The translations under genes were made by a program, and so were the position numbers. Below, piece by piece: positions 1-64,000 of a stretch of 64,000 nt of DNA. The notes beneath the pieces were generated by a model. That model saw nothing but the letters and a program-made list of their open reading frames with translations, did no database searches and was not told where the DNA came from. The stretch's first letter is position 1. Each line of letters starts with the position of its first letter. This DNA is from Labilibacter sediminis (GTDB lineage: Bacteria > Bacteroidota > Bacteroidia > Bacteroidales > Marinilabiliaceae), in contig NZ_VCHY01000002.1 of NCBI RefSeq assembly GCF_005877885.1, positions 124,001-188,000 on the forward strand, in the 5' to 3' direction.

Positions 1-125
1 TTTTTAGGCAATTTCTGCAATGCTTCATAATCTCCAGCTTCTTTCAATGCCGCTCTTTTTTCAGCGTATTTGGCAACAAGCTTGGCTCGTTTTACTTCAC
101 GAGCCTTCATTGATTCCTTGGCCAT
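1..125 (-). CDS. rpsN: 30S ribosomal protein S14 (partial, 3' end outside window)
   Basis: The first 41 codons of S14, beginning [17 protein letters not shown], are read on the minus strand from the ATG at 123-125. S14 binds 16S rRNA in the small-subunit head. The gene starts two bases after the rplE stop (TAG at 128-130), the order found in bacterial spc operons. The N-terminus matches the Bacteroidota form. The rest lies beyond base 1, so the zinc-binding or zinc-free type cannot be told from motifs here. Confidence 0.93.
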
Positions 126-127
126 AT

Positions 128-685
128 CTAACTCTTTTTTGTGTTTTTAAATGGTAAACCAAAAGCTTTTAATAAAGCAAAAGCTTCCTCATCGGTATTT
201 CCAGAGGTCACAAAGGTAATATTCATACCCAAAATCTTACTAACTTCGTCAATATTTATTTCAGGAAAAATAATTTGCTCCTCAATACCCAGGGTATAGT
301 TCCCACGTCCATCAAGCTTGCTGTTGATTCCTTTAAAGTCGCGAATCCTTGGTAAAGAAACACGAATTAATCTTTCAAGGAACTCAAACATGTTGTCTTT
401 TCTTAAAGTTACTCTAACTCCAATAGGCATTTTTTTACGCAACTTGAAGTTAGAAACATCCTTTTTAGATAAAGTGGCAACAGCTTTTTGACCTGTGATA
501 GCGGTAAGCTCTTTGATTGCAATATCAACCATTTTTTTATCGGCCACAGCTTGACCGATACCTTGGTTAATAACAATTTTCTCTAATTTAGGAACTTGCA
601 TTACAGTTTTGTATTCAAATTCCTTCATCAATGCAGGAACTACTTGTTCCTTGTACATTGTTTTTAAACTAGGTGTATAGCTCAT
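128..685 (-). CDS. rplE: 50S ribosomal protein L5
   Basis: L5 (185 aa) binds 5S rRNA in the central protuberance of the large subunit. It begins [20 protein letters not shown] and has the family core around [11 protein letters not shown] and the C-terminal EEQIIFPEI segment. The length is usual for the family. Its ATG overlaps the rplX stop by one base (TAATG, 683-687 on the complement), which implies translational coupling. It lies in the spc part of the operon between rplX and rpsN. Confidence 0.97.
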
Positions 686-1005
686 TACTTGATCTCCTCC
701 CCTGATTTTTTAGCAAACCTTACCAATTTACCTTCATCATTAGCTTGTCTACCGATACGGGTAGACACACCTGTTGAAGGATCTTTAAGGTTTAAGTTAG
801 AGATGTGGATAGGAGCCTCTTGCTTAACAATTCCCCCTTGCGGGTTATCAGCGTTTGGCTTAGCATGCTTTGAAACCATGTTAATTCCTTCCACGATAGC
901 TCTATTCTTACTTTTAAGAATTTCAAGAACTTTACCTTCTTGTCCTTTATATTCACCGGCATTTACAATTACTGTATCGCCTTTTTTAATATGTAATTTT
1001 CCCAT
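685..1005 (-). CDS. rplX: 50S ribosomal protein L24
   Basis: L24 (106 aa) is an early assembly protein binding the 5' end of 23S rRNA. The N-terminal KOW motif is visible as [20 protein letters not shown]. Length and position between rplN and rplE are canonical. The gene is 19 bases downstream of rplN and its stop overlaps the rplE start by one base. Confidence 0.97.
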
Positions 1006-1024
1006 TGCTATCTTTTATTAAAAT

Positions 1025-1390
1025 TTATAGCACCTCAGGAGCCAATGAAACTACTTTCATGTAACCATCACGTAACTCTCTGGCAACAGGGCCAAAGATA
1101 CGAGTACCACGCATTTCACCTGCTTGGTTTAACAGCACACATGCATTTTCATCGAAACGGATGTAAGAACCGTCAGCTCTTCTGATCTCTTTTTTTGTAC
1201 GAACAACTACTGCTGTGGTAACGGTTCCTTTCTTCATATCAGTAGAAGGAAGGGAACTTTTCACAGTTACAACGATACGGTCACCAATGGTGGCGTATCT
1301 CTTTTTAGTACCACCAAGTACTCTGATGCAGAGTACTTCTTTGGCACCACTATTATCGGCTACAGCCAATCTGGATTCTTGTTGTATCAT
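1025..1390 (-). CDS. rplN: 50S ribosomal protein L14
   Basis: L14 (121 aa) sits at the subunit interface and forms intersubunit bridges. The N-terminal [19 protein letters not shown] and the [11 protein letters not shown] segment near the C-terminus are the family hallmarks. It is two bases downstream of rpsQ and is the first gene of the spc-type half of this merged operon. No internal promoter is evident. Confidence 0.98.
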
Positions 1391-1392
1391 GT

Positions 1393-1650
1393 TTACTTAG
1401 CTCTTTCGATAATTTCTACAAATCTCCAACGTTTCGTTTTACTCAACGGACGAGTTTCCATAATTTTTACGGTATCCCCTGCGTTGCAAGTGTTGTCTTC
1501 GTCATGTGCGTGAAACTTTTTAGTTTTCTTCACGAACTTTCCGTAGATAGGGTGCTTTTCACGGATTTCTACTGCTACAACAATAGACTTGTCCATTTTA
1601 TCGCTTGCCACAACACCGATACGTTCTTTTCTTAAGTTTCTTTTTTCCAT
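1393..1650 (-). CDS. rpsQ: 30S ribosomal protein S17
   Basis: S17 (85 aa) is a primary 16S rRNA-binding protein with an OB fold. It begins [14 protein letters not shown] and carries the family segment [19 protein letters not shown]. Length is normal. It lies between rpmC (7-base gap) and rplN (2-base gap), in the conserved order. Confidence 0.97.
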
Positions 1651-1657
1651 TACTTAA

Positions 1658-1855
1658 CTATTTTTCGGTTAATTGCTTTTGACGCAAAATAGTTTGCAAT
1701 CTGGCAACATTTCTACGTAAGTCTCTTATCTGCAAAGGATTTTCCAATGGAGATATGCTATGATTGAGTTCTAAACGAACAAGTTCAGCACTTTCGGTCT
1801 CAATCTTCTCGATGATCTCATTGATCGCCATTTCTTTAATTTCCGAAGTCTTCAT
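1658..1855 (-). CDS. rpmC: 50S ribosomal protein L29
   Basis: L29 (65 aa) is a small two-helix protein near the peptide exit tunnel where trigger factor and SRP dock. The protein MKTSEIKEM...LRRNVARLQTILRQKQ is almost wholly helical, with the usual C-terminal RRxxARxxTxLR signature. The gene is two bases after rplP, in conserved order. Confidence 0.96.
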   Translation of the reverse strand: MKTSEIKEMAINEIIEKIETESAELVRLELNHSISPLENPLQIRDLRRNVARLQTILRQKQLTEK

Positions 1856-1857
1856 CC

Positions 1858-2289
1858 TTATACATTTTGAGATTCAACATAGTCGCGTCTTACAACGAAT
1901 TTAGTAGTAACAGGCAATTTTTGAGCCGCTAAGCGCAAAGCTTCTTTTGCTGTTTCATATGGTACTCCATCACACTCAATAATGATTCTTCCTGGAGTAA
2001 CAGGGGCAACAAATCCTTCCGGGCTACCTTTACCTTTACCCATCCTTACCTCTGCAGGTTTCTTGGTAATTGGTTTATCAGGAAATACTCTAATCCAGAT
2101 TTGTCCTTGACGTTGCATGTAACGGGTTACCGCAATACGAGCCGCCTCAATTTGGCGTCCGGTAAGCCATTTACTTTGTAAGGCCTTAATACCGAAAGAT
2201 CCGAATGCTAATTGCGCGCCACGTTGAGCATCGCCCTTCATTCTACCTTTCTGCCTTCTTCTGTATTTTACTTTCTTTGGTTGTAACAT
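1858..2289 (-). CDS. rplP: 50S ribosomal protein L16
   Basis: L16 (143 aa) helps place the A-site tRNA on the large subunit. It begins [19 protein letters not shown] and has the central [20 protein letters not shown] segment, both diagnostic. The arginine in RMGKGKG is the residue hydroxylated by YcfD-type oxygenases in other bacteria; no such enzyme is in this window. It follows rpsC after 29 bases. Confidence 0.98.
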
Positions 2290-2318
2290 CTTTCTAACTC
2301 ATTTACATTAGCTGATGA

Positions 2319-3020
2319 CTACTTTCTTCTCTTCTTAAAGCTCCCACCTTTACGTTGCTTGTCTTGTGTAGCAAAATTTGGTGAAAGATCTGGTTTCCCG
2401 TAAATCTCTCCTTTACAAATCCAAACTTTAATACCTAACAAACCTGTTTTGGTAAGGGCTTCAGCCTGAGCGTAATCGATATTTGCACGGAATGTATGTA
2501 GAGGTGTTCTACCTTCTTTATACATTTCCGATCTGGCCATTTCTGCACCGTTTAAACGACCTGAAATTTGAATTTTGATACCTTCTGCTCCCATTCTCAT
2601 GGTAGAAGCAATAGCCATTTTTACAGCTCTACGAAAGGCGATACGTCCTTCTAGTTGACGAGCAATATTATTGGCTACGATAATAGCATCTAATTCAGGT
2701 CTCTTAACTTCAAAAATATTGATTTGAACCTCCTTATCGGTGATTTTTTTCAACTCTTCTTTTAGTTTATCAACCTCTTGGCCACCTTTTCCGATAATGA
2801 TTCCCGGGCGAGCGGTATGTACAGTAATCGTTATCAGCTTTAGTGTACGTTCAATAACTATTCTAGAGATACTAGCTTTGGCTAGACGAACATTTAAATA
2901 TTTACGGATTTTAGTGTCTTCTAATAACTTGTCTCCGTAATTTTTTCCGCCAAACCAGTTAGAGTCCCATCCTCTGATGATACCTAACCTGTTACTTATT
3001 GGATTTACTTTTTGTCCCAT
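2319..3020 (-). CDS. rpsC: 30S ribosomal protein S3
   Basis: S3 (233 aa) forms part of the mRNA entry channel with helicase activity. A KH-type domain is seen around [14 protein letters not shown] (about residues 75-90), followed by the C-terminal S3 domain ([23 protein letters not shown]) and a basic tail ending KKRRK. The start directly abuts the rplV stop. Length fits the family. Confidence 0.98.
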
Positions 3021-3443
3021 CTAGCTAACTTTTATTTCTTCTTTGTTATTCACGTTGCTATCAATATAAATGGTTACATGGTTAGAACGCTTTTTGATAC
3101 GATGAGCACGCCCTTGTGGAGCTGGTCTCAATCTTTTCAAAATTCTTGCTGAATCAACGTTAATTGATTTAACAACAAGGTTTGCATCTTCCATGCGTAC
3201 CCCTTCATTCTTCTCCTTCCAGTTGGCAATAGCTGATAGAAGTAGTTTTTCCACCCTGCGAGAAGCTTCTTTAGAAGAAAACTTCAACAAGTCAAGGGCT
3301 AGATTAACCTCTTTACCTCTAATCATATCTGCAACCAGGCGCATTTTACGTGGAGAAGTAGGCACATTGCGAAGTGAAGCAAAGCTCACTTGCTTTTTTG
3401 CTTCCTTATTTTGTTCTGCTCTGAGTCTTTTTCTTGCACCCAT
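3021..3443 (-). CDS. rplV: 50S ribosomal protein L22
   Basis: L22 (140 aa) lines the exit tunnel with an extended beta hairpin. Family segments seen are [20 protein letters not shown] and the hairpin region [17 protein letters not shown]. The protein is longer than the E. coli form because of an N-terminal basic extension ([17 protein letters not shown]) and a C-terminal tail, both common in Bacteroidota. It ends exactly where rpsC begins. Confidence 0.97.
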
Positions 3444-3478
3444 TTTTAATTCTCTTTATTAAGTTACTTTAAGTTAGG

Positions 3479-3748
3479 TTACTTTTTCTTGTTACCTCCG
3501 TGACCTCTATAGGTACGTGTTGGAGAGAACTCACCTAACTTGTGACCTACCATATTTTCGGTCACATAAACAGGAATAAATTTATTTCCGTTGTGCACTG
3601 CGATAGTATGTCCTACGAAATCAGGAGATATCATCGATGCTCTAGCCCAAGTTTTAATTACAGATTTTTTACCTGAGTCGTTCATTTTAAAAACTTTGTT
3701 CTCAAGCTTATAGTCTATAAAAGGGCCTTTTTTTAGTGATCTGCTCAT
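3479..3748 (-). CDS. rpsS: 30S ribosomal protein S19
   Basis: S19 (89 aa) lies in the small-subunit head. [15 protein letters not shown] at the N-terminus and [18 protein letters not shown] at the C-terminus are invariant family segments. It sits between rplB and rplV in the standard S10-operon order, with a 35-base gap before rplV. Confidence 0.98.
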
Positions 3749-3767
3749 AAGTTCTTCAGATTAACCG

Positions 3768-4592
3768 TTATTTTTTACGTCTCTCAATAATGTACTTACT
3801 AGTGGCTTTTTTCTTATCACGAGTTTTAAAGCCTTTAGCTAATACACCTGTACGTGATCTTGGATGACCTCCAGACTGTCTTCCTTCACCACCACCCATT
3901 GGGTGATCAACTGGGTTCATGGCCACACCACGAACTCGAGGACGACGTCCTAACCAACGAGAACGACCGGCTTTTCCTGATCTTTCTAATGCATGGTCTG
4001 AATTACCTACCGCACCAATAGTAGCACGACAAGTAGTAAGGATCATTCTAGTTTCACCAGAAGGTAACTTAATAACGGCAAATTTACCGTCACGAGCAGC
4101 CAATTGAGCAAATGTTCCCGCACTACGGGCCATAATTCCACCCTGTCCTGGGCGCAACTCAATGTTGTGGATGATCGTTCCTAATGGAATCTCTTTCAAG
4201 GTTAATGTGTTACCAAGATCCGGGCTAACGCCTTGACCTGACTCCACCTTTTGTCCGACTTCTAATCCGTTAGGAGCGAGAATATAACGTTTTTCGCCAT
4301 CAGCATAAGCTAATAATGCGATACGTGCGCTACGATTCGGGTCATATTGTATAGACTCTACTGTAGCTGCAACACCGTCTTTATTTCTCTTGAAATCGAT
4401 TACCCTGTAACGTCTCTTATGTCCACCCCCCATGTTACGCATGGTCATTTTACCGGTGTTATTTCTACCGCCGGTCTTTTTTATGGGCTCCAGTAAGGAC
4501 TTCTCTGGTGTACTTGAGGTAATCGTATCAAATGCACCAATAACTTTGTGTCTCTGCCCCGGTGTTGTGGGCTTTAGCTTTCTTACTGCCAT
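3768..4592 (-). CDS. rplB: 50S ribosomal protein L2
   Basis: L2 (274 aa) is required for subunit association and peptidyl-transferase assembly. The N-terminal OB-like domain and C-terminal SH3-like domain are complete. The conserved [18 protein letters not shown] loop (about residues 222-239) carries the histidine implicated near the peptidyl-transferase centre. Five bases separate it from rplW. Confidence 0.98.
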
Positions 4593-4597
4593 TTTAA

Positions 4598-4888
4598 TTA
4601 AATATTGCTATAAAAATCAATCTTATCTCCTTCTACCAAGGTAACAATTGCTTTTTTGTAAGCAGCAGTTTTACCTACCTGCACACCACTTTTAGTATAA
4701 CGGCTTTTTACTTTGCCGGCATAATTCATGGTATTTACGTTTTCAACAGTTACATTGTACATTTCCTCAACCGCTTTTTTAATTTGTAGTTTATTAGCGT
4801 TCTTGTTTACTACAAATCCAAAGCAATTTAGTTTTTCGCTTTGCTCGTTGAGTTTTTCAGTAACTATTGGCTTAATTAATATTTGCAT
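4598..4888 (-). CDS. rplW: 50S ribosomal protein L23
   Basis: L23 (96 aa) sits at the tunnel exit and is a docking site for trigger factor and SRP. The family opening appears as [17 protein letters not shown], followed by [17 protein letters not shown]. Order rplD-rplW-rplB is conserved. Length and start are ordinary. Confidence 0.97.
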
Positions 4889-4912
4889 TTTTAAATCTCC
4901 TTAAGCTTTAAA

Positions 4913-5533
4913 TTAAAGATTACCTAATCCTTCAACTGAACTTTCAACTAGAACTAATGCTCCGGCTTTCATAATACTGTAAGTATTTAATTCAGCTAAT
5001 GTTACTACTTCCGATTTTTGGATATTTCTTGAAGCAAGGTAAACATTCTTATCAGCTTGGTTTAAAACAACCAATGAACGTTTTCCGTCTACTTTAAGAC
5101 TCTTACGGATTTGAGCGAACTCTTTTGTTTTAGCAGATTCCATACTGAAATCTTCTACTACAATAATATTACCAGTTTTAGCTTTATATGACAAAGCCGA
5201 TTTACGGGCAAGCTCTTTAAGTTTGCGGTTTAATTTAAATCCGTAATTACGTGGACGAGGACCGAAAATACGACCACCACCACGGAACACACCAGACTTG
5301 ATGCTACCTGCACGGGCAGTACCAGTTCCTTTTTGTTTCTTAATTTTACGAGTACTTCCAGTGATTTCTGCTCTCTCTTTTGACTTATGGGTTCCTTGAC
5401 GTTGATTTGCAAGGAACTGTTTTACATCAAGATAGATAGCATGATCATTGGGCTCAATACCGAAAACAGAATCTGCTAACTGAACAGTCTTTCCGGTCTC
5501 TTCTCCTGTTATGCTTAATACTTTTAGTTCCAT
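4913..5533 (-). CDS. rplD: 50S ribosomal protein L4
   Basis: L4 (206 aa) lines the exit tunnel; in E. coli it also represses the S10 operon. The extended loop is seen as [20 protein letters not shown] (about residues 68-87). The start codon overlaps the rplC stop by one base (TAATG), indicating coupled translation. Whether L4 regulates this operon is not shown, but a stem-loop precedes rplC at 6181-6215. Confidence 0.97.
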
Positions 5534-6150
5534 TACATTTCAACAATTACATATGAACCTTTTGCTCCGGGAACAGATCCTTTAATAATTAAAAGATTAT
5601 TTTCCGGAATCACTTTTAAAACTCTAAGGCTTTCAACCATTACTCTATCACCACCCATTCTTCCGGCCATTCTCATACCTTTGAATACACGAGCAGGATA
5701 CGAAGCAGCACCAATAGAACCTGGAGCTCTGTCGCGGTTATGCTGTCCGTGAGTTGAACCACCAACACCACCAAATCCGTGACGCTTAACTACACCTTGA
5801 AATCCTTTACCTTTAGAAGTACCTGTAACATCTACAAACATATCTTCATTGAAGATATCAACAGTTACTGCATCTCCTAAATTCAATTCTTGTTCGAACC
5901 CTTTGAATTCAACAACACTTCTTTTTGGTGTTACGCCCGCTTTTTTAAAGTGACCTAACTCCGGCTTAGATGTGCTCTTTTCCCTCTTTTCGTCGAACGC
6001 CAGCTGTACAGCCTCATAACCGTCTGTTTCCACAGTTTTAACCTGTGTAACTACGCATGGGCCAGCTTCGATAACAGTGCATGGAATGTTTTTTCCATCG
6101 GCACTGAAAACGGAAGTCATTCCGATTTTTTTTCCAATTAATCCTGGCAT
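5533..6150 (-). CDS. rplC: 50S ribosomal protein L3
   Basis: L3 (205 aa) is an early assembly protein reaching toward the peptidyl-transferase centre. [15 protein letters not shown] and the [18 protein letters not shown] core are diagnostic. It lies 79 bases downstream of rpsJ, the widest gap between rpsJ and rpsN, and that gap holds a perfect 12-bp stem-loop. Confidence 0.98.
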
Positions 6151-6180
6151 TGTTACAAAAATTTAATATTAAATAATCGA

Positions 6181-6215
6181 TTCAAATAGCTCATTAAAGT
6201 AACGAGCTATTTGAA
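6181..6215 (-). promoter_or_regulatory. intercistronic stem-loop between rpsJ and rplC
   Basis: A perfect inverted repeat, TTCAAATAGCTC (6181-6192) and GAGCTATTTGAA (6204-6215), with an 11-base loop, lies in the transcript between rpsJ and rplC. No uridine run follows it, so it is not a standard terminator. It may be an RNA-processing site, a binding site for a ribosomal protein, or an mRNA-stability element. The structure is seen directly; the role is inference. Confidence 0.6.
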
Positions 6216-6229
6216 CTTATTTGCTTTTA

Positions 6230-6535
6230 TCACACTTTGATTTCAACTTCAACTCCACTAGGAAGCTCCAACTTCATTAAAGCATCAATAGTTTTAGCAG
6301 TAGAGCTATAGATATCGATTAAACGCTTGTAAGAAGAAAGTTGAAATTGCTCTCTTGATTTTTTGTTAACGAATGTTGAACGCAACACAGTAAAAACTCT
6401 TTTGTGAGTAGGAAGAGGAATAGGACCGCTAACTACAGCACCTGTTGTTTTTACAGTCTTAACGATTTTCTCAGCTGACTTGTCAACTAAGTTATGATCG
6501 TAAGATTTTAATTTGATTCTTATTTTTTGACTCAT
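6230..6535 (-). CDS. rpsJ: 30S ribosomal protein S10
   Basis: S10 (101 aa) is part of the small-subunit head and the NusE antitermination factor. [20 protein letters not shown] and [17 protein letters not shown] are hallmark segments. It follows fusA by 12 bases, so the str and S10 operons are joined without a tuf gene, the usual arrangement in Bacteroidota. Confidence 0.98.
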
Positions 6536-6547
6536 CTTGAGATCTTA

Positions 6548-8659
6548 TTATAATAATTCTACTTTACCTTCAGCTTCCTTCACTACTTCAACAGCAATTG
6601 CTTTAGAAACTTCTTCGAAGTGAGAAAACACCATTGAAGAAGTCGCACGTCCTGATGAAATTGTACGTAAAACTGTTACATATCCGAACATTTCGGCAAG
6701 AGGCACCTTAGCTTTTACTACACGAGCACCAGCTTTAGATTCCATTCCTTCTACCTGACCACGACGCTTGTTAAAGTCACCAATGATATCCCCCATATAT
6801 TCTTCTGGAGTAACAACTTCAACTTTCATGATTGGTTCAAGAAGAACAGGCTTCGCTTTCATAGAAGCATTTTTAAATGCCTGACGACCTGCGATCTCAA
6901 AAGATAACTGGTCAGAATCCACAGGGTGAAAAGATCCATCAGTAAGTGTTACTTTAAGGCTATCCACAACGAATCCGGCAAGAACACCATTAACCATAGC
7001 ATCTTTGATACCTTTTTCAACAGATGGTATATATTCTTTTGGAACATTACCACCTTTGATTACGTTAATGAACTCTAATCCTTCTTTACCATCATCAGCT
7101 GGCCCGATAGTTACATGGATATCAGCAAACTTACCACGACCTCCAGACTGCTTCTTAAATACCTCGCGGTGCTCAACAGTTTGCTTAATAGCCTCTTTGT
7201 ATGTTACCTGAGGACGACCTTGGTTACATTCAACCTTAAATTCACGCTTTAAACGATCAACGATAATTTCAAGGTGAAGTTCACCCATACCGCTAATTAC
7301 TGTTTGTCCGCTATCTTCATCAGTTTGAACACGGAATGTTGGATCCTCTTCAGCTAATTTAGCCAAAGCAACACCCATTTTATCCATATCTTTTTGTGAT
7401 TTAGGCTCTACAGCTACACCAATTACCGGATCTGGAAAATCCATTGACTCTAATGTAATAGGATGTTTTTCGTCACAAAGTGAATCTCCTGTACGAATAT
7501 CTTTAAAACCTACACCTGCACAAATGTCTCCAGCTCCAATTACATCTTGAGGTAACTGTTTGTTAGATTTCATTTGGTACAAACGAGATATACGCTCTTT
7601 TTTACCAGTACGAGTATTTAAAGCGTATGATCCTGCTTCAATTTTACCTGAATATATACGCATAAATGCTAAACGACCTACGAATGGGTCAGTAGCAATT
7701 TTAAATGCTAAAGCAGATAGAGGTGCATCAGTATCATGCGGACGAGATTCTTCTTCTCCTGTTGAAGGATTTGTTCCTGTAATTTCAGGAATATCACTTG
7801 GAGATGGTAAAAATGCAACAACTGAGTCTAATAAGCGCTGAACTCCTTTGTTTTTAAATGCAGAACCACACATCATTGGAGTAATTGTTTGATCGATAGT
7901 AGCCTTACGGATTACTGCAATCATCTCCTCTTTTGTAATCGATTCTGGATCTTCAAAGTAACGCTCCATCAATTCTTCGTCAGATTCGGCTACAGCCTCC
8001 ACTAACTTATCTCTCCACTCTTGCGCTTCAGCCTTTAAGCTCTCACGAATTTCTTTTAATTCGTAACGAGATCCCATTTGAGCATCGTCAAACCAAACAA
8101 CCTCTTTGAATTCAATTAAGTCAATTACTCCTTCGAAATCGTCTTCTGCACCAATAGGTATTTGAAGAGGAATAGGATTAGCTCCTAACATCTCTCTTAC
8201 CTGACGAACTACTTCGAAAAAGTTAGCACCTGAACGGTCCATTTTATTTACGAAACCAATACGTGGCACACCGTATTTATCGGCTTGTCTCCATACAGTT
8301 TCAGATTGTGGCTCAACACCACTTACAGCACAGAATAAGGCAACAGTACCATCTAACACCCTTAATGAACGCTCAACCTCAACAGTAAAATCAACGTGTC
8401 CCGGGGTATCGATAATGTTAATCTTATACGATTCGTCGTTATAGTTCCAGTTAGTAGTAACAGCAGCAGAAGTAATTGTAATACCTCTTTCCTGCTCTTG
8501 CTCCATCCAGTCCATAGTGGCAGCACCATCATGAACTTCACCTATTTTATGAGTAATACCAGTATAAAACAGAATACGCTCTGTTGTAGTGGTTTTACCA
8601 GCATCAATGTGAGCCATGATACCGATATTTCTGGTATATTTCAAATCTGTATTTCCCAT
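6548..8659 (-). CDS. fusA: translation elongation factor G
   Basis: EF-G (703 aa) is the GTPase that drives ribosomal translocation. GTPase motifs are all visible: AHIDAGKT (residues 16-23), the switch II segment DTPGH (84-88) and NKMD (138-141), plus the switch I region RGITITSAA. Domains II-V follow to a normal C-terminus. Length matches the family. It stands between rpsG (26-base gap) and rpsJ. No tuf follows. Confidence 0.98.
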
Positions 8660-8685
8660 TTTATTTTTCTTAAAAGATTAGATGA

Positions 8686-9162
8686 TTAGAACCTAAAATG
8701 AGCAAATGCTCGGTTAGCCTCAGCCATCCTGTGCATATCTTCTTTTTTCTTGAAGGCTCCACCTTCATTGTTATATGACGCTACGATTTCAGCAGATAGT
8801 TTTTCTGCCATAGATTTCCCACTTCTTTTACGAGCGAAAAGAATCAAGTTTTTCATGGCTACAGAAACCTTTCTTGATGGACGAATTTCAGTTGGAACCT
8901 GGAAAGTTGCACCTCCAACTCTACGACTTTTCACCTCTACAGCAGGGGTAATGTTTTCTAAACCTTTTTTCCACATCTCTAAAGCAGACTTACCTTCTTT
9001 TTCAGCTTTATCTGCCATGCGGTCTAATGCATCGTAAAAAATACCATAAGCGGTTGATTTTTTACCATCTAACATCAGGTTGTTAATAAATTGTGTAACC
9101 AAAGTATCATTAAACTTTGGATCAGGAAGCAATATTCGCTTCTTTGGTTTACCTTTTCTCAT
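8686..9162 (-). CDS. rpsG: 30S ribosomal protein S7
   Basis: S7 (158 aa) is a primary binder of the 3' major domain of 16S rRNA. Family segments [20 protein letters not shown] and the C-terminal [16 protein letters not shown] are present. It lies between rpsL and fusA as in other str operons. In E. coli S7 is the translational repressor of this operon, acting between rpsL and rpsG. Confidence 0.98.
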
Positions 9163-9293
9163 TTCTTCTTGTTTATTAGTCTCTTATTGGCTGTCAATGT
9201 TTCTGTGTCTTCAAAAGCAATCTCTCACCTTTTACTCAACCTTTTGTTTTAACCACCAATAAACAAAACCACTCGTTAAACACTAAAAATAAA
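9163..9293 (-). other. rpsL-rpsG intercistronic region
   Basis: This 131-base spacer is long for the operon. It contains an 8-bp inverted repeat, TTTTGTTT (9242-9249) and AAACAAAA (9261-9268). The corresponding E. coli spacer holds the S7 repressor site, so a similar role is possible, but no sequence match to a known S7 site is claimed. Confidence 0.3.
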
Positions 9294-9668
9294 TTACTTC
9301 TTCGGACGCTTAGTTCCGTACTTAGAACGACGCTGAGTACGTCCTTCCACTCCTGAAGCATCTAAAGCTCCACGCACTAGGTGATAACGAACACCTGGAA
9401 GATCTTTTACCCTTCCTCCACGTACTAATACAATAGAGTGCTCCTGTAGGTTATGTCCTTCTCCTGGAATATAAGCATTCACCTCTTTTCCATTCGTTAA
9501 ACGAACCCTAGCAACCTTTCTCATCGCTGAGTTAGGTTTTTTTGGTGTAGTAGTGTACACCCTAACACATACACCTCTTCGTTGCGGACAAGCATCTAGC
9601 GCTCTAGATTTACTTTTCTCAACTAATTTGGTGCGTCCTTTACGAACTAACTGTTGAATCGTTGGCAT
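9294..9668 (-). CDS. rpsL: 30S ribosomal protein S12
   Basis: S12 (124 aa) controls decoding accuracy at the A site. [29 protein letters not shown] (lysines 43-44) and [13 protein letters not shown] are present. The lysines in PKKPNS and GRVKDLPG, whose substitution gives streptomycin resistance elsewhere, are the wild-type residues. This is the first gene of the ribosomal operon in the window; its promoter candidate is at 9784-9791. Confidence 0.98.
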
Positions 9669-9783
9669 ATAACTATAATTGTTTAAATAAAATTTCTTTA
9701 ATCAGCTTAAAACAAGCACTTTTCACCCGATAAAACACACTGATTTTCAGCGCCTTTTAGTTAAAATGGACAAAAAAGCGATG

Positions 9784-9791
9784 CAAAAGTA
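9784..9791 (-). promoter_or_regulatory. candidate promoter -7 element for the rpsL operon
   Basis: On the minus strand this reads TACTTTTG, a perfect TAnnTTTG Bacteroidota -7 box, about 115 bases upstream of the rpsL ATG. A good TTTG -33 box at the usual distance is not obvious. The rest of the 307-base stretch 9669-9975 shows no gene, tRNA or strong hairpin. Confidence 0.55.
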
Positions 9792-9975
9792 CTAATTTTC
9801 AATGAATAAACACTAGTTCCTCCAATATTTTTTCAAGAAAACTTTCCGAAGACAAATAGGATAATTACTAAGGAATGAAGAAGATATGTCAAGTTTACAA
9901 TTCCAAATTATATTAAAGTTGATATAATATAGCGGAGTAAGAAAATAGAAAACTAACGAGTAGATTATATGCGAT

Positions 9976-10239
9976 TTATCGCTCCTCAATCTTGGTTAAG
10001 ATACTTTTTTTAAGATCATCAACACTTTGCTCATTTATGGTTCTATCCGAAATCTTTTGTATAGCTTGATCTAAAATATCGCTTTGCACCTCATATAAAG
10101 CACAAGCCTTACACATTGATTTATGAACACTTAACTGCATTTTTTTTATAACAGAAAGACCTCCTTCCTTATCTTTTTCGATAAGCTGGGTAGCCTTAAA
10201 GCAGGACAATAATAATATATGCATTATTTTTTTCATCAC
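9976..10239 (-). CDS. small HxxxCxxC protein, putative zinc-binding anti-sigma-like partner
   Basis: This protein has 87 residues and no signal peptide. It carries H39-x3-C43-x2-C46 (HKSMCKAC) and an upstream C13, an arrangement like the zinc-binding anti-sigma (ZAS) motif. It lies 28 bases downstream of the sigma-factor gene on the same strand and is probably co-transcribed with it. Pairing with a sigma gene and the HxxxCxxC motif suggest it binds and controls that sigma factor, but it lacks any membrane segment and is shorter than typical anti-sigma proteins. Function is inferred from motif and context only. Confidence 0.75.
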   Translation of the reverse strand: MMKKIMHILLLSCFKATQLIEKDKEGGLSVIKKMQLSVHKSMCKACALYEVQSDILDQAIQKISDRTINEQSVDDLKKSILTKIEER

Positions 10240-10267
10240 TATATTATATATAAAACGAGTTTGATGA

Positions 10268-10822
10268 CTAATTTTGCTTTATCCATTTATTTTGAAGACA
10301 ATCGCGAAGTTGCAACTTTGCTCTATGAATCATTTGCCAGTAATTAGACGAAGTTATCCCCAATTCCTTACAGATATCTTCTCCTCTTTTTTGCAATAGA
10401 TATTTCATTTTTACTGTGGTATTCCAACTTTCCGGCAAAGCATCCATACAGGATTTTAACACCTTATGAAACTCTAGATTATCTAACAGATGCTCATCGT
10501 CACCTTCCCAGCCCATCGGCATACTTTCCTTTTTCCACTCCCCATCCTTATTAAAGAAACGAGAATAAAAATTTTCTTCCAGAGAAAGGTGAGACTTGGT
10601 TTTCTTTCGATAAAAATCAACAATTTTATTATTCAAAATAGAAAAGAGCCATGTTTTTACCGAGCTTTTTCTCTGAAACGAATCAATCCTTTCTGTAGCT
10701 GCCAAAAACGTATCCTGCACTAAATCCTGAGCCACCTCGACATTAGACGTTTTATGATAAGCCCATGAATAAAGATCACTGGTGTAAATTTCTACCCACT
10801 GTGTTAACTCACTATTTGCCAT
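10268..10822 (-). CDS. RNA polymerase sigma-70 family (ECF-like) sigma factor
   Basis: The product has 184 residues from the ATG at 10820-10822 (MANSELTQWVEIYT), preferred over an in-frame ATG 21 codons upstream because sigma region 2 follows at once. Region 2 is clear (NVEVAQDLVQDTFLAATERI, then KTWLFSILNNKIVDFYRKK). Region 4 follows (ALPESWNTTVKMKYLL, then a helix-turn-helix around ICKELGITSSNYWQMIHRAK). There is a spacer insert between the regions (about residues 80-110). It probably redirects RNA polymerase to a small regulon; no target is identifiable. The following gene codes for a small Cys/His protein that may be its regulator. Confidence 0.9.
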   Translation of the reverse strand: MANSELTQWVEIYTSDLYSWAYHKTSNVEVAQDLVQDTFLAATERIDSFQRKSSVKTWLFSILNNKIVDFYRKKTKSHLSLEENFYSRFFNKDGEWKKESMPMGWEGDDEHLLDNLEFHKVLKSCMDALPESWNTTVKMKYLLQKRGEDICKELGITSSNYWQMIHRAKLQLRDCLQNKWIKQN

Positions 10823-10968
10823 ACTACTCAAAGATATTTTTACCACAATATAAGAATATGAATTTACATTCAAATCAATTTTCACATAACTATATAGCCT
10901 TGCAATATTTTATACTACCCTCAAAAACCTTTTGCCAATAAATTAAACCAACAAATGACAGTCCTGAT

Positions 10969-10997
10969 TTTGTAGTGTAGCATTTTTATTATATTTG
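10969..10997 (+). promoter_or_regulatory. candidate promoter for fabD
   Basis: TTTG (10969-10972) and TATATTTG (10990-10997, a perfect TAnnTTTG) are separated by 17 bases. The predicted transcript would have a roughly 190-base 5' leader before fabD, holding a small hairpin (AGGCTT 11135-11140 with AAGCCT 11149-11154) and an 8-codon open frame at 11075 of doubtful meaning. The stretch 10823-11194 holds no recognised gene. Confidence 0.55.
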
Positions 10998-11194
10998 CGC
11001 AAATTATTCAACTCTAGCTGGATATATTAATTTTAGAAAACCATTCTTTCAATGTAATGATAGAATTGAGGTCCATGAAGAAAAATAATAATCAGAATTG
11101 AATGTAATTGAGTGTTTAACTATAGCATAACAACAGGCTTGCAACACTAAGCCTAGTTTATAATGTATAAATACTTGATACTAAAATTTTACAC

Positions 11195-12079
11195 ATGAAA
11201 GCATATGTATTTCCTGGGCAAGGAGCCCAATTTGTTGGTATGGGGAAAGACCTATACGAAAACTCAGAAATGGCTAAAGATCTATTTGAAAAAGCAAATG
11301 AGATTTTAGGTTTTAGCATTACTGACTTAATGTTTGAAGGAACCGATGAAGACCTTAAGCAGACAAAGGTTACTCAACCAGCAATATTTTTACACTCTGT
11401 ATTACTTGCTAAAACATTAGGCGAAGAATTTAAACCAGAAATGGTAGCCGGTCACTCTTTGGGTGAATTCAGTGCTTTAGTAGCTGCAGGAGCTATGTCA
11501 TTCGAAGATGGATTAAAACTAGTTTCTCAACGTGCCTTAGCCATGCAAAAAGCATGTGAAGCAGAACCATCTACAATGGCAGCGATTGTTGGTCTTGAAG
11601 ATGCTATTGTTGAAGAAGTATGCGAAAGCATTGATGAAGTTGTTGTTGCTGCTAACTATAACTGCCCGGGACAACTTGTTATCTCCGGTTCATTTGACGG
11701 AATTGACAAAGCTTGCGAAGCTTTAACTGAAAAAGGTGCAAAAAGAGCTATTAAGCTTCCTGTTGGAGGAGCATTTCACTCACCTCTTATGGAACCTGCA
11801 CGTGCAGAATTAGCAGCAGCTATTGAAGCAACTACATTTAATACCCCTATCTGCCCGGTATATCAAAATGTAAGTGCAACTCCTTTTACAGACCCTGCAC
11901 AAATTAAAGAAAATTTAGTTGTTCAATTAACTGCTCCAGTTAAATGGACTCAAACAGTTCAGAATATGATTGCAGATGGAGCTTCTTCTTTTACTGAAGT
12001 TGGTCCTGGTAAAGTATTACAAGGATTGGTTAAAAAAGTTGACAGAAAAATGGAGGTTGCAGGCATTAGCAGCCTGTAA
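11195..12079 (+). CDS. fabD: malonyl-CoA:ACP transacylase
   Basis: FabD (294 aa) transfers malonyl groups from CoA to acyl carrier protein in fatty-acid synthesis. The N-terminal FPGQGAQ (residues 6-12), the nucleophile elbow GHSLGE (86-91, catalytic Ser88) and the AFHSPLM segment carrying the catalytic histidine (about residue 197) are all present. Length is typical. It stands alone rather than in a fab cluster, with its own promoter candidate and a strong terminator at 12097-12134. Confidence 0.97.
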   Translation: MKAYVFPGQGAQFVGMGKDLYENSEMAKDLFEKANEILGFSITDLMFEGTDEDLKQTKVTQPAIFLHSVLLAKTLGEEFKPEMVAGHSLGEFSALVAAGAMSFEDGLKLVSQRALAMQKACEAEPSTMAAIVGLEDAIVEEVCESIDEVVVAANYNCPGQLVISGSFDGIDKACEALTEKGAKRAIKLPVGGAFHSPLMEPARAELAAAIEATTFNTPICPVYQNVSATPFTDPAQIKENLVVQLTAPVKWTQTVQNMIADGASSFTEVGPGKVLQGLVKKVDRKMEVAGISSL

Positions 12080-12096
12080 GCCATTTACCATATAAA

Positions 12097-12134
12097 AAAA
12101 CCCGAAAGCTTATTTCATTGCTTTCGGGTTTTTA
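12097..12134 (+). terminator. intrinsic terminator of fabD
   Basis: A stem of about 13 bp (AAAACCCGAAAGC at 12097-12109 with GCTTTCGGGTTTT) with a 10-base loop runs directly into a T-rich tract at 12129-12137. It lies 17 bases after the fabD stop. Confidence 0.93.
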
Positions 12135-12144
12135 TTTTATTGCC

Positions 12145-12320
12145 TTTAACCCGGAATATGCAATAGCTAATCTATTGCACATTGAAACTACTTTAAAACA
12201 AATCGTTTTACTCACTTGCTTCAACTCACCATAGCGGTGCTATGCCTCGTTTCAGTAAGTGTTTGTTTTATTGTATTTTCAATGTTCATAACGAAAATCT
12301 AATGCATAATCCGGGTTTAA
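12145..12320. repeat. 176-bp imperfect palindromic intergenic element
   Basis: Terminal arms 12145-12166 and 12299-12320 are inverted repeats matching at 19 of 22 positions (consensus AACCCGGAWTATGCAWTAG). Inner segments also mirror each other: ACATTGAAA, TAAAACAAA and ACT-rich blocks. The centre is a perfect hairpin, CATAGC-GGT-GCTATG (12230-12244). It lies between the convergent fabD and PP2C genes and contains no gene. The whole could fold into one long hairpin. It may be a small non-autonomous mobile element or interspersed repeat; no transposase is nearby. Confidence 0.75.
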
Positions 12321-12372
12321 TAATTTACAAGATTATTCTTACATAACCTTAGCTCTCAACTCATCTCATAGT

Positions 12373-15300
12373 CTATAACTGTAGCCCCATAAACAAAACA
12401 TCATCAATTTGCTCTAGATCACCCTTCCAGTTCATAAAATGATCCCTTACAATATCTCCTTGTTTATCCATCGGCTTATCATGAATTTCTTCGAGAAGTT
12501 TTTTAACTCCAACCTTCATTAACTTTTTGCCTTTTGGACCTCCAAACTGATCTGTATATCCATCAGAAAAAAGATAAATAGTATCCCCTTTTGAACAATC
12601 ATACTCGTAATTAATGAAATTAGATGCCGAGGCCAAATCGTCATCACCAATACTCCTGCGCGTACCATTATATACTGTTAATTCATTATTTATATATAAA
12701 AACACAGGACGTTTAGCCGAAGCCAATCTAACCTTACGTGTATTAAGGTCTATTTCGATAACAGAAATATCCATGCCATCTTTTGCATACTGATCTCCAC
12801 TTTCTTTTTGCAGCAGAATACGAATATTATTATCCAATTTCTCTAAGATATCTGCAGGTGACTTAACATTCTCAAACTTATTTATATCATTTAGCATAGT
12901 AGTACCAATCATGCTCATAAAGGCACCCGGAACTCCATGACCTGTACAGTCGGCACAACACAGCACAAAACGATCTTTCGTTCTGTTAAACCAATAAAAA
13001 TCACCACTTACAATATCACGCGGCGCAAAAAAGATAAAGGATTCAGGAAAAGTATCCCTAAGATTCATTACGGGCGGCAAAATAGATTTCTGTATTCTTT
13101 TTGCATAATTGATACTATCCGTTATATCCTGATTCTTCCTTTCAATTTCAGCCTTTTGCTTCCTTAAAACAACAGTTTGAGAGGCAACTTCCATCTGTAG
13201 CGCTTCTTTTTGCAGACGCAAGGCTCTTTCCCGATATTTTATAATCCAATATACTAACGCCACAAGCAGTCCAATAAAAATAAAATAAGCCCATATCTTT
13301 TTCCAGAAAGGTGACTCAATTTCTATTTGAATAGCCAGAGGACTTGTATTCGGAATTCCATCTGCATTAAACGCCCGAACCTTAAGTACATACTTTCCAT
13401 CAGGTAAATACTCATATTCCCTGAAATTAGTAGAACCCAGATCTACCCATTCTTTATCTTCATCCTCACCATCTTTCTCCATCTTATATTGATAGGTTAC
13501 ACCCTGAGGATCCTTAAAACTAATACCGGTAAACTCAAACTTAAACTGGTATTTCTTAACTCTATATGGATATGGAAGTTCTATTTTTTTACCAATCGGA
13601 TACGAGGTTCCGGAAATATCTATATGTGTAAAATTAAGCTTTGGCGGCACTAAATTTTTCCTATCTCTATCCGGAAAGTATTTTATTACCCCGTGACTGG
13701 AAGCAAACCAAATATTCTGTTCATTATCTTCCCAAACACGATAAAAGTCACCCCCCATTTTATCTTTAAATCCAAACTTTCTAATCTGATTTGTTTTTAA
13801 ATCAATGGAACTAATACCAGGCCAATGACAAACCCATAAGCGATCATTCTTATCACAAATAATGTCATAACAATAGTTCTTTGCCAATCCATCAACTACG
13901 GAAACAGAAACCAGGGTATCCTGATTATATTTCAATACACCCTTACCTACTGTTGACAACCAAAAATTCCCTTCCTTATCCTTTGTCATGCCGGAAACAT
14001 TGATTGGCGATTGAGACAACTTATGTACTTCAAAGTTTGTACTATCTACACGACAAATACCACTTGATTTAGGTCCAATCCAAATCTGCTCCTTTTCATC
14101 AACATAGATAAAATTAATATTGTTGTGAGGTAACCCTCTCAAGGTAGTTAGGTGCTCAACATTTTTAGTAATCGTGTTTACGATATAAAAACCTCCCGCT
14201 GTGGCCAAAAATATCTCATCTTTAACAATGGCCATGTCGTTAATTTTCTTGCCTATGATGCTTTGGGTATATTCAAATCCCTTAAACGTCAATTTACCGG
14301 GGCTTCTATAATACAAACCTTCATTTAAGGACGATACCCATAACACACCTTGATCATCATACTCAAAACCGGTAATTCTATCATTTGGAACACCTAATGC
14401 TTTATCATAAAACTCATGATCTGCAAAACAATAAGGATCAGTACGAAGCATTCCATTCTCTAAACCAATCCATAAATTATGAGCATTAGAAATAACCGAA
14501 ACAGCTTTATTCTGTTTAAATCCAATATCCTCAAGATCATAATGAATAAAGTAATCATTCAACAACACCGATACACCACCACCATAAGTTGCAAACCAAT
14601 AATTGTTTTCTCTATCACCTAAAATATTCTTGATAAAATTATGATTCAATCCGTTCTCAGTAGAAAAATTAAAGGATTCTGTAAACGCCTGTGTTGCCGG
14701 ATCTAAAAATAACTTTATTACTCCATTACCCCACGTAGCCAGCATTAAATTACCATCATTCTCCTCGTAAATATCCAGGATATTTTCATGTTCAATATTA
14801 AACTTTATACAGAGCTTATTATTAGCAAAATGCTCAGATGATTTATTATTAAACTTAAACAAATAAAATCCTTCATCCTCTGTAGCCACCCAATACTCTC
14901 CTTCCACAGCACGCCTCTTTACAATTGTATTAATATTTGTAGGCGGAATACTTGTAACCTCATTCAGACTATTAACAGAAAAGTCCTGTCCTAACTTAAG
15001 CACTAAAAGACCTTCTGAAGTTCCAAGAATAAAATGAAAAGGATTTATAGACTCAATGGAATAATACAGCTTATCTGAAAAAATTTTCCTATCGAAATAA
15101 GTTGTGATTTGCTTTTGAGGATTAATTTTTAAGACTCCATTATTTTGAACCGTAGCCCAAATATTTCCCATATCATCCTGACATATATCCTTTATGGGAC
15201 TGGTTGCTCTTTCTTCAGGTATAACTTTATGAAAACCATTGTCGTAATAAGACAATGTTCCATTACCATGTCCTACCCATAATACTCCCTGCTTATCTAC

Positions 15301-15561
15301 AAATAAGGAATGTACAAAATCTGACGCTAAAGAATCATTTTCGGTATATGTTATAAACTGAATACCATCATACCTTACTAATCCCTCACCAGTACCAATC
15401 CAAAGGTATCCCTGATGATCCTGGGTTAAACAATACACAAAGTTTTGAGGTAGACCCATGTCGGAATCAAAACTCTTAAAATCAAAAGATTGAGCACTTA
15501 AATAAGCACAACAATTAATCACAAGAAATAAAAATATCGAGCTAAGACTCTTCATAATCAT
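12373..15561 (-). CDS. two-component-type beta-propeller sensor with PP2C/SpoIIE phosphatase output
   Basis: This protein has 1062 residues and a signal peptide (ending near CAYLSA-QS). A long periplasmic region (about residues 25-700) repeats the Reg_prop pattern (QDHQGYLWIGTGEGLVRYDG, DKQGVLWVGHGNG and others) and ends in a Y_Y_Y domain (FKFEFTGISFKDP, YVLKVRAFN). A membrane segment (about 765-785), a coiled coil and a C-terminal SpoIIE-type PP2C domain (about 840-1062) follow. Metal-binding aspartates are visible in DIVSGDFYW, ADCTGHGVPG, LFSDGYTD and IDDVLFMG. It probably couples an extracellular signal to dephosphorylation of a cytoplasmic target such as an anti-anti-sigma protein; no such target is encoded here. 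It is the last gene of a five-gene operon. Confidence 0.92.
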   Translation of the reverse strand: MIMKSLSSIFLFLVINCCAYLSAQSFDFKSFDSDMGLPQNFVYCLTQDHQGYLWIGTGEGLVRYDGIQFITYTENDSLASDFVHSLFVDKQGVLWVGHGNGTLSYYDNGFHKVIPEERATSPIKDICQDDMGNIWATVQNNGVLKINPQKQITTYFDRKIFSDKLYYSIESINPFHFILGTSEGLLVLKLGQDFSVNSLNEVTSIPPTNINTIVKRRAVEGEYWVATEDEGFYLFKFNNKSSEHFANNKLCIKFNIEHENILDIYEENDGNLMLATWGNGVIKLFLDPATQAFTESFNFSTENGLNHNFIKNILGDRENNYWFATYGGGVSVLLNDYFIHYDLEDIGFKQNKAVSVISNAHNLWIGLENGMLRTDPYCFADHEFYDKALGVPNDRITGFEYDDQGVLWVSSLNEGLYYRSPGKLTFKGFEYTQSIIGKKINDMAIVKDEIFLATAGGFYIVNTITKNVEHLTTLRGLPHNNINFIYVDEKEQIWIGPKSSGICRVDSTNFEVHKLSQSPINVSGMTKDKEGNFWLSTVGKGVLKYNQDTLVSVSVVDGLAKNYCYDIICDKNDRLWVCHWPGISSIDLKTNQIRKFGFKDKMGGDFYRVWEDNEQNIWFASSHGVIKYFPDRDRKNLVPPKLNFTHIDISGTSYPIGKKIELPYPYRVKKYQFKFEFTGISFKDPQGVTYQYKMEKDGEDEDKEWVDLGSTNFREYEYLPDGKYVLKVRAFNADGIPNTSPLAIQIEIESPFWKKIWAYFIFIGLLVALVYWIIKYRERALRLQKEALQMEVASQTVVLRKQKAEIERKNQDITDSINYAKRIQKSILPPVMNLRDTFPESFIFFAPRDIVSGDFYWFNRTKDRFVLCCADCTGHGVPGAFMSMIGTTMLNDINKFENVKSPADILEKLDNNIRILLQKESGDQYAKDGMDISVIEIDLNTRKVRLASAKRPVFLYINNELTVYNGTRRSIGDDDLASASNFINYEYDCSKGDTIYLFSDGYTDQFGGPKGKKLMKVGVKKLLEEIHDKPMDKQGDIVRDHFMNWKGDLEQIDDVLFMGLQL

Positions 15562-15577
15562 CCGGGTTAAAAATATC

Positions 15578-16549
15578 TTATCTGGTTATCTGAGGTTTTA
15601 TACCAATACTGTACTTATACTTTGGAATTCCACCAATTGGCACACTGTAAAATGGCATAAGTTCACCATATTGATTCTCGAGGAAAATAACCACGTTATT
15701 ATTTTTTATCTGTGCTGATTTCTTTTTGATGATTTGAATATCATACGAGGTATTTTTTTCTGTCGGATGAATGACATGTTCACTTTCACTCCAAGCATTA
15801 TCTCCCGATATTTTTAAGAACTCACCATTTTTAGCAACCGAAATAATTCTAATAATACCATCATTATCCCAATCGAAATTAGTTTGCTTGATGGCCAAAA
15901 CCTTGTCATCAATAAACGGATAAATATGAGATATTTCATTCACATCATCGTGTAACCTAAACTTATATTTAAAATAAAAGGCAAATGCCCCCTCAACAGG
16001 TTGGTTTTCTGTAGCTGATGAACTCATAAACAGATTATACAAATTACCATCATCTCCAGAAATACCTTCAACTATAAATTTAAAGATATAACCACCATAA
16101 TCTTCCAGGTACTCACCCTCGGTTGGGTTTATCGGACCAAATGTATACCAATTTTGATCATATCTTGGATTTTCGGCAAAAGACTTACTCCCCAATAAGG
16201 TACCACTCTTGTATGCTCCCTCTAAATTAATTCTGCGCGCATCTTCGTTTGAGCAAGCTCCTTTACCTCCATAAACACTATACTTCATTCTGGTATCCCA
16301 CTCACCTTTCTGCTCATCTGTTTCTCCTCCAATATCCGGATCGTAAACACGAATATAAATTGGTTCAGTGTGATCTTTAGGAACCGAAAAGAAAATCATT
16401 TGGCAAAAATCATTGTCGCCCCATGCATGGTCGCCCTTATTTCCAAATGTTACTAAATGAGGAATATTTTCGTCAACCGCAGGAACCGGCTGAGCGATGA
16501 GCTGATAAGAAACAAATACTAAAAAAATAAACAATAATAATCTTTGCAT
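15578..16549 (-). CDS. secreted protein of unknown function
   Basis: The protein has 323 residues with a clear signal peptide (MQRLLLFIFLVFVSYQLIAQ). I recognise no domain. Features seen: acidic and aromatic-rich sequence, a segment HIYPFIDDKVLAIKQTNFDW and a later DNDGIIRI. The run GDNDFCQMIFFSVP followed by PIYIRVYDPDIGGETD suggests beta-sandwich (C2/CBM-like) folds. It lies 10 bases downstream of the PD40/PKD gene and 16 bases upstream of the propeller/PP2C gene, so it is probably a periplasmic or surface partner of that operon. Confidence 0.85.
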   Translation of the reverse strand: MQRLLLFIFLVFVSYQLIAQPVPAVDENIPHLVTFGNKGDHAWGDNDFCQMIFFSVPKDHTEPIYIRVYDPDIGGETDEQKGEWDTRMKYSVYGGKGACSNEDARRINLEGAYKSGTLLGSKSFAENPRYDQNWYTFGPINPTEGEYLEDYGGYIFKFIVEGISGDDGNLYNLFMSSSATENQPVEGAFAFYFKYKFRLHDDVNEISHIYPFIDDKVLAIKQTNFDWDNDGIIRIISVAKNGEFLKISGDNAWSESEHVIHPTEKNTSYDIQIIKKKSAQIKNNNVVIFLENQYGELMPFYSVPIGGIPKYKYSIGIKPQITR

Positions 16550-16559
16550 AAAAATAAAA

Positions 16560-17972
16560 TTACTCGGTTACCACAATCTCTCGTGTTGAACTCATTTTAT
16601 TAGTAGGATCATCTTTGGAAACCGCCCCACATGTTATAATATATATACCCTTTTTTCGAAAATTATGACTAATAGTTACACCTTTCCCCATATTACTATC
16701 ACCAAAATTCCAATAATACTGTTTTGTCTCAAAGTCTTTTAGAACGGATTTTTCAGCTGAAAAGTTCACTAACTCATTCACCTTTACCGTATCGGGAGCT
16801 GTAATATAAATTTGTTGTGTGTACTCTAAATTGATTTCATAATTCGCCACTGTATACAAATCAACATTGGCTAGGGTATCCACTACATTTAAATGAATAT
16901 TATACAATCCCGGCTTAGGAAAACAATGATCTACCTCTAAACCTTTAGCTGTTTGTCCATCTCCAAAATGCCATTGATATACATATGGCAATGTATCTGA
17001 AATAAATGGTCCGTTTTCGTAAATGGTAAAACAAAAATTATCATCTACCTGCGATTTAGCATCCGGAAATGATGGAAATGGATTTGAGAATGAATAAATA
17101 TTATCACTCCCATCTCTATTGGAAGCAAAATACCCTCCAGTTACACTTTCATTAACAAAACATGAAAAATCATTATGAACTGAATTAATGGGCTCTTCCA
17201 ATGCAACCGGACTTCGCCATTTCTCTCCATCCCAACTGGTATAAAAAATATCGAAACCTCCTAAACTACCATGGCTGTTTGAAGAAAAGTACAACTTCCC
17301 TGAAGGGTGATAAAAAGGAAATAATTCTTTACCAATCGTATTGACAACTTTTCCAAGATTTTCAGGTTCAGTCCATTCTCCATCTACTAATCTGGATTGA
17401 TATATATCTGTTTCCCCAAAACCATCGCTCCTGTCTGAAACAAAAAACATAGTTTTTCCATCAGGCGTAACTGTAGGATGTGCATTGGAGTAGGATCGCC
17501 TGGAATTATGCTTAAAAGCTACCGGTCTGCTCCACTTTCCATTTTTATTCTCTATAATAAATATCCCTAACAAGTTCTCCCTACCTTTACTTCTGGCAAC
17601 AGAACTATACTGATTTTGCGTTATATAAACCGTGTTTTTATCAGGTGAATAACTGATTGTAGCAGTATTTAATTTGGATAAAGCGTTTGTTCGAAAAAGA
17701 GATTCAGCCCCCATTTCGTCACCCCCTTTAATAGGTGCATGATATAAACGATATAACCATTCATTATTTTGATCGAGATACGATCTGATAAATTCATGCT
17801 TCCGGTTTGATGTATAATATAAAACCGAATCCATTACGTATGGAGCAAAATCGTTTTTTAATTCACTATTTACAGGAAGCTTTTCAACTACAATTGATTG
17901 CCCCTGAATACTATCTATTGTCACAGTTAAGGTCAACAGAATAAATAAATATCTTAAAATAACTGAATTCAT
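16560..17972 (-). CDS. PD40 beta-propeller and PKD-domain secreted protein
   Basis: The protein has 470 residues with a signal peptide ending near IDSIQGQ. The first part (about 40-290) repeats the PD40/TolB-like pattern (HPTVTPDGKTMFFVSDRSDG, YHPSGKLYFSSNSHGSLGG). Two PKD domains follow, marked by YQWHFGDGQTAKG and YYWNFGDSNMGKG. There is no OmpA domain, although homologues next to PorP/SprF genes often carry one. It lies three bases after the PorP/SprF gene. Probably a periplasmic or surface scaffold linked to T9SS-dependent display. Confidence 0.88.
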   Translation of the reverse strand: MNSVILRYLFILLTLTVTIDSIQGQSIVVEKLPVNSELKNDFAPYVMDSVLYYTSNRKHEFIRSYLDQNNEWLYRLYHAPIKGGDEMGAESLFRTNALSKLNTATISYSPDKNTVYITQNQYSSVARSKGRENLLGIFIIENKNGKWSRPVAFKHNSRRSYSNAHPTVTPDGKTMFFVSDRSDGFGETDIYQSRLVDGEWTEPENLGKVVNTIGKELFPFYHPSGKLYFSSNSHGSLGGFDIFYTSWDGEKWRSPVALEEPINSVHNDFSCFVNESVTGGYFASNRDGSDNIYSFSNPFPSFPDAKSQVDDNFCFTIYENGPFISDTLPYVYQWHFGDGQTAKGLEVDHCFPKPGLYNIHLNVVDTLANVDLYTVANYEINLEYTQQIYITAPDTVKVNELVNFSAEKSVLKDFETKQYYWNFGDSNMGKGVTISHNFRKKGIYIITCGAVSKDDPTNKMSSTREIVVTE

Positions 17973-17975
17973 AGC

Positions 17976-18884
17976 TTAAAAGAATTTTGGATTTGGGGTA
18001 TTGATCTTATAACCAAAATCAAATTGAATTGCTATTTCGTGGGTTCCATTATTATACGAACCTATAGGATCGATATCATAATCTAAACTATAAGTAAACC
18101 TAAACTGAGGTGTAACCTGATAACCCAAAATCCCAACTACTTCATTGGTTGTACGGTAAGATACGCCTATCATTAAAGCATTCATTAAAACTCCCGTACA
18201 CCCCATATCAACATACGATTTCTGACTACCATTAATTCGAATTAATGATGAAGGTTGAATTGAGAATCCTGATGATAACTGAAAAAGATATCCTGCTGTT
18301 AATAAATAGTCAATGCTCGCAAAATCAAGAGAATTGTCACCGGTACCGAATCGATCATGAAACAAAAAAGAAGGAATTGAAAATCCGGCAAAATACTTAT
18401 TGTGATATACTCCTACGCCAAATCCTAACCATGGCGCCATGGACTGCTCCGTATTGCCAAATGCTTCATCAACCGGATCAACAAGGGCTACATCGCTCCA
18501 ATTTGACTTATAGTTAACAAGCCCAGCCGAAACACCAAGTGCCAAATTTGCTTCATTGGCAAGCTTAATCCTATAAGTGTAAGAAGCATTAAAACCGGTA
18601 TTGTTGGCAACAGCAATGTTTTCACTAAATACCTGAATTCCCAAGGCTACCTTTTCATTATTAAGGGGTGAGTGCATCGAAAAAAAAGCGCCCTGCGGTG
18701 AATTTTCAATACCTATCCATTGCTTTCGGAAAGATCCAAACAAAGAAAGCGCTTCATGCGATCCCCCAAATGCAGGATTAATAACATACTTATTGTACAT
18801 ATACTGACTCATCCTCACCTCCTTTTGCGCAAAGGAAACTGTGGCTATACATACAATAAATATAATTAGGAAATTTTTCTTCAT
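17976..18884 (-). CDS. PorP/SprF family type IX secretion-associated outer-membrane protein
   Basis: The 302-residue protein has a signal peptide (MKKNFLIIFIVCIATVSFAQ), then the family opening RMSQYMYNKYVINPAFGGS and the segment FGSFRKQWIGIENSPQG, both typical of PorP/SprF. Alternating beta-strand pattern to an aromatic C-terminus (NPKFF) fits a beta-barrel. Family members help deliver or anchor T9SS substrates. It lies directly after a gene for a large protein with a T9SS type-B sorting domain, so that protein is its likely client. Confidence 0.93.
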   Translation of the reverse strand: MKKNFLIIFIVCIATVSFAQKEVRMSQYMYNKYVINPAFGGSHEALSLFGSFRKQWIGIENSPQGAFFSMHSPLNNEKVALGIQVFSENIAVANNTGFNASYTYRIKLANEANLALGVSAGLVNYKSNWSDVALVDPVDEAFGNTEQSMAPWLGFGVGVYHNKYFAGFSIPSFLFHDRFGTGDNSLDFASIDYLLTAGYLFQLSSGFSIQPSSLIRINGSQKSYVDMGCTGVLMNALMIGVSYRTTNEVVGILGYQVTPQFRFTYSLDYDIDPIGSYNNGTHEIAIQFDFGYKINTPNPKFF

Positions 18885-18921
18885 AAATCAGATATCATTA
18901 ACAGTTAGCCATAAACCAACA

Positions 18922-21114
18922 TTATCTTTTTATAATTAAATAGTTCTTAATGGGCTTAGACAATTGATCCCCCTCAAAAACATAATAGTATGTTCCCACA
19001 GGTAAATCTTCACCTCCGGCATCAGTTCCTTTCCAGTCATTTTTGTAATCTTCAGCACTAAAAACTTTCTTTCCGTTTATATCAAACACAGTAAGCTTAT
19101 TTTTAGTGATATTACCAGCACCTAAAATCATAAAGGTTTCATTTAAAAGATCACCATTTGGTGAAAAACCCGTAGGCGTAAACAATTCCTTTGCCACAAT
19201 CTTTACTTCATCATATATATCAGGACAACTACTACCTGGAATAGAGGCAGTCCATCTTAAATGATGCTCACCTGTTTTAATATTTAACAACCGGGAATTA
19301 TATACATTCTCAAATTCGATATCAGCACTACCAAATTCCAGTGTCCAGGTTCCTATAACTCCTTCATCTTTGGATTGGTCATTAAAATCCAAGGCCTGAA
19401 GTGTATAATTATCCGTTGCGTAAATTATCGTATCCTCACCTGCATTAACCGGCTCCGGAGAGGCAATAAAATCAATCACTACCTGATCCGCATCAGAACA
19501 CATTCCATTTACCTCAGTCCAGGTAAACACCTTTTCTCCGAACTCAATTACTTTAACTGTAGTATTAGGATTTGATACTTCATCAAAATCCCCCAATCCA
19601 CTCCAGGTGCCATTTCCAATTGAAGCTGTTGCATTTAACACATACGACTGCCCACAAACTTCGTCATCCTCGCCGGCATTTGTTTCAGGCATTTCATCCA
19701 CCAATACATTGTAAAATAAATCAACAGGATTACTAACACACCCAAATCCCCCTTTCACCTGAGTGATTTCATAATTCGTATCAACAACCGGGTTAACATC
19801 AACAGTATGATTGGACGAACTTATATTACTTTCTGTTTCAACCTTTAATCCATCTGTATAAGTAAAGGACCATGGAGCATTGCCCTCCAAACTGACCTCC
19901 ATAGGGGATATTGAACCTATACAAATCTGGTCGTCAGTTTCAACCAACTTAATAACAGGCGGTTCAGCAAAATTTATGGTAACTTCATCTGAGTTAATAC
20001 ATCCATCTCTATCTTCCTGCCAAATTAGAGTAGCTACTTGATATACTTCTGAACTAACAATTGTATTTGGATCTGAAATTAAACCAATTTGCAGTTGATC
20101 ATCCGGGTTTACAATCCATTGACCAGATGCACCATCAGATAAAGTTGCCTGCAGAGTATATTCTTTACTACATTCCACAACATCATCTCCTGCAAAAGTT
20201 TCAGGCTTACGGTCAACCGCTTCTTTTTGGCCGGTCAAATCAGCTTGCTCTGCAAAACAACCGTTTCCATCCTGAACTGATAACAGGGTAAAAGTTTCGG
20301 ACCGTGTCACCAAATACGTAGCTATTTCCGAAGTATTTGATGTTGTTTCTGGTGGGTATGTTTGAGAATTATTCTGCATTACGTAAGTAAAGTCTCCTAC
20401 ACCGGAAAACGTAATATCCACATCTGCATAATCATCAATGCCATCAGTAGAACAAAAACTTGAAGTAACGGAAGCAATATTGGCAGTGGGTGAACCCAGA
20501 AGATTAATGTCGACATTGCTGGCTGCTGAACACTCTCCATTTTTTTCGTTTAAAGTAAGCTTATACAATCCTTTGTTGTTACCTGTAAAAACAGCTGTGG
20601 GAGAATCCACATCATCAAAAGAACCTTGCCCTGTCATGTCGGTCCACCAGATGGTATGATTAGGATCGGTAACCGTACCCTTTAACTCATAACTTAATCC
20701 ACAATTTTCATCATTGGCTCCTGCAAATGGAACTGGCATTTCATCTATGCGAACATGCATACTTCCGGAAACATTATCAGAACCACTACCAAGAGGATTA
20801 TCCGGATCTAACTGATAGCCTGGAGTATTATCATAAACCCTTTCCAGAATTATATCGCTTGTGCTACTTATACTTAGGTTTAAACTATATGAATTCTCAA
20901 AAATCCCACCTCCATCTTCTGTGTAAATAAATCCCCCAATTCGGTAAGCGAAAGCAAAAGGAGCTTCTCCTGTAAAATTTACGGTAAAAGTGGCCATTCC
21001 TGATTCACAAAAAGCCGCATCACCACTTACTACTTCTGCTGAAGGTTCTTGTGAAAATAAAAAATAAGAGGGTAAGTAAATCGTCAAGAATAATACAAAT
21101 AGTCTTAATTTCAT
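18922..21114 (-). CDS. large surface protein with gliding-motility/T9SS type-B C-terminal sorting domain
   Basis: The protein has 730 residues with a signal peptide ending near PSYFLFSQ. Several related Ig-like/SprB-type repeats of about 90 residues follow, recognised by FAGANDENCGLSYELKGTV, FAGDDVVECSKEYTLQATL and NAGEDDEVCGQSYVLNATA, each with paired cysteines. The C-terminal domain (about 640-730) reads FTPTGFSPNGDLLNETFMI, then VFDINGKKVF and DLPVGTYYYVF, the classical CHU_C sorting domain. It is exported by T9SS. First gene of the operon ending at 12373. Confidence 0.93.
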   Translation of the reverse strand: MKLRLFVLFLTIYLPSYFLFSQEPSAEVVSGDAAFCESGMATFTVNFTGEAPFAFAYRIGGFIYTEDGGGIFENSYSLNLSISSTSDIILERVYDNTPGYQLDPDNPLGSGSDNVSGSMHVRIDEMPVPFAGANDENCGLSYELKGTVTDPNHTIWWTDMTGQGSFDDVDSPTAVFTGNNKGLYKLTLNEKNGECSAASNVDINLLGSPTANIASVTSSFCSTDGIDDYADVDITFSGVGDFTYVMQNNSQTYPPETTSNTSEIATYLVTRSETFTLLSVQDGNGCFAEQADLTGQKEAVDRKPETFAGDDVVECSKEYTLQATLSDGASGQWIVNPDDQLQIGLISDPNTIVSSEVYQVATLIWQEDRDGCINSDEVTINFAEPPVIKLVETDDQICIGSISPMEVSLEGNAPWSFTYTDGLKVETESNISSSNHTVDVNPVVDTNYEITQVKGGFGCVSNPVDLFYNVLVDEMPETNAGEDDEVCGQSYVLNATASIGNGTWSGLGDFDEVSNPNTTVKVIEFGEKVFTWTEVNGMCSDADQVVIDFIASPEPVNAGEDTIIYATDNYTLQALDFNDQSKDEGVIGTWTLEFGSADIEFENVYNSRLLNIKTGEHHLRWTASIPGSSCPDIYDEVKIVAKELFTPTGFSPNGDLLNETFMILGAGNITKNKLTVFDINGKKVFSAEDYKNDWKGTDAGGEDLPVGTYYYVFEGDQLSKPIKNYLIIKR

Positions 21115-21145
21115 GCTATGTGGTTGTGTAGTGACTTAAGTAATA

Positions 21146-21153
21146 CAAACATA
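21146..21153 (-). promoter_or_regulatory. candidate promoter -7 element of the T9SS/PP2C operon
   Basis: On the minus strand this reads TATGTTTG, a perfect TAnnTTTG, 32 bases upstream of the large surface-protein ATG. No matching TTTG -33 box lies at the standard distance, so the call rests on one element and position. Confidence 0.45.
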
Positions 21154-21306
21154 GCCATTTTTAATCGATTTATTTTTAACGAATCCGTCAAGACAAACGG
21201 CATTAATAAAGAAAATCGTCCCTTTTATCAAAAAACAAGGCGATTACACATCATGCTATCATAGAAAAGTCATATTTTATACTGTAGACCCTAAAAAAGC
21301 AGAGGC

Positions 21307-22764
21307 TTACAGATCGTAAATACTTCTGGTTTTTGGCTTCTCTTTTCTTAATTTCTTATACCTGTATTCATTATAAATTTCAGAAAAGATTGGCACAAAC
21401 TCCTCTTCAGGTGCAGGCGCAGGTGCAAGAATTATATTCCCCTCAGGATCAATCAGGTAATAAGTTGGGTACGCTCTTAAATTATAATCATCCAACACTT
21501 TACCATTCTGATTAAAATGAAAAAATGTCCACTTTAGCTTATTGCTTTTTACATATTTAGTGGCCTGATCAGCATCATCATCCATTAAAACAGTAACCAC
21601 CTGCATATCTCGCTTGTAAGTATCAGCTAACTGACTTAACACTTGAAAATCTTTTTTGCAGGAGTAATTTTGGGTATTGGCAAAATTCAGATATACGAAT
21701 TTTCCTCTAAAATCGCTCAGTTCCTTATCTTTCCTGCTTAACAGAGGTAATTTAAAATTTGGGGCCTGTGTTCCAACCCTCAACTTTGAGATTTTAGTTA
21801 AAATATCCTTTGCAATTGCCTTATTTCTTTTCCCTTCACAATCAGACACTGCACCATTAACGATATCAATCACACGTTCCTTTTCATAATGATTGGAATA
21901 AAACGCATCATATAGCCCCTTAAGCACAACTAACTCAGCCAACTCTTTATTTTTACTAAAAAGCACATCGTTACTTAAAGCACTACAAATGGTATCAAAG
22001 GAACTTGAGCCCGCCAAACACTTTTTAAAATCTTCTCCATATTTAGATGAAGAATAAAAATGAAAAAAGCCTTTAAAGACATGATTAAATGCCTCCCAAT
22101 ATGGATCCAGATTATATTCGACCGGTCTTTCTGAGAAACCTTCCTTAATAACCCTTCGTTTTTGATTAGAGTAGATGTAGCTTTTTAAAATTTGATATTT
22201 ATAATGCTTATAACTGTCAAACCAACTTCCTTTATCGGCTGGAAATTTCACATCTACATCCTCAATTAGCTTCTTGGCAGCCTGATGATCTCTGGTTAAA
22301 ACAATAAGCTGAATATTTTTTGAAAAAGCATGATTATATTTTTCCTCAAAATCACGAACTGTTCTATTGATTTCATCATCCTGATGCAAACCCAACATGA
22401 TAGGTTCCGGAACAAAAAAAGGATTTAATTTATTTTCCGGCTTTAATGGACGATAAGGGGGAAGCGTTATTTCATATGATTTGCCTGGCTCTACAAGCAA
22501 ATGACCAACAGATTCTCCGAGCTTGATAAATATTTTAGTGGTGTTTGACACACCAAACTCGGTTCTGAAGGTACCTTTTTTATCAACTAAAAATCTTTTT
22601 AATTCCGTATGCTCTCCTGTAATGTAATTACTTTTACACTCAACGATCAGATGCATATTGGCATACTCAGGTGCATTACCCTGAATAACTACACTATCCC
22701 TGGGGATAGAAAACACCATTAATGGACAAAAAAGCAGAATAAAAAGGAAGATATATTTACCCAT
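21307..22764 (-). CDS. TlpA/AhpC-like thioredoxin-fold protein lacking the first active-site cysteine
   Basis: The 485-residue exported protein (signal peptide to about VFSIP) has an N-terminal DUF4369-like beta region, a helical middle and a C-terminal thioredoxin domain starting at VGTQAPNFKLPLLS (about 331). The stretch aligned with WCGPC reads QNYSC: Asn366 stands in place of the first cysteine while Cys369 remains. The cis-proline is kept in LRAYPTYYLID. It therefore cannot do ordinary dithiol exchange within one motif. It lies three bases after coaD and is probably co-transcribed. Role unknown: one-cysteine redox partner, isomerase or binding protein. Confidence 0.87.
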   Translation of the reverse strand: MGKYIFLFILLFCPLMVFSIPRDSVVIQGNAPEYANMHLIVECKSNYITGEHTELKRFLVDKKGTFRTEFGVSNTTKIFIKLGESVGHLLVEPGKSYEITLPPYRPLKPENKLNPFFVPEPIMLGLHQDDEINRTVRDFEEKYNHAFSKNIQLIVLTRDHQAAKKLIEDVDVKFPADKGSWFDSYKHYKYQILKSYIYSNQKRRVIKEGFSERPVEYNLDPYWEAFNHVFKGFFHFYSSSKYGEDFKKCLAGSSSFDTICSALSNDVLFSKNKELAELVVLKGLYDAFYSNHYEKERVIDIVNGAVSDCEGKRNKAIAKDILTKISKLRVGTQAPNFKLPLLSRKDKELSDFRGKFVYLNFANTQNYSCKKDFQVLSQLADTYKRDMQVVTVLMDDDADQATKYVKSNKLKWTFFHFNQNGKVLDDYNLRAYPTYYLIDPEGNIILAPAPAPEEEFVPIFSEIYNEYRYKKLRKEKPKTRSIYDL

Positions 22765-22767
22765 GAA

Positions 22768-23244
22768 TTAACGTTTATACTCTGCCATTTTCTCCCTGAT
22801 TTTTTCAGGAATAAACTTACTTGCATCGCCTCCATGACGAATGATATCTCTAACTATAGATGAATTAACCGGTGTATGTTCCGGGGTTGTTAAAAGAAAT
22901 ACAGATTCAATACTGGTCATGGCTTTGTTTACCTGTGCGATGGCCCTTTCATATTCAAAATCGGCTGCCGTTCTAATTCCTCTTAAAATAAAACCAGCAC
23001 CCACTTCTTTAGCAAAATCAACAGTCAAACCCTGATACTTACTCACTTTTACTTTAGGCTCATCACTAAAAAGGTGCTCTATCCATTCAATACGTTGCCC
23101 AACAGGAAAGAAATCTTGCTTGGTTGCATTATAACCTATCCCAATAATTATTTCATCAAAAAGATCTACTGCTCTATGAATAATATTTTCGTGCCCTATG
23201 GTAAACGGATCAAACGAACCGGGAAAAACTGCTATACGCTTCAT
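22768..23244 (-). CDS. coaD: phosphopantetheine adenylyltransferase
   Basis: CoaD (158 aa) makes dephospho-CoA from 4'-phosphopantetheine and ATP, the penultimate CoA step. The nucleotidyltransferase motif is visible as PGSFDPFTIGH (T15-x-G-H18). GIRTAADFEYE and the C-terminal SSIVRDIIRHGGD motif are also present. Length is standard. Its promoter candidate is at 23298-23329. Confidence 0.97.
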   Translation of the reverse strand: MKRIAVFPGSFDPFTIGHENIIHRAVDLFDEIIIGIGYNATKQDFFPVGQRIEWIEHLFSDEPKVKVSKYQGLTVDFAKEVGAGFILRGIRTAADFEYERAIAQVNKAMTSIESVFLLTTPEHTPVNSSIVRDIIRHGGDASKFIPEKIREKMAEYKR

Positions 23245-23297
23245 CTAATTTTTATTAATTTATTTCTATCACTTGTTAGCTAACTTAAAAAGCGCCA

Positions 23298-23329
23298 CAA
23301 AGTTGTAAAATTACCAATATAATCTCAAA
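23298..23329 (-). promoter_or_regulatory. candidate promoter for coaD
   Basis: On the minus strand TTTG (23326-23329), 20 bases, then CAACTTTG (23298-23305), which differs from TAnnTTTG at one base. It lies in the 91-base gap between the upstream gene's stop and coaD. Confidence 0.5.
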
Positions 23330-23335
23330 GTCAAC

Positions 23336-24766
23336 TTACCAAAACTTAATTTTAATTGTTGCAAACATAGACATTCGCAGCAAAATTATACCATGCCTAA
23401 ATCTACTTATGTTAGTATCACCATACTTACGCTCTCTATATCTGATCGGTAAGTCTATAATTTTTAAATTTAACTTATAAGCTCCAAACAAAAGATCAAA
23501 GTCACCAAATGGATCAAATTCGCCAAAAAATTTCCTATTGGCTGCCAATTTCTCATAATCCCACCTAAACATCACCTTTGTTCCACATAGCGTATCTTTA
23601 ATTGGACGCTCCAGTATATAACTAAAAAACTTACTAAAGAAATGATTCCCCATGGTATTCAAAGGGCGCATGGCATTTTTCTCCATAGGGTATACTAACC
23701 TTACTCCATTTATAAACTCACCCTTGCCTGAAGCAATTGCATTATAAAATTTTGGTAAATCTTCCGGTGGAACAGTTAAATCCGCATCCAGAATCATAAG
23801 TATATCACCACTTGCAGCCTCATACCCCTTTCGTACCGCATCTCCTTTACCCTTACCTTCCTGCTTTAATATTTTTATATTATGAGAGCTGGCATACTTT
23901 TTCTGTATACGCTGAATTGTTTCCCAGGTATCATCTGTTGAGTTACCTTCCACAAAAATAATCTCAATATCTTTACCAAACTTCGGTAACCTCAGAATTG
24001 CCTGTTCTATATTCCCACTTTCATTACGAGCCGGTATCACCACTGAAGTTGTATATTTTTGCTGCAATTCCTCATCTGATATAGATTGAGGTATTGGCCG
24101 TGCAAAAACAAACTGATTTAAACCTAATTTGTTAATCAACGGGAGTCGACTAATTATTCGATTTAGAAAAGGCGCCAGCATAGGAATATTATAAGGCATG
24201 AGCATACTTCTATTTTCTTTATACGTCTCAAAACCTGACAGGTAAAGAAGATTCTGAATATCGTTCGAAGACAACCAATTTTGACGAGGAGATTTTCGTT
24301 TTATACGAAAAAATTCAGCCAAACGAATTACAGGTTCCCACAACCTGTTGTAATAAGTAACTATGATTCTGGTTTTTTCATGCGACACATGATTCAACTG
24401 CCCAAAAACCTGCTCTATATCAGACAATACACCAATCACATTAGACATTACAATGGCATCGAATTTTTTATTGAGCGTAATATTTTCGGCCTCCATTTGA
24501 TGAAAGCTAATATTGCTAAACCTGTTTTTGGCCAGCTCAATCATTTTTGGTGAGAAATCTATTCCGATCTTATCTTTTCCATTTATCGAATCCAGAAGAT
24601 CACCGCTTCCACAACCTACTTCCAACACAGAACTATCAGGATGGATGAAATAATTGCAATACTTTGATATTGAATTCCAATAATATGATCTTCTTTTACG
24701 ATACTTAACCCATCGTGGGGCAAAACCATCCCAATATTCTCTAATCTCAGAACTTACCAATGCCAT
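23336..24766 (-). CDS. fused SAM-methyltransferase / family 2 glycosyltransferase
   Basis: This 476-residue protein is a fusion. The N-terminal half (about 5-215) is a class I methyltransferase with the SAM-binding motif SVLEVGCGSGDLL (about 46-58). The C-terminal half (about 235-476) is a GT-A fold family 2 glycosyltransferase of dolichol-phosphate-mannose-synthase type, with SVVIPARNESGNIEQAI and MILDADLTVPPEDL (the DxD metal site). It probably makes a polyprenyl-phosphate sugar for the membrane glycosyltransferase encoded just upstream (20-base gap); the substrate of the methyltransferase half is unknown. Confidence 0.9.
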   Translation of the reverse strand: MALVSSEIREYWDGFAPRWVKYRKRRSYYWNSISKYCNYFIHPDSSVLEVGCGSGDLLDSINGKDKIGIDFSPKMIELAKNRFSNISFHQMEAENITLNKKFDAIVMSNVIGVLSDIEQVFGQLNHVSHEKTRIIVTYYNRLWEPVIRLAEFFRIKRKSPRQNWLSSNDIQNLLYLSGFETYKENRSMLMPYNIPMLAPFLNRIISRLPLINKLGLNQFVFARPIPQSISDEELQQKYTTSVVIPARNESGNIEQAILRLPKFGKDIEIIFVEGNSTDDTWETIQRIQKKYASSHNIKILKQEGKGKGDAVRKGYEAASGDILMILDADLTVPPEDLPKFYNAIASGKGEFINGVRLVYPMEKNAMRPLNTMGNHFFSKFFSYILERPIKDTLCGTKVMFRWDYEKLAANRKFFGEFDPFGDFDLLFGAYKLNLKIIDLPIRYRERKYGDTNISRFRHGIILLRMSMFATIKIKFW

Positions 24767-24786
24767 TATTTTATATTGTGTTTAGC

Positions 24787-26454
24787 CTACTCTATTTCAT
24801 TTTCTTTTGCATTACAATTTGCATATTCTATGCGAAACAAATAAGCCGGCTCATTATTACCATATTTTTTTTCAAGGACGAAAGCCTTTGGGTATTTTTT
24901 AACAATCACCGACATATAACGCTGTACGGTATTTATTGTCTGCCCGGTATATATGTATGGGTTTTTACGAAGACTTCCCATGATCACATGAGTAACGCCT
25001 CGTTTTTTTAACTCCTCAACCAATTTATCCGCATCTTGGGAAGGAATACGATATATCCCATAAAACTTTTTCCCTTTTCCATAGATTCGGGCCATATTAG
25101 GTTTACGACAGGCCACATAACTTTCTGTTGACAACTCATGCTTACTATACTCTGCCATACTTAAGTAACTTTGCCAGTCGGGTGTAAAGCCGGCATACTT
25201 ATCTCCCTTAATGTTTTTTGCTAAAACAGGAATATCAATTGTTTTTATTCCTCTACCCAATACTGCTGCCAACATAACCACAAATATTACCGGAAGAATT
25301 TTTCCCAGTTTAGCATTACTCTTCATCTGCCCCAAATAAATTAAGCCACTGGCAAATAAAATGACCATATATGGCAAAAATGGAACTATAAGTCTGTACT
25401 GATCCCATAATTTTTGCAATGAGAAAAAAGTAATCCCAAGCATTATTGCCAAATAAACTGCTATTAGAAAAAGAAACTTATTTGTTTTGAAAAACCAAAA
25501 GAAGCTGAATGCAAACAACAAATACAGCAGAATGGTAATCATCGGGTAAATCGTATTTACACTTCCTGATCTCAGCCCTACAAAACGCATAAAATGCTTT
25601 GACAGGTATAAATTAGAATTATCCTTAAATCTATTTAGAAAACCAATTACATCTTCTTTCCCTTCACTATCCTGATAAGGATTTTTATTAAGTAACTGAC
25701 TTGTTTGTTCTCCTGATTTAATTGAAACATCCCACACCGCACTCCTCACTATTAAAAACATTCCCATCAAAACAACAAAACATACTGTGATGTAAACAGC
25801 ACGCTTATAATTTCGCGAAATCACAAAATACACTAATAAAGCTAACAACGCTCCAAAACCGATAGTTCGTGTTATAAACAATAAAAACGACAAAACTGAA
25901 ACTATCAGAATATACTTTAACTCCCGCTTATCCGGCTTCCATGAATCAGCTGTATTGGCTTCAATCCACCTGAAGAAAAACAGAAACAACATAGCCTGAA
26001 AAACCATAAATAAAGGCTCAGAGAATGTTTGACTCGAAAAAAATAAAAAATAGTGACTTACACTTAAAACTGCAATTGTAAAAAACAAGCCAACATACGA
26101 CACACTTCCTTTCAGAGACCTGTAAAACAACACAATAAAGCCGACCATTAACAACAAGGAAGCAAACTTTAAGACTAAAACATTCAAGCCTACAATACCA
26201 ACCAGAAGCGAGAGAAAAATAGGATATAGAGGTGCCTGATAAGTTGGAAATTTACCGGCATCCCAAAAATTAATGGCTCTTGTAATATAAGAAGAATCAT
26301 CACCGGCAATACTTAAACGAGCATTAAAGTAGAGTAAACTAAAAACAACAAAAACAGCCAGCAAACCATAAAAAACTACATCAGATCTTTGCTCTAACCA
26401 TAATTCAATTTTAGAATTTTGTTGAACTTCTTCTTTCTTCTTACTTTTCTTCAT
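24787..26454 (-). CDS. polytopic membrane glycosyltransferase (GT39/ArnT-like)
   Basis: The 555-residue protein has about ten or more membrane segments after a short basic N-terminus (MKKSKKKEEVQQ). The first periplasmic loop carries the acidic motif GDDSSYITRAINFWDAG followed by PTYQAPLYPIFLSL, as in PMT/ArnT-type lipid-linked sugar transferases. The C-terminal soluble domain ends near the stop. It would use a polyprenyl-phosphate sugar donor, which the adjacent DPM1-like enzyme could provide. Acceptor unknown. Confidence 0.85.
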   Translation of the reverse strand: MKKSKKKEEVQQNSKIELWLEQRSDVVFYGLLAVFVVFSLLYFNARLSIAGDDSSYITRAINFWDAGKFPTYQAPLYPIFLSLLVGIVGLNVLVLKFASLLLMVGFIVLFYRSLKGSVSYVGLFFTIAVLSVSHYFLFFSSQTFSEPLFMVFQAMLFLFFFRWIEANTADSWKPDKRELKYILIVSVLSFLLFITRTIGFGALLALLVYFVISRNYKRAVYITVCFVVLMGMFLIVRSAVWDVSIKSGEQTSQLLNKNPYQDSEGKEDVIGFLNRFKDNSNLYLSKHFMRFVGLRSGSVNTIYPMITILLYLLFAFSFFWFFKTNKFLFLIAVYLAIMLGITFFSLQKLWDQYRLIVPFLPYMVILFASGLIYLGQMKSNAKLGKILPVIFVVMLAAVLGRGIKTIDIPVLAKNIKGDKYAGFTPDWQSYLSMAEYSKHELSTESYVACRKPNMARIYGKGKKFYGIYRIPSQDADKLVEELKKRGVTHVIMGSLRKNPYIYTGQTINTVQRYMSVIVKKYPKAFVLEKKYGNNEPAYLFRIEYANCNAKENEIE

Positions 26455-26472
26455 AAATGAATTGACTGTAGA

Positions 26473-28695
26473 TTATTCTATTTCCTTTTTGCGGTACGCA
26501 TTTACGAATAAAATATTACCCATACTATCGTATTGTGTAAAACGCTCGGTTCCCTTCTTTATTTCCTCTGAAGAAAAACCTAAAATAGTTAAATCGGCAT
26601 CGTGACTTTGTTTTTTAACAATATCCTCCTTGCTGTCTCCCTCATTAAAAGGTATCATTTGTACATTACCCGAGGCAATAGGCAACCGTCCTGATTTAAT
26701 TCTATCAAGCCACTTACGCCTCTCTTCTTCCGATTCCTTTGAAGAAACCAAAGAAAATATTTTAATAAAACCCTTTTGCCACTCTGGATGCCCCATTATA
26801 ATATAAGCTAAAAGTATCATCAGATTAGCATTATGGAAATCATGGCGCCCAATCCAAACATGAATCTCCTTTTTATAACCAAAACCTTTTAGCGATGTAT
26901 TTAAAAAACAAACATCCATCTTACACGAATCAAATAAAACGTAATTATCCAATGCGTTCTTTAAGGCCTCCGGATTATCACTAGGAAACTCAAACAAAAT
27001 TAAATTACTTCCCTTACCTGAGATACCCGATAATTGAATTACCTGAGCAATGGCCGATGTATATGACGGACTGATTATAGTATCAATATACACACGGGTA
27101 TTACTCCCTTTCGCCCTGGTAATAAGACGTTCAAGTGTCTTTTTCGATTGATGATAAGTTTGATTGGTAAGAAATCCCTGCACATAATGAATATATGTTC
27201 CAAATCCATATTTATGAGAAATCCACCCCAGCAAATCAAAAGCTGATTGCCGTTCAAAAGAATCTGCACTAACGCAAACTGCAAAAGGACGCCAGTTGTA
27301 CTCCTGCTCTTCTTTATTGGCTTGCTGAACAAATATTTGTATTTGACGGCTCAACTGAAAAACAACTCCTTTAAACAACTTCTCTAAACCTCTCCGTTCG
27401 GGCCTATATTTACTAATTATAAGATAAATAACCACCATAATAAATACTGACAACAAGGCGTAGCTTAAATTCATTTTAAACATTAACCAAAACGAAAGCA
27501 CCGCTCCAGCCAAGGAATAAAACCATTTATTATGCTTAAAAGTAGGACGGTAAGACGGATCGGCAGCAAAATATTCCAGAAAACTAATTAAACATATAGC
27601 TCCATAGGTAACCATAAAAAACATAGATATAATCTGAGCTACAAAGTTTACATCACCAATTATCACAAAGAAATAAGCTATAACGATGGTAACCACAGTT
27701 CCGTTTAAAGGATCATTATCTTTCTCCTTTCCTTTCGCCAACCATTTATTAAGATGCGGATATGGTAAGATATCGTCGAAACCAATTGCCTGTAATGTAC
27801 GTGGAGCAACCAATATAGATCCAATTGCTGACGACAAAGTAGCTGCTGCTAAACCAATGGGAATGATTGGCCCCCATAAAGCAATATGTTGCATAATTAA
27901 ATAATCATCCGCTAAATCGCTAGGCGTTGCTGATATCGTAAGCTTATATGCCACAGCAATGTATACAATCATACCAATCAGGGTTGCCCACAACGTTCCT
28001 CTTGGTATAGACTTTTTAGGATCCTTTAAATCGCCTGAAAGCCCTAAGCCTGCAGCAATTCCGGTAAAAGCCGGGAATATTATTGTAAAAACAAAGAAAA
28101 AACTCTCAGGATTTGGTGCTGTTTCATTTAGCACAAATGCAGAATCTTTACCCTCCGAGGATCCCATGAAGAATAGTATAATTGATAAGAACAGAATTCC
28201 TACCACCACGTAAAGTGCTTTCATTCCGATATTAGCCCCTCTAATGACCACCACTATACTTAACAGGGTCATTACTATTAAAGTCACTCCTTTTTTAAAG
28301 ATAGCAGGAGAAATCTCAAATGGAATATATGGAATTACAGCATCGAAGGCCTCCCCAAAGGCGATAATATAAAAAGCCACACTAATAGCCTGAGAAAGAT
28401 ATAACGCTATACCTATGGCTCCTCCTATATTCAATCCAAAGGATCTGGATATAATATAATAAGCTCCTCCTCCTTGAACCTTCTGGTTGGTTGCTATTTC
28501 TGCAACAGCAAGGGCGGTTGGTATAGTTACCATATGCCCTACCACAATAATAGTTATGACTCCCAGAAAACCGACATTTCCAACTGCCCAGCCAAATCTT
28601 AAAAAAAGTATAGCTCCAAGTATGGTTGAAATAGCTGTCATAAAAACAGGCATCGATCCAAATGAAGCATTGGGGTTTGTTAGTGTCTTTCGCAT
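26473..28695 (-). CDS. cation-chloride cotransporter (SLC12-like) family permease
   Basis: The 740-residue protein has twelve predicted membrane helices (about 15-430), then a long soluble C-terminus. The N-terminal pattern FMTAISTILGAILFLRFGW, then VQGGGAYYIISRSFGLNIGG, and the helix GLGLSGDLKDPKKSIPRGT match the APC superfamily, SLC12 branch. The C-terminal domain (about 440-740) resembles the cytosolic regulatory domain of that family. Substrate, probably ions or amino acids, cannot be read from sequence. First gene of an apparent three-gene operon (18- and 20-base gaps). Confidence 0.87.
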   Translation of the reverse strand: MRKTLTNPNASFGSMPVFMTAISTILGAILFLRFGWAVGNVGFLGVITIIVVGHMVTIPTALAVAEIATNQKVQGGGAYYIISRSFGLNIGGAIGIALYLSQAISVAFYIIAFGEAFDAVIPYIPFEISPAIFKKGVTLIVMTLLSIVVVIRGANIGMKALYVVVGILFLSIILFFMGSSEGKDSAFVLNETAPNPESFFFVFTIIFPAFTGIAAGLGLSGDLKDPKKSIPRGTLWATLIGMIVYIAVAYKLTISATPSDLADDYLIMQHIALWGPIIPIGLAAATLSSAIGSILVAPRTLQAIGFDDILPYPHLNKWLAKGKEKDNDPLNGTVVTIVIAYFFVIIGDVNFVAQIISMFFMVTYGAICLISFLEYFAADPSYRPTFKHNKWFYSLAGAVLSFWLMFKMNLSYALLSVFIMVVIYLIISKYRPERRGLEKLFKGVVFQLSRQIQIFVQQANKEEQEYNWRPFAVCVSADSFERQSAFDLLGWISHKYGFGTYIHYVQGFLTNQTYHQSKKTLERLITRAKGSNTRVYIDTIISPSYTSAIAQVIQLSGISGKGSNLILFEFPSDNPEALKNALDNYVLFDSCKMDVCFLNTSLKGFGYKKEIHVWIGRHDFHNANLMILLAYIIMGHPEWQKGFIKIFSLVSSKESEEERRKWLDRIKSGRLPIASGNVQMIPFNEGDSKEDIVKKQSHDADLTILGFSSEEIKKGTERFTQYDSMGNILFVNAYRKKEIE

Positions 28696-28721
28696 ATACT
28701 CTGTACCGTTTAGTGTAATCT

Positions 28722-28729
28722 CAAAAATA
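28722..28729 (-). promoter_or_regulatory. candidate promoter -7 element of the SLC12-like operon
   Basis: Minus strand TATTTTTG fits TAnnTTTG, 27 bases upstream of the ATG. No convincing -33 element was found. Confidence 0.4.
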
Positions 28730-28957
28730 TAAAAAAAACGCTAATGTACTTATCTTAAAAAACCGGAATAGCAAGCCCAAAAGAAATACATGGCTTACCA
28801 AGCTGTAAAAACAACAATTACCTGCTTTATAAAGTTCAAATACTTTACTGACATAAATCATGAATAATTTTACTCAAACCATTGACCTTAAGGCTTAAAT
28901 TCAATATATTAGTATCTACTCTACAATAGGTTTAGTTTTACACAATAATCTTTGAGG

Positions 28958-28995
28958 AAGCCGGAAAGTCAGGGGTGTCTTTCCGGCTTTTTTAA
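28958..28995 (+). terminator. orphan intrinsic terminator upstream of uraA
   Basis: A perfect 11-bp stem, AAGCCGGAAAG (28958-28968) with CTTTCCGGCTT (28979-28989), with a 10-base loop is followed by a T tract on the plus strand. It lies between two divergent genes, so no annotated gene ends here. It may terminate a small RNA transcribed from 28730-28957 or shield uraA. The rest of 28696-29069 shows no protein gene. Confidence 0.8.
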
Positions 28996-29036
28996 TGGTT
29001 GTGTGTATAATCATATTCTGCCAATTATTTTTTTTA

Positions 29037-29044
29037 TACTTTCG
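29037..29044 (+). promoter_or_regulatory. candidate promoter -7 element of uraA
   Basis: TACTTTCG differs from TAnnTTTG at one base and lies 26 bases before the uraA ATG, downstream of the orphan terminator. Support is modest. Confidence 0.4.
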
Positions 29045-29069
29045 CTGAAATTTCCAATATAAATAACTT

Positions 29070-30326
29070 ATGAATTCATCCAATCAATTATCAAATCCTA
29101 AACAGATCCTGTTAGGTGTTCAATTTTTATTTGTTGCTTTTGGAGCAACAGTTTTGGTCCCCCTTTTAGTTGGAATTAATCCTTCTATTGCGTTATTTTC
29201 AGCCGGAATTGGTACATTGATCTTTCATTTTATTACCAAAGGCCGGGTTCCTGTTTTCCTTGGCAGTAGTTTTGCTTTTATCGCCCCCATAGTTGCATGT
29301 ACTGAAAAATTTGGCTGGTCAGGAACTCTTTCCGGAATTATTGCTGTCGGAGTTGTTTATTCCTTAGTTTCATTTTTAGTTAAATGGAAAGGTGTAAAAC
29401 TTATTAAAAAGATATTTCCTTCAGTTGTGGTAGGACCTGTAATTATGGTTATTGGATTATCCCTTGCTCCTGTCGGGGTCGATATGGCCAAAACCAATTG
29501 GTTAATCGCCTCAGCCTCTTTACTATCCGCAATCATAGCTGTAGTATACTTTAAAGGAATTATCAGGCTTATACCCGTGTTTATTGGTATTGCTTTTGGA
29601 TATGCAGTTTCATTACTTATGGGCAAAGTTGATTTTACTCCAATTCAAGAGGCATCCTGGTTTCAACTACCTGCCTTTACTTTACCTTCTTTTAGCTGGG
29701 AAGCCATATTATATATGATTCCAGTAGCTATTGCGCCTTTAATTGAGCATGTTGGTGATATTTATGCCATTAGCGCTGTTGCAGAAAAAGACTTTATGAA
29801 AAAACCAGGGCTTAACAGAACCATGTTAGGTGATGGAATTGCGACAAGTATTGCCGGTTTTATAGGAAGTGTACCAAACACAACCTACTCAGAGGTTACC
29901 GGCGCTATTGAATTAACCAAAGTAACCAATCCCCGTATTTTAAGAATATCTGCCATAACTGCTATTCTTTTCTCGCTGGTTGGTAAGGTTAGTGGCTTTT
30001 TAAAATCTATTCCTACTGAAGTATTAGGAGGAATTATGCTTTTACTTTTTGGTATGATTGCCAGTGTAGGTATTAAAACATTAATTGAATCAAAGGCTGA
30101 TTTTCATAAAACACGTAATATGGTAATTGTTTCTATCATATTAACTGTAGGTATTGGAGGTGCTGCAATTGACATCCCGTTAGAAAACATTAAAGTACTT
30201 CGTGAATTAGGCCTTAACTTAGGAACATTTTCTTTAGAAGGAATTGGCTTAGCTTCTGTTGTTGGAGTTATTCTTAACCTTATTTTACCGGGAAAATCAA
30301 AAGAAGTACATATGGAAAGTGAATAA
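29070..30326 (+). CDS. uraA: uracil/xanthine permease (NCS2 family)
   Basis: The 418-residue inner-membrane transporter of the nucleobase-ascorbate (NCS2) family has about 14 helices. The opening LGVQFLFVAFGATVLVPLLVG, the substrate-site segment APLIEHVGDIYAISAV and the signature GSVPNTTYSEVTGAI with its acidic residue are present. Length fits proton-coupled uracil permeases; xanthine specificity cannot be excluded. It is a single-gene unit with a strong terminator. Confidence 0.9.
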   Translation: MNSSNQLSNPKQILLGVQFLFVAFGATVLVPLLVGINPSIALFSAGIGTLIFHFITKGRVPVFLGSSFAFIAPIVACTEKFGWSGTLSGIIAVGVVYSLVSFLVKWKGVKLIKKIFPSVVVGPVIMVIGLSLAPVGVDMAKTNWLIASASLLSAIIAVVYFKGIIRLIPVFIGIAFGYAVSLLMGKVDFTPIQEASWFQLPAFTLPSFSWEAILYMIPVAIAPLIEHVGDIYAISAVAEKDFMKKPGLNRTMLGDGIATSIAGFIGSVPNTTYSEVTGAIELTKVTNPRILRISAITAILFSLVGKVSGFLKSIPTEVLGGIMLLLFGMIASVGIKTLIESKADFHKTRNMVIVSIILTVGIGGAAIDIPLENIKVLRELGLNLGTFSLEGIGLASVVGVILNLILPGKSKEVHMESE

Positions 30327-30346
30327 ATGATTTTAACAATCATACA

Positions 30347-30384
30347 AAAGCCTTCTCTGAGTCATCAAAGAAGGCTTTTTTTAT
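30347..30384 (+). terminator. intrinsic terminator of uraA
   Basis: Stem AAAGCCTTCT (30347-30356) with AGAAGGCTTT (30369-30378), a 12-base loop and a T run. It lies 20 bases after uraA and overlaps the last bases of the convergent gene. Confidence 0.93.
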
Positions 30385-32543
30385 TCTATTTCTAAAGTCT
30401 CAAAATCCTTTATTGGGCGTATCCAGATATCTTTAAACTTACCCTCTTTAATCAGCTTACGTTTTAATTGCAAGGATGGTTTATAACCGCTAAAAGTACC
30501 AAATGTATAACGAGTAAATCCATCAATACATTTATACTCAACTACACCTGTAATTCCCCTCTCTTTAAAAAAGTTATAATCCTTTAGAGGAGCTTTTTTT
30601 AGTGCCAGTAATTGCAGGGTATAACCTGAACTCTGTTTTGAAGAATACTTCGCAACCACTTCTTTAACCTTAGGCTTTTCTATATCCTTTTCTACTCCTG
30701 TTACTCTTTCGGTCACCACAGGTTTTGCAACCACAACTTTTGAAGATTTTGAAGTCACAGGTTTCGACACTGCCTGACTGACCGGCACCACACTTGAGCT
30801 TTTAACAGGCTTAGTAGTTACATTGGCAGAATTTACCTCTTTCAATATTTCATTATTAGCAAATTCTGTAAAATTATTTAATTCTGTTTGAATTATCCTT
30901 CGTAGTGGAGCATCCATAGCTACATCATTAAAAACTACAGACTTTTTATGATGTAGATAACTCATTTCTGTTGTTACATTTAAAAAAGAAACCTCAGCAC
31001 TATCCTTATCATTGGTTTCCTTAACTTCGTATTCATAACCAATTTCCAGAAACATCATATAGGTTCCGCTTTCTGCATTTGGTCGATAATCACCCACTAA
31101 TTTATTATCTTTTCTACGTGTAACCAGAATTCTCATATTCTCAAAATCATCCCCGAATTCATCGCTAACCATTCCTTCAACTACTGCCAGTTCAGTATTT
31201 GCATCAGCATTAAATTTTACATGATATATATCTGATCCTCCATAATTATCGGCAAATTTTGATGATGCATAATATGCATGACTCTTATTTATTGTTGGTA
31301 CAAAAAAGAAGTCATCATCGGGAGTATTAATAGGGTAACCCATATTTACCGGTCTTGTCCAGGTAGAATCTTCATTCATCTGACTATAAAACACATCTAA
31401 CCTACCCATGGTATTATGGCCTTCTGAAGAAAAGTACAATGTTTTACCATCATAATGAATCATTGGCGTTTCTTCATCAAACTCAGAGTTAATGGTAGGT
31501 CCTAAGTTTTTAGGTTCACCCCAAACTCCATTCTTATTTTTTTTACTCATATAAATATCCAAGCCGCCCAAGCCCCCTTCTCTGTCACTGGTAAAAAAGA
31601 AGGTACTTTTATCAGCAGATATTGAACCATGCGTTTCTTGCGCATAACTGTTTATTGGGAAAGGCAATTTTTCAGGAGATGACCATGAATTTCCATCAAA
31701 ATGACTTAAATACAAACTCTTTCCATGCTCATCATTTCTAAACAAAACCATATCATTGCCATCAGGAGAAAGAGAGGCAGCTGCCTCATGTTCGTTTTGC
31801 TTAAAAAAAACCTTTAGCAAACGTGCCGACTCCCAATTATTTGCAGCCAACGGTACCGAATAAATTTTTTCTGCATACTGCCCATCTGGTAATAAAGACA
31901 ACTTAATCCAATTTCTGCGTGAAGTAAAAAACAACTGACTTTCACTAACTGCAATTAAGGGGCTATGGTCATCATACATTGAGTTAACACCACTACCCAT
32001 ATTTTCAACAGTAAGCTCTATAGGATTGTTAATGAAAAAATTGGCATGATGACAAATTTGAATTTCTCTTTCCAACTCCTTCATAAAAGCAGTATTGGTA
32101 CTATCTGCATACTGAATTAATTCCTCATAAATTGCAATTGCTTTTAAAGGCTTAAGTAAAACCTGATATGCTTTGCCCAATGACAAACCCAGTTCTGCTC
32201 CAAGATACCCCTGCTTTTCTTCAGTAGTAAGAATATCTAAACCTTTATTAAAACAAATAACAGCAGTATCAGCTCCATCTGTTGTATTCAAGTAACAAAG
32301 GCCCATATTAAAAAGAGCATCTAAATCCTCCGGATTATGCTCTACAATAATTTTAAACACTTCAATCGCATCCTTGTAATTTTCCTGCTCTGCCAATGAC
32401 ATGGCCCGCTTAAACAATTTCGTACTGCGAGTGCTTCTGACACCATCCTTTGTTTGCGAAGTAGAAATGGCTACAAACAAAAGAATAGACATCAATAATA
32501 ATGTAAGTTTATAAAACAACTTCTTCATCATTTTTAATCTCAA
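30381..32543 (-). CDS. TPR-PD40-SPOR secreted protein
   Basis: The 720-residue exported protein has these parts: a signal peptide (ending near ISTSQ); TPR repeats (about 40-160: ALFNMGLCYLNTTDGADTA); PD40-type propeller repeats (about 200-450: SADKSTFFFTSDREGGLGGL and YDGKTLYFSSEGHNTMG); a small carboxypeptidase-regulatory-like segment (about 470-560); a Lys/Val/Ser-rich linker; and a C-terminal SPOR-like domain (about 640-715: SGYTLQLLALKKAPLKDY). SPOR domains bind denuded peptidoglycan, so it probably sits in the periplasm on the wall. Related proteins often end in OmpA instead. Confidence 0.85.
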   Translation of the reverse strand: MRLKMMKKLFYKLTLLLMSILLFVAISTSQTKDGVRSTRSTKLFKRAMSLAEQENYKDAIEVFKIIVEHNPEDLDALFNMGLCYLNTTDGADTAVICFNKGLDILTTEEKQGYLGAELGLSLGKAYQVLLKPLKAIAIYEELIQYADSTNTAFMKELEREIQICHHANFFINNPIELTVENMGSGVNSMYDDHSPLIAVSESQLFFTSRRNWIKLSLLPDGQYAEKIYSVPLAANNWESARLLKVFFKQNEHEAAASLSPDGNDMVLFRNDEHGKSLYLSHFDGNSWSSPEKLPFPINSYAQETHGSISADKSTFFFTSDREGGLGGLDIYMSKKNKNGVWGEPKNLGPTINSEFDEETPMIHYDGKTLYFSSEGHNTMGRLDVFYSQMNEDSTWTRPVNMGYPINTPDDDFFFVPTINKSHAYYASSKFADNYGGSDIYHVKFNADANTELAVVEGMVSDEFGDDFENMRILVTRRKDNKLVGDYRPNAESGTYMMFLEIGYEYEVKETNDKDSAEVSFLNVTTEMSYLHHKKSVVFNDVAMDAPLRRIIQTELNNFTEFANNEILKEVNSANVTTKPVKSSSVVPVSQAVSKPVTSKSSKVVVAKPVVTERVTGVEKDIEKPKVKEVVAKYSSKQSSGYTLQLLALKKAPLKDYNFFKERGITGVVEYKCIDGFTRYTFGTFSGYKPSLQLKRKLIKEGKFKDIWIRPIKDFETLEIE

Positions 32544-32551
32544 ACAACTGA

Positions 32552-32588
32552 TACAAAGTACAATGTACTATATTTTATATACTTTGTA
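32552..32588. promoter_or_regulatory. inverted repeat upstream of the PD40-SPOR gene
   Basis: TACAAAGTA (32552-32560) and TACTTTGTA (32580-32588) form a perfect 9-bp dyad separated by 19 bases, nine bases before the start codon. It overlaps a TACTTTG promoter-like element on the minus strand. It could be an operator; no binder is known. Confidence 0.4.
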
Positions 32589-32772
32589 AATAATACTGAT
32601 AATGGTTTAGGGTATCTATTGTTTGAATCATTGACGTGAATAACATTATAGTTAATTCACACTCATATCCTCAATTGTACGAGTCAGATTATGAAGAGGT
32701 TACGTTTTTTCCAATATTTGGAATGGATTTATAACTAATGAATAAAAACTCCTGACCAACTAATGTTTTTAC

Positions 32773-32795
32773 AGGATGAAAGGCTTTTTCATCCT
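32773..32795. other. stem-loop downstream of the response-regulator gene
   Basis: AGGATGAAA (32773-32781) pairs perfectly with TTTCATCCT (32787-32795) around a 5-base loop. No T tract follows on either strand, so it is at best a weak terminator or an mRNA 3' end structure. Confidence 0.4.
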
Positions 32796-32830
32796 TGCTT
32801 ATTACCGCTAAAAACTATGATTAATATCGG

Positions 32831-33526
32831 TCATTTATCCGACAATACATAACCCACACTTGGCACATTCTCGATTTTTATTTGCGGATCGGATTTTAAG
32901 TACTTTCTGAGTTTAGCGATAAAAACATCTAAACTCCTACTGTTAAAATAGTCATTGTCTCCCCAGAGTGAAAGCAAGATATCATCGCGCTTGACCACTT
33001 TATTCTTAGCAAAAGCCAACATCTTTAGAACTTCGTTTTCCTTTTGGGTAAGACGTTTATTTTCAGAACCTTTTCTTAGACATAAGTTTTCGTGGTCAAA
33101 TTCAAAAATACCAATATTCAATACCTTAGATTGACTCTCGAACTTCTCATCTGGTTGACACCTGCTCATTATAGCATTAATACGACACAAAAGCTCCTCC
33201 TCATCAAAAGGCTTGTTGATATAATCATCCACACCTATATTGAATCCTTTGATTTTATCTTTTTTCTGATTCTTCGCCGTTAAAAAGATTATAGGTACTT
33301 TTTTGTCTTTTGCCCTTATCTTTTCTGCGATAGAAAAACCATCTAAACCGGGAAGCATAACATCAAGAATACAAAAATCATACTTTGACTGCTCAAATGC
33401 TCTTAAGCCTTGTACACCATCTTTATAAAGCTTAACATCAAAACCATTGGATTCTAAATAGTCAACTAACAGGAAACCCATGCTAGTATCGTCTTCTACT
33501 AATAATATTCTGTTTTTTTGTGTCAT
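32831..33526 (-). CDS. OmpR-family response regulator
   Basis: The 231-residue protein has a receiver domain (acidic pair D12-D13, phospho-acceptor D55 in ILDVMLPGLDG, conserved Lys in YINKPFDEEE) and a C-terminal winged helix (LTQKENEVLKMLAFAKNKVV, RDDILLSLWG, VFIAKLRKYL). It is co-transcribed with the kinase encoded nine bases upstream. OmpR-family proteins bind direct repeats; a phased array at 34860-34897 upstream of this operon is a candidate site, implying autoregulation. Confidence 0.95.
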   Translation of the reverse strand: MTQKNRILLVEDDTSMGFLLVDYLESNGFDVKLYKDGVQGLRAFEQSKYDFCILDVMLPGLDGFSIAEKIRAKDKKVPIIFLTAKNQKKDKIKGFNIGVDDYINKPFDEEELLCRINAIMSRCQPDEKFESQSKVLNIGIFEFDHENLCLRKGSENKRLTQKENEVLKMLAFAKNKVVKRDDILLSLWGDNDYFNSRSLDVFIAKLRKYLKSDPQIKIENVPSVGYVLSDK

Positions 33527-33535
33527 TCAATTAAA

Positions 33536-34780
33536 CTATCCCTGCTTAAACTTAATAACAAAGGTACTACCTTTTCCTAACTCACTTTCTATGTCAATTG
33601 TGGCTTGGTGATTATCCGCTACTTTTTTAACAAAGTCGAGCCCTATTCCAAAGCCTTTAATATCATGAACATCTCCTGTAGAAACCCTGTAATACTTTTC
33701 AAATATATTTCTATAATCTCTGGATGAAATACCAATTCCATTATCTGAAACAGCTAAATAGAACTTATTGTTTTTTGAATAAGTATGAATAAGTACTTTC
33801 GGTTTTTTATCATTATACTTTAAAGCATTATCAATTAAATTACAGACAGCATGTCGAATATAGTCCTCCTGGCCTAGAATGAATGAATTTGATGCATCTA
33901 ACTTTAAAATCAGCTCACCTCCTTTCTCCTGTACCAGTAGCTTATATATTTCTTCGCATCGATACAAAACGGAATGAAAATCAAATTTGGTCTTAACATT
34001 TTTTTGACTGATCATTGAAGCTACCCTTAAGATATCTTCCACAAGACCTTCCATCTTATCATTTTCAGATTGAATTAAACCAGTATAACCAATGGCTTTC
34101 TCATCAGAATCCTTGTTTAACTTCTTTTTTAGCAGATTTGATGCAAAACGAACATTGGCAATAGGCGTTTGAAACTCATGCACCATATTATCAATAAAAT
34201 CCTTGGTGTTTGCAAGTATTGCTTTTTCATTTCGAAATAATCGAGAAGTAAAAATGAAGGAAATCATTACAAATAATATGGCTCCAATAGAAACGTAAAA
34301 CAAGCCTCCCATTTGCGCGTATAGAAACTTACTATAATTAGGAAATTCAATCTGTAGTTTTATTCCGTTTTGCTCCAACAAACCATTTAGCGACTGTTCA
34401 TAACACGTTATACACAACTGATGATTTTCTAACTCATGCTCATTTATAAACTCAAATTTATAATCTAAATTAATTTGATGAATAGATAAATTGGAACTTA
34501 AAATACTATCTACCTTTTGAAAGTTGATATACTGTAATTCGGCTGAACATTGTTTACCACAAACGTAGTTATGCATATAATTACATGCTCTGGCTTCACG
34601 TGCTATTTCATTTCGTGATTCCCTTAAAGCCAAAACTACCCTATGGTTAAAATTTTTCTCCTCAAGTTTACTCGCCCTATATAAAAACAATATTTGAATT
34701 ACCATCAGGCTCACTAAAACAGAAAATGTAACACCTGCTAAAAGTGATTGCTTGTCAATTTTTTTAATCATAAACTTCAC
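33536..34780 (-). CDS. sensor histidine kinase with cysteine-rich periplasmic domain
   Basis: The 414-residue membrane kinase has a first helix at about 12-35, a periplasmic domain at about 36-156, a second helix at about 157-178, HisKA with H201 (NMVHEFQTPIANV), and HATPase with N-box NLIDNALKYN and G-boxes DNGIGIS and GFGIGLDF. The sensor domain holds five cysteines: C66, C74, C78 and a CxxC at C123/C126, with H70 nearby. This arrangement is suited to metal or redox sensing. The start may be M1 or M4. It is divergent from a small Cys-rich secreted peptide gene. Confidence 0.94.
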   Translation of the reverse strand: MKFMIKKIDKQSLLAGVTFSVLVSLMVIQILFLYRASKLEEKNFNHRVVLALRESRNEIAREARACNYMHNYVCGKQCSAELQYINFQKVDSILSSNLSIHQINLDYKFEFINEHELENHQLCITCYEQSLNGLLEQNGIKLQIEFPNYSKFLYAQMGGLFYVSIGAILFVMISFIFTSRLFRNEKAILANTKDFIDNMVHEFQTPIANVRFASNLLKKKLNKDSDEKAIGYTGLIQSENDKMEGLVEDILRVASMISQKNVKTKFDFHSVLYRCEEIYKLLVQEKGGELILKLDASNSFILGQEDYIRHAVCNLIDNALKYNDKKPKVLIHTYSKNNKFYLAVSDNGIGISSRDYRNIFEKYYRVSTGDVHDIKGFGIGLDFVKKVADNHQATIDIESELGKGSTFVIKFKQG

Positions 34781-34823
34781 TACTTCATAGAGAATTCGTA
34801 GAACTCTATTAATATCTTGGCAT

Positions 34824-34831
34824 CAAAAATA
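34824..34831 (-). promoter_or_regulatory. candidate promoter -7 element of the kinase-regulator operon
   Basis: Minus strand TATTTTTG (perfect TAnnTTTG), with a TTG at 34848-34850 as a possible -33 element at 16-base spacing. It lies 43 bases before the kinase start. Confidence 0.45.
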
Positions 34832-34859
34832 TAAATAAATACACTGACAATTAAGCACT

Positions 34860-34897
34860 TTAACAACTCATTAACATGGATTAACAGCAAAATAACA
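34860..34897. promoter_or_regulatory. phased TTAACA direct repeats in a divergent promoter region
   Basis: TTAACA occurs at 34860-34865, 34871-34876 and 34881-34886, and ATAACA at 34892-34897. The spacers are 5, 4 and 5 bases, a period of 10-11 bp, so all lie on one helix face. Direct repeats with this spacing are how OmpR-family regulators bind; the motif resembles the B. subtilis PhoP box (TTAACA-type). The array lies between the kinase operon and the Cys-rich peptide gene and could control both. Confidence 0.65.
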
Positions 34898-34965
34898 TAA
34901 ATTGTGCCTGGATCATACAATATTTGTATTGATAACATTTATTAATAATTACAAAAACAACAATT

Positions 34966-35175
34966 ATGAAAAAGTCAATTGCAGTATCGTTTCTTTTCTT
35001 ATTTATGGTAGCAATCGCTTCACCAGTAATGGCAACAGATTCAATTCAAGAGCCTGAAAAAACAGAAAAAACTGCTGATAAAAAGTGCGACAAAGAAGGT
35101 AAAAAAGAATGTTGCAAAAAAAAGTGTGATAAAGAAAAGAAAGCTGAATGCAAAAAAGAATGCAGTAAAAAATAG
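34966..35175 (+). CDS. small secreted Cys/Lys-rich peptide
   Basis: The protein has 69 residues. A signal peptide (MKKSIAVSFLFLFMVAIASP, then VMA) is followed by a mature part of about 46 residues. This is almost only Lys, Glu, Asp and Cys, with six cysteines in KKCDKEGKKECCKKKCDKEK and KAECKKECSKK. I know no family for it. The spacing of cysteines recalls metal-chelating or metallothionein-like peptides, but that is inference. It is divergent from a kinase whose sensor domain is also Cys-rich, and has its own terminator at 35200-35228. A possible -7 element, AATATTTG, lies at 34919-34926. Confidence 0.85.
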   Translation: MKKSIAVSFLFLFMVAIASPVMATDSIQEPEKTEKTADKKCDKEGKKECCKKKCDKEKKAECKKECSKK

Positions 35176-35199
35176 TCTGCTCTTAATATATTAGCCTAC

Positions 35200-35228
35200 A
35201 AAAGCTATCCTTTCGGGATAGCTTTTTT
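35200..35228 (+). terminator. intrinsic terminator of the Cys/Lys-rich peptide gene
   Basis: AAAAGCTATCC (35200-35210) pairs with GGATAGCTTTT (35216-35226) around a 5-base loop, followed by T residues. It lies 25 bases after the stop codon. Confidence 0.93.
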
Positions 35229-35270
35229 TATTTAAATTAATGATGTATTTTAGCATAGCCACACAAAATC

Positions 35271-37166
35271 ATGCTAATGCACAAGCTATTAACTTATCTT
35301 CTATTTGCGGGATTACCATTCCTTTGTTATGCAAACCCAATTGATAGTATAAACCAGAAACTTGACCAATTAAGCAGAGAGGAGAAGCTGGAGGCATTAC
35401 ATGAACATAGCATCTCTTTGGCTCCTACAGATCCTATACAGGCGCAAATTTACGCTAGAGAATTACTTAAATTATCAAAAAAAGACCAATATAGATATAA
35501 AGGGCTCGCGCACTACGATTTAGGTGAGACTTATTATTACATGGAGCTTTATAAGGAAGCATTGGACAGCTACAAAAAAGCAGAACCATATTTAATTGTT
35601 GCAAACGACAGCTCCAGACTTGCAGGAAACTATAGTAATATTGGTTTAATTTATTTATATCAGGCCAACTATAAAAAATCCTTGTCATACTATGAAAAAA
35701 GCTTACAACTGGAAACTAAGCTTAACGATAGTTTAGGCGTGGCTAAGAGCTTGCAAAACATAGGAATAATCTTTGGTAACTGGAGTCGTTACGAGGTTCA
35801 GGAAGATTATTACAAAAAAGCCCTTAAGATTTACAAAAAGCTCAATGATACTCAATCCATTGCAGATATATCACTAAACCTTGGCGTAACCATGATAAGA
35901 CAAGGTGCAACTAATGAGGCTTACGATTACTACAAACAAGCACTTAAAGCATATGTTACAACAAAGGACAGTAGCCGAATAGCTTCGGTATATACAAACC
36001 TGGGCTATTACTGCACCAACGTAAGTCAATATGATGAAGCTCTCTCCTATTTCCAAAAATCCATACAAATATTTAAACAAATAAATGAGAAATCAGGATT
36101 AATTCATGCCTACACAGGACTTGGAGACCTTATGGCTGTACAAGGGAACAACAAGGGTGCCATTGAAATGTATATGAAATGCGAAGAAATAAATGCTACG
36201 GTTGGATTATTACACACACAACAGGAGAACATATACAGCCTATACGAGAATTATAAAGCTATTGGTGATTTTGAAAATGCCATAAGGGTGCTTGAGGAAT
36301 ACCACCAAATAAAAGACAGTATTTATAGCAAGGAACAATTCAACAAAATCCTTCAGCTAGAAGATAAGTTTATCCATCAAAAAAATAAAAGTGAATTAAC
36401 TGCACTTAAAGCCCAGAATAAGCTATATGCAATTTCCTCCATACTTCTTTTATTTTTTCTTATTTCAGGAGGATTATTTGCTTTTTACTACAAACGAAGT
36501 AAGCGATTAATTAAAAACCAAAGACTCATGAGTCTTGAACAAAAAGTACTTCGCACACAAATGAATCCTCATTTTATATTTAACTCGTTATCAGCCATTC
36601 AATGCTATGTTTTAGATAATAAAACCATGGATGCTGTTGACTTTTTAGCCGACTTTGCAAGTTTGATGCGAATGGTTTTACAATACTCGCAAGAAGAATA
36701 TATTACACTGGAGCAAGAAAGAAGTATACTTGATCATTATATTAGCCTGCAAAACAAACGATTTGGAGATAAAATTAAATACAAAATTGTGATTGATGAA
36801 CATCTGGAAAAGTCAAAAACAATGATACCTCCAATGCTTGCTCAACCCTTTATTGAAAACTCATTTGAACATGGTGAGTTATACAGACGAGAAAATGGAA
36901 ATATTACTGTGAAGTTTGAGAAAAAATCTAAAAATATTTCCTTTTGCATTGAAGATAACGGGATTGGTATTTCCCGAAATACTTCTTCGAAAAACCACAC
37001 AACAAGTACTCATAAATCGTTAGCCATGAAAATTACAAAAGAAAGGCTAAAACTCATCAACAAAAACATCCATAACAAAGTTGGCCTTCAGGTGGAAAAC
37101 AGAGCCAAATATGGACAAGATGGCACCCGGGTTGAATTTACTATTCCATTAGTAGAAATGAATTAA
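35271..37166 (+). CDS. TPR-containing LytS/YehU-type sensor histidine kinase
   Basis: The 631-residue protein has a signal peptide (the start may be M1 or M3), about seven TPR repeats (residues 50-345, for example YSNIGLIYLYQANYKKSLSY), a coiled coil, one membrane helix (about 388-408) and a LytS-type kinase domain with RTQMNPHFIFNSLSAIQ. The ATPase part shows PPMLAQPFIENSFEHG and EDNGIGIS. Such kinases normally pair with a LytTR response regulator, but none is adjacent, so it is an orphan here. Confidence 0.93.
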   Translation: MLMHKLLTYLLFAGLPFLCYANPIDSINQKLDQLSREEKLEALHEHSISLAPTDPIQAQIYARELLKLSKKDQYRYKGLAHYDLGETYYYMELYKEALDSYKKAEPYLIVANDSSRLAGNYSNIGLIYLYQANYKKSLSYYEKSLQLETKLNDSLGVAKSLQNIGIIFGNWSRYEVQEDYYKKALKIYKKLNDTQSIADISLNLGVTMIRQGATNEAYDYYKQALKAYVTTKDSSRIASVYTNLGYYCTNVSQYDEALSYFQKSIQIFKQINEKSGLIHAYTGLGDLMAVQGNNKGAIEMYMKCEEINATVGLLHTQQENIYSLYENYKAIGDFENAIRVLEEYHQIKDSIYSKEQFNKILQLEDKFIHQKNKSELTALKAQNKLYAISSILLLFFLISGGLFAFYYKRSKRLIKNQRLMSLEQKVLRTQMNPHFIFNSLSAIQCYVLDNKTMDAVDFLADFASLMRMVLQYSQEEYITLEQERSILDHYISLQNKRFGDKIKYKIVIDEHLEKSKTMIPPMLAQPFIENSFEHGELYRRENGNITVKFEKKSKNISFCIEDNGIGISRNTSSKNHTTSTHKSLAMKITKERLKLINKNIHNKVGLQVENRAKYGQDGTRVEFTIPLVEMN

Positions 37167-37171
37167 GCTCT

Positions 37172-37804
37172 CTACTTTCTACCGAAATCTGCAGGTATTT
37201 CACCCCAGTTTTTAGTATCCCATTTAAGCAACTCTTGCGAGTAGGTGTTTGTTTTTAACCAATCTTCTGCGCGTTTGATCACATCAAATAGATCTTTGGT
37301 TTGATGATTTAATGGCAGCTTTGACCTACACTTTTTAGCTTTAATCCAGCTTAATGCAATTTTTGAATCGGTATAAATAGGAATATTTAATTTATGTTGT
37401 TTTAAATAAGCTAAACCATGTACAATCGCCAAAAACTCACCAATATTATTAGTTCCTAAAGGAAACTTTTTTACAAAAACCTGTGTACCCGATACTGTAT
37501 AAACGCCCTGATATTCCATCACCCCGGGATTTCCACTACAGGCCGCATCTACCGAAAGACTATTGGATACTATATCCGGGTTATTATCGTAATCATCAAA
37601 GCTTAGTTGTTTTTTAGCTTCTTTATTTCCCCAATAATTATCAGCATCGTCTTCGAATGCAGCCTCAGCAGCCTCTAATGTCGGAAATCCTTTGTAGCGA
37701 ACATTACTTACCCCTGTAATATTTTTCTGACATTCAGCCCAGCTTGTATATATACCCGGGCTGTGTCCATTCCAAACAACGTAATACTTATTTTTTTTTG
37801 CCAT
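37172..37804 (-). CDS. rnhA: ribonuclease H with N-terminal viroplasmin-like domain
   Basis: The 210-residue protein begins with a caulimovirus viroplasmin-type hybrid-binding domain (about 5-50: KYYVVWNGHSPGIYTSWAEC). This is joined to an RNase HI domain (about 80-205) with catalytic acids D85 (SVDAACSGNPG), E123 (NNIGEFLAIVHG), D146 (IYTDSKIA) and D196. It cleaves RNA in RNA/DNA hybrids. It is convergent with the TPR kinase gene (5-base gap) and follows marC after one base. Confidence 0.93.
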   Translation of the reverse strand: MAKKNKYYVVWNGHSPGIYTSWAECQKNITGVSNVRYKGFPTLEAAEAAFEDDADNYWGNKEAKKQLSFDDYDNNPDIVSNSLSVDAACSGNPGVMEYQGVYTVSGTQVFVKKFPLGTNNIGEFLAIVHGLAYLKQHKLNIPIYTDSKIALSWIKAKKCRSKLPLNHQTKDLFDVIKRAEDWLKTNTYSQELLKWDTKNWGEIPADFGRK

Positions 37805-37805
37805 G

Positions 37806-38405
37806 CTAACCTTTAAGTGCAGGTAAGAATTGTGTTAATAAGTTTGCAAAGTTAGATAAGAATAACCTAATGGCCATAGCCAATAATATAATTCCAAAAA
37901 ACTTTTGCAATACATAAACCCCGCCTTCACCTATTATTTTTTCTACCTTATCAGTTGATCTTAGCACCAAAAAAACAATAAATATATTCAGAACCAAAGC
38001 TATAATGATATTAATCGAATCAAACTCTGCCCTTAGCGACAGAATAGTAGTAAAAGAACCAGCTCCGGCTATCAAAGGAAACGCTATAGGAACAATACTT
38101 GCTCCGGCTGGCGAATCATGTTTAAAAATATGAATACCAAAAATCATTTCAAATGCCATAACCAGCAGAACAAATGAACCCGCAATGGCAAAAGATGATA
38201 TATCCACTCCAAAAAGTCCCAACAACGGCTCTCCTAAAAAGAAAAACAACAACAATATACCTAACGAGATTGTAGATGCCTGATAAGCATTAATTTTATT
38301 TCCCTTCTTCTTTAGATTAATGATTAACGGAATGGATCCTAAAATATCGATAACTGCAAACAACACAATAAATGCCGAAACGATCTGAAGAAATTGAACA
38401 TTCAT
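37806..38405 (-). CDS. MarC family integral membrane protein
   Basis: The 199-residue inner-membrane protein has six helices and the MarC family opening FIVLFAVIDILGSIPLII, then GGSFVLLVMAFEMIFG-like and PIAFPLIAGAGSFTTIL segments. The molecular function of MarC proteins is unsettled; they were once linked, wrongly, to multiple antibiotic resistance. It is probably co-transcribed with rnhA (one-base gap), with no evident functional tie. Confidence 0.92.
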   Translation of the reverse strand: MNVQFLQIVSAFIVLFAVIDILGSIPLIINLKKKGNKINAYQASTISLGILLLFFFLGEPLLGLFGVDISSFAIAGSFVLLVMAFEMIFGIHIFKHDSPAGASIVPIAFPLIAGAGSFTTILSLRAEFDSINIIIALVLNIFIVFLVLRSTDKVEKIIGEGGVYVLQKFFGIILLAMAIRLFLSNFANLLTQFLPALKG

Positions 38406-38476
38406 ATGAAAGAGATTAATAGATTATAACATCAACATAAATTAATTAAAAATACAAGAAAGGGGATGAAATACTC

Positions 38477-38513
38477 ACCCCCCTTAACTATTTAATGATA
38501 TTTTAACGGGGGT
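38477..38513 (-). other. stem-loop at the 3' end of the S46 peptidase gene
   Basis: ACCCCCCTTAA (38477-38487) and TTAACGGGGGT (38503-38513) pair with one mismatch around a 15-base loop, starting at the stop codon of the peptidase gene on the minus strand. A T-rich tail is lacking, and a competing GGGGATGAA-type hairpin overlaps. It could be a weak terminator or an mRNA-stabilising end. Confidence 0.4.
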
Positions 38514-40666
38514 TATTTCACCAAAGTCATTTCTTCAATTAAGTTGGTTGCTCCGGCATATTTGTCAATGATAAACAACACATACCTAATATCAACATTA
38601 ATACATTTTTGAAGTTGCGTTTCAAAAGCAAAATTACCACTCATAGCTTCCCAGTTGCCATCAAAGGCTAAACCAAACAGCTCCCCGTCAGCATTAATTA
38701 CAGGACTACCTGAATTGCCTCCTGTAATATCATTATCTGTAGTAAAACAAACATGCATACTGCCATCAGCATCGGCATACTGTCCATAATCTTTTTGCTC
38801 ATACAACTCCTTCAGTTTTGCAGGTACCTCAAACTCATAATTGCCAGGCTGTTCTTTTTCCATCACACCAGCAAGCGTAGTGTAGTGCTTGTAAAGAACG
38901 GCATCTTTTGGCTTATAATTACCTACTTTACCATAACTCAAACGCATTGAGAAATTTGCATCAGGATAAAATACTTTATCCGGTTTCATTTCCATCATTC
39001 CTTTTAAGAATAAACGATTGTACTCATCCTCATCTGCGTTGGCTGATGCTAATCCGGAATATATAGATCTATATAACTCCACTGTTGACTTAGCAGCAAT
39101 AAATACAGGATCTTTTTGCAAAGCCTTTAAATCAGGCTCGTCAAGAAATGCTTCAAGTTTTTCCTGATCAACAAATATTGACTTCTTAAATACTACATCA
39201 GCATACTTTTTAAAGTCGCCTTTATATTTTTTAACCACCACATCATTAAAAAATGTTGGATGAAAATCTTTTTCTATCTCATCGAAATAAAGTTTTAACA
39301 TGGCCGAGAAAACTTTATGATCGGTACTTACACTATAATTCTTGTAGAATTCAGCCAAAGAAGATTTTATGGTTTCAACAGAACTTTCAATCTTTCCTTT
39401 ATCCTCTTCTTCCAGTGCCTTTTGCAACTTTAAGGTACGTGTTCCCAAGTTAATTATTTCAGTACCTCTTAACATACACTCTACTAAATAGTACTGCGCT
39501 CTTAAATCTGAAGCTCTGCTAGTATATGCTTTTTCTAAACCAAGTAATACATCTCCGTACTCTGCTATTCTATCACCTGAGGCAGCCACCCACTCAGCAA
39601 ACTCTTTTTCTATTTGTCTTTTGCTTTCAATTACCTTCAACTTCTCTAAACCTCGATTCATTCCGATACTGTTTTTCCAGTAATTTGAACTACGGCTGTA
39701 TTTAGATGCATACTGAATATTAACGGCTTCACTAGCCATCATATCCTCATGCCAAATCTCCTGCTTTAACCCACGAGGTACAATAAGAGCATTGTTTATA
39801 ATATTCATTCTTTCCTCAATACCCCATGAGGTATGGTAACGATTTGTACTTCCTGGAAATCCGACAGTCATGGCAAAATCTTCCATTTCAACGCCTTTTA
39901 AAGAAACAGGAAGATGATACTTTGGTGTTAATGGTACATTGTCTGCAGAATATTTTGCAGGCTTACCATCTTTATCGGCATACACTCTAAACATACTAAA
40001 GTCACCTGTATGTCTTGGCCACATCCAGTTATCAGTATCAAAACCAAACTTACCTATTGATGAAGGTGGAGCACCAACAAAACGCACATCAGTATATTTT
40101 TCATAAACGATTAAAAAGTATTGATTGCTTTCTAAGAAGCTTTGCACTTTTACAATAAAATCATTATCCTTAGAAGCCTCTTCTGTAATCGTTTTAATGT
40201 TGTCATCAATAACTTCGGCTCTTTTAGCTCTATCCGCATCCTTAGGCAATCCATCGAGTACCTTGACAGTTACATCCTCCATCTTTTTAAGAAAGGTAAC
40301 AGACAATCCTTCAGCAGGAAGTTCCTCTTCAAAAGATTTGGCCCAAAAACCATCTTTTAAATAATTATGCTCAACCGAGCTTAATGCCTGAATATCTCCA
40401 TAACCACAATGATGGTTGGTCAAAATCAATCCTTTATCAGAGATTAACTCTCCGGTACAACCGCCACCAAAAATAACAATGGCATCTTTTAAGCTTGAAT
40501 TGTTGATACTGTAAATATCTTCAGCTGAAAGCTTAAGACCCATCTCATTCATTTTATTAATGTTTAGCTTCGAAATAAGGGGAAGAAGCCACATTCCTTC
40601 ATCTGCCTTAACGGCTCCTGAAAACCCAATAACAAGGGCCACAAGTAAAATTGTTATCTTTTTCAT
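38513..40666 (-). CDS. S46 family dipeptidyl-peptidase (DPP7/DPP11-like)
   Basis: The 717-residue exported serine peptidase (signal peptide to about AVKA) has the catalytic His region GLILTNHHCGYGD (about 79-91) and the serine motif DITGGNSGSPVINADGEL near 650. Between them lies the large helical domain typical of S46. Such enzymes release N-terminal dipeptides in the periplasm of non-sugar-fermenting Bacteroidota. In the S1 segment AFDGNWEAMSG a Gly stands where DPP11 enzymes are reported to have Arg, which favours DPP7-like hydrophobic specificity (moderate confidence). Confidence 0.94.
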   Translation of the reverse strand: MKKITILLVALVIGFSGAVKADEGMWLLPLISKLNINKMNEMGLKLSAEDIYSINNSSLKDAIVIFGGGCTGELISDKGLILTNHHCGYGDIQALSSVEHNYLKDGFWAKSFEEELPAEGLSVTFLKKMEDVTVKVLDGLPKDADRAKRAEVIDDNIKTITEEASKDNDFIVKVQSFLESNQYFLIVYEKYTDVRFVGAPPSSIGKFGFDTDNWMWPRHTGDFSMFRVYADKDGKPAKYSADNVPLTPKYHLPVSLKGVEMEDFAMTVGFPGSTNRYHTSWGIEERMNIINNALIVPRGLKQEIWHEDMMASEAVNIQYASKYSRSSNYWKNSIGMNRGLEKLKVIESKRQIEKEFAEWVAASGDRIAEYGDVLLGLEKAYTSRASDLRAQYYLVECMLRGTEIINLGTRTLKLQKALEEEDKGKIESSVETIKSSLAEFYKNYSVSTDHKVFSAMLKLYFDEIEKDFHPTFFNDVVVKKYKGDFKKYADVVFKKSIFVDQEKLEAFLDEPDLKALQKDPVFIAAKSTVELYRSIYSGLASANADEDEYNRLFLKGMMEMKPDKVFYPDANFSMRLSYGKVGNYKPKDAVLYKHYTTLAGVMEKEQPGNYEFEVPAKLKELYEQKDYGQYADADGSMHVCFTTDNDITGGNSGSPVINADGELFGLAFDGNWEAMSGNFAFETQLQKCINVDIRYVLFIIDKYAGATNLIEEMTLVK

Positions 40667-40929
40667 TAATTGGTTTTTAATATTCGTTATACTACGAATG
40701 AGTTATGAAAAAACATTGGTATTTATACAAAACAAGACTTTAACTAACTTTAATTTACATTAGTCGGGCCGAAATAAACAGAAAAAACGAGGAAAAACAA
40801 TGATAAATATTAATGATTTGCCCGCTTCACAAGATAAACGCACAATTCATAAGCTTTGTTTAGGAGATAGAACATGAGTATTTAAACAAACACCCATCCC
40901 ATTTAAAAAATTCAATAGATGGATTAGTC

Positions 40930-41541
40930 CTAGAAGTCGAGTTTTAATTGATTAACCGTTAGCTTAAAGGTTTGACGATGCAAAGGTGTTGCACCTAACT
41001 TTTCAATGGCAGCACGATGCGCTTTTGTCGGATAACCTTTATTCTTGCTCCAATCGTAACCTGGATACTCACTATCCATCTGTTCCATCATTTCATCACG
41101 ATGTGTTTTGGCAAGAATACTTGCGGCTGCAATGGGCATATATTTGCCATCTCCTTTAACAATACAGGTATGTGGAATACCTTTGTAAGGTTTAAAACGA
41201 TTTCCATCGATTAACAAATGCTCCGGCGTTGTTTTTAACTCCTCTACAGCTCTCTGCATTCCAACAATTGAGGCATTTAACACATTAATTTGATCAACTT
41301 CGGTATTATCAACAACCGAAACAGCCCAGGCAAGAGCTTCCTTTTCGATAATAGGACGTAAAGTATTTCGCTGCTTTTCAGTTAACTGCTTGGAGTCATT
41401 CAATAAAGGATGGGTAAAATTGCGAGGTAAAATAACAGCAGCAGCAACCACTGGTCCGGCCAGACAGCCTCTGCCTGCTTCATCACAGCCTGCCTCAACT
41501 TTATCTTTATTCAGGTATAGCTCAAGTTTTGATTTTGCCAT
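40930..41541 (-). CDS. rnhB: ribonuclease HII
   Basis: RNase HII (203 aa) removes misincorporated ribonucleotides and RNA primers. It has the DEAGRG motif (AGCDEAGRGCLAGPVVAAA, D20-E21), LIDGNRFKP with the third acid, and AAASILAKTHRDEMM with the fourth. Length is normal. It lies 30 bases downstream of the M28 peptidase gene, probably in one transcript with cysS. Confidence 0.97.
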   Translation of the reverse strand: MAKSKLELYLNKDKVEAGCDEAGRGCLAGPVVAAAVILPRNFTHPLLNDSKQLTEKQRNTLRPIIEKEALAWAVSVVDNTEVDQINVLNASIVGMQRAVEELKTTPEHLLIDGNRFKPYKGIPHTCIVKGDGKYMPIAAASILAKTHRDEMMEQMDSEYPGYDWSKNKGYPTKAHRAAIEKLGATPLHRQTFKLTVNQLKLDF

Positions 41542-41571
41542 TATAGTTTAATCCTATACAATTACTAAAAC

Positions 41572-42561
41572 CTATTTCTCATTGTACAATACTTCAAGCA
41601 GGGTTTGTCCAACTGCCTTTAAAGTAGCCTTATCAATAACATCCATATTATCATCATGAGTATGCCAATAACTTCCAAAGCTGGAACTGGTTGATGGATC
41701 ATGCTGAATAATATCGATACATGGAATATTCAAATACTTATTCACATATACATGATCATCAGTAATTGCACCCCCTTTTTGATACACAAAATAATTACCA
41801 TACCCTAGTTTATTTGCTGTATTCCAAACCTTTCGAACTAACCTTGGAGCATATTGTAGTGAATGTAGTTCCTGATAGAACGTAGCTCCTTTAGCCCCCA
41901 CCATATCCAGTAAAATACCATATTTTGCATAATAATCTTTTCTATGCGGATTTTTTCCCCAATACTGTGAACCCAAACACCATGTGTCTGGCTTATAATC
42001 CGTTTGAATGTGGTCCGGAATTCCATAATCTTCAGCATCAAAGAAAATGATATCCACACCATAATCCAACTGCTTAACATTAAGCTGTCTGGCAATTTCC
42101 AGCAACACACCAACTCCACTGGCTCCATCATTGGCTCCCAAAATGGCTTCATTGCGTCTACTCACATCCTCACAATGATCTGCAAAAGGGCGACTATCCC
42201 AATGTGCGAAAAGCAAAACCCTGTTCTTCACCTCAGGCTTATACTGTCCTATAATATTTTTAGCATTCAAAAGGGTATTATCAAAAGCTCTTACCTGAGC
42301 TTCCTGCACAATTACATCTGCTCCATATCCCCGTAGTTTATCTGCCAGATAAGCAGCACATAACTCATGCGGTTTTGAGTTAGGAACCCTTGGTCCAAAA
42401 TCCACCTGTCCCTTCACAAAATAATAAGCCGAGTCAGCATCAAAAACAGGCACATCCACAACACGGGCAGACTTGTTTTTGGTATTGGTTTTATTTTTCA
42501 CCTGAGATAAGTTGCAGCTAACCAATACCACAAAACTTAATACTAAAATATATTTGATCAT
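41572..42561 (-). CDS. M28 family zinc peptidase / glutaminyl-cyclase-like lipoprotein
   Basis: The 329-residue protein has a lipobox at LVLSFVVLVSC (Cys16), so it is probably a lipoprotein. The zinc site of family M28 is visible: LLFAHWDSRP, GANDGASGVGVLLE, FFDAEDYG, then a late HTHDD. The sequence resembles bacterial glutaminyl cyclases and aminopeptidases that share this fold; which activity applies cannot be told from sequence. It is downstream of cysS (49-base gap). Confidence 0.9.
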   Translation of the reverse strand: MIKYILVLSFVVLVSCNLSQVKNKTNTKNKSARVVDVPVFDADSAYYFVKGQVDFGPRVPNSKPHELCAAYLADKLRGYGADVIVQEAQVRAFDNTLLNAKNIIGQYKPEVKNRVLLFAHWDSRPFADHCEDVSRRNEAILGANDGASGVGVLLEIARQLNVKQLDYGVDIIFFDAEDYGIPDHIQTDYKPDTWCLGSQYWGKNPHRKDYYAKYGILLDMVGAKGATFYQELHSLQYAPRLVRKVWNTANKLGYGNYFVYQKGGAITDDHVYVNKYLNIPCIDIIQHDPSTSSSFGSYWHTHDDNMDVIDKATLKAVGQTLLEVLYNEK

Positions 42562-42610
42562 ACTTAAAAACCTAAATTAGTTTGTGCATTCATTAATCGA
42601 TGAGCTCACC

Positions 42611-44083
42611 CTATTTTAATTCCCAAGTGGCACCTTCAGCACCATCCTTTATGATGAATCCTAAATTTTGTAGCTCATCACGAATTTTATCGGCCATAGC
42701 CCAATCTTTATTTGCTTTTGCTTCTGTTCTCATATTTAAAAGCAAATGAATTACCTCATCCAGTTTTTCATCATTACCTGCATCCTGAGAGGTCTCTACT
42801 TCTAATCCTAAAATATCGTAAACAAAAGCATGCATTAAGTCTTTAAAATAAACCAAGTCTTCTTCTGAAATTTTTTGTTTACCCGCCAATACTGAATTGA
42901 TGATCTTTACTCCCTCAAAAAGATTTGCTATTAATATTGGACTATTTAAATCATCGCAAATTGCTGTCAAACATTTTTCTTTTAAAGCCTTAACATCAAC
43001 ATCCGATTCTTTAGAAGTAACCAGTTGCTCCAGATTATTCATAGCATCCATTAACTTATTCAAGCCTTTTTCTGCAGCTTGCAGAGCTTCATTACCAAAA
43101 TCTAAAGTACTCCGATAATGCGCCTGTAAAATAAAGAATCGAATAGTCATAGGACTATAAGCTCTTTCCAGCTTATCATGATTACCAGTAAAAAATTCTT
43201 CGAGAGTAATGAAGTTACCCAACGACTTACCCATTTTTTGACCACCAATAGTAATCATATTATTATGCATCCAATAACGAGCAGGAGACTTACCATTATC
43301 AATTGTACTTTGGGCAATTTCACATTCGTGATGAGGAAACAATAAATCCATTCCTCCTCCATGAATATCAAATTCCTTACCCAGATACTTTTTACTCATG
43401 GCAGAACATTCCAAATGCCAACCCGGAAACCCATCACTCCATTCTGATGGCCATCTCATAATGTGTTCAGGTGCAGCTTTTTTCCATAAGGCAAAATCTA
43501 AAGCATCCCTCTTTTCACTTTGCCCGTCCAAAGCACGGGTATTATTCATCAAATCCTCAACCTTACGACCTGATAAAATACCATAAGGATGATCTTGATT
43601 ATATTTCTTGACATCAAAATAAACAGAGCCATTACTTTCGTATGCATAACCCTTATTTATTATTGACTTAATCACTTCTATTTGTTCAATTATATGACCA
43701 GATGCCCGAGGTTCGATGCTTGGACTCTTAACATTAAGCTTGCTCATATAATCGTGATACCTTTCGGTATAATAATGCACCACCTCCATTGGCTCTAACT
43801 CTTCAAGCTTGGCCTTTTTAGCAATCTTATCTTCACCCTCATCTCCATCATTTTCTAAATGACCTACATCTGTAATATTTCTAACATACCTAACCTTATA
43901 ATCAAGGTAAGTAAGTAAACGTGTTAGCAAATCAAAAGTGATAGCAGGTCGGGCATGACCCAAATGAGGATCTCCATAAACTGTAGGACCACATACATAT
44001 AACCCAACCCGGTTAGGAGTTATGGATTTAAACAATTCCTTCTTTCGTGACAGTGTATTATATATGTATAACTGGTTCTTCAT
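42611..44083 (-). CDS. cysS: cysteine-tRNA ligase
   Basis: CysRS (490 aa) charges tRNA-Cys. The HIGH-type motif is HLGH (residues 40-43 in [10 protein letters not shown]) and the KMSKS loop reads KMGKSLGNF, a common variant in this phylum. Zinc ligands include C31 (YVCGPTVYG) and a later ECSAMS / FPHHECE cluster. Length is usual. Promoter candidate TAATTTTG at 44112-44119. Confidence 0.97.
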
Positions 44084-44111
44084 TTCGTTTTATATTTCTA
44101 TTTAAGGATGT

Positions 44112-44119
44112 CAAAATTA
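44112..44119 (-). promoter_or_regulatory. candidate promoter -7 element of cysS
   Basis: Minus strand TAATTTTG matches TAnnTTTG, 29 bases upstream of the ATG; the -33 element is not convincing. Confidence 0.4.
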
Positions 44120-44239
44120 CAAAAAACTAGCAATAAGCGTTCATTTTAATATCTTATTCTTAAATCACCCTACAATAGGCTTTTCTTATTCTCCGCAATC
44201 ATTACAAAAAACTGTTTGTTTTTAATTTTTAGAGTAAGT

Positions 44240-44525
44240 AACCTGAGTTCGATTAAAATTAAAGAGCTCAGATTTTCATAGATAATTGATTTACAATACT
44301 AATTTTAGAAACATAGTAAGCTATGGTGATAAAACTTAAAGTAGTAAATCGATTATTTAAGGAAAAACATTATTGTTTCACTTATAAACATCAATTTTCA
44401 TCGTCATGTTTGCTAGTCATAGCCCGCCCTGCCTGCCGGCTAGGCAGGTATTTCTGCGCAAATATTCCTTGAAACTTAATATTTATAAGTGATCTGAGCC
44501 AATAATTTTATGTCGAACTCAGGTT
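44240..44525. repeat. 286-bp cloverleaf-like palindromic intergenic element
   Basis: Outer arms of 34 bp each (44240-44273 and 44492-44525) are inverted repeats sharing AACCTGAGTTCGA at the ends and GCTCAGAT inside. Between them lie two more hairpins. H1 is GATTTAC/GTAAATC (44288-44350), centred on CATAG-TAAG-CTATG. H2 is TCACTTATAAA/TTTATAAGTGA (44378-44492), containing the GC-rich palindrome CCTGCC-GGCTA-GGCAGG. The whole could fold as a three-way junction. The 589-base gap 44084-44672 otherwise shows no gene. It may be a non-autonomous mobile repeat; no transposase is nearby. Confidence 0.72.
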
Positions 44526-44672
44526 AAGTACACACATCACACACAATTATCGACAAACGATAAATAGCATTAAACCTCTAAATCCTGCTACTTATCAAAA
44601 ATAAGTAATAGTTTATGAACCTTTTTATTTCTTTGAAGTAAAACATAGCAATAGATAAGTGAGGTAAAAACT

Positions 44673-46022
44673 ATGTCTGAACAAAGGAACGAACAAATAT
44701 ATTCACAACAAATATCCTTGGGTAACGATTGGGAATCATGCATATATGATCTTTTCAATCCTCAGAATGCAGTTATTGGTGAGGAATTTATGGAGATAAC
44801 TATCCAAAAACTCAATAAATATTTAAATGCAGACTTTATATTTATTGCCAAAGTGGATAAAGAGGAGAAAGTCCTGGAATCTGTAGCCTTTTGTGACAGA
44901 GAAAGTGTTCTAAAACCTTTTACTATACCTTATAAAAACACGCCGTGTGAAGAAGTTCTGGCACAATCTCACATCACCTTTAAAAACAATGTACAAGTTA
45001 ATTTCCCTAATGATCATAGGTTACAAAATCTAAACGTTGAAGGATACAGCGGTGTGCCATTATACAATTCTTCTCGTCAGCCTATTGGTGTGCTTACCGC
45101 TTTGTTTTGTGATCCAATTATCGATGCTAAGAAAATTGAGTCATTGATGTTTATGTTCTCTTCCAGAATCAGCTCAGAATTAGAGCATATGGAGAAAGAA
45201 CGTGAACTGAAAAGACGAAACCTTGAATTATTGGTTTTTAAAGAAGAGCTAATCCGTAAAAACAAGGAACTTGATTTAATTAACGGAGAACTTAAACAAG
45301 CCACTTCCAAAGCAGAAGAAAGTGTAAAATTAAAGTCCTCTTTCCTGGCAAACCTAAGTCACGAAATCAGAACACCGATGAATGCCATTATAGGTTTTAC
45401 AGAACTGCTTAAATCAAATAACTTAAGCAATGAGGAGAAAGCATCCTACCTGGATATCATTCATCAAAATGGCAACCAGTTAATGAGGGTAATGGATGCC
45501 CTTATCGACATCTCTAAACTACAAGCAAAGGCTTATGTTGAAACCAGAGAGAAAATATCTATTAACAAAATACTCTCTGAGATATATACGAATTTTAGTC
45601 ACGAAATTAAGGTAAGACAAAAACCAATAAAATTAGTACTGGAATTTGGAGAAGATGATGGCCATGATGAGCTTTGCATCTTTAAAGAAGCCATTTTTAA
45701 AATATTCGATCACTTATTGGGCAATGCCATTAAATTTACACAGGAAGGTCAGATAACCTTGGGATACGATGTATACGAAGATTACTTTGAGTTTTTTGTG
45801 CAAGACACAGGCATTGGGATTCCTAAAGGAGAAGAAGAAAGAATCTTTGATCTTTTCAGACAAGTAGATATTAAACACACACGTGAATTTGGCGGCAATG
45901 GCATTGGATTGTCCATTGTAAAAAAATATGTAGAGGTAATGAATGGTGAAGTTTGGGCAGAACCGATGCAGGAAACAGGCGCCTTAATCAAGTTTAGGCT
46001 ACCAACCAACAGTCAAGAATAA
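44673..46022 (+). CDS. GAF-domain sensor histidine kinase
   Basis: The 449-residue soluble kinase has a GAF domain (about 40-170: TPCEEVLAQSHITF, GVPLYNSSRQPIGVLTALF), a coiled coil (about 175-220), HisKA with the H-box FLANLSHEIRTPMNAIIGF and an HATPase domain with LLGNAIKFT, DTGIGIP and GGNGIGLSIVKKYVE. It has no receiver domain and no response regulator beside it. The ligand of the GAF domain is unknown. It is convergent with ald (31-base gap). Confidence 0.93.
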   Translation: MSEQRNEQIYSQQISLGNDWESCIYDLFNPQNAVIGEEFMEITIQKLNKYLNADFIFIAKVDKEEKVLESVAFCDRESVLKPFTIPYKNTPCEEVLAQSHITFKNNVQVNFPNDHRLQNLNVEGYSGVPLYNSSRQPIGVLTALFCDPIIDAKKIESLMFMFSSRISSELEHMEKERELKRRNLELLVFKEELIRKNKELDLINGELKQATSKAEESVKLKSSFLANLSHEIRTPMNAIIGFTELLKSNNLSNEEKASYLDIIHQNGNQLMRVMDALIDISKLQAKAYVETREKISINKILSEIYTNFSHEIKVRQKPIKLVLEFGEDDGHDELCIFKEAIFKIFDHLLGNAIKFTQEGQITLGYDVYEDYFEFFVQDTGIGIPKGEEERIFDLFRQVDIKHTREFGGNGIGLSIVKKYVEVMNGEVWAEPMQETGALIKFRLPTNSQE

Positions 46023-46053
46023 TAAAACCTATCTTTCCATTTTTTCACCCCTT

Positions 46054-47274
46054 TTAAAAGGCTGCCAATAACAAACCAATATCTTTTGATGGAAGAGAGA
46101 ATGTTTCACCAATATAATGATTGGTCAAAATTCCCTTATATATATATATTCCATTACTAAAACCGGAATCTTCTTTTACTAAAGTATCGATATTACCTGA
46201 ATCTGCCACCTGCAGAATCATTTGTGCAAATATATTACTTAATGCAATGGTTGCGGTGCGAGCCACATGAGATGCCACATTAGGAACACAGTAATGAATT
46301 ACCCCATGTTTAATAAACACCGGATGAGCAAAATCTGTACACATTGACGATTCAAAACAACCGCCTTGCCCCACGCTTAAATCAATAAGAATAGAACCCG
46401 GTTTCATTTGCGCCACTTGATCTTCGGTAACCATATAACTTAATCCCGATTGTAAGTAGCGTAAATTTCCAATGACTGCATCAGCCGATTTAAGGGCTTT
46501 AGTTAAAGCCTTTGGATGAAGCACTGACGTAAATACTCTTTGACCGATATTCGTTTCAAGTTCTTTTAAACTTTTAAAAGAATTATCAAACACCTTCACT
46601 GTAGCACCCAAACCCAATGCCGCCCGAGCTGCTGACTCTCCAGCAGTTCCAGCACCAAGAATCACTACTTCGGAAGGTGAGATACCTGTAACTCCACCCA
46701 ATAATACACCCTTACCATTATGCGCCTTACTTAAGTATTCGCTGGCAATCATAATTGAAGCCGCTCCCTCAATCTCGCTCATACTGCGAATAATTGGGTA
46801 ACAGCCATTATTATCCTTTATAAGTTCAAAAGCAAATGCATTCACCTTTTTACTCATGAGCCTTTGAATTGATTCGCGCGATTGCTGATTCAATTGCACC
46901 AATGAAATTACAGTCTGATTTTGTGTTAGAAGGGCAATTTCTTCACTGGTAAATGGCGATATTTTAAGAATTATTTCAGCCTTAAAGACTTCTGTTGAAT
47001 TTTTAACGATGGTAGCACCGCACTCTGAAAAATCATTATCGAAATAATTAGCTGCTTCACCAGCTCCGGCCTCAAACAAAACGGTATGACCATTTTCAAC
47101 AAGCAGCTCTACACCTTGTGGAGACAGAGCAATTCTATTTTCAAACTTTGATTTTTCTTTAGGAATACCAATAACAAGTTTTTTATTGGTCTTTTTTACT
47201 TCTAACATCTCTTCCTGAGGAAGAAGACCTGTATTATACAGAGGAAAATTCGATTTGTTAACTATACCAGCCAT
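46054..47274 (-). CDS. ald: alanine dehydrogenase
   Basis: The 406-residue enzyme probably interconverts L-alanine and pyruvate plus ammonia with NAD. N-terminal EKSKFENRIALSPQGVELL matches the AlaDH/PNT N-domain. The Rossmann motif is VVILGAGTAGESAARAALG. The C-terminal part shows IDLSVGQGGCFESS and ASHVARTATIAL. It is some 30 residues longer than typical Ald at the N-terminus. The promoter region carries a large dyad, suggesting a dedicated regulator. Confidence 0.88.
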   Translation of the reverse strand: MAGIVNKSNFPLYNTGLLPQEEMLEVKKTNKKLVIGIPKEKSKFENRIALSPQGVELLVENGHTVLFEAGAGEAANYFDNDFSECGATIVKNSTEVFKAEIILKISPFTSEEIALLTQNQTVISLVQLNQQSRESIQRLMSKKVNAFAFELIKDNNGCYPIIRSMSEIEGAASIMIASEYLSKAHNGKGVLLGGVTGISPSEVVILGAGTAGESAARAALGLGATVKVFDNSFKSLKELETNIGQRVFTSVLHPKALTKALKSADAVIGNLRYLQSGLSYMVTEDQVAQMKPGSILIDLSVGQGGCFESSMCTDFAHPVFIKHGVIHYCVPNVASHVARTATIALSNIFAQMILQVADSGNIDTLVKEDSGFSNGIYIYKGILTNHYIGETFSLPSKDIGLLLAAF

Positions 47275-47296
47275 TTACACCATTTAATCAGAGTAA

Positions 47297-47337
47297 CAAA
47301 TATATTTGGAAAGTTACTAAATATTTCCAAATATATT
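47297..47337 (-). promoter_or_regulatory. ald promoter embedded in a 14-bp perfect dyad
   Basis: Minus strand TATATTTG (47297-47304) and TTTG (47328-47331, 23-base spacing) form the promoter. Both elements fall on a perfect inverted repeat: AATATATTTGGAAA (47299-47312) and TTTCCAAATATATT (47324-47337), 11 bases apart. A dimeric regulator, for example of the Lrp/AsnC family that often controls ald, could occlude it; the identity is inference. No T tract follows, so a terminator of the his operon is less likely. Confidence 0.6.
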
Positions 47338-47365
47338 GCCTCTAAACATTGATCGTAATATAACT

Positions 47366-48493
47366 TTATAAAGCTCCTTTGGTACTTGGCAGGGTATCGT
47401 TAAAAACATCCTTTTTTATGGCCATCTTCATCGCTCTTGCCAGGGCTTTAAAAATACCTTCTATCTTATGGTGTTCATTATCACCATTAGCCTGAACCTG
47501 AAGATTACTCAACGATGCATCAGAAAAACTTTTAAAGAAGTGTAAAAACATCTCTGTTGGCATATCTCCTACTTTCTCTCGTTTAAAATCTGCATCCCAT
47601 ACCAACCATGGACGACCTCCAAAATCCAGTGTCACCAAAGCCATACAGTCATCCATAGGCAAGCAATAACCATATCTTTCGATACCACGCTTATCACCCA
47701 AAGCCTCTTTAAAAGCTTGACCCAGTGCCAGGGCAGTATCTTCAATGGTATGATGTTCATCCACATGCAAATCACCGTCCACCTTAATCTTTAAATTACA
47801 CCCTGAGTGCTTTCCTATCTGCTCAAGCATATGATCAAAAAAATGCAAACCTGTTGAAATATCGCATTTCCCGGTACCATCCAGATTTAAATGAATCTCA
47901 ATATCTGTTTCTGATGTTTTTCTGACAACACTCGCTGTTCTTTCTTTAGAGAATAAAAACTCACATATTTTATCCCAGTCTTCAGATACCAAAACACAAA
48001 CCTCCTCGAGACTTTTGTTTTCTAACTCAGCCGATACCTCTGCGTTATTGGCAACAAAAATTGCCTTACAACCCATATTTTTAGCTAACTCAACATCCGT
48101 AATTCTATCTCCAATCACAAATGAGTTGCCCATATCATAATCCGAAGAAAAATATTTTCCTAACATGGCTGTACCTGGCTTACGAGTCGGAGAATTATCG
48201 CAGGGGAAGGAACGATCAATGAATATATCATCAAAAACAACCCCTTCATTCTCAAGCGTTTTTAGCATTTTATTTTGCGCAGGCCAAAAAGTTTCTTCTG
48301 GAAACGAATCTGTCCCTAATCCATCCTGATTGGTCACCATGGACAACTCAAAATCAAGCTTTGCAGCTATCTTTTGCAGGTTCGTAATGGCTTTAGGATA
48401 AAACTCTAACTTCTCCAGGCTATCCACCTGAAAATCCACCGGAGGTTCATTAATAATCGTTCCGTCTCTATCTATAAATAATACTCTTTGCAT
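47366..48493 (-). CDS. hisB: bifunctional histidinol-phosphatase / imidazoleglycerol-phosphate dehydratase
   Basis: The 375-residue protein covers steps 7 and 9 of histidine synthesis. The N-terminal HAD phosphatase (about 1-165) has the nucleophile motif D8-x-D10-G-T (LFIDRDGTI). The C-terminal IGPD half (about 180-375) has [38 protein letters not shown] and [18 protein letters not shown], with the metal-binding histidines. Last gene of hisGDCB. Confidence 0.97.
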
Positions 48494-48548
48494 ATATTTT
48501 TCCCGCTTAAATCATTTTTATCAATTAGCTATTCACAAAACACTAATA

Positions 48549-49595
48549 CTACATACATTCTTGTTCGTATTTACCCAATGCCTGATACAAACTATTGTTT
48601 TCTTCCTGAGTTCCTATAGTAACTCGCAAACAACCTTCACATAAAGCTACTGTTGAACGATCCCTGATAATTACACCTTGTTCTACTAAATAATTATAAA
48701 TCTCTCTCGGTGCTGTAGTCTTAATTAAAAGATAATTGGCATCAGAAGGATAAATTTTCTCCACAAAAGAATACCCATCAAATTGTTGAGTCATCAGTTT
48801 CTTTTGCTCCATCAAATCAGCTACCCATTTATTTTTATCCTCTTCTGCAGCCAATAAATCAAAGGCTTTCTCTTGTGTAAGAATATTAACATTATAAGGA
48901 TACTTGATATGGTTAAAAATGCGGATAATTTCCTGTGAAGCAAAAGCCATTCCTAAACGGATACCTGCCATTCCCCATGCCTTACTAAAAGTTTGAAGCA
49001 CTATTAGGTTAGGATAAGTAGGCAGCTTCTTCAAGAAACTTTTTTCAGGTACAAAGTCTATATAAGCCTCATCCAGCACAACAATTCCCTCAAATTGCTC
49101 GATCAACTTCACAATATCATCAGCCTTAAAACTGTTACCTGTTGGATTATTAGGCGAACATATAAATAAAAGTTTTGTATGATCGTCAGCTGCTTTTAAA
49201 AGAGCATCCACATCAAGTTCAAAATCACTTGTCAGCTTAACTTTGCGGGTTTCAATATTATTAATATCCGCTGCTACCTGATACATACCGTAAGTAGGAT
49301 CAATGGATACCACGTTATCTAAACCCGGCTCACAAAACGCCCTAAATGCTAAATCAATGGCCTCATCACTCCCATTTCCTAAAAAAATAGAATCTTCTGA
49401 AACATGTTTTATTTCAGCAATACGTTTTTTCAGCTTACGCTGATAAGGATCGGGATAACGATTGTATGGCTGGTTATATGGATTTTCATTGGCATCCAAA
49501 AAAACTGCTTCTTCTCCTGAGAACTCATCTCGAGCTGAAGAATATGGTTTAAGCGATTTTATATTGGGACGAACTAATTGATCGAGCGATTTCAT
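48549..49595 (-). CDS. hisC: histidinol-phosphate aminotransferase
   Basis: The PLP enzyme (348 residues from the ATG at 49593-49595, [15 protein letters not shown]; an in-frame ATG six codons upstream is less likely) has the fold type I features [25 protein letters not shown] and CSPNNPTGN. Lys in [15 protein letters not shown] is the Schiff-base residue. It is the third gene of the his operon, between hisD and hisB. Confidence 0.96.
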
Positions 49596-49668
49596 AATGA
49601 TGTACTTTAGCACCCACCTTTAATTCTGGATATCCAAGAATATGCAGGTGCTTTGAATAAATATTTAT

Positions 49669-50955
49669 TTACTTTTTAAGAGAGTTCAACCTGATGGTAA
49701 CAGCGTTTTTATGCGCTTCGAGTTGCTCCGTGGCTGCCATCACCTCAATAGAAGGACCGATATTCTTTAATCCCTGAGGTGTAATTTTCTGGAAAGTAAT
49801 TTTTTTCATATAACTATCCATATTAACGCCACTATATGCTCTTGCATAACCATGTGTTGGTAAAGTATGATTTGTTCCTGAAGCATAATCACCAGCACTT
49901 TCAGGTGTATAGTTCCCTACAAAAACAGATCCGGCATTAATAATCTTATCAGCAATCTCATCCTCATCCCGCATAGCAATAATTAAATGTTCAGGAGCAT
50001 AATCATTAGTCATCTCAATCATTTCCTGATCATCCTTTAATAGTATAATACGACTATTCTCTAATGCCTTAGCAGCAATCTCTTTACGTGGCAAAGCATC
50101 TAGTTGAACCGCCAACTCCTGCTGAACTTCAGAAACAAGATCCTTACTATTGGTTACTAAAATCACCTGACTATCTACACCATGTTCTGCCTGACTTAAT
50201 AAATCTGATGCTATGAATGCAGGATTTGCTGACTCATCAGCCATCACTTCTACTTCAGAAGGACCGGCGGGCATGTCAATGGCCACATCCTTTAAACTCA
50301 CTATTTGTTTTGCTGCAGTAACATAGCTGTTACCAGGACCAAAAATCTTATCCACCTTCACAATACTTTCGGTACCGTAGGCCATGGCTCCAATAGCCTG
50401 AACACCTCCCAGCTTAAACACGTTTTTTATTCCTATTAACGAAGCAGTATATAATATAGCAGGATTTATATTTCCATCTTTATCCGGAGGAGTACAAAGA
50501 ACGATTTCTTTACATCCGGCAATTACTGCAGGTACAGCAAGCATAAGAACTGTTGAAAAAAGAGGCGCTGTTCCTCCGGGAATATAAAGTCCCACTTTTT
50601 CGATAGCCACACTTTTTTGCTTACATATCACCCCGGGCATGGTTTCAACCACCTTTACCGGAGAAAGCTGAGCTTCATGAAAATTCTCTACATTAAGCTT
50701 AGCTTTATAAATGGCCTCCTTTAAAACAGAAGGCACTTGCAAGCAAGCCTCATCCATTTCTTCTTTTGATACCTTTAACTGTTGAGCCGCAAAACCATCG
50801 AATTTTTCGGAATACGCTTTAGCTGCAGCATCTCCATTGGCCTTAATATCATTCAATATATTTTGAACGGTATCAAATAAATTACTTAAATCATTTTCCG
50901 GACGCTGAAGCAATTTAGCCCACTCACTTTTTTCCGGATATTCATATACCTGCAT
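49669..50955 (-). CDS. hisD: histidinol dehydrogenase
   Basis: HisD (428 aa) makes the last two oxidations to histidine, using NAD and zinc. Family signature segments are VGLYIPGGTAPLFSTVLML, DMPAGPSEVEVMADES, DLLSQAEHGVDSQVILVT and the conserved ending HTLPTHGYARAYSGV. Length is usual. It lies between hisG (71-base gap) and hisC. Confidence 0.97.
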   Translation of the reverse strand: MQVYEYPEKSEWAKLLQRPENDLSNLFDTVQNILNDIKANGDAAAKAYSEKFDGFAAQQLKVSKEEMDEACLQVPSVLKEAIYKAKLNVENFHEAQLSPVKVVETMPGVICKQKSVAIEKVGLYIPGGTAPLFSTVLMLAVPAVIAGCKEIVLCTPPDKDGNINPAILYTASLIGIKNVFKLGGVQAIGAMAYGTESIVKVDKIFGPGNSYVTAAKQIVSLKDVAIDMPAGPSEVEVMADESANPAFIASDLLSQAEHGVDSQVILVTNSKDLVSEVQQELAVQLDALPRKEIAAKALENSRIILLKDDQEMIEMTNDYAPEHLIIAMRDEDEIADKIINAGSVFVGNYTPESAGDYASGTNHTLPTHGYARAYSGVNMDSYMKKITFQKITPQGLKNIGPSIEVMAATEQLEAHKNAVTIRLNSLKK

Positions 50956-51026
50956 ATCGCTATTATTAAGATCGAATTGATTAAAATCTTCAATTCAGTA
51001 TCGTAACTCTTATTTAACTGACCGTA

Positions 51027-51884
51027 TTACAAGATCATTTTTTCAATAGGGAAAGTAATTATTCCTTGAGCTCCACACTCTTTTAACTTACCAATATTTT
51101 CCCAAAATTGTTTTTCTGATATTACCGAATGAATTGAACTCCATCCTTCTTCAGCTAAAGGAAGAACAGTCGGACTCTTCATTCCCGGAAGAATTTCAGC
51201 GATTTCATCTACCTTATTATTCGGCGCATTTAATAAGATATACTTATTTGAACTTGCTGTCATTACCGAATTAATACGAAATAATAGCTCATCTAATAAA
51301 GCTTGCTTTTCAGCTGATAAATCATCTGCTTTTACCAATAAAGCTTCCGATTTCATCACAACCTCTACTTCTTTAAGCCTATTAGCTACCAAAGTACTTC
51401 CTGAACTTACGATATCAAAAATACCATCTGCTAAACCAATACCCGGAGCAATTTCCACAGATCCTGCAATTTCGTGTATTTCAGCATTCACATTCATCTT
51501 ATCGAAATACTTCTTTAAAATCACCGGATAAGAAGTAGCTACTTTTTTATTTTGAAAATACTCCAGTCCATTATATTCATCAGCCTTAGGAATAGCTAAA
51601 GAAATACGACACTTACTAAAGCCCAATCTTTTTGCAATGGCAATTTTAAAGTCTTTTTCTTCTACTTCATTCTCACCCACTACACCTATATCAGCAACTT
51701 TATCAGCAATAGTTTGTGGAATATCGTCATCTCTTAAAAACAAAACTTCAATAGGAAAGTTTGGTGATTGTGCAACCAACTTACCACTACCAATATTAAA
51801 CTTTATTCCAGCTTCCTTTAAAAGCTTCATGGAATCATCGTGCAATCTTCCTTTTTTCTGTAAAGCAATTCTTATTTTCTCCAT
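51027..51884 (-). CDS. hisG: ATP phosphoribosyltransferase (long form)
   Basis: HisG (285 aa) is the first enzyme of histidine synthesis. The N-terminal catalytic domain (KIRIALQKKGRLHDDSMKLL, IADKVADIGVVGENEV, IFDIVSSGSTLVANRL) is followed by a C-terminal ACT-like regulatory domain (about 210-285, MKSPTVLPLAEEGWSSIHSVI). The length shows the feedback-inhibited long form, so no HisZ is needed. Its expression is controlled by the leader and attenuator immediately upstream. Confidence 0.97.
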   Translation of the reverse strand: MEKIRIALQKKGRLHDDSMKLLKEAGIKFNIGSGKLVAQSPNFPIEVLFLRDDDIPQTIADKVADIGVVGENEVEEKDFKIAIAKRLGFSKCRISLAIPKADEYNGLEYFQNKKVATSYPVILKKYFDKMNVNAEIHEIAGSVEIAPGIGLADGIFDIVSSGSTLVANRLKEVEVVMKSEALLVKADDLSAEKQALLDELLFRINSVMTASSNKYILLNAPNNKVDEIAEILPGMKSPTVLPLAEEGWSSIHSVISEKQFWENIGKLKECGAQGIITFPIEKMIL

Positions 51885-51921
51885 CTTAATATGTCTTAAA
51901 TATAATTCTCAATTATTTGAT

Positions 51922-51956
51922 AAAAAAAAGAGGGCTCCCAAAATTGGTAAGCCCTC
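51922..51956 (-). terminator. attenuator terminator of the his operon
   Basis: In the leader RNA, GAGGGCT (complement of 51950-51956) pairs with AGCCCTC (complement of 51930-51936), followed by eight U residues (51922-51929). It lies 33 bases downstream of the leader-peptide stop and 38 bases before hisG. Position and composition fit a transcription attenuator. Confidence 0.9.
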
Positions 51957-51988
51957 CTATATTATTACATACAACAATCTCGGCCCAC

Positions 51989-52036
51989 CTATAGTAGATA
52001 AAAATGATGTCCGTGATGATGTGTGATATTTGTCAT
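51989..52036 (-). CDS. hisL: his operon leader peptide
   Basis: A 15-codon frame from the ATG at 52034-52036 to TAG at 51989-51991 encodes MTNITHHHGHHFYLL, with five histidines in six residues. It lies about 15 bases after the predicted transcription start and just ahead of a terminator hairpin, the textbook arrangement for attenuation. When charged tRNA-His is scarce the ribosome would stall on the His codons (CAT and CAC) and prevent the terminator. The sequence of a competing antiterminator is not certain; a GGTGGGCC stretch after the stop is one candidate arm. Confidence 0.9.
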   Translation of the reverse strand: MTNITHHHGHHFYLL

Positions 52037-52056
52037 TGTTCTTTGTTAAATCGATA

Positions 52057-52087
52057 CAAAAGTAGACGTAATTTTTAAAAATACAAA
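52057..52087 (-). promoter_or_regulatory. promoter of the hisGDCB operon
   Basis: Minus strand TTTG (52084-52087), exactly 19 bases, then TACTTTTG (52057-52064): a full match to the Bacteroidota promoter consensus. The predicted start is around 52050, giving a leader RNA of about 130-170 bases up to hisG. Confidence 0.8.
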
Positions 52088-52104
52088 TTTACAAGGCTTA
52101 TAAA

Positions 52105-52125
52105 TTGTTAATTTATCATTAACAA
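52105..52125. promoter_or_regulatory. Crp/Fnr-like dyad between his and cbb3 operons
   Basis: TTGTTAAT (52105-52112) and ATTAACAA (52118-52125) form a perfect 8-bp dyad around 5 bases. It lies 18 bases upstream of the his promoter and about 150 bases upstream of the Fe-S protein gene. Size and form resemble sites of the Crp/Fnr family, which often controls cbb3 oxidases. A TATATTCG at 52213-52220 may be the respiratory operon's -7 box. Confidence 0.4.
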
Positions 52126-52277
52126 CAAAAAACCTTATTAAGATTAGGTATAAATTAGCAAGCACTTATCGATGTTAAATCTTAATGAAGTAAATTAAAA
52201 CATGAATTTTTATATATTCGGCATTGCATTACCTAAATAGATTTTTACACTGAAAGTATTACAAAATATAATCAACC

Positions 52278-53234
52278 ATGAGTTCTGAACAAAGCAACAA
52301 ATCCAATGCCCCAAAGAAATCTAAAGGCTTAAACTCACGCCGCGATTTCATGCGTAAAATAGGTTTAATTGGAGCAGCAGCTACAACCGGCGCTGTATCA
52401 TCCGGTTTTACCTCTTCTTCATCTGCCAATAACGAATACGTAAAAGTATTAACTTCAGACAATAAACTTGTTGAAATCCCTAAAAGTCAGGTACAGGAAG
52501 TAAAACTAAACACTGCAGCTTTACAATCGCGTGGCAGAATCGGGATCCCCGGAAAAAGATGGGTAATGGTGATTGATTTAGCCAAATGCAGAAATGCACG
52601 TGAATGTATAAAAGGTTGTCAGGAACACCACCACCTGCACCCTTATCAATATCACATTAACACTTTAGTTATGCAGGACAACCCTCAGTCGGCTCCATAC
52701 AATATGCCAAAACCCTGTATGCACTGCGACAATCCTCCCTGTGTATCTGTTTGCCCTGTAGATGCAACTTTTAAACGTCAGGATGGAGTAGTATTGATAG
52801 ACAATGAGCGTTGCATCGGTTGTAGATTTTGTATGGCAGCTTGTCCGTATTCAGTTCGTGTATTTAACTGGGAAGAACCTTTTCAGGCTCAGCTATACAA
52901 AGAAGAACCTATGGAGTATGATGTGGAAACAAACATACCTCAGAAAAAAGGTACCATTACCAAATGCTTATTTAGTGCAGATTGCCTAAGGGATGGCGAA
53001 TTACCAACCTGCGTTAGAGCTTGTCCGAATGAGGTATTTTATTTTGGTGACCAAAATGAAGATGCTGTAACCAACGGAACCACCAGACAAACTGTAGTAC
53101 TAAGTGAACTTTTAGAAAAAAACGCAGGTTATCGTTTAATGGAAGAATTAGGAACCAAACCACGTGTCTATTACCTGCCTCCTAAGGATAGAGTTTTTGA
53201 AACACCTGAGAAACCAGATAATCATCATAGTTAA
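52278..53234 (+). CDS. exported 4Fe-4S ferredoxin-type respiratory subunit
   Basis: The 318-residue protein has a twin-arginine signal (S20-R-R-D-F-M25), so it is folded with its clusters before export. It has four cluster motifs: C147-x2-C-x4-C-x3-C159 and C179-x2-C-x2-C-x3-C189 are canonical, while two are altered. Motif I reads C104-x2-A107-x2-C110-x3-C114, and motif IV C230-x2-S233-x2-C236-x8-C245-x3-C249. The altered motifs could hold [3Fe-4S] centres, as in the ActB subunit of alternative complex III. It is first in the respiratory operon, 17 bases before the NrfD-like gene. Confidence 0.9.
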   Translation: MSSEQSNKSNAPKKSKGLNSRRDFMRKIGLIGAAATTGAVSSGFTSSSSANNEYVKVLTSDNKLVEIPKSQVQEVKLNTAALQSRGRIGIPGKRWVMVIDLAKCRNARECIKGCQEHHHLHPYQYHINTLVMQDNPQSAPYNMPKPCMHCDNPPCVSVCPVDATFKRQDGVVLIDNERCIGCRFCMAACPYSVRVFNWEEPFQAQLYKEEPMEYDVETNIPQKKGTITKCLFSADCLRDGELPTCVRACPNEVFYFGDQNEDAVTNGTTRQTVVLSELLEKNAGYRLMEELGTKPRVYYLPPKDRVFETPEKPDNHHS

Positions 53235-53251
53235 ACCATAAATCCTAGAAT

Positions 53252-54598
53252 ATGTCCGGACACAATATTAAGTTTAACAAAGAAAAGTTAGACAAAATTG
53301 CTACAGATGTTCTTAAACCTCTTGGCTTCAATGGAGCCTTTAAGGTATGGATGTCCTTTTTAACCGTGGCGCTCTTAGCCTGTTTATATGCCTATTCGAT
53401 TCAATACCGCGAAGGATTAATTGTAACTGGAATGCGCGACATGGTAAGTTGGGGAATGTATATTGCCAACTTTGTATTTTTTGTAGCTACGGCCCTTGTG
53501 GGTATGCTTATAAGTGGAGTTATCGGCCTGTTAGGTTATAAATGGATTAAGCCCATCACACGAATTGCAGAAATCATAGCGGTGGCTTTTGCTGCAGTTG
53601 CCGGCTTGGTTATTGTCTCTGACATGGGACGACCTGAAAGACTCCTTCACGTTTTCATGTACGGTAGAGTTCAGTCGCCCATTTTATGGGACGTAACCGT
53701 GGTAACAACATACTTAGTTATTAGTACTTTATTGTATTTACTTCCTCTTATACCTGATTTAGCCATAGCACGAGGAAGAGGACATGAAATGCCTAAATGG
53801 CAGGCAAAAATTTATGAGCTTTTATCTTTTAACTGGACGCATCACCCAAAGCAATACCAGTTACTTTTTAAGTCGACTCGGTTACTTTTTATTTTGGTAA
53901 TTCCAACAGCCTTTGCCATACACACAGTTACCTCATGGTTACTAGCGGTTAACTCTCGATCGGGGTGGGATAGCACTATTTTTGGGCCATACTTTTTAAC
54001 CGGGGCATTTGTTACCGGAATGGCTGCTGTAGTAATTGCCGTTTTCTTTTTCAGAAACAGTTATAAGTTAAGAGAATACCTGGATGACAGTCTGTTTGAC
54101 AAAATGGGCAAATTACTGGAATTTGTATGTGTCGTTTATTTCTACTTTAACCTGAATGAGTTTGTTGTACCTGCATATAAAATGAAAGAATTTGATGCCG
54201 TACATATTCATGAACTCTTTGTTGGCAAGCATGCGATTATGTTTTGGTTTTCACAAATCTGCGGATTAATTATTCCAATGATTATTTTACTATGGAAACC
54301 ATTCCGTAAGCCGGTACCATTGTTTATCATCTCGTTATTTGTGATTGTTGGTGCGTGGTTAAAACGATATATCATTGTTATTCCAACCATGGAACACCCA
54401 TTTTTACCCATCCAAAATTTACCAAATGAATGGATAGTTTATTCTCCTACGGTTATTGAAACCATGGTAACCATTGGATCAATAATTATGGGTGTGATGA
54501 TTATTTCTGTTTTAGCCAAACTCTTCCCTGTGATTCCAATTTGGGAAATGGCCGAAGAAGAAGATCAAAACGAAGACAAAACAACCAAAATCATTTAA
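53252..54598 (+). CDS. NrfD/PsrC-type quinol-binding membrane subunit
   Basis: The 448-residue membrane protein has ten predicted helices of the NrfD/ActC family, with the opening MRDMVSWGMYIANFVFFVATALVG-like pattern (around residues 60-85) and MGRPERLLHVFMYGRVQSP. Family members bind quinol at the periplasmic side and pass electrons to a partner Fe-S subunit, here the product of the preceding gene. The order Fe-S, NrfD, cytochrome c suggests a quinol-to-cytochrome route. Twin NrfD subunits (ActC plus ActF) are not present. Confidence 0.9.
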   Translation: MSGHNIKFNKEKLDKIATDVLKPLGFNGAFKVWMSFLTVALLACLYAYSIQYREGLIVTGMRDMVSWGMYIANFVFFVATALVGMLISGVIGLLGYKWIKPITRIAEIIAVAFAAVAGLVIVSDMGRPERLLHVFMYGRVQSPILWDVTVVTTYLVISTLLYLLPLIPDLAIARGRGHEMPKWQAKIYELLSFNWTHHPKQYQLLFKSTRLLFILVIPTAFAIHTVTSWLLAVNSRSGWDSTIFGPYFLTGAFVTGMAAVVIAVFFFRNSYKLREYLDDSLFDKMGKLLEFVCVVYFYFNLNEFVVPAYKMKEFDAVHIHELFVGKHAIMFWFSQICGLIIPMIILLWKPFRKPVPLFIISLFVIVGAWLKRYIIVIPTMEHPFLPIQNLPNEWIVYSPTVIETMVTIGSIIMGVMIISVLAKLFPVIPIWEMAEEEDQNEDKTTKII

Positions 54599-54608
54599 GA
54601 ACAGTACA

Positions 54609-55538
54609 ATGAGAAGATATTATACAACATTAATTCTAAGTGTATGTGCTGTTTTTGGATTATCAGCACAAAGCACCTGGTCAGTACCTCAGGATCAAAA
54701 AGAAAAACTCAATACTATTGAATTTACTGAGTCAATGGAAAAATCAGGAGCAGATGTATTTGCAGGCAAATGTAAAGTTTGTCATGGAGTTCCTGGCCAA
54801 AACAATTTTAATGCCCTTTTAAATCCTTCTCCGGGGGATCCGGCTGGTGACAAATTTCAGAAAAACACTGATGGTGAACTATTTTATAAAATTAGTGAAG
54901 GAAGAGTAACCATGCCTTCTTTTAAAACAGCATTAAGTAAAGATGACATCTGGAATATTATCGCTTACGTAAGGAGCTTTAATCCTACATATGTACAGGA
55001 AACATCTGAAAAAATTGAGACCAATATCCCGGAAGGCACTCAGCTAGCCATGGATATCTCATACAACACAGACAAGGATGTAGTTGAAGTTTTATTAACA
55101 GGAACTTTAAATGACATTACCAATCCTGTTGGAGGGGTGAACATCAAACTTATGGCCCAAAGATATTTTGGAAATCTTCAGATAGATGAAGCCAAGTCTA
55201 CCAACAAAAGAGGTATCGCTACCTTTAGCTGGAATAAGGAATTACCAGGTGACTCTTTGGGTAATATAGAATTGATGGCATCGTTTGTTGATTCAGACAT
55301 CTACGGCCCTTTATCATCAGAGAAAAAACTGGTTATAGGAAAACCAAATAACAATCCTCCTTTAAACAAAGGCAGAGCCATGTGGAACACCGTTAAAAAA
55401 GCTCCTCTTTGGATTATTATTGGATACACCGGGGCAGTTTTAATTGTATGGATATTTATTTTTTACGTTCTATTTTCACTAAAAAACATTTTTGCTTTAG
55501 GTAAAGAATCTATTAGCGAAGATGAAAAATTAATTTAA
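54609..55538 (+). CDS. membrane-anchored monohaem cytochrome c
   Basis: The 309-residue protein has a signal peptide (to about FGLSAQ) and one haem site C55-K-V-C58-H59. A methionine axial ligand is probable in GRVTMPSF (about 108). After the cytochrome domain comes a beta-rich domain (about 140-250) and a C-terminal membrane helix (about 270-292, WIIIGYTGAVLIVWIFIFYV). It resembles the cytochrome of ACIII-type complexes (ActE-like) and may carry electrons from the NrfD module to CcoP or CcoO. It is 10 bases after the NrfD gene. Confidence 0.9.
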   Translation: MRRYYTTLILSVCAVFGLSAQSTWSVPQDQKEKLNTIEFTESMEKSGADVFAGKCKVCHGVPGQNNFNALLNPSPGDPAGDKFQKNTDGELFYKISEGRVTMPSFKTALSKDDIWNIIAYVRSFNPTYVQETSEKIETNIPEGTQLAMDISYNTDKDVVEVLLTGTLNDITNPVGGVNIKLMAQRYFGNLQIDEAKSTNKRGIATFSWNKELPGDSLGNIELMASFVDSDIYGPLSSEKKLVIGKPNNNPPLNKGRAMWNTVKKAPLWIIIGYTGAVLIVWIFIFYVLFSLKNIFALGKESISEDEKLI

Positions 55539-55552
55539 TTCACCTGGCTCAA

Positions 55553-55753
55553 ATGAACATTCTGTATTTGTTGGTAGGCGTTAGTTTGTGTGCAGCCCTT
55601 TTCTTTCTGGGTTTGTTTATTTGGGCAGTAAAATCGGGTCAATACGAAGATATTTATTCTCCTTCGGTTCGAATTTTATTTGATGATGAAGATAATTCTG
55701 ATTCTAAACAATCAGAGTTAAAAGAAGAACAAAAAGAAGAAAACAAATTGTAA
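55553..55753 (+). CDS. ccoS: cbb3 oxidase assembly protein CcoS
   Basis: The 66-residue protein has one N-terminal membrane helix (MNILYLLVGVSLCAALFFLG), then the family motif FIWAVKSGQYEDIYSP and an acidic tail. CcoS is needed for cofactor insertion into cbb3 oxidase. It lies between the cytochrome c gene and ccoNO. Confidence 0.92.
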   Translation: MNILYLLVGVSLCAALFFLGLFIWAVKSGQYEDIYSPSVRILFDDEDNSDSKQSELKEEQKEENKL

Positions 55754-55771
55754 ATCTTTTTAGCATATATA

Positions 55772-57928
55772 ATGGAGATTCAAAAATTTAAATACGACAA
55801 CGCAATTGTAAGATGCTTTATTGTTGCCACCGTAGTGTGGGGAGCAGTAGCACTGATTGTAGGGTTACTGGCTGCTCTTCAGCTTGCCTATCCTGTTTTT
55901 AACCTTGGATTAGAATACACATCCTTTGGACGCGTTCGACCAATCCATACCAATGCCGTTATCTTTGCCTTTATTGGCAACGCCATGTTTGCTGGAATTT
56001 ATTATTCGTTACAACGAGTACTTAAAGCACGCCTGTTTAACGACATCATTAGTAAAGTTCATTTCTGGAGCTGGCAGCTTATTATTGTTTTAGCAGCTGT
56101 AACCTTGTTCTTAGGTTTTACTACTGGAAAAGAATATGCCGAACTCGAATGGCCTATTGATATTTTAATAGCAGTTTCCTGGGTACTATTTGGATGGAAC
56201 ATGATAGGGACCATCATTAAACGAAGAGTAAAACATATTTACGCTGCAGTATGGTGGTATCTGGCCACATTCTTAGGTGTTGCTATCTTGCACATTGTTA
56301 ACTCAATTGAAATACCGGTTTCTTTATTTAAAAGCTATTCAATATTTGCCGGAGCTCAGGATGCCTTAGTACAGTGGTGGTATGGACACAATGCAGTAGC
56401 TTTCTTTTTAACTACGCCTTGGTTGGGGTTAATGTATTATTATTTACCCAAAGCATCTAATCGTCCTATTTATTCCTATCAACTATCCATTATTCATTTC
56501 TGGACGTTGATTTTCTTATATATGTGGACTGGCCCTCACCATCTATTATACAATGCACTTCCCGACTGGTTACAAGCCTTAGGAGTTACTTTCTCCGTTA
56601 TGCTGATTGCTCCTTCATGGGGAGGAATGATCAACGGGTTATTAACCCTTAGAGGAGCCTGGGACCAGGTACGTGATCGCGCTGACTTGAAATTTATTGT
56701 GGTGGCTTTAATTGCATATGGTATGGCCACTTTCGAAGGCCCAATGATGTCGCTAAAAACGGTTAACTCCATCAGCCACTTTACCGACTGGACCATAGCC
56801 CATACTCACATTGCAGGAATGGGATGGAATGGCGGCCTTATTTTTGGTATGTTTTACTGGTTGGTTCCAAAACTGTTTAAAACAAAAACCTATTCAGCAA
56901 AACTTGCCAATGCTCATTTCTGGGTAGCTACACTTGGTATTTTATTATTTGCCATCCCATTATATTGGGCAGCCATTACACAATGGTTAATGCTTAAAGA
57001 ATATACACCGGGAGGCGCATTAGCATATCCAAACTTCCTGGAAACAACCATACAAATTCTTCCAATGTATGCATTCCGTATAATAGGAGGTGTGCTATTC
57101 TTTATTGGGTTCCTGCTATTCTTATACAATATGATTAAAACAATTGGCAGTGGACAAATGGAAGCCAATGAGGATGCAGAAGCACCTGCATTAGAAAACC
57201 CTAAAAAACGAAATTTAGCAGGAGAAACTGTTCATCGCTGGTTAGAAAGAAGAGGTGTTCGCTTTGCGGTATTTGTATTTATAGCTGTAGCCATTGGTGG
57301 TGCTGTAGAAATAATCCCACTGTTAAGCGTTGAATCTAATATCCCTAAAATTGAATCCGTTAAACCATATACTCCTCTTGAACTGGCAGGTCGAGACATT
57401 TATATTTCCAACGGATGTTATAACTGCCACTCACAACAAATCAGGCCGTTGCGGTGGGAAACTGATCGTTACGGAGAATATTCGAAAATTGGTGAGTTTG
57501 TTTATGACCATCCGTTCCAATGGGGATCACGAAGGACTGGTCCTGATTTGGCCAGAGCCGGATATTTAGGTGATGTTTCCATTGGAGGATCTACCACGTA
57601 CAAAACGGCTATCTGGCACTACAACCACTTTATGAAACCGCTGGAAATGAATCCGCAATCAATAATGCCTGCATATACCTGGCTGGCAGAAAACGAAGTG
57701 GTTCTTGATCTTATCCCTAAAAAGATAAGAGTAATGCAAACACTTGGCGTGCCTTACGAAGAAGGTTTTGATGAAAAAGCTATTGAAGCTTATATGGACC
57801 AAGCCAACCAAATTGTGGCAGACTTAAAAACTTCCAGGGTTGCAATTGAACCAACCAAGGAAGTAATTGCTTTAATAGCATACCTTCATAAATTGGGTAA
57901 AGATATTTCTGGTGTTGAAGAAGAATAA
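55772..57928 (+). CDS. ccoNO: fused CcoN-CcoO subunits of cbb3 cytochrome oxidase
   Basis: The 718-residue protein is a fusion. The CcoN part (about 1-470) has the haem-copper histidines: VRPIHTNAVIFAF (H59), WWYGHNAVAFFLTTPW, GPHHLLYN and WTIAHTHIAGMGWNG. After a linker, the CcoO part (about 515-718) has a signal-anchor helix (about 495-515), one haem c motif C549-YN-C552-H553 and the family ending. It reduces O2 to water at low oxygen. Gene fusion of ccoN and ccoO is common in Bacteroidota. Confidence 0.97.
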   Translation: MEIQKFKYDNAIVRCFIVATVVWGAVALIVGLLAALQLAYPVFNLGLEYTSFGRVRPIHTNAVIFAFIGNAMFAGIYYSLQRVLKARLFNDIISKVHFWSWQLIIVLAAVTLFLGFTTGKEYAELEWPIDILIAVSWVLFGWNMIGTIIKRRVKHIYAAVWWYLATFLGVAILHIVNSIEIPVSLFKSYSIFAGAQDALVQWWYGHNAVAFFLTTPWLGLMYYYLPKASNRPIYSYQLSIIHFWTLIFLYMWTGPHHLLYNALPDWLQALGVTFSVMLIAPSWGGMINGLLTLRGAWDQVRDRADLKFIVVALIAYGMATFEGPMMSLKTVNSISHFTDWTIAHTHIAGMGWNGGLIFGMFYWLVPKLFKTKTYSAKLANAHFWVATLGILLFAIPLYWAAITQWLMLKEYTPGGALAYPNFLETTIQILPMYAFRIIGGVLFFIGFLLFLYNMIKTIGSGQMEANEDAEAPALENPKKRNLAGETVHRWLERRGVRFAVFVFIAVAIGGAVEIIPLLSVESNIPKIESVKPYTPLELAGRDIYISNGCYNCHSQQIRPLRWETDRYGEYSKIGEFVYDHPFQWGSRRTGPDLARAGYLGDVSIGGSTTYKTAIWHYNHFMKPLEMNPQSIMPAYTWLAENEVVLDLIPKKIRVMQTLGVPYEEGFDEKAIEAYMDQANQIVADLKTSRVAIEPTKEVIALIAYLHKLGKDISGVEEE

Positions 57929-57934
57929 TACAAA

Positions 57935-58138
57935 ATGGGATTTGTAAGCGAAGTATTAAAAGACGTAAACGGCCTGCAATGGTACTACATTATAGGGATA
58001 TTTATTTTTATAGCCCTGTTTATTCTGATCGTATACAAAACTATCAGAACACCCAAAGCCGATTTATTAAAATATAAAAATGCCATTTTAGAGGATGAGA
58101 ATAAAACTCAAACTCCACTAAATAATTCAAACGAATAA
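57935..58138 (+). CDS. ccoQ: CcoQ-like small cbb3 oxidase subunit
   Basis: The 67-residue protein has one membrane helix (WYYIIGIFIFIALFILIVYK) and a short cytoplasmic tail. Position between ccoNO and ccoP and length fit CcoQ, which stabilises the oxidase. Sequence conservation in this family is low, so the call rests mainly on context. Confidence 0.8.
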   Translation: MGFVSEVLKDVNGLQWYYIIGIFIFIALFILIVYKTIRTPKADLLKYKNAILEDENKTQTPLNNSNE

Positions 58139-58140
58139 TT

Positions 58141-58725
58141 ATGAGTCAAGATAACAATAAAGACCCTAAGGAATTCCACGACGATATTGAATCTCACGAT
58201 TACGATGGAATCAAAGAGCAAAACAATCCTGCTCCGTTTTGGATAACGCTGCTTTTTTTAGTGACTATTGGATTCTCTCTGTTTTACTTAGTTCATTATT
58301 TTGGATACCCTGGTAACAAAATGGATCAGGCGAGCGAATATGCCAAATCAGTTGAGGAACACGAAGCTAAACAAGCCGCCATAAAAGAAGCAAACAAAGC
58401 AAATATGCCTGAGCTGAGTCTTGAAGAGATGGTAAAGAATGGCAAAGCCTTATATATAAAAAATGCATGCATGGCTTGTCATGGTGCAGGTGGCGAAGGA
58501 AACAGCATTGGGCCTAACCTAACAGACAATTTCTGGTTAAACGGGTGCTCTGAAGAAGAAATAATGAACATCATTGCCAATGGTAAACCCACCAAAGGAA
58601 TGACTCCATACAAAAGCATGATGAGTGAAGAAGAAATTAAGTATGTAGCCAATTACATTCTTAATGAACTGGTAGGTTCATCGCCGGCAAACCCTAAAGA
58701 TCCACAAGGTACAGAATGCAAGTAA
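58141..58725 (+). CDS. ccoP: cbb3 oxidase CcoP subunit (monohaem)
   Basis: The 194-residue protein starts with the CcoP N-terminal segment (HDYDGIKEQNNPAPFW) and one membrane helix, followed by a single cytochrome c domain with C110-MA-C113-H114 and the methionine ligand in the region TKGMTPYKSM. Proteobacterial CcoP has two haems and about 300 residues; this one has one haem. It may rely on the upstream cytochrome c for electron entry. Confidence 0.93.
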   Translation: MSQDNNKDPKEFHDDIESHDYDGIKEQNNPAPFWITLLFLVTIGFSLFYLVHYFGYPGNKMDQASEYAKSVEEHEAKQAAIKEANKANMPELSLEEMVKNGKALYIKNACMACHGAGGEGNSIGPNLTDNFWLNGCSEEEIMNIIANGKPTKGMTPYKSMMSEEEIKYVANYILNELVGSSPANPKDPQGTECK

Positions 58726-58747
58726 TCTAGTTACTATATCTTATGGG

Positions 58748-58786
58748 CATACCCCTGTCTTAGTGTTTTACTTTGACAGGGGTATG
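58748..58786 (+). other. strong stem-loop between ccoP and ccoG
   Basis: CATACCCCTGTC (58748-58759) pairs perfectly with GACAGGGGTATG (58775-58786), with a 15-base loop. No T tract follows, so it is not a normal terminator. It could mark mRNA processing or stabilise the upstream structural-gene part of the transcript relative to the assembly genes. Confidence 0.6.
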
Positions 58787-58813
58787 TCGTTAAAACACAT
58801 ACCCTTTAATGAT

Positions 58814-60172
58814 ATGGCCCACAATAAAGAGAAAACTTTCCGAGACAGACCGGACAATATTGATGGAACAGGGAAAAGAAAGTGGATAAAAGCACGACAG
58901 CCCAAAGGTAAATGGTACACCAGAAGAACCATTATTGGCTTTTCTTTATTGCTATTTCTAATTCTCGCTCCAATTATTAAAATAGGTGACCAACCTTTTA
59001 TGTTACTGGATGTAGTCAACAGGAAATTTCATTTATTTGGTGCAACGGTATACTCACAGGACACTTACATTATGGCCATTATTATGGCTGCAACCGTAAT
59101 ATTCGTTGTATTATTTACGGTTATTTTTGGTCGCTTTTGGTGTGGTTGGACTTGTCCGCATACGGTATTTATGGAAATGGTATATCGCAGAATCGAATAC
59201 TTATTTCACGGAAACTACCAAAGAGGGAAAAAAACCAAATACCCGGGGAAAATAACCATTGGTTTAAAATATATGATATACTTTATGGTTACCCTGTTTT
59301 TCACCAACATGTTTATCATGTGGTTTACAGGTCCCAAAGGCTTATTGTTAATATGGCAAAGTTCCTTTTCTGAATATTGGCAAGTATACACTGCAATGGC
59401 CGCTGTAACAATTTTTTACTTCTGGATATACAGCTATCTAAGAGAAGGGGTTTGTACCTTATTTTGTCCTTATGGCAGAATGCAGGGTGTTTTACTCGAC
59501 TCCAAATCCATTACCGTTACATATGATTACAAACGCGGCGAACCCCGAAGAATTAAAGGTGATTGTGTAGATTGCCGGGGATGTATTGCTGTTTGTCCCA
59601 CAGGGGTCGATATTAGAAACGGATCGCAACTGGAGTGCGTTGATTGCGCAGCCTGTATTGACGAGTGTAATACCGTAATGAAAAGAGTTGGCAAACCGAA
59701 AAACCTGATAAGACATACTTCTTCTTACAGCATCGAAACGGGAAAAAATAGCATTAAAAACATTAGAACGTATGCTTATAGCGGTGTATTGTGTATTTTA
59801 CTGGTAGCTTTAGTTGTGGCCTTATCCGGCAGAACAGAAATTGACGCCTCCTTATTAAGAATGCCCGGAACAATTTACCAGGAAGCGAGTGTAGATTCTG
59901 TCACAAATATCTACCAATTGAAAATAATTAATAAAACAGCCGGAAATAAAGAAATAAAACTTAAGCTCCTGAAACCCAATACCGGCAAATTCTTTTTGGC
60001 AAACTATCCCATTGATCTTAAAGAAAACGGAAGTTTTGATGGTGTGATTATTGTTAAGATGCATAAGGATAATATTAAAACAAAAAACACACCGCTTGAA
60101 ATGGGATATTATTATCAGGATAAACTATTGGAAAGTACATTAACTAACTTTATTGGACCAACGAAGAAATAA
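58814..60172 (+). CDS. ccoG: cbb3 oxidase accessory ferredoxin CcoG
   Basis: The 452-residue protein starts at the ATG at 58814 (MAHNKEKTFRDRPDN); an in-frame ATG at 58763 lies inside a strong hairpin loop and is rejected. Four or five helices come first, with FWCGWTCPHTVFMEM and CTLFCPYGRMQG. Two 4Fe-4S motifs follow: CVDCRGCIAVCPTG and CVDCAACIDECNTV. A C-terminal beta domain ends the protein. CcoG helps copper reduction and delivery during cbb3 assembly. Confidence 0.95.
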   Translation: MAHNKEKTFRDRPDNIDGTGKRKWIKARQPKGKWYTRRTIIGFSLLLFLILAPIIKIGDQPFMLLDVVNRKFHLFGATVYSQDTYIMAIIMAATVIFVVLFTVIFGRFWCGWTCPHTVFMEMVYRRIEYLFHGNYQRGKKTKYPGKITIGLKYMIYFMVTLFFTNMFIMWFTGPKGLLLIWQSSFSEYWQVYTAMAAVTIFYFWIYSYLREGVCTLFCPYGRMQGVLLDSKSITVTYDYKRGEPRRIKGDCVDCRGCIAVCPTGVDIRNGSQLECVDCAACIDECNTVMKRVGKPKNLIRHTSSYSIETGKNSIKNIRTYAYSGVLCILLVALVVALSGRTEIDASLLRMPGTIYQEASVDSVTNIYQLKIINKTAGNKEIKLKLLKPNTGKFFLANYPIDLKENGSFDGVIIVKMHKDNIKTKNTPLEMGYYYQDKLLESTLTNFIGPTKK

Positions 60173-60267
60173 AAAGGATTCAGAAATAATATGCATAACA
60201 GATTATCTCTGCATGCTCAAACTTCTTAATACTTTTTACTTTTGTTTTTAATACTAAATTTTAAAAT

Positions 60268-60708
60268 ATGAAATTCACCTGGGGACACGGAATCATCGTT
60301 TTCTTTATCATTTTTTTAACCTGGATTATTGGTTTTGTCATCTTCACACTCGGCGAAAACAACGATCTGGTCACCAAAGATTATTACAGACAGGGTGCAG
60401 AATATTCTCTACAAATGAATATTAATAAAAGATCAAAACTGTACAAAGACAGCATTTCTATATCCAACAACAATAACAAGGTTCAATTAGACTTTGCTTC
60501 TTCTTTGTGTCAAAACAATTTAGAAAAACTAGTCTATTTTTACAGGCCTTCAGGCAAAAGAGATGACTTAAAGGTATTGGTTCAGGCCGGGAGCACAACT
60601 GCCACCATCAATAAAGAACAACTTAAAAAAGGCAGATATAAAGTATCCGTTAAATGGGAAATGGATAATAAAAAATATGAAATCATTAAAGACTTTGCTG
60701 TAAATTAA
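60268..60708 (+). CDS. ccoH: FixH/CcoH-like oxidase assembly protein
   Basis: The 146-residue protein has one N-terminal helix (WGHGIIVFFIIFLTWIIGF), the conserved segment NDLVTKDYYRQGAEYSLQMN and an extracytoplasmic beta domain. The family is needed for cbb3 assembly or stability. It lies 95 bases after ccoG and 5 before the TauE-like gene. Confidence 0.93.
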   Translation: MKFTWGHGIIVFFIIFLTWIIGFVIFTLGENNDLVTKDYYRQGAEYSLQMNINKRSKLYKDSISISNNNNKVQLDFASSLCQNNLEKLVYFYRPSGKRDDLKVLVQAGSTTATINKEQLKKGRYKVSVKWEMDNKKYEIIKDFAVN

Positions 60709-60713
60709 CTATT

Positions 60714-61478
60714 ATGGAGATTGTAATATCCGGATTTATATTAGGATTAATGGGAAGTTTACACTGCGCAGGAATGTGTGGTCCAATAGCACTTAGCCTG
60801 CCCCTCTATGGAAATACCTTGACACCTAAAATTATTGGAGGTATATTATATAACACAGGACGTACCATCACCTATGGTATTATGGGGGCCATTTTCGGCT
60901 TACTTGGCCAGGGCTTGTCATTGGTAGGTTTTCAGCAATGGATTTCCGTTGCCATGGGTGCCTTAATGATAATATCAGTTATAATGCCTTCCCTATTTAA
61001 AAATATCAACGCAGGTAATTTTCCCATTGCAGGTTGGGTACGAAAAGGTATCCAGCGCTTATTCATTAAAAAATCATTTGGAGGATTATTCTTCATTGGA
61101 CTGTTAAACGGTCTGCTACCATGCGGATTAGTATACATGGCTATTGCCGGCGCTATTGGAACGGGCGATGCAACCACAGGCACTATTTTTATGGTGTTAT
61201 TTGGGCTGGGAACACTGCCTCTTATGCTGGCCATTTCAATGTTAGGCAATATGGTAAGCTTATCTATCCGTAATAAAATAAATAAACTCATACCTGTATT
61301 GGTGGTTTTTATTGGCCTCATTTTTATATTAAGAGGACTTAGTTTAGGCATACCATATTTAAGTCCGCCAGAGAAAAAACTTAATATTGAAATGCATATG
61401 GACAAAGGAGAACAAACCATACAGGAAGCAGTCCATGGTTCATGCTGTCATACAGAAGAGTCAAAAATTACGAATTAA
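60714..61478 (+). CDS. TauE/SafE-like (UreH-type) membrane protein of the cbb3 cluster
   Basis: The 254-residue membrane protein has six helices with the motifs GSLHCAGMCGPIALSLPL near the N-terminus and NGLLPCGLVYMAIAGAIG. A cytoplasmic tail contains HGSCCHTEE. This family is regularly found between fixH and the copper ATPase in cbb3 clusters, and its cysteine motifs suggest copper handling, but a proven function is lacking. Confidence 0.88.
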   Translation: MEIVISGFILGLMGSLHCAGMCGPIALSLPLYGNTLTPKIIGGILYNTGRTITYGIMGAIFGLLGQGLSLVGFQQWISVAMGALMIISVIMPSLFKNINAGNFPIAGWVRKGIQRLFIKKSFGGLFFIGLLNGLLPCGLVYMAIAGAIGTGDATTGTIFMVLFGLGTLPLMLAISMLGNMVSLSIRNKINKLIPVLVVFIGLIFILRGLSLGIPYLSPPEKKLNIEMHMDKGEQTIQEAVHGSCCHTEESKITN

Positions 61479-61600
61479 CAATTCTGAATTACGATTTTGG
61501 TTAACAGCATATCGTTTCTCTAACAGGTAAAAAAGTTGTTTCCTAATGTATGTATTTACTAAAAGCCAATAGCTAATATCTAACAGCTAAGAAGTAATAA

Positions 61601-64000
61601 ATGTCAAATAACAACAGTTCAAATCAATGCGTTCATTGTGGTGCTGATTGCGGCAAAAGTCCGGTCATATGGAATGATATAAAATTCTGTTGTTCGGGAT
61701 GTAGTTCTGTATACCAATTGCTTAATGATAACCAGATGCAGCAATACTATGAGTTTAACAAACAACCCGGAATCCGTATAAATGAAGTTCCTCACCAAAG
61801 TAAATATGCGTATCTCGACAAAGAGGAAGTAAAGGAAAGGTTATATGAATTTTATGATAACGGCATTGCCAAAGTTACCTTTTACATCCCAACAATACAT
61901 TGTGCCTCGTGCATATGGCTTTTGGAGCACTTAAATAAATTAAATGATGGAGTAAAGCAGGCCACCGTAAATTTCGTTCAGAAAAAATATACCGTAAGTT
62001 TCGATACCAATATTATATCCTTACGTCAGCTGGTGGAACTACTGTCATCTATCCATTACGTGCCTGATATTTCACTTCAAAACCTGGATAAGAAAACCGA
62101 AACCAAAACGCAGAATAAAAAGCTTCTGTACAAAATAGGCGTGGCAGGATTTGTGTTCGGAAATGTAATGCTATACAGCCTTCCGGAATATTTTAATGGC
62201 GAACCCATTGAAGGCTCATTCGGCAACTTTTTATACTACCTGATGTATGTACTTACTATTCCATTGGTATTTTATAGCGGCAGCGATTACCTTATTTCAG
62301 CGTACAAAAACTTACGCAAGGGAATTGTTATCATCGATTTACCCATTGCCATTGGTATATTAGCTCTGTTTTTTGTTACCAGTTATGAAGTATTGCTGGG
62401 TATTGGACCTGGCTATTCAGATAGCCTTTCAGGCTTTCTTTTCTTTCTACTTCTGGGCAGATGGTACCAAGGCAAAACCTATCAGGCGCTTGCCTTCGAC
62501 CGCGATTACAAATCTTACTTTCCGGTAGCTGTTACACGCTTAAACGGACAAGAAGAAAGTATCCTGCTCGAAGAAGTACAAGAAGGCGATGCACTTCTCA
62601 TCAGAAACAAAGAACTAATACCAGCCGATGCCGTTTTAGTGGAAGGTACCGCATTAATAGATTATAGTTTTGTGACCGGAGAATCTGCCCCCGTGCTAAA
62701 AAAGAAGGACGATTTTTTATATGCCGGTGGAATACAAACTGGCGGAGCCATCACCATTAAGGTAAACAAAGAAGTAGCACAAAGTCACCTTACGCAGTTG
62801 TGGAACCAAAGTGAAAAAGATGCACCTAACCCCAAATCACTTACCTCTTTAATCGATCGCATCAGTGGAAAATTTACACTAGCAGTAATCATTATTGCTT
62901 TGGCAGGATTTGGAGCATGGCTATATCTTGATAGTTTTAAAACCGCTTTAATGGTGCTTACTTCTGTATTGATAGTAGCATGTCCTTGTGCACTGGCTCT
63001 TTCTATTCCATTTACCTTTGGGAGTACCATGCGCATTTTTGGCCAGCACGGCTTATATATTAAAAACGCCGAGGTTATTGAACGACTGACGCACATCAAC
63101 ACCATTGTTTTTGATAAAACCGGCACACTGACCAAGCCGGAGGAAAACAGTATTACATATCATGGCGAACAATTAACGAAGGACGAACTGAGTATGGTGG
63201 TATCACTGGCCCGACAATCAACTCATCCACTAAGCAACGCCATCAGTACTTTTTATGCAAACATAGCATTGCTCAAAACCTTTGGTTACACCGAAGTGGC
63301 AGGCCGGGGTATTTTTGCCACCATCAATAACATAGAAATTAAACTGGGCGCAATGGAGTATGTACATTCGGCATATACAGCCCAACAAAACCCGGAAACC
63401 TCATCAGTATATCTATCCATCAACGGCTACTACAAAGGATTTTTTAAAATTGGCAATCAATACCGCAATGGCATTAGCAAAGTACTTCAAAACCTAAAAA
63501 AACAATACGATCTCTTTCTCCTGTCCGGCGATAATGACGCAGAAAAAGAAAACCTTGGGCATTTCTTTAATGAAAACAGAATGCTCTTTAACCAGAAACC
63601 TCGCGATAAGATGAATTTTATTGCACAATTAAAAAAAGAAGGCAAGTCAGTATTGATGACAGGTGATGGCTTAAACGATTCCGGTGCCTTTATGAGTAGC
63701 GATGTAGCCTTGTCTTTAGCCGACGACATTTACCACTTTTCGCCTGCCGGCGATGCCATACTCGAAGCCGGTCGCTTTGCTCATTTTCATCAATACATCA
63801 GGTTTGCTAAAAAAAGTTTAACCATAGTTAAGCAAAGTTTTTTAATTTCGTTTTTTTATAATGCCATTGGTTTAGGATTTGCCATCACCGGCAACCTGTC
63901 GCCTGTTGTGGCTGCTATATTAATGCCGGTAAGCTCCATAACAGTGGTGGCCTTTACCACTTTTTCAACACGTATTAAAGGAAACAGAATACTAAAGAAA
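61601..64000 (+). CDS. ccoI: copper-transporting P1B-type ATPase CcoI (partial, 3' end outside window)
   Basis: An open frame of 800 codons with no stop runs from the ATG at 61601 to the window end. It has a CcoI/FixI N-terminal cysteine pattern (C10-x2-C13, CC30-31-x2-C34) and an HMA-like site C101-AS-C104. Membrane helices follow, with the actuator motif TGES, the metal-binding C461-P-C463 of helix 6, the phosphorylated DKTGT (D505), STHPLSNA (HP motif) and GDGLNDSGA. It exports copper to the periplasm for cbb3 assembly. The C-terminus lies beyond base 64000. Confidence 0.95.
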   Translation, partial: MSNNNSSNQCVHCGADCGKSPVIWNDIKFCCSGCSSVYQLLNDNQMQQYYEFNKQPGIRINEVPHQSKYAYLDKEEVKERLYEFYDNGIAKVTFYIPTIHCASCIWLLEHLNKLNDGVKQATVNFVQKKYTVSFDTNIISLRQLVELLSSIHYVPDISLQNLDKKTETKTQNKKLLYKIGVAGFVFGNVMLYSLPEYFNGEPIEGSFGNFLYYLMYVLTIPLVFYSGSDYLISAYKNLRKGIVIIDLPIAIGILALFFVTSYEVLLGIGPGYSDSLSGFLFFLLLGRWYQGKTYQALAFDRDYKSYFPVAVTRLNGQEESILLEEVQEGDALLIRNKELIPADAVLVEGTALIDYSFVTGESAPVLKKKDDFLYAGGIQTGGAITIKVNKEVAQSHLTQLWNQSEKDAPNPKSLTSLIDRISGKFTLAVIIIALAGFGAWLYLDSFKTALMVLTSVLIVACPCALALSIPFTFGSTMRIFGQHGLYIKNAEVIERLTHINTIVFDKTGTLTKPEENSITYHGEQLTKDELSMVVSLARQSTHPLSNAISTFYANIALLKTFGYTEVAGRGIFATINNIEIKLGAMEYVHSAYTAQQNPETSSVYLSINGYYKGFFKIGNQYRNGISKVLQNLKKQYDLFLLSGDNDAEKENLGHFFNENRMLFNQKPRDKMNFIAQLKKEGKSVLMTGDGLNDSGAFMSSDVALSLADDIYHFSPAGDAILEAGRFAHFHQYIRFAKKSLTIVKQSFLISFFYNAIGLGFAITGNLSPVVAAILMPVSSITVVAFTTFSTRIKGNRILKK

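Follow-up and report, generated by a model that had tools for sequence, protein, structure and literature searches.

A two-component system and a divergent Cys/Lys-rich exported peptide in Labilibacter sediminis: a candidate dedicated envelope-stress circuit

The kinase, the regulator and the divergent peptide gene

The window, that is, the whole 64,000-nucleotide stretch of Labilibacter sediminis DNA analysed here, contains a two-component system and, divergent from it across a shared promoter region, the gene for a short exported peptide (Table 1). The system is of the OmpR/PhoB family, with a HisKA and HATPase_c kinase beside a Response_reg and Trans_reg_C regulator. To our knowledge, few two-component systems of the Bacteroidota have a known signal or regulon.

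Table 1. Features of the locus, in window coordinates
Feature	Position	Strand	Details
OmpR/PhoB-type response regulator, RprY paralogue	32831-33526	-	231 aa; Response_reg 6.7e-30, Trans_reg_C 2.7e-17
Membrane histidine kinase, RprX-like	33536-34771	-	411 aa from ATG 34771; HisKA, HATPase_c
Operator-like array, four TAAC direct repeats	34861-34896	+	starts 34861/34872/34882/34893; spacing 11-10-11
-7 promoter element AATATTTG	34919-34926	+	TAnnTTTG type, one mismatch; 58 bp from array start
Cys/Lys/Glu-rich exported peptide gene	34966-35175	+	69 aa; Sec-type signal ~23 aa; 6 Cys
Intrinsic terminator of the peptide gene	35200-35229	+	hairpin -14.7 kcal/mol, z -5.83, then T-run
TPR-repeat and LytS-type His_kinase gene	35271-37166	+	631 aa; downstream of the peptide gene

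Within NCBIfam, the regulator is closest to RprY, of the RprX-RprY system that PMC3646045 describes in Bacteroides and Porphyromonas. Identity with RprY is rejected: the regulator scores 255.2 bits against the RprY equivalog (NF051850), for which the curated cut-off is 370 bits, and the genome has a separate RprY of its own on contig C351 (391.7 bits), so the window regulator is a paralogue. Another paralogue, on contig C311, scores 271.3 bits and also falls under the cut-off.

The kinase more likely starts at the ATG at 34771 than at the alternative GTG at 34780 (open reading frame 33536-34780), because its orthologues align at the ATG. With the membrane segments read from the sequence by eye, the sensor comprises ~120 aa and carries cysteines at positions 63, 71, 75, 120 and 123 (ATG numbering). 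An earlier note on this DNA had reported five sensor cysteines including a CxxC; the count stands, but the CxxC (C120-C123) is not the conserved part, as C120 is present in only four of 27 aligned sensors. The others are found in 27 (C71), 26 (C63), 25 (C75) and 20 (C123) of these sensors, and a CGxxC motif, itself a CxxxC, in 25 of the 27; distant sensors do not retain it. The AlphaFold model of the sensor reached a mean pLDDT of only 67.3 and no PDB match was found at E <=0.001, so structure is not used as an argument for the sensor.

The signal of the peptide starts MKKS, without twin Arg, and is followed by a QEPxKxE motif. Cleavage after residue 23, as placed by manual reading of the sequence, leaves a mature peptide of ~46 aa with 6 Cys, 17 Lys and 8 Glu, which bears out the exported peptide of about 46 residues, six cysteines and many lysines of the earlier note. 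The peptide is the only one among 119 ATG open reading frames of 40-110 aa in the window to combine at least four Cys with at least 15% Lys. Searches of Pfam and NCBIfam (E <=0.1) assign it to no family, and no PDB sequence matches it at E <=1. The product is predicted to be exported by Sec to the periplasm, and the gene is probably monocistronic, given the strong hairpin and T-run on its 3' side. No LytTR regulator directly adjoins the TPR/His_kinase gene that lies downstream; a comparable TPR gene is found 3' of the peptide in several loci of the window's genus.

Conservation of the pairing and of the promoter

Conservation was assessed in 61 genomes, the window's own and 60 relatives. The sensor matches in 31 of these at E <=0.01, and strongly (E 1.3e-37 or better) in 21, with 22 matches. 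In 19 of the 21 strong-kinase loci, the window's own included, a Cys/Lys peptide is divergent from the kinase and adjoins it; in L007 and L009 the peptide lies ~5 kb away. A set of 26 named-record loci, mostly Marinilabiliaceae, has an adjoining divergent peptide in 24. There is overlap between the sets, since 15 of the 26 loci lie on contigs of the same length as contigs of the first set (L098 and L099 are L007 and L009), and with each locus counted once the peptide adjoins in 30 of 32. The pairing is therefore conserved in relatives, contrary to the outcome that the earlier note had named as speaking against it. Together with a near-private promoter, this supports that note's proposal of kinase, OmpR regulator and divergent Cys/Lys peptide as a self-contained module. 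The peptide as query matches in 28 of the 61 genomes at E <=0.1, two of them doubtful (G014, G053). Across the family it retains its signal and the QEPxKxE motif; its Cys-containing part, of low complexity, does not align well.

The regular repeat array that had been noticed in the shared promoter region is real, and consists of the four TAAC repeats listed in Table 1. It precedes a box of the TAnnTTTG type, the Bacteroidota-type -7 element. All four repeats are free of mismatches in 22 of the 26 named-record loci, and the -7 box lies at +58 in every one of these 22, with an exact TAnnTTTG in 19; in L095-L097, from the window's genus, the box at +58 has one mismatch. There is no perfect array in L098, L099, L100 and L119, of which L100 and L119 (= L010 and L016) retain two repeats.

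The bare array occurs in the window's own genome at 21 sites with up to two mismatches, against 13 in the reversed control, and is perfect at only two, the peptide promoter and one site on C311. The composite promoter, array plus -7 box, is more restrictive: with up to three mismatches allowed, it occurs in this genome at two sites only, marking the peptide and a paralogous two-component system. On C311 (L093, array at 5397), the site separates this second pair of kinase and regulator from a divergent gene, the 353-aa product of which has a signal-like N-terminus and no Pfam family. A further array site, on C314 (L094), belongs to a contig that encodes a Copia-type polyprotein (identified by eye) and is probably eukaryotic contamination of the assembly.

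Across the 61 genomes, the composite promoter with at most one mismatch is found at 38 sites in 27 genomes and never in the reversed control. Judged by position and neighbouring open reading frames, 18 of the 38 precede the peptide. Thirteen lie beside another kinase gene, with HisKA in all 13; these kinases are called RprX-like from matches to the sensor query in seven and, by eye, from similar N-termini in the rest. One site is at a 4-Cys gene of G043, another precedes a Cys-free peptide homologue in G018, and five have other or no assigned targets (G003:C125, G007:C8, G034:C37, G051 and G018:C243), the neighbourhoods at G007:C8, G034:C37 and G051 giving no clear target. By this distribution, the TAAC array is a general mark of RprY-like regulators, each of which seems to have few strong targets. 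For the circuit in the window, the peptide would be essentially the only strong target, as predicted from one promoter pattern; a single pattern could miss weaker targets, given that two-repeat loci exist.

Seven genomes (G011, G020, G025, G026, G029, G035 and G036) have a peptide match and no strong kinase match, so the kinase would be dispensable in some genomes. In five of them (G011, G020, G025, G029 and G035), the peptide region adjoins, and is divergent from, a TolC-MacAB-type operon in the order OEP (TolC-like), HlyD, ABC ATPase and MacB/FtsX. The domains of all four genes were verified in G029, and that of the OEP gene also in G011, G020 and G035. The array at these five loci has 0-2 mismatches, and the peptide match in G035 is weak. 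In G011, G025 and G029 the closest counterpart of the window regulator (47-52% identity, E 3e-66 or better) has no kinase adjoining; these three are probably orthologues of the window regulator, to which the RprY copies of the same genomes are about equally similar (48-49%). G020 and G035 have an RprY-like regulator copy only. Around the peptide-like genes of G026 and G036, the stretch inspected contains no kinase and no array. At L194, L195 and L196, regulators closest to the window's again have no kinase adjoining, and are flanked, as read by eye, by asd- and tsaB-like genes or by tsaB- and helicase-like genes.

Sensor cysteines, output proteins and peptide chemistry

More distant relatives allow the sensor and its output to be compared. 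A sensor profile search of 295 genomes of the class gave matches at 1e-6 in 120, and 29 loci (L122-L150) were inspected. Among the 12 best matches outside the family (L123-L134), all five kinases with at least four sensor Cys (G233, G280, G124, G329 and G262) face a secreted protein with 7-9 Cys. None of the other seven, with at most two sensor Cys, faces such a protein: three face a CxxCH protein (G078, G109 and G253), three another protein, and the one in G193 a 49-aa fragment. In G078 the kinase is also adjoined by a lipoprotein of 61 aa with 6 Cys, just under the lysine threshold. The weaker matches (L135-L150) have no Cys/Lys peptide among the neighbours listed. The family of G233 (12 genomes) yielded no kinase match beyond G233 itself. 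Beside the distant Cys peptide of G124 (L153, 2231-6823) lie OsmC-like genes (by eye) and genes for a methyltransferase, a radical SAM protein and a thioredoxin/pyridine-nucleotide reductase fusion.

Both kinds of output occur within one genus of 36 genomes, of which 16 have a kinase match; 14 loci were assessable. A Cys/Lys peptide is the output at all seven loci where the sensor has at least four Cys; at all seven where it has two, a cytochrome c-like CxxCH lipoprotein lies opposite the kinase. The promoter is the same throughout: each of the 14 loci carries a perfect 4xTAAC array at 11-11-11 and a -7 box at +59. With the three CxxCH proteins scanned, no cytochrome c model in Pfam reached its curated cut-off; Cytochrome_CBB3 matched at E 0.013-0.09, and DHC, the best match, at 0.0019 in one protein. 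Six other peptides searched against NCBIfam and the distant peptides against Pfam gave nothing above the curated cut-offs.

The association was scored in 45 loci, L098 and L099 having been excluded beforehand and L217 and L218 from scoring. With three or more sensor Cys, 31 loci have the peptide and none lacks it; with two or fewer, 12 lack it and two (L110 and L120, both with two Cys) have it. The tree implies four changes of sensor state and three of output; independent pairs number three when all branches are used and one when only the well-supported branches are. The pairs drawn point in the expected direction, and the events are too few for significance in a phylogenetic test of co-variation. 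With so few independent changes, the coupling of sensor cysteines to output is supported, not proven.

Peptide chemistry was analysed in 27 family peptides (the window's and those of the 26 named-record loci, with approximate cleavage sites). Their composition is 34% Lys, 18% Glu and 12% Cys, with 0.0% Arg and His. The number of Cys ranges from four to eight and is odd in nine of the 27, and in six of eight distant peptides. The usual tight metal-binding motifs of metallothionein type, CxC and CxxC, are absent from all 27, against 24.6 and 23.4 expected from shuffles, an expectation that ignores the repeat-like build of the peptide. Enrichment is seen for Cys spacings of 6 and 7, and not for CxxxC (19 observed, 22.6 expected). 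The eight distant peptides likewise contain no CxC or CxxC and prefer CxxxC (20 against 9.8 expected). A helical stripe of Cys receives no support in either set: 68 of 300 shuffles score at least as high for the family peptides, and 270 of 300 for the distant ones.

These properties bear on the nature of the peptide. A disulfide-folded miniprotein is disfavoured, since the odd Cys numbers argue against a fixed disulfide fold and no Cys spacing is conserved among the family peptides. In bufferins and related MNIO-modified metal-binding peptides, a DUF692 (MNIO) enzyme is encoded beside the precursor; there is none among the nine window proteins scanned. The complete lack of CxC and CxxC in the 27 family and eight distant peptides rejects a classical metallothionein, and sets the window peptide apart from the metallothioneins discussed in PMC7558416, which are small and Cys-rich as it is. 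Csp1, from the same source, is also exported and Cys-rich, but its signal is Tat, which the peptide's is not. The hydrophobic four-helix core of Csp1 would not be expected in a peptide that is about one-third Lys; for a folded bundle of this kind, the PDB search gave no sequence match and the Cys stripe does not exceed shuffles. This leaves a putative metal-binding or redox-buffering thiol polymer. One homologue departs from this chemistry: that of G018 (L067, G018:C171, 486-713; 46% identity, E 0.002) is Cys-free and Lys-rich, contains four His, and has a perfect array and -7 box.

A possible circuit and its alternatives

Considered together, conservation of the pairing and of the promoter makes it very probable that kinase, regulator and one dominant peptide target form a circuit. 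Its function is less secure. The favoured reading, with a probability of about 0.5, is a dedicated envelope-stress circuit: the kinase would respond to a thiophilic metal or a thiol oxidant, and the peptide would titrate the stressor, giving negative feedback. Such a circuit would involve: thiol-reactive stress in the periplasm acting on the conserved Cys cluster of the sensor; binding of the phosphorylated RprY-like regulator to the four TAAC repeats and activation of the -7 promoter at its fixed distance, a step suggested by the conserved promoter architecture; export of the peptide by Sec; and titration of the stressor by the low-complexity thiolate peptide, which would thereby quiet the kinase, by analogy to CpxP. 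The peptide would thus probably act as a sink for metal or oxidant on the outer side of the inner membrane.

The stressor would most likely be a thiophilic metal such as Cu(I), otherwise an oxidant, and the odds of the thiophilic-metal version are about even. Four His and no Cys in the G018 homologue are as expected for a metal ligand. The CxxxC spacing, which the CGxxC motif of the sensor has, binds copper in Sco proteins and forms the putative copper site of CutF (PMC7558416). Several observations count against this version: no metal transporter was found among the nine window proteins scanned (~29.0-40.7 kb), the family peptides contain no CxC, CxxC or His and are not enriched in CxxxC, distant sensors do not retain CGxxC, and the CxxCH lipoprotein that replaces the peptide as a paralogous output fits a redox signal as well as a metal. 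It is possible, if rather unlikely, that the kinase instead reads the thiol/disulfide state of the periplasm, as set by oxidants, electrophiles or failing electron transport, with the peptide as a sacrificial thiol buffer. The avoidance of CxC and CxxC and the lack of any conserved Cys spacing are consistent with this, as is the genus in which two-Cys kinases face the CxxCH lipoprotein and those with at least four Cys the Cys peptide, under the same promoter type (7/7 each). However, the Cys-free homologue of G018 would have no thiols to offer, and the three CxxCH proteins resemble cytochrome c only below the curated cut-offs.

The remaining alternatives concern what the peptide acts on. Its divergent placement, a promoter with nearly a single target, the conserved QEPxKxE segment and the lysine-rich charge would all suit a co-sensor or feedback inhibitor of the kinase that, like CpxP, sequesters nothing in bulk. 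A protein with one binding partner would not be expected to have a low-complexity Cys part that aligns so poorly, and in seven genomes the peptide matches with no strong kinase match for it to act on; this role is improbable. Still less credible, and very doubtful in absolute terms, is an antimicrobial or export function, for which the TolC-MacAB-type operon of some genera would be the true context of the peptide. The divergent peptide region and array beside that operon in five genomes speak for it. Yet the link is confined to genomes with no strong kinase match, no transporter lies between kinase and peptide at the kinase loci, and the signal, read from the sequence, is of Sec type with no double-glycine leader.

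Comparison with known systems places this circuit within a familiar plan. CpxA-CpxR-CpxP of E. coli likewise joins an OmpR-type two-component system to a small periplasmic accessory protein, the gene for which is divergent and driven by the Cpx regulator, and ZraSR-ZraP is another two-component system with a periplasmic accessory protein. Divergence and a conserved promoter architecture are both present, at the level of sequence, in the window. CpxP is a folded helical chaperone, whereas the window peptide is low-complexity and Cys-rich, and its lack of any Pfam family argues against membership of the CpxP/Spy/ZraP chaperones. CpxP inhibits CpxA autophosphorylation, and Cpx is described as modulating >100 genes (PMC4160245), in contrast to the strong promoter of the window peptide, which is nearly unique in its genome. 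DbfQ, a small periplasmic protein that acts on DbfRS in Vibrio cholerae (PMC12714742), is also encoded beside its two-component system; it belongs to a different phylum and is likened here by its description. Among the best literature matches, which included few subscription papers, no description of the kinase-peptide pairing or of the TAAC array was found. The peptide falls in no family scanned. The general arrangement, a periplasmic accessory protein encoded divergently from a two-component system, is known.

Should the peptide be a metal or oxidant sink, it would represent a low-complexity solution, unlike the folded metallothioneins or copper-storage proteins. The predicted operator can be read to the base pair and has one dominant predicted target, the thiol chemistry of which mirrors that of the sensor, and these features open the signal to direct testing. 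Searching for the promoter architecture could also identify probable private targets of RprY-like regulators throughout the class. A broader and more tentative reading, somewhat short of even odds, is that private envelope circuits are widespread in the Bacteroidota, each made of RprX/RprY paralogues, a stereotyped promoter (four TAAC and a -7 box at 58-59 bp) and a single secreted effector encoded divergently, and that sensor chemistry and effector are swapped as a unit. If so, the Cys version would use an unstructured thiol/lysine polymer both as a sink for the stressor and as the off-switch of its own sensor. One paralogue-type array (G003:C125, L174) stands in front of a gene for a trypsin-PDZ (HtrA/DegP-like) protease; HtrA/DegP belongs to the Cpx regulon, which this arrangement resembles.
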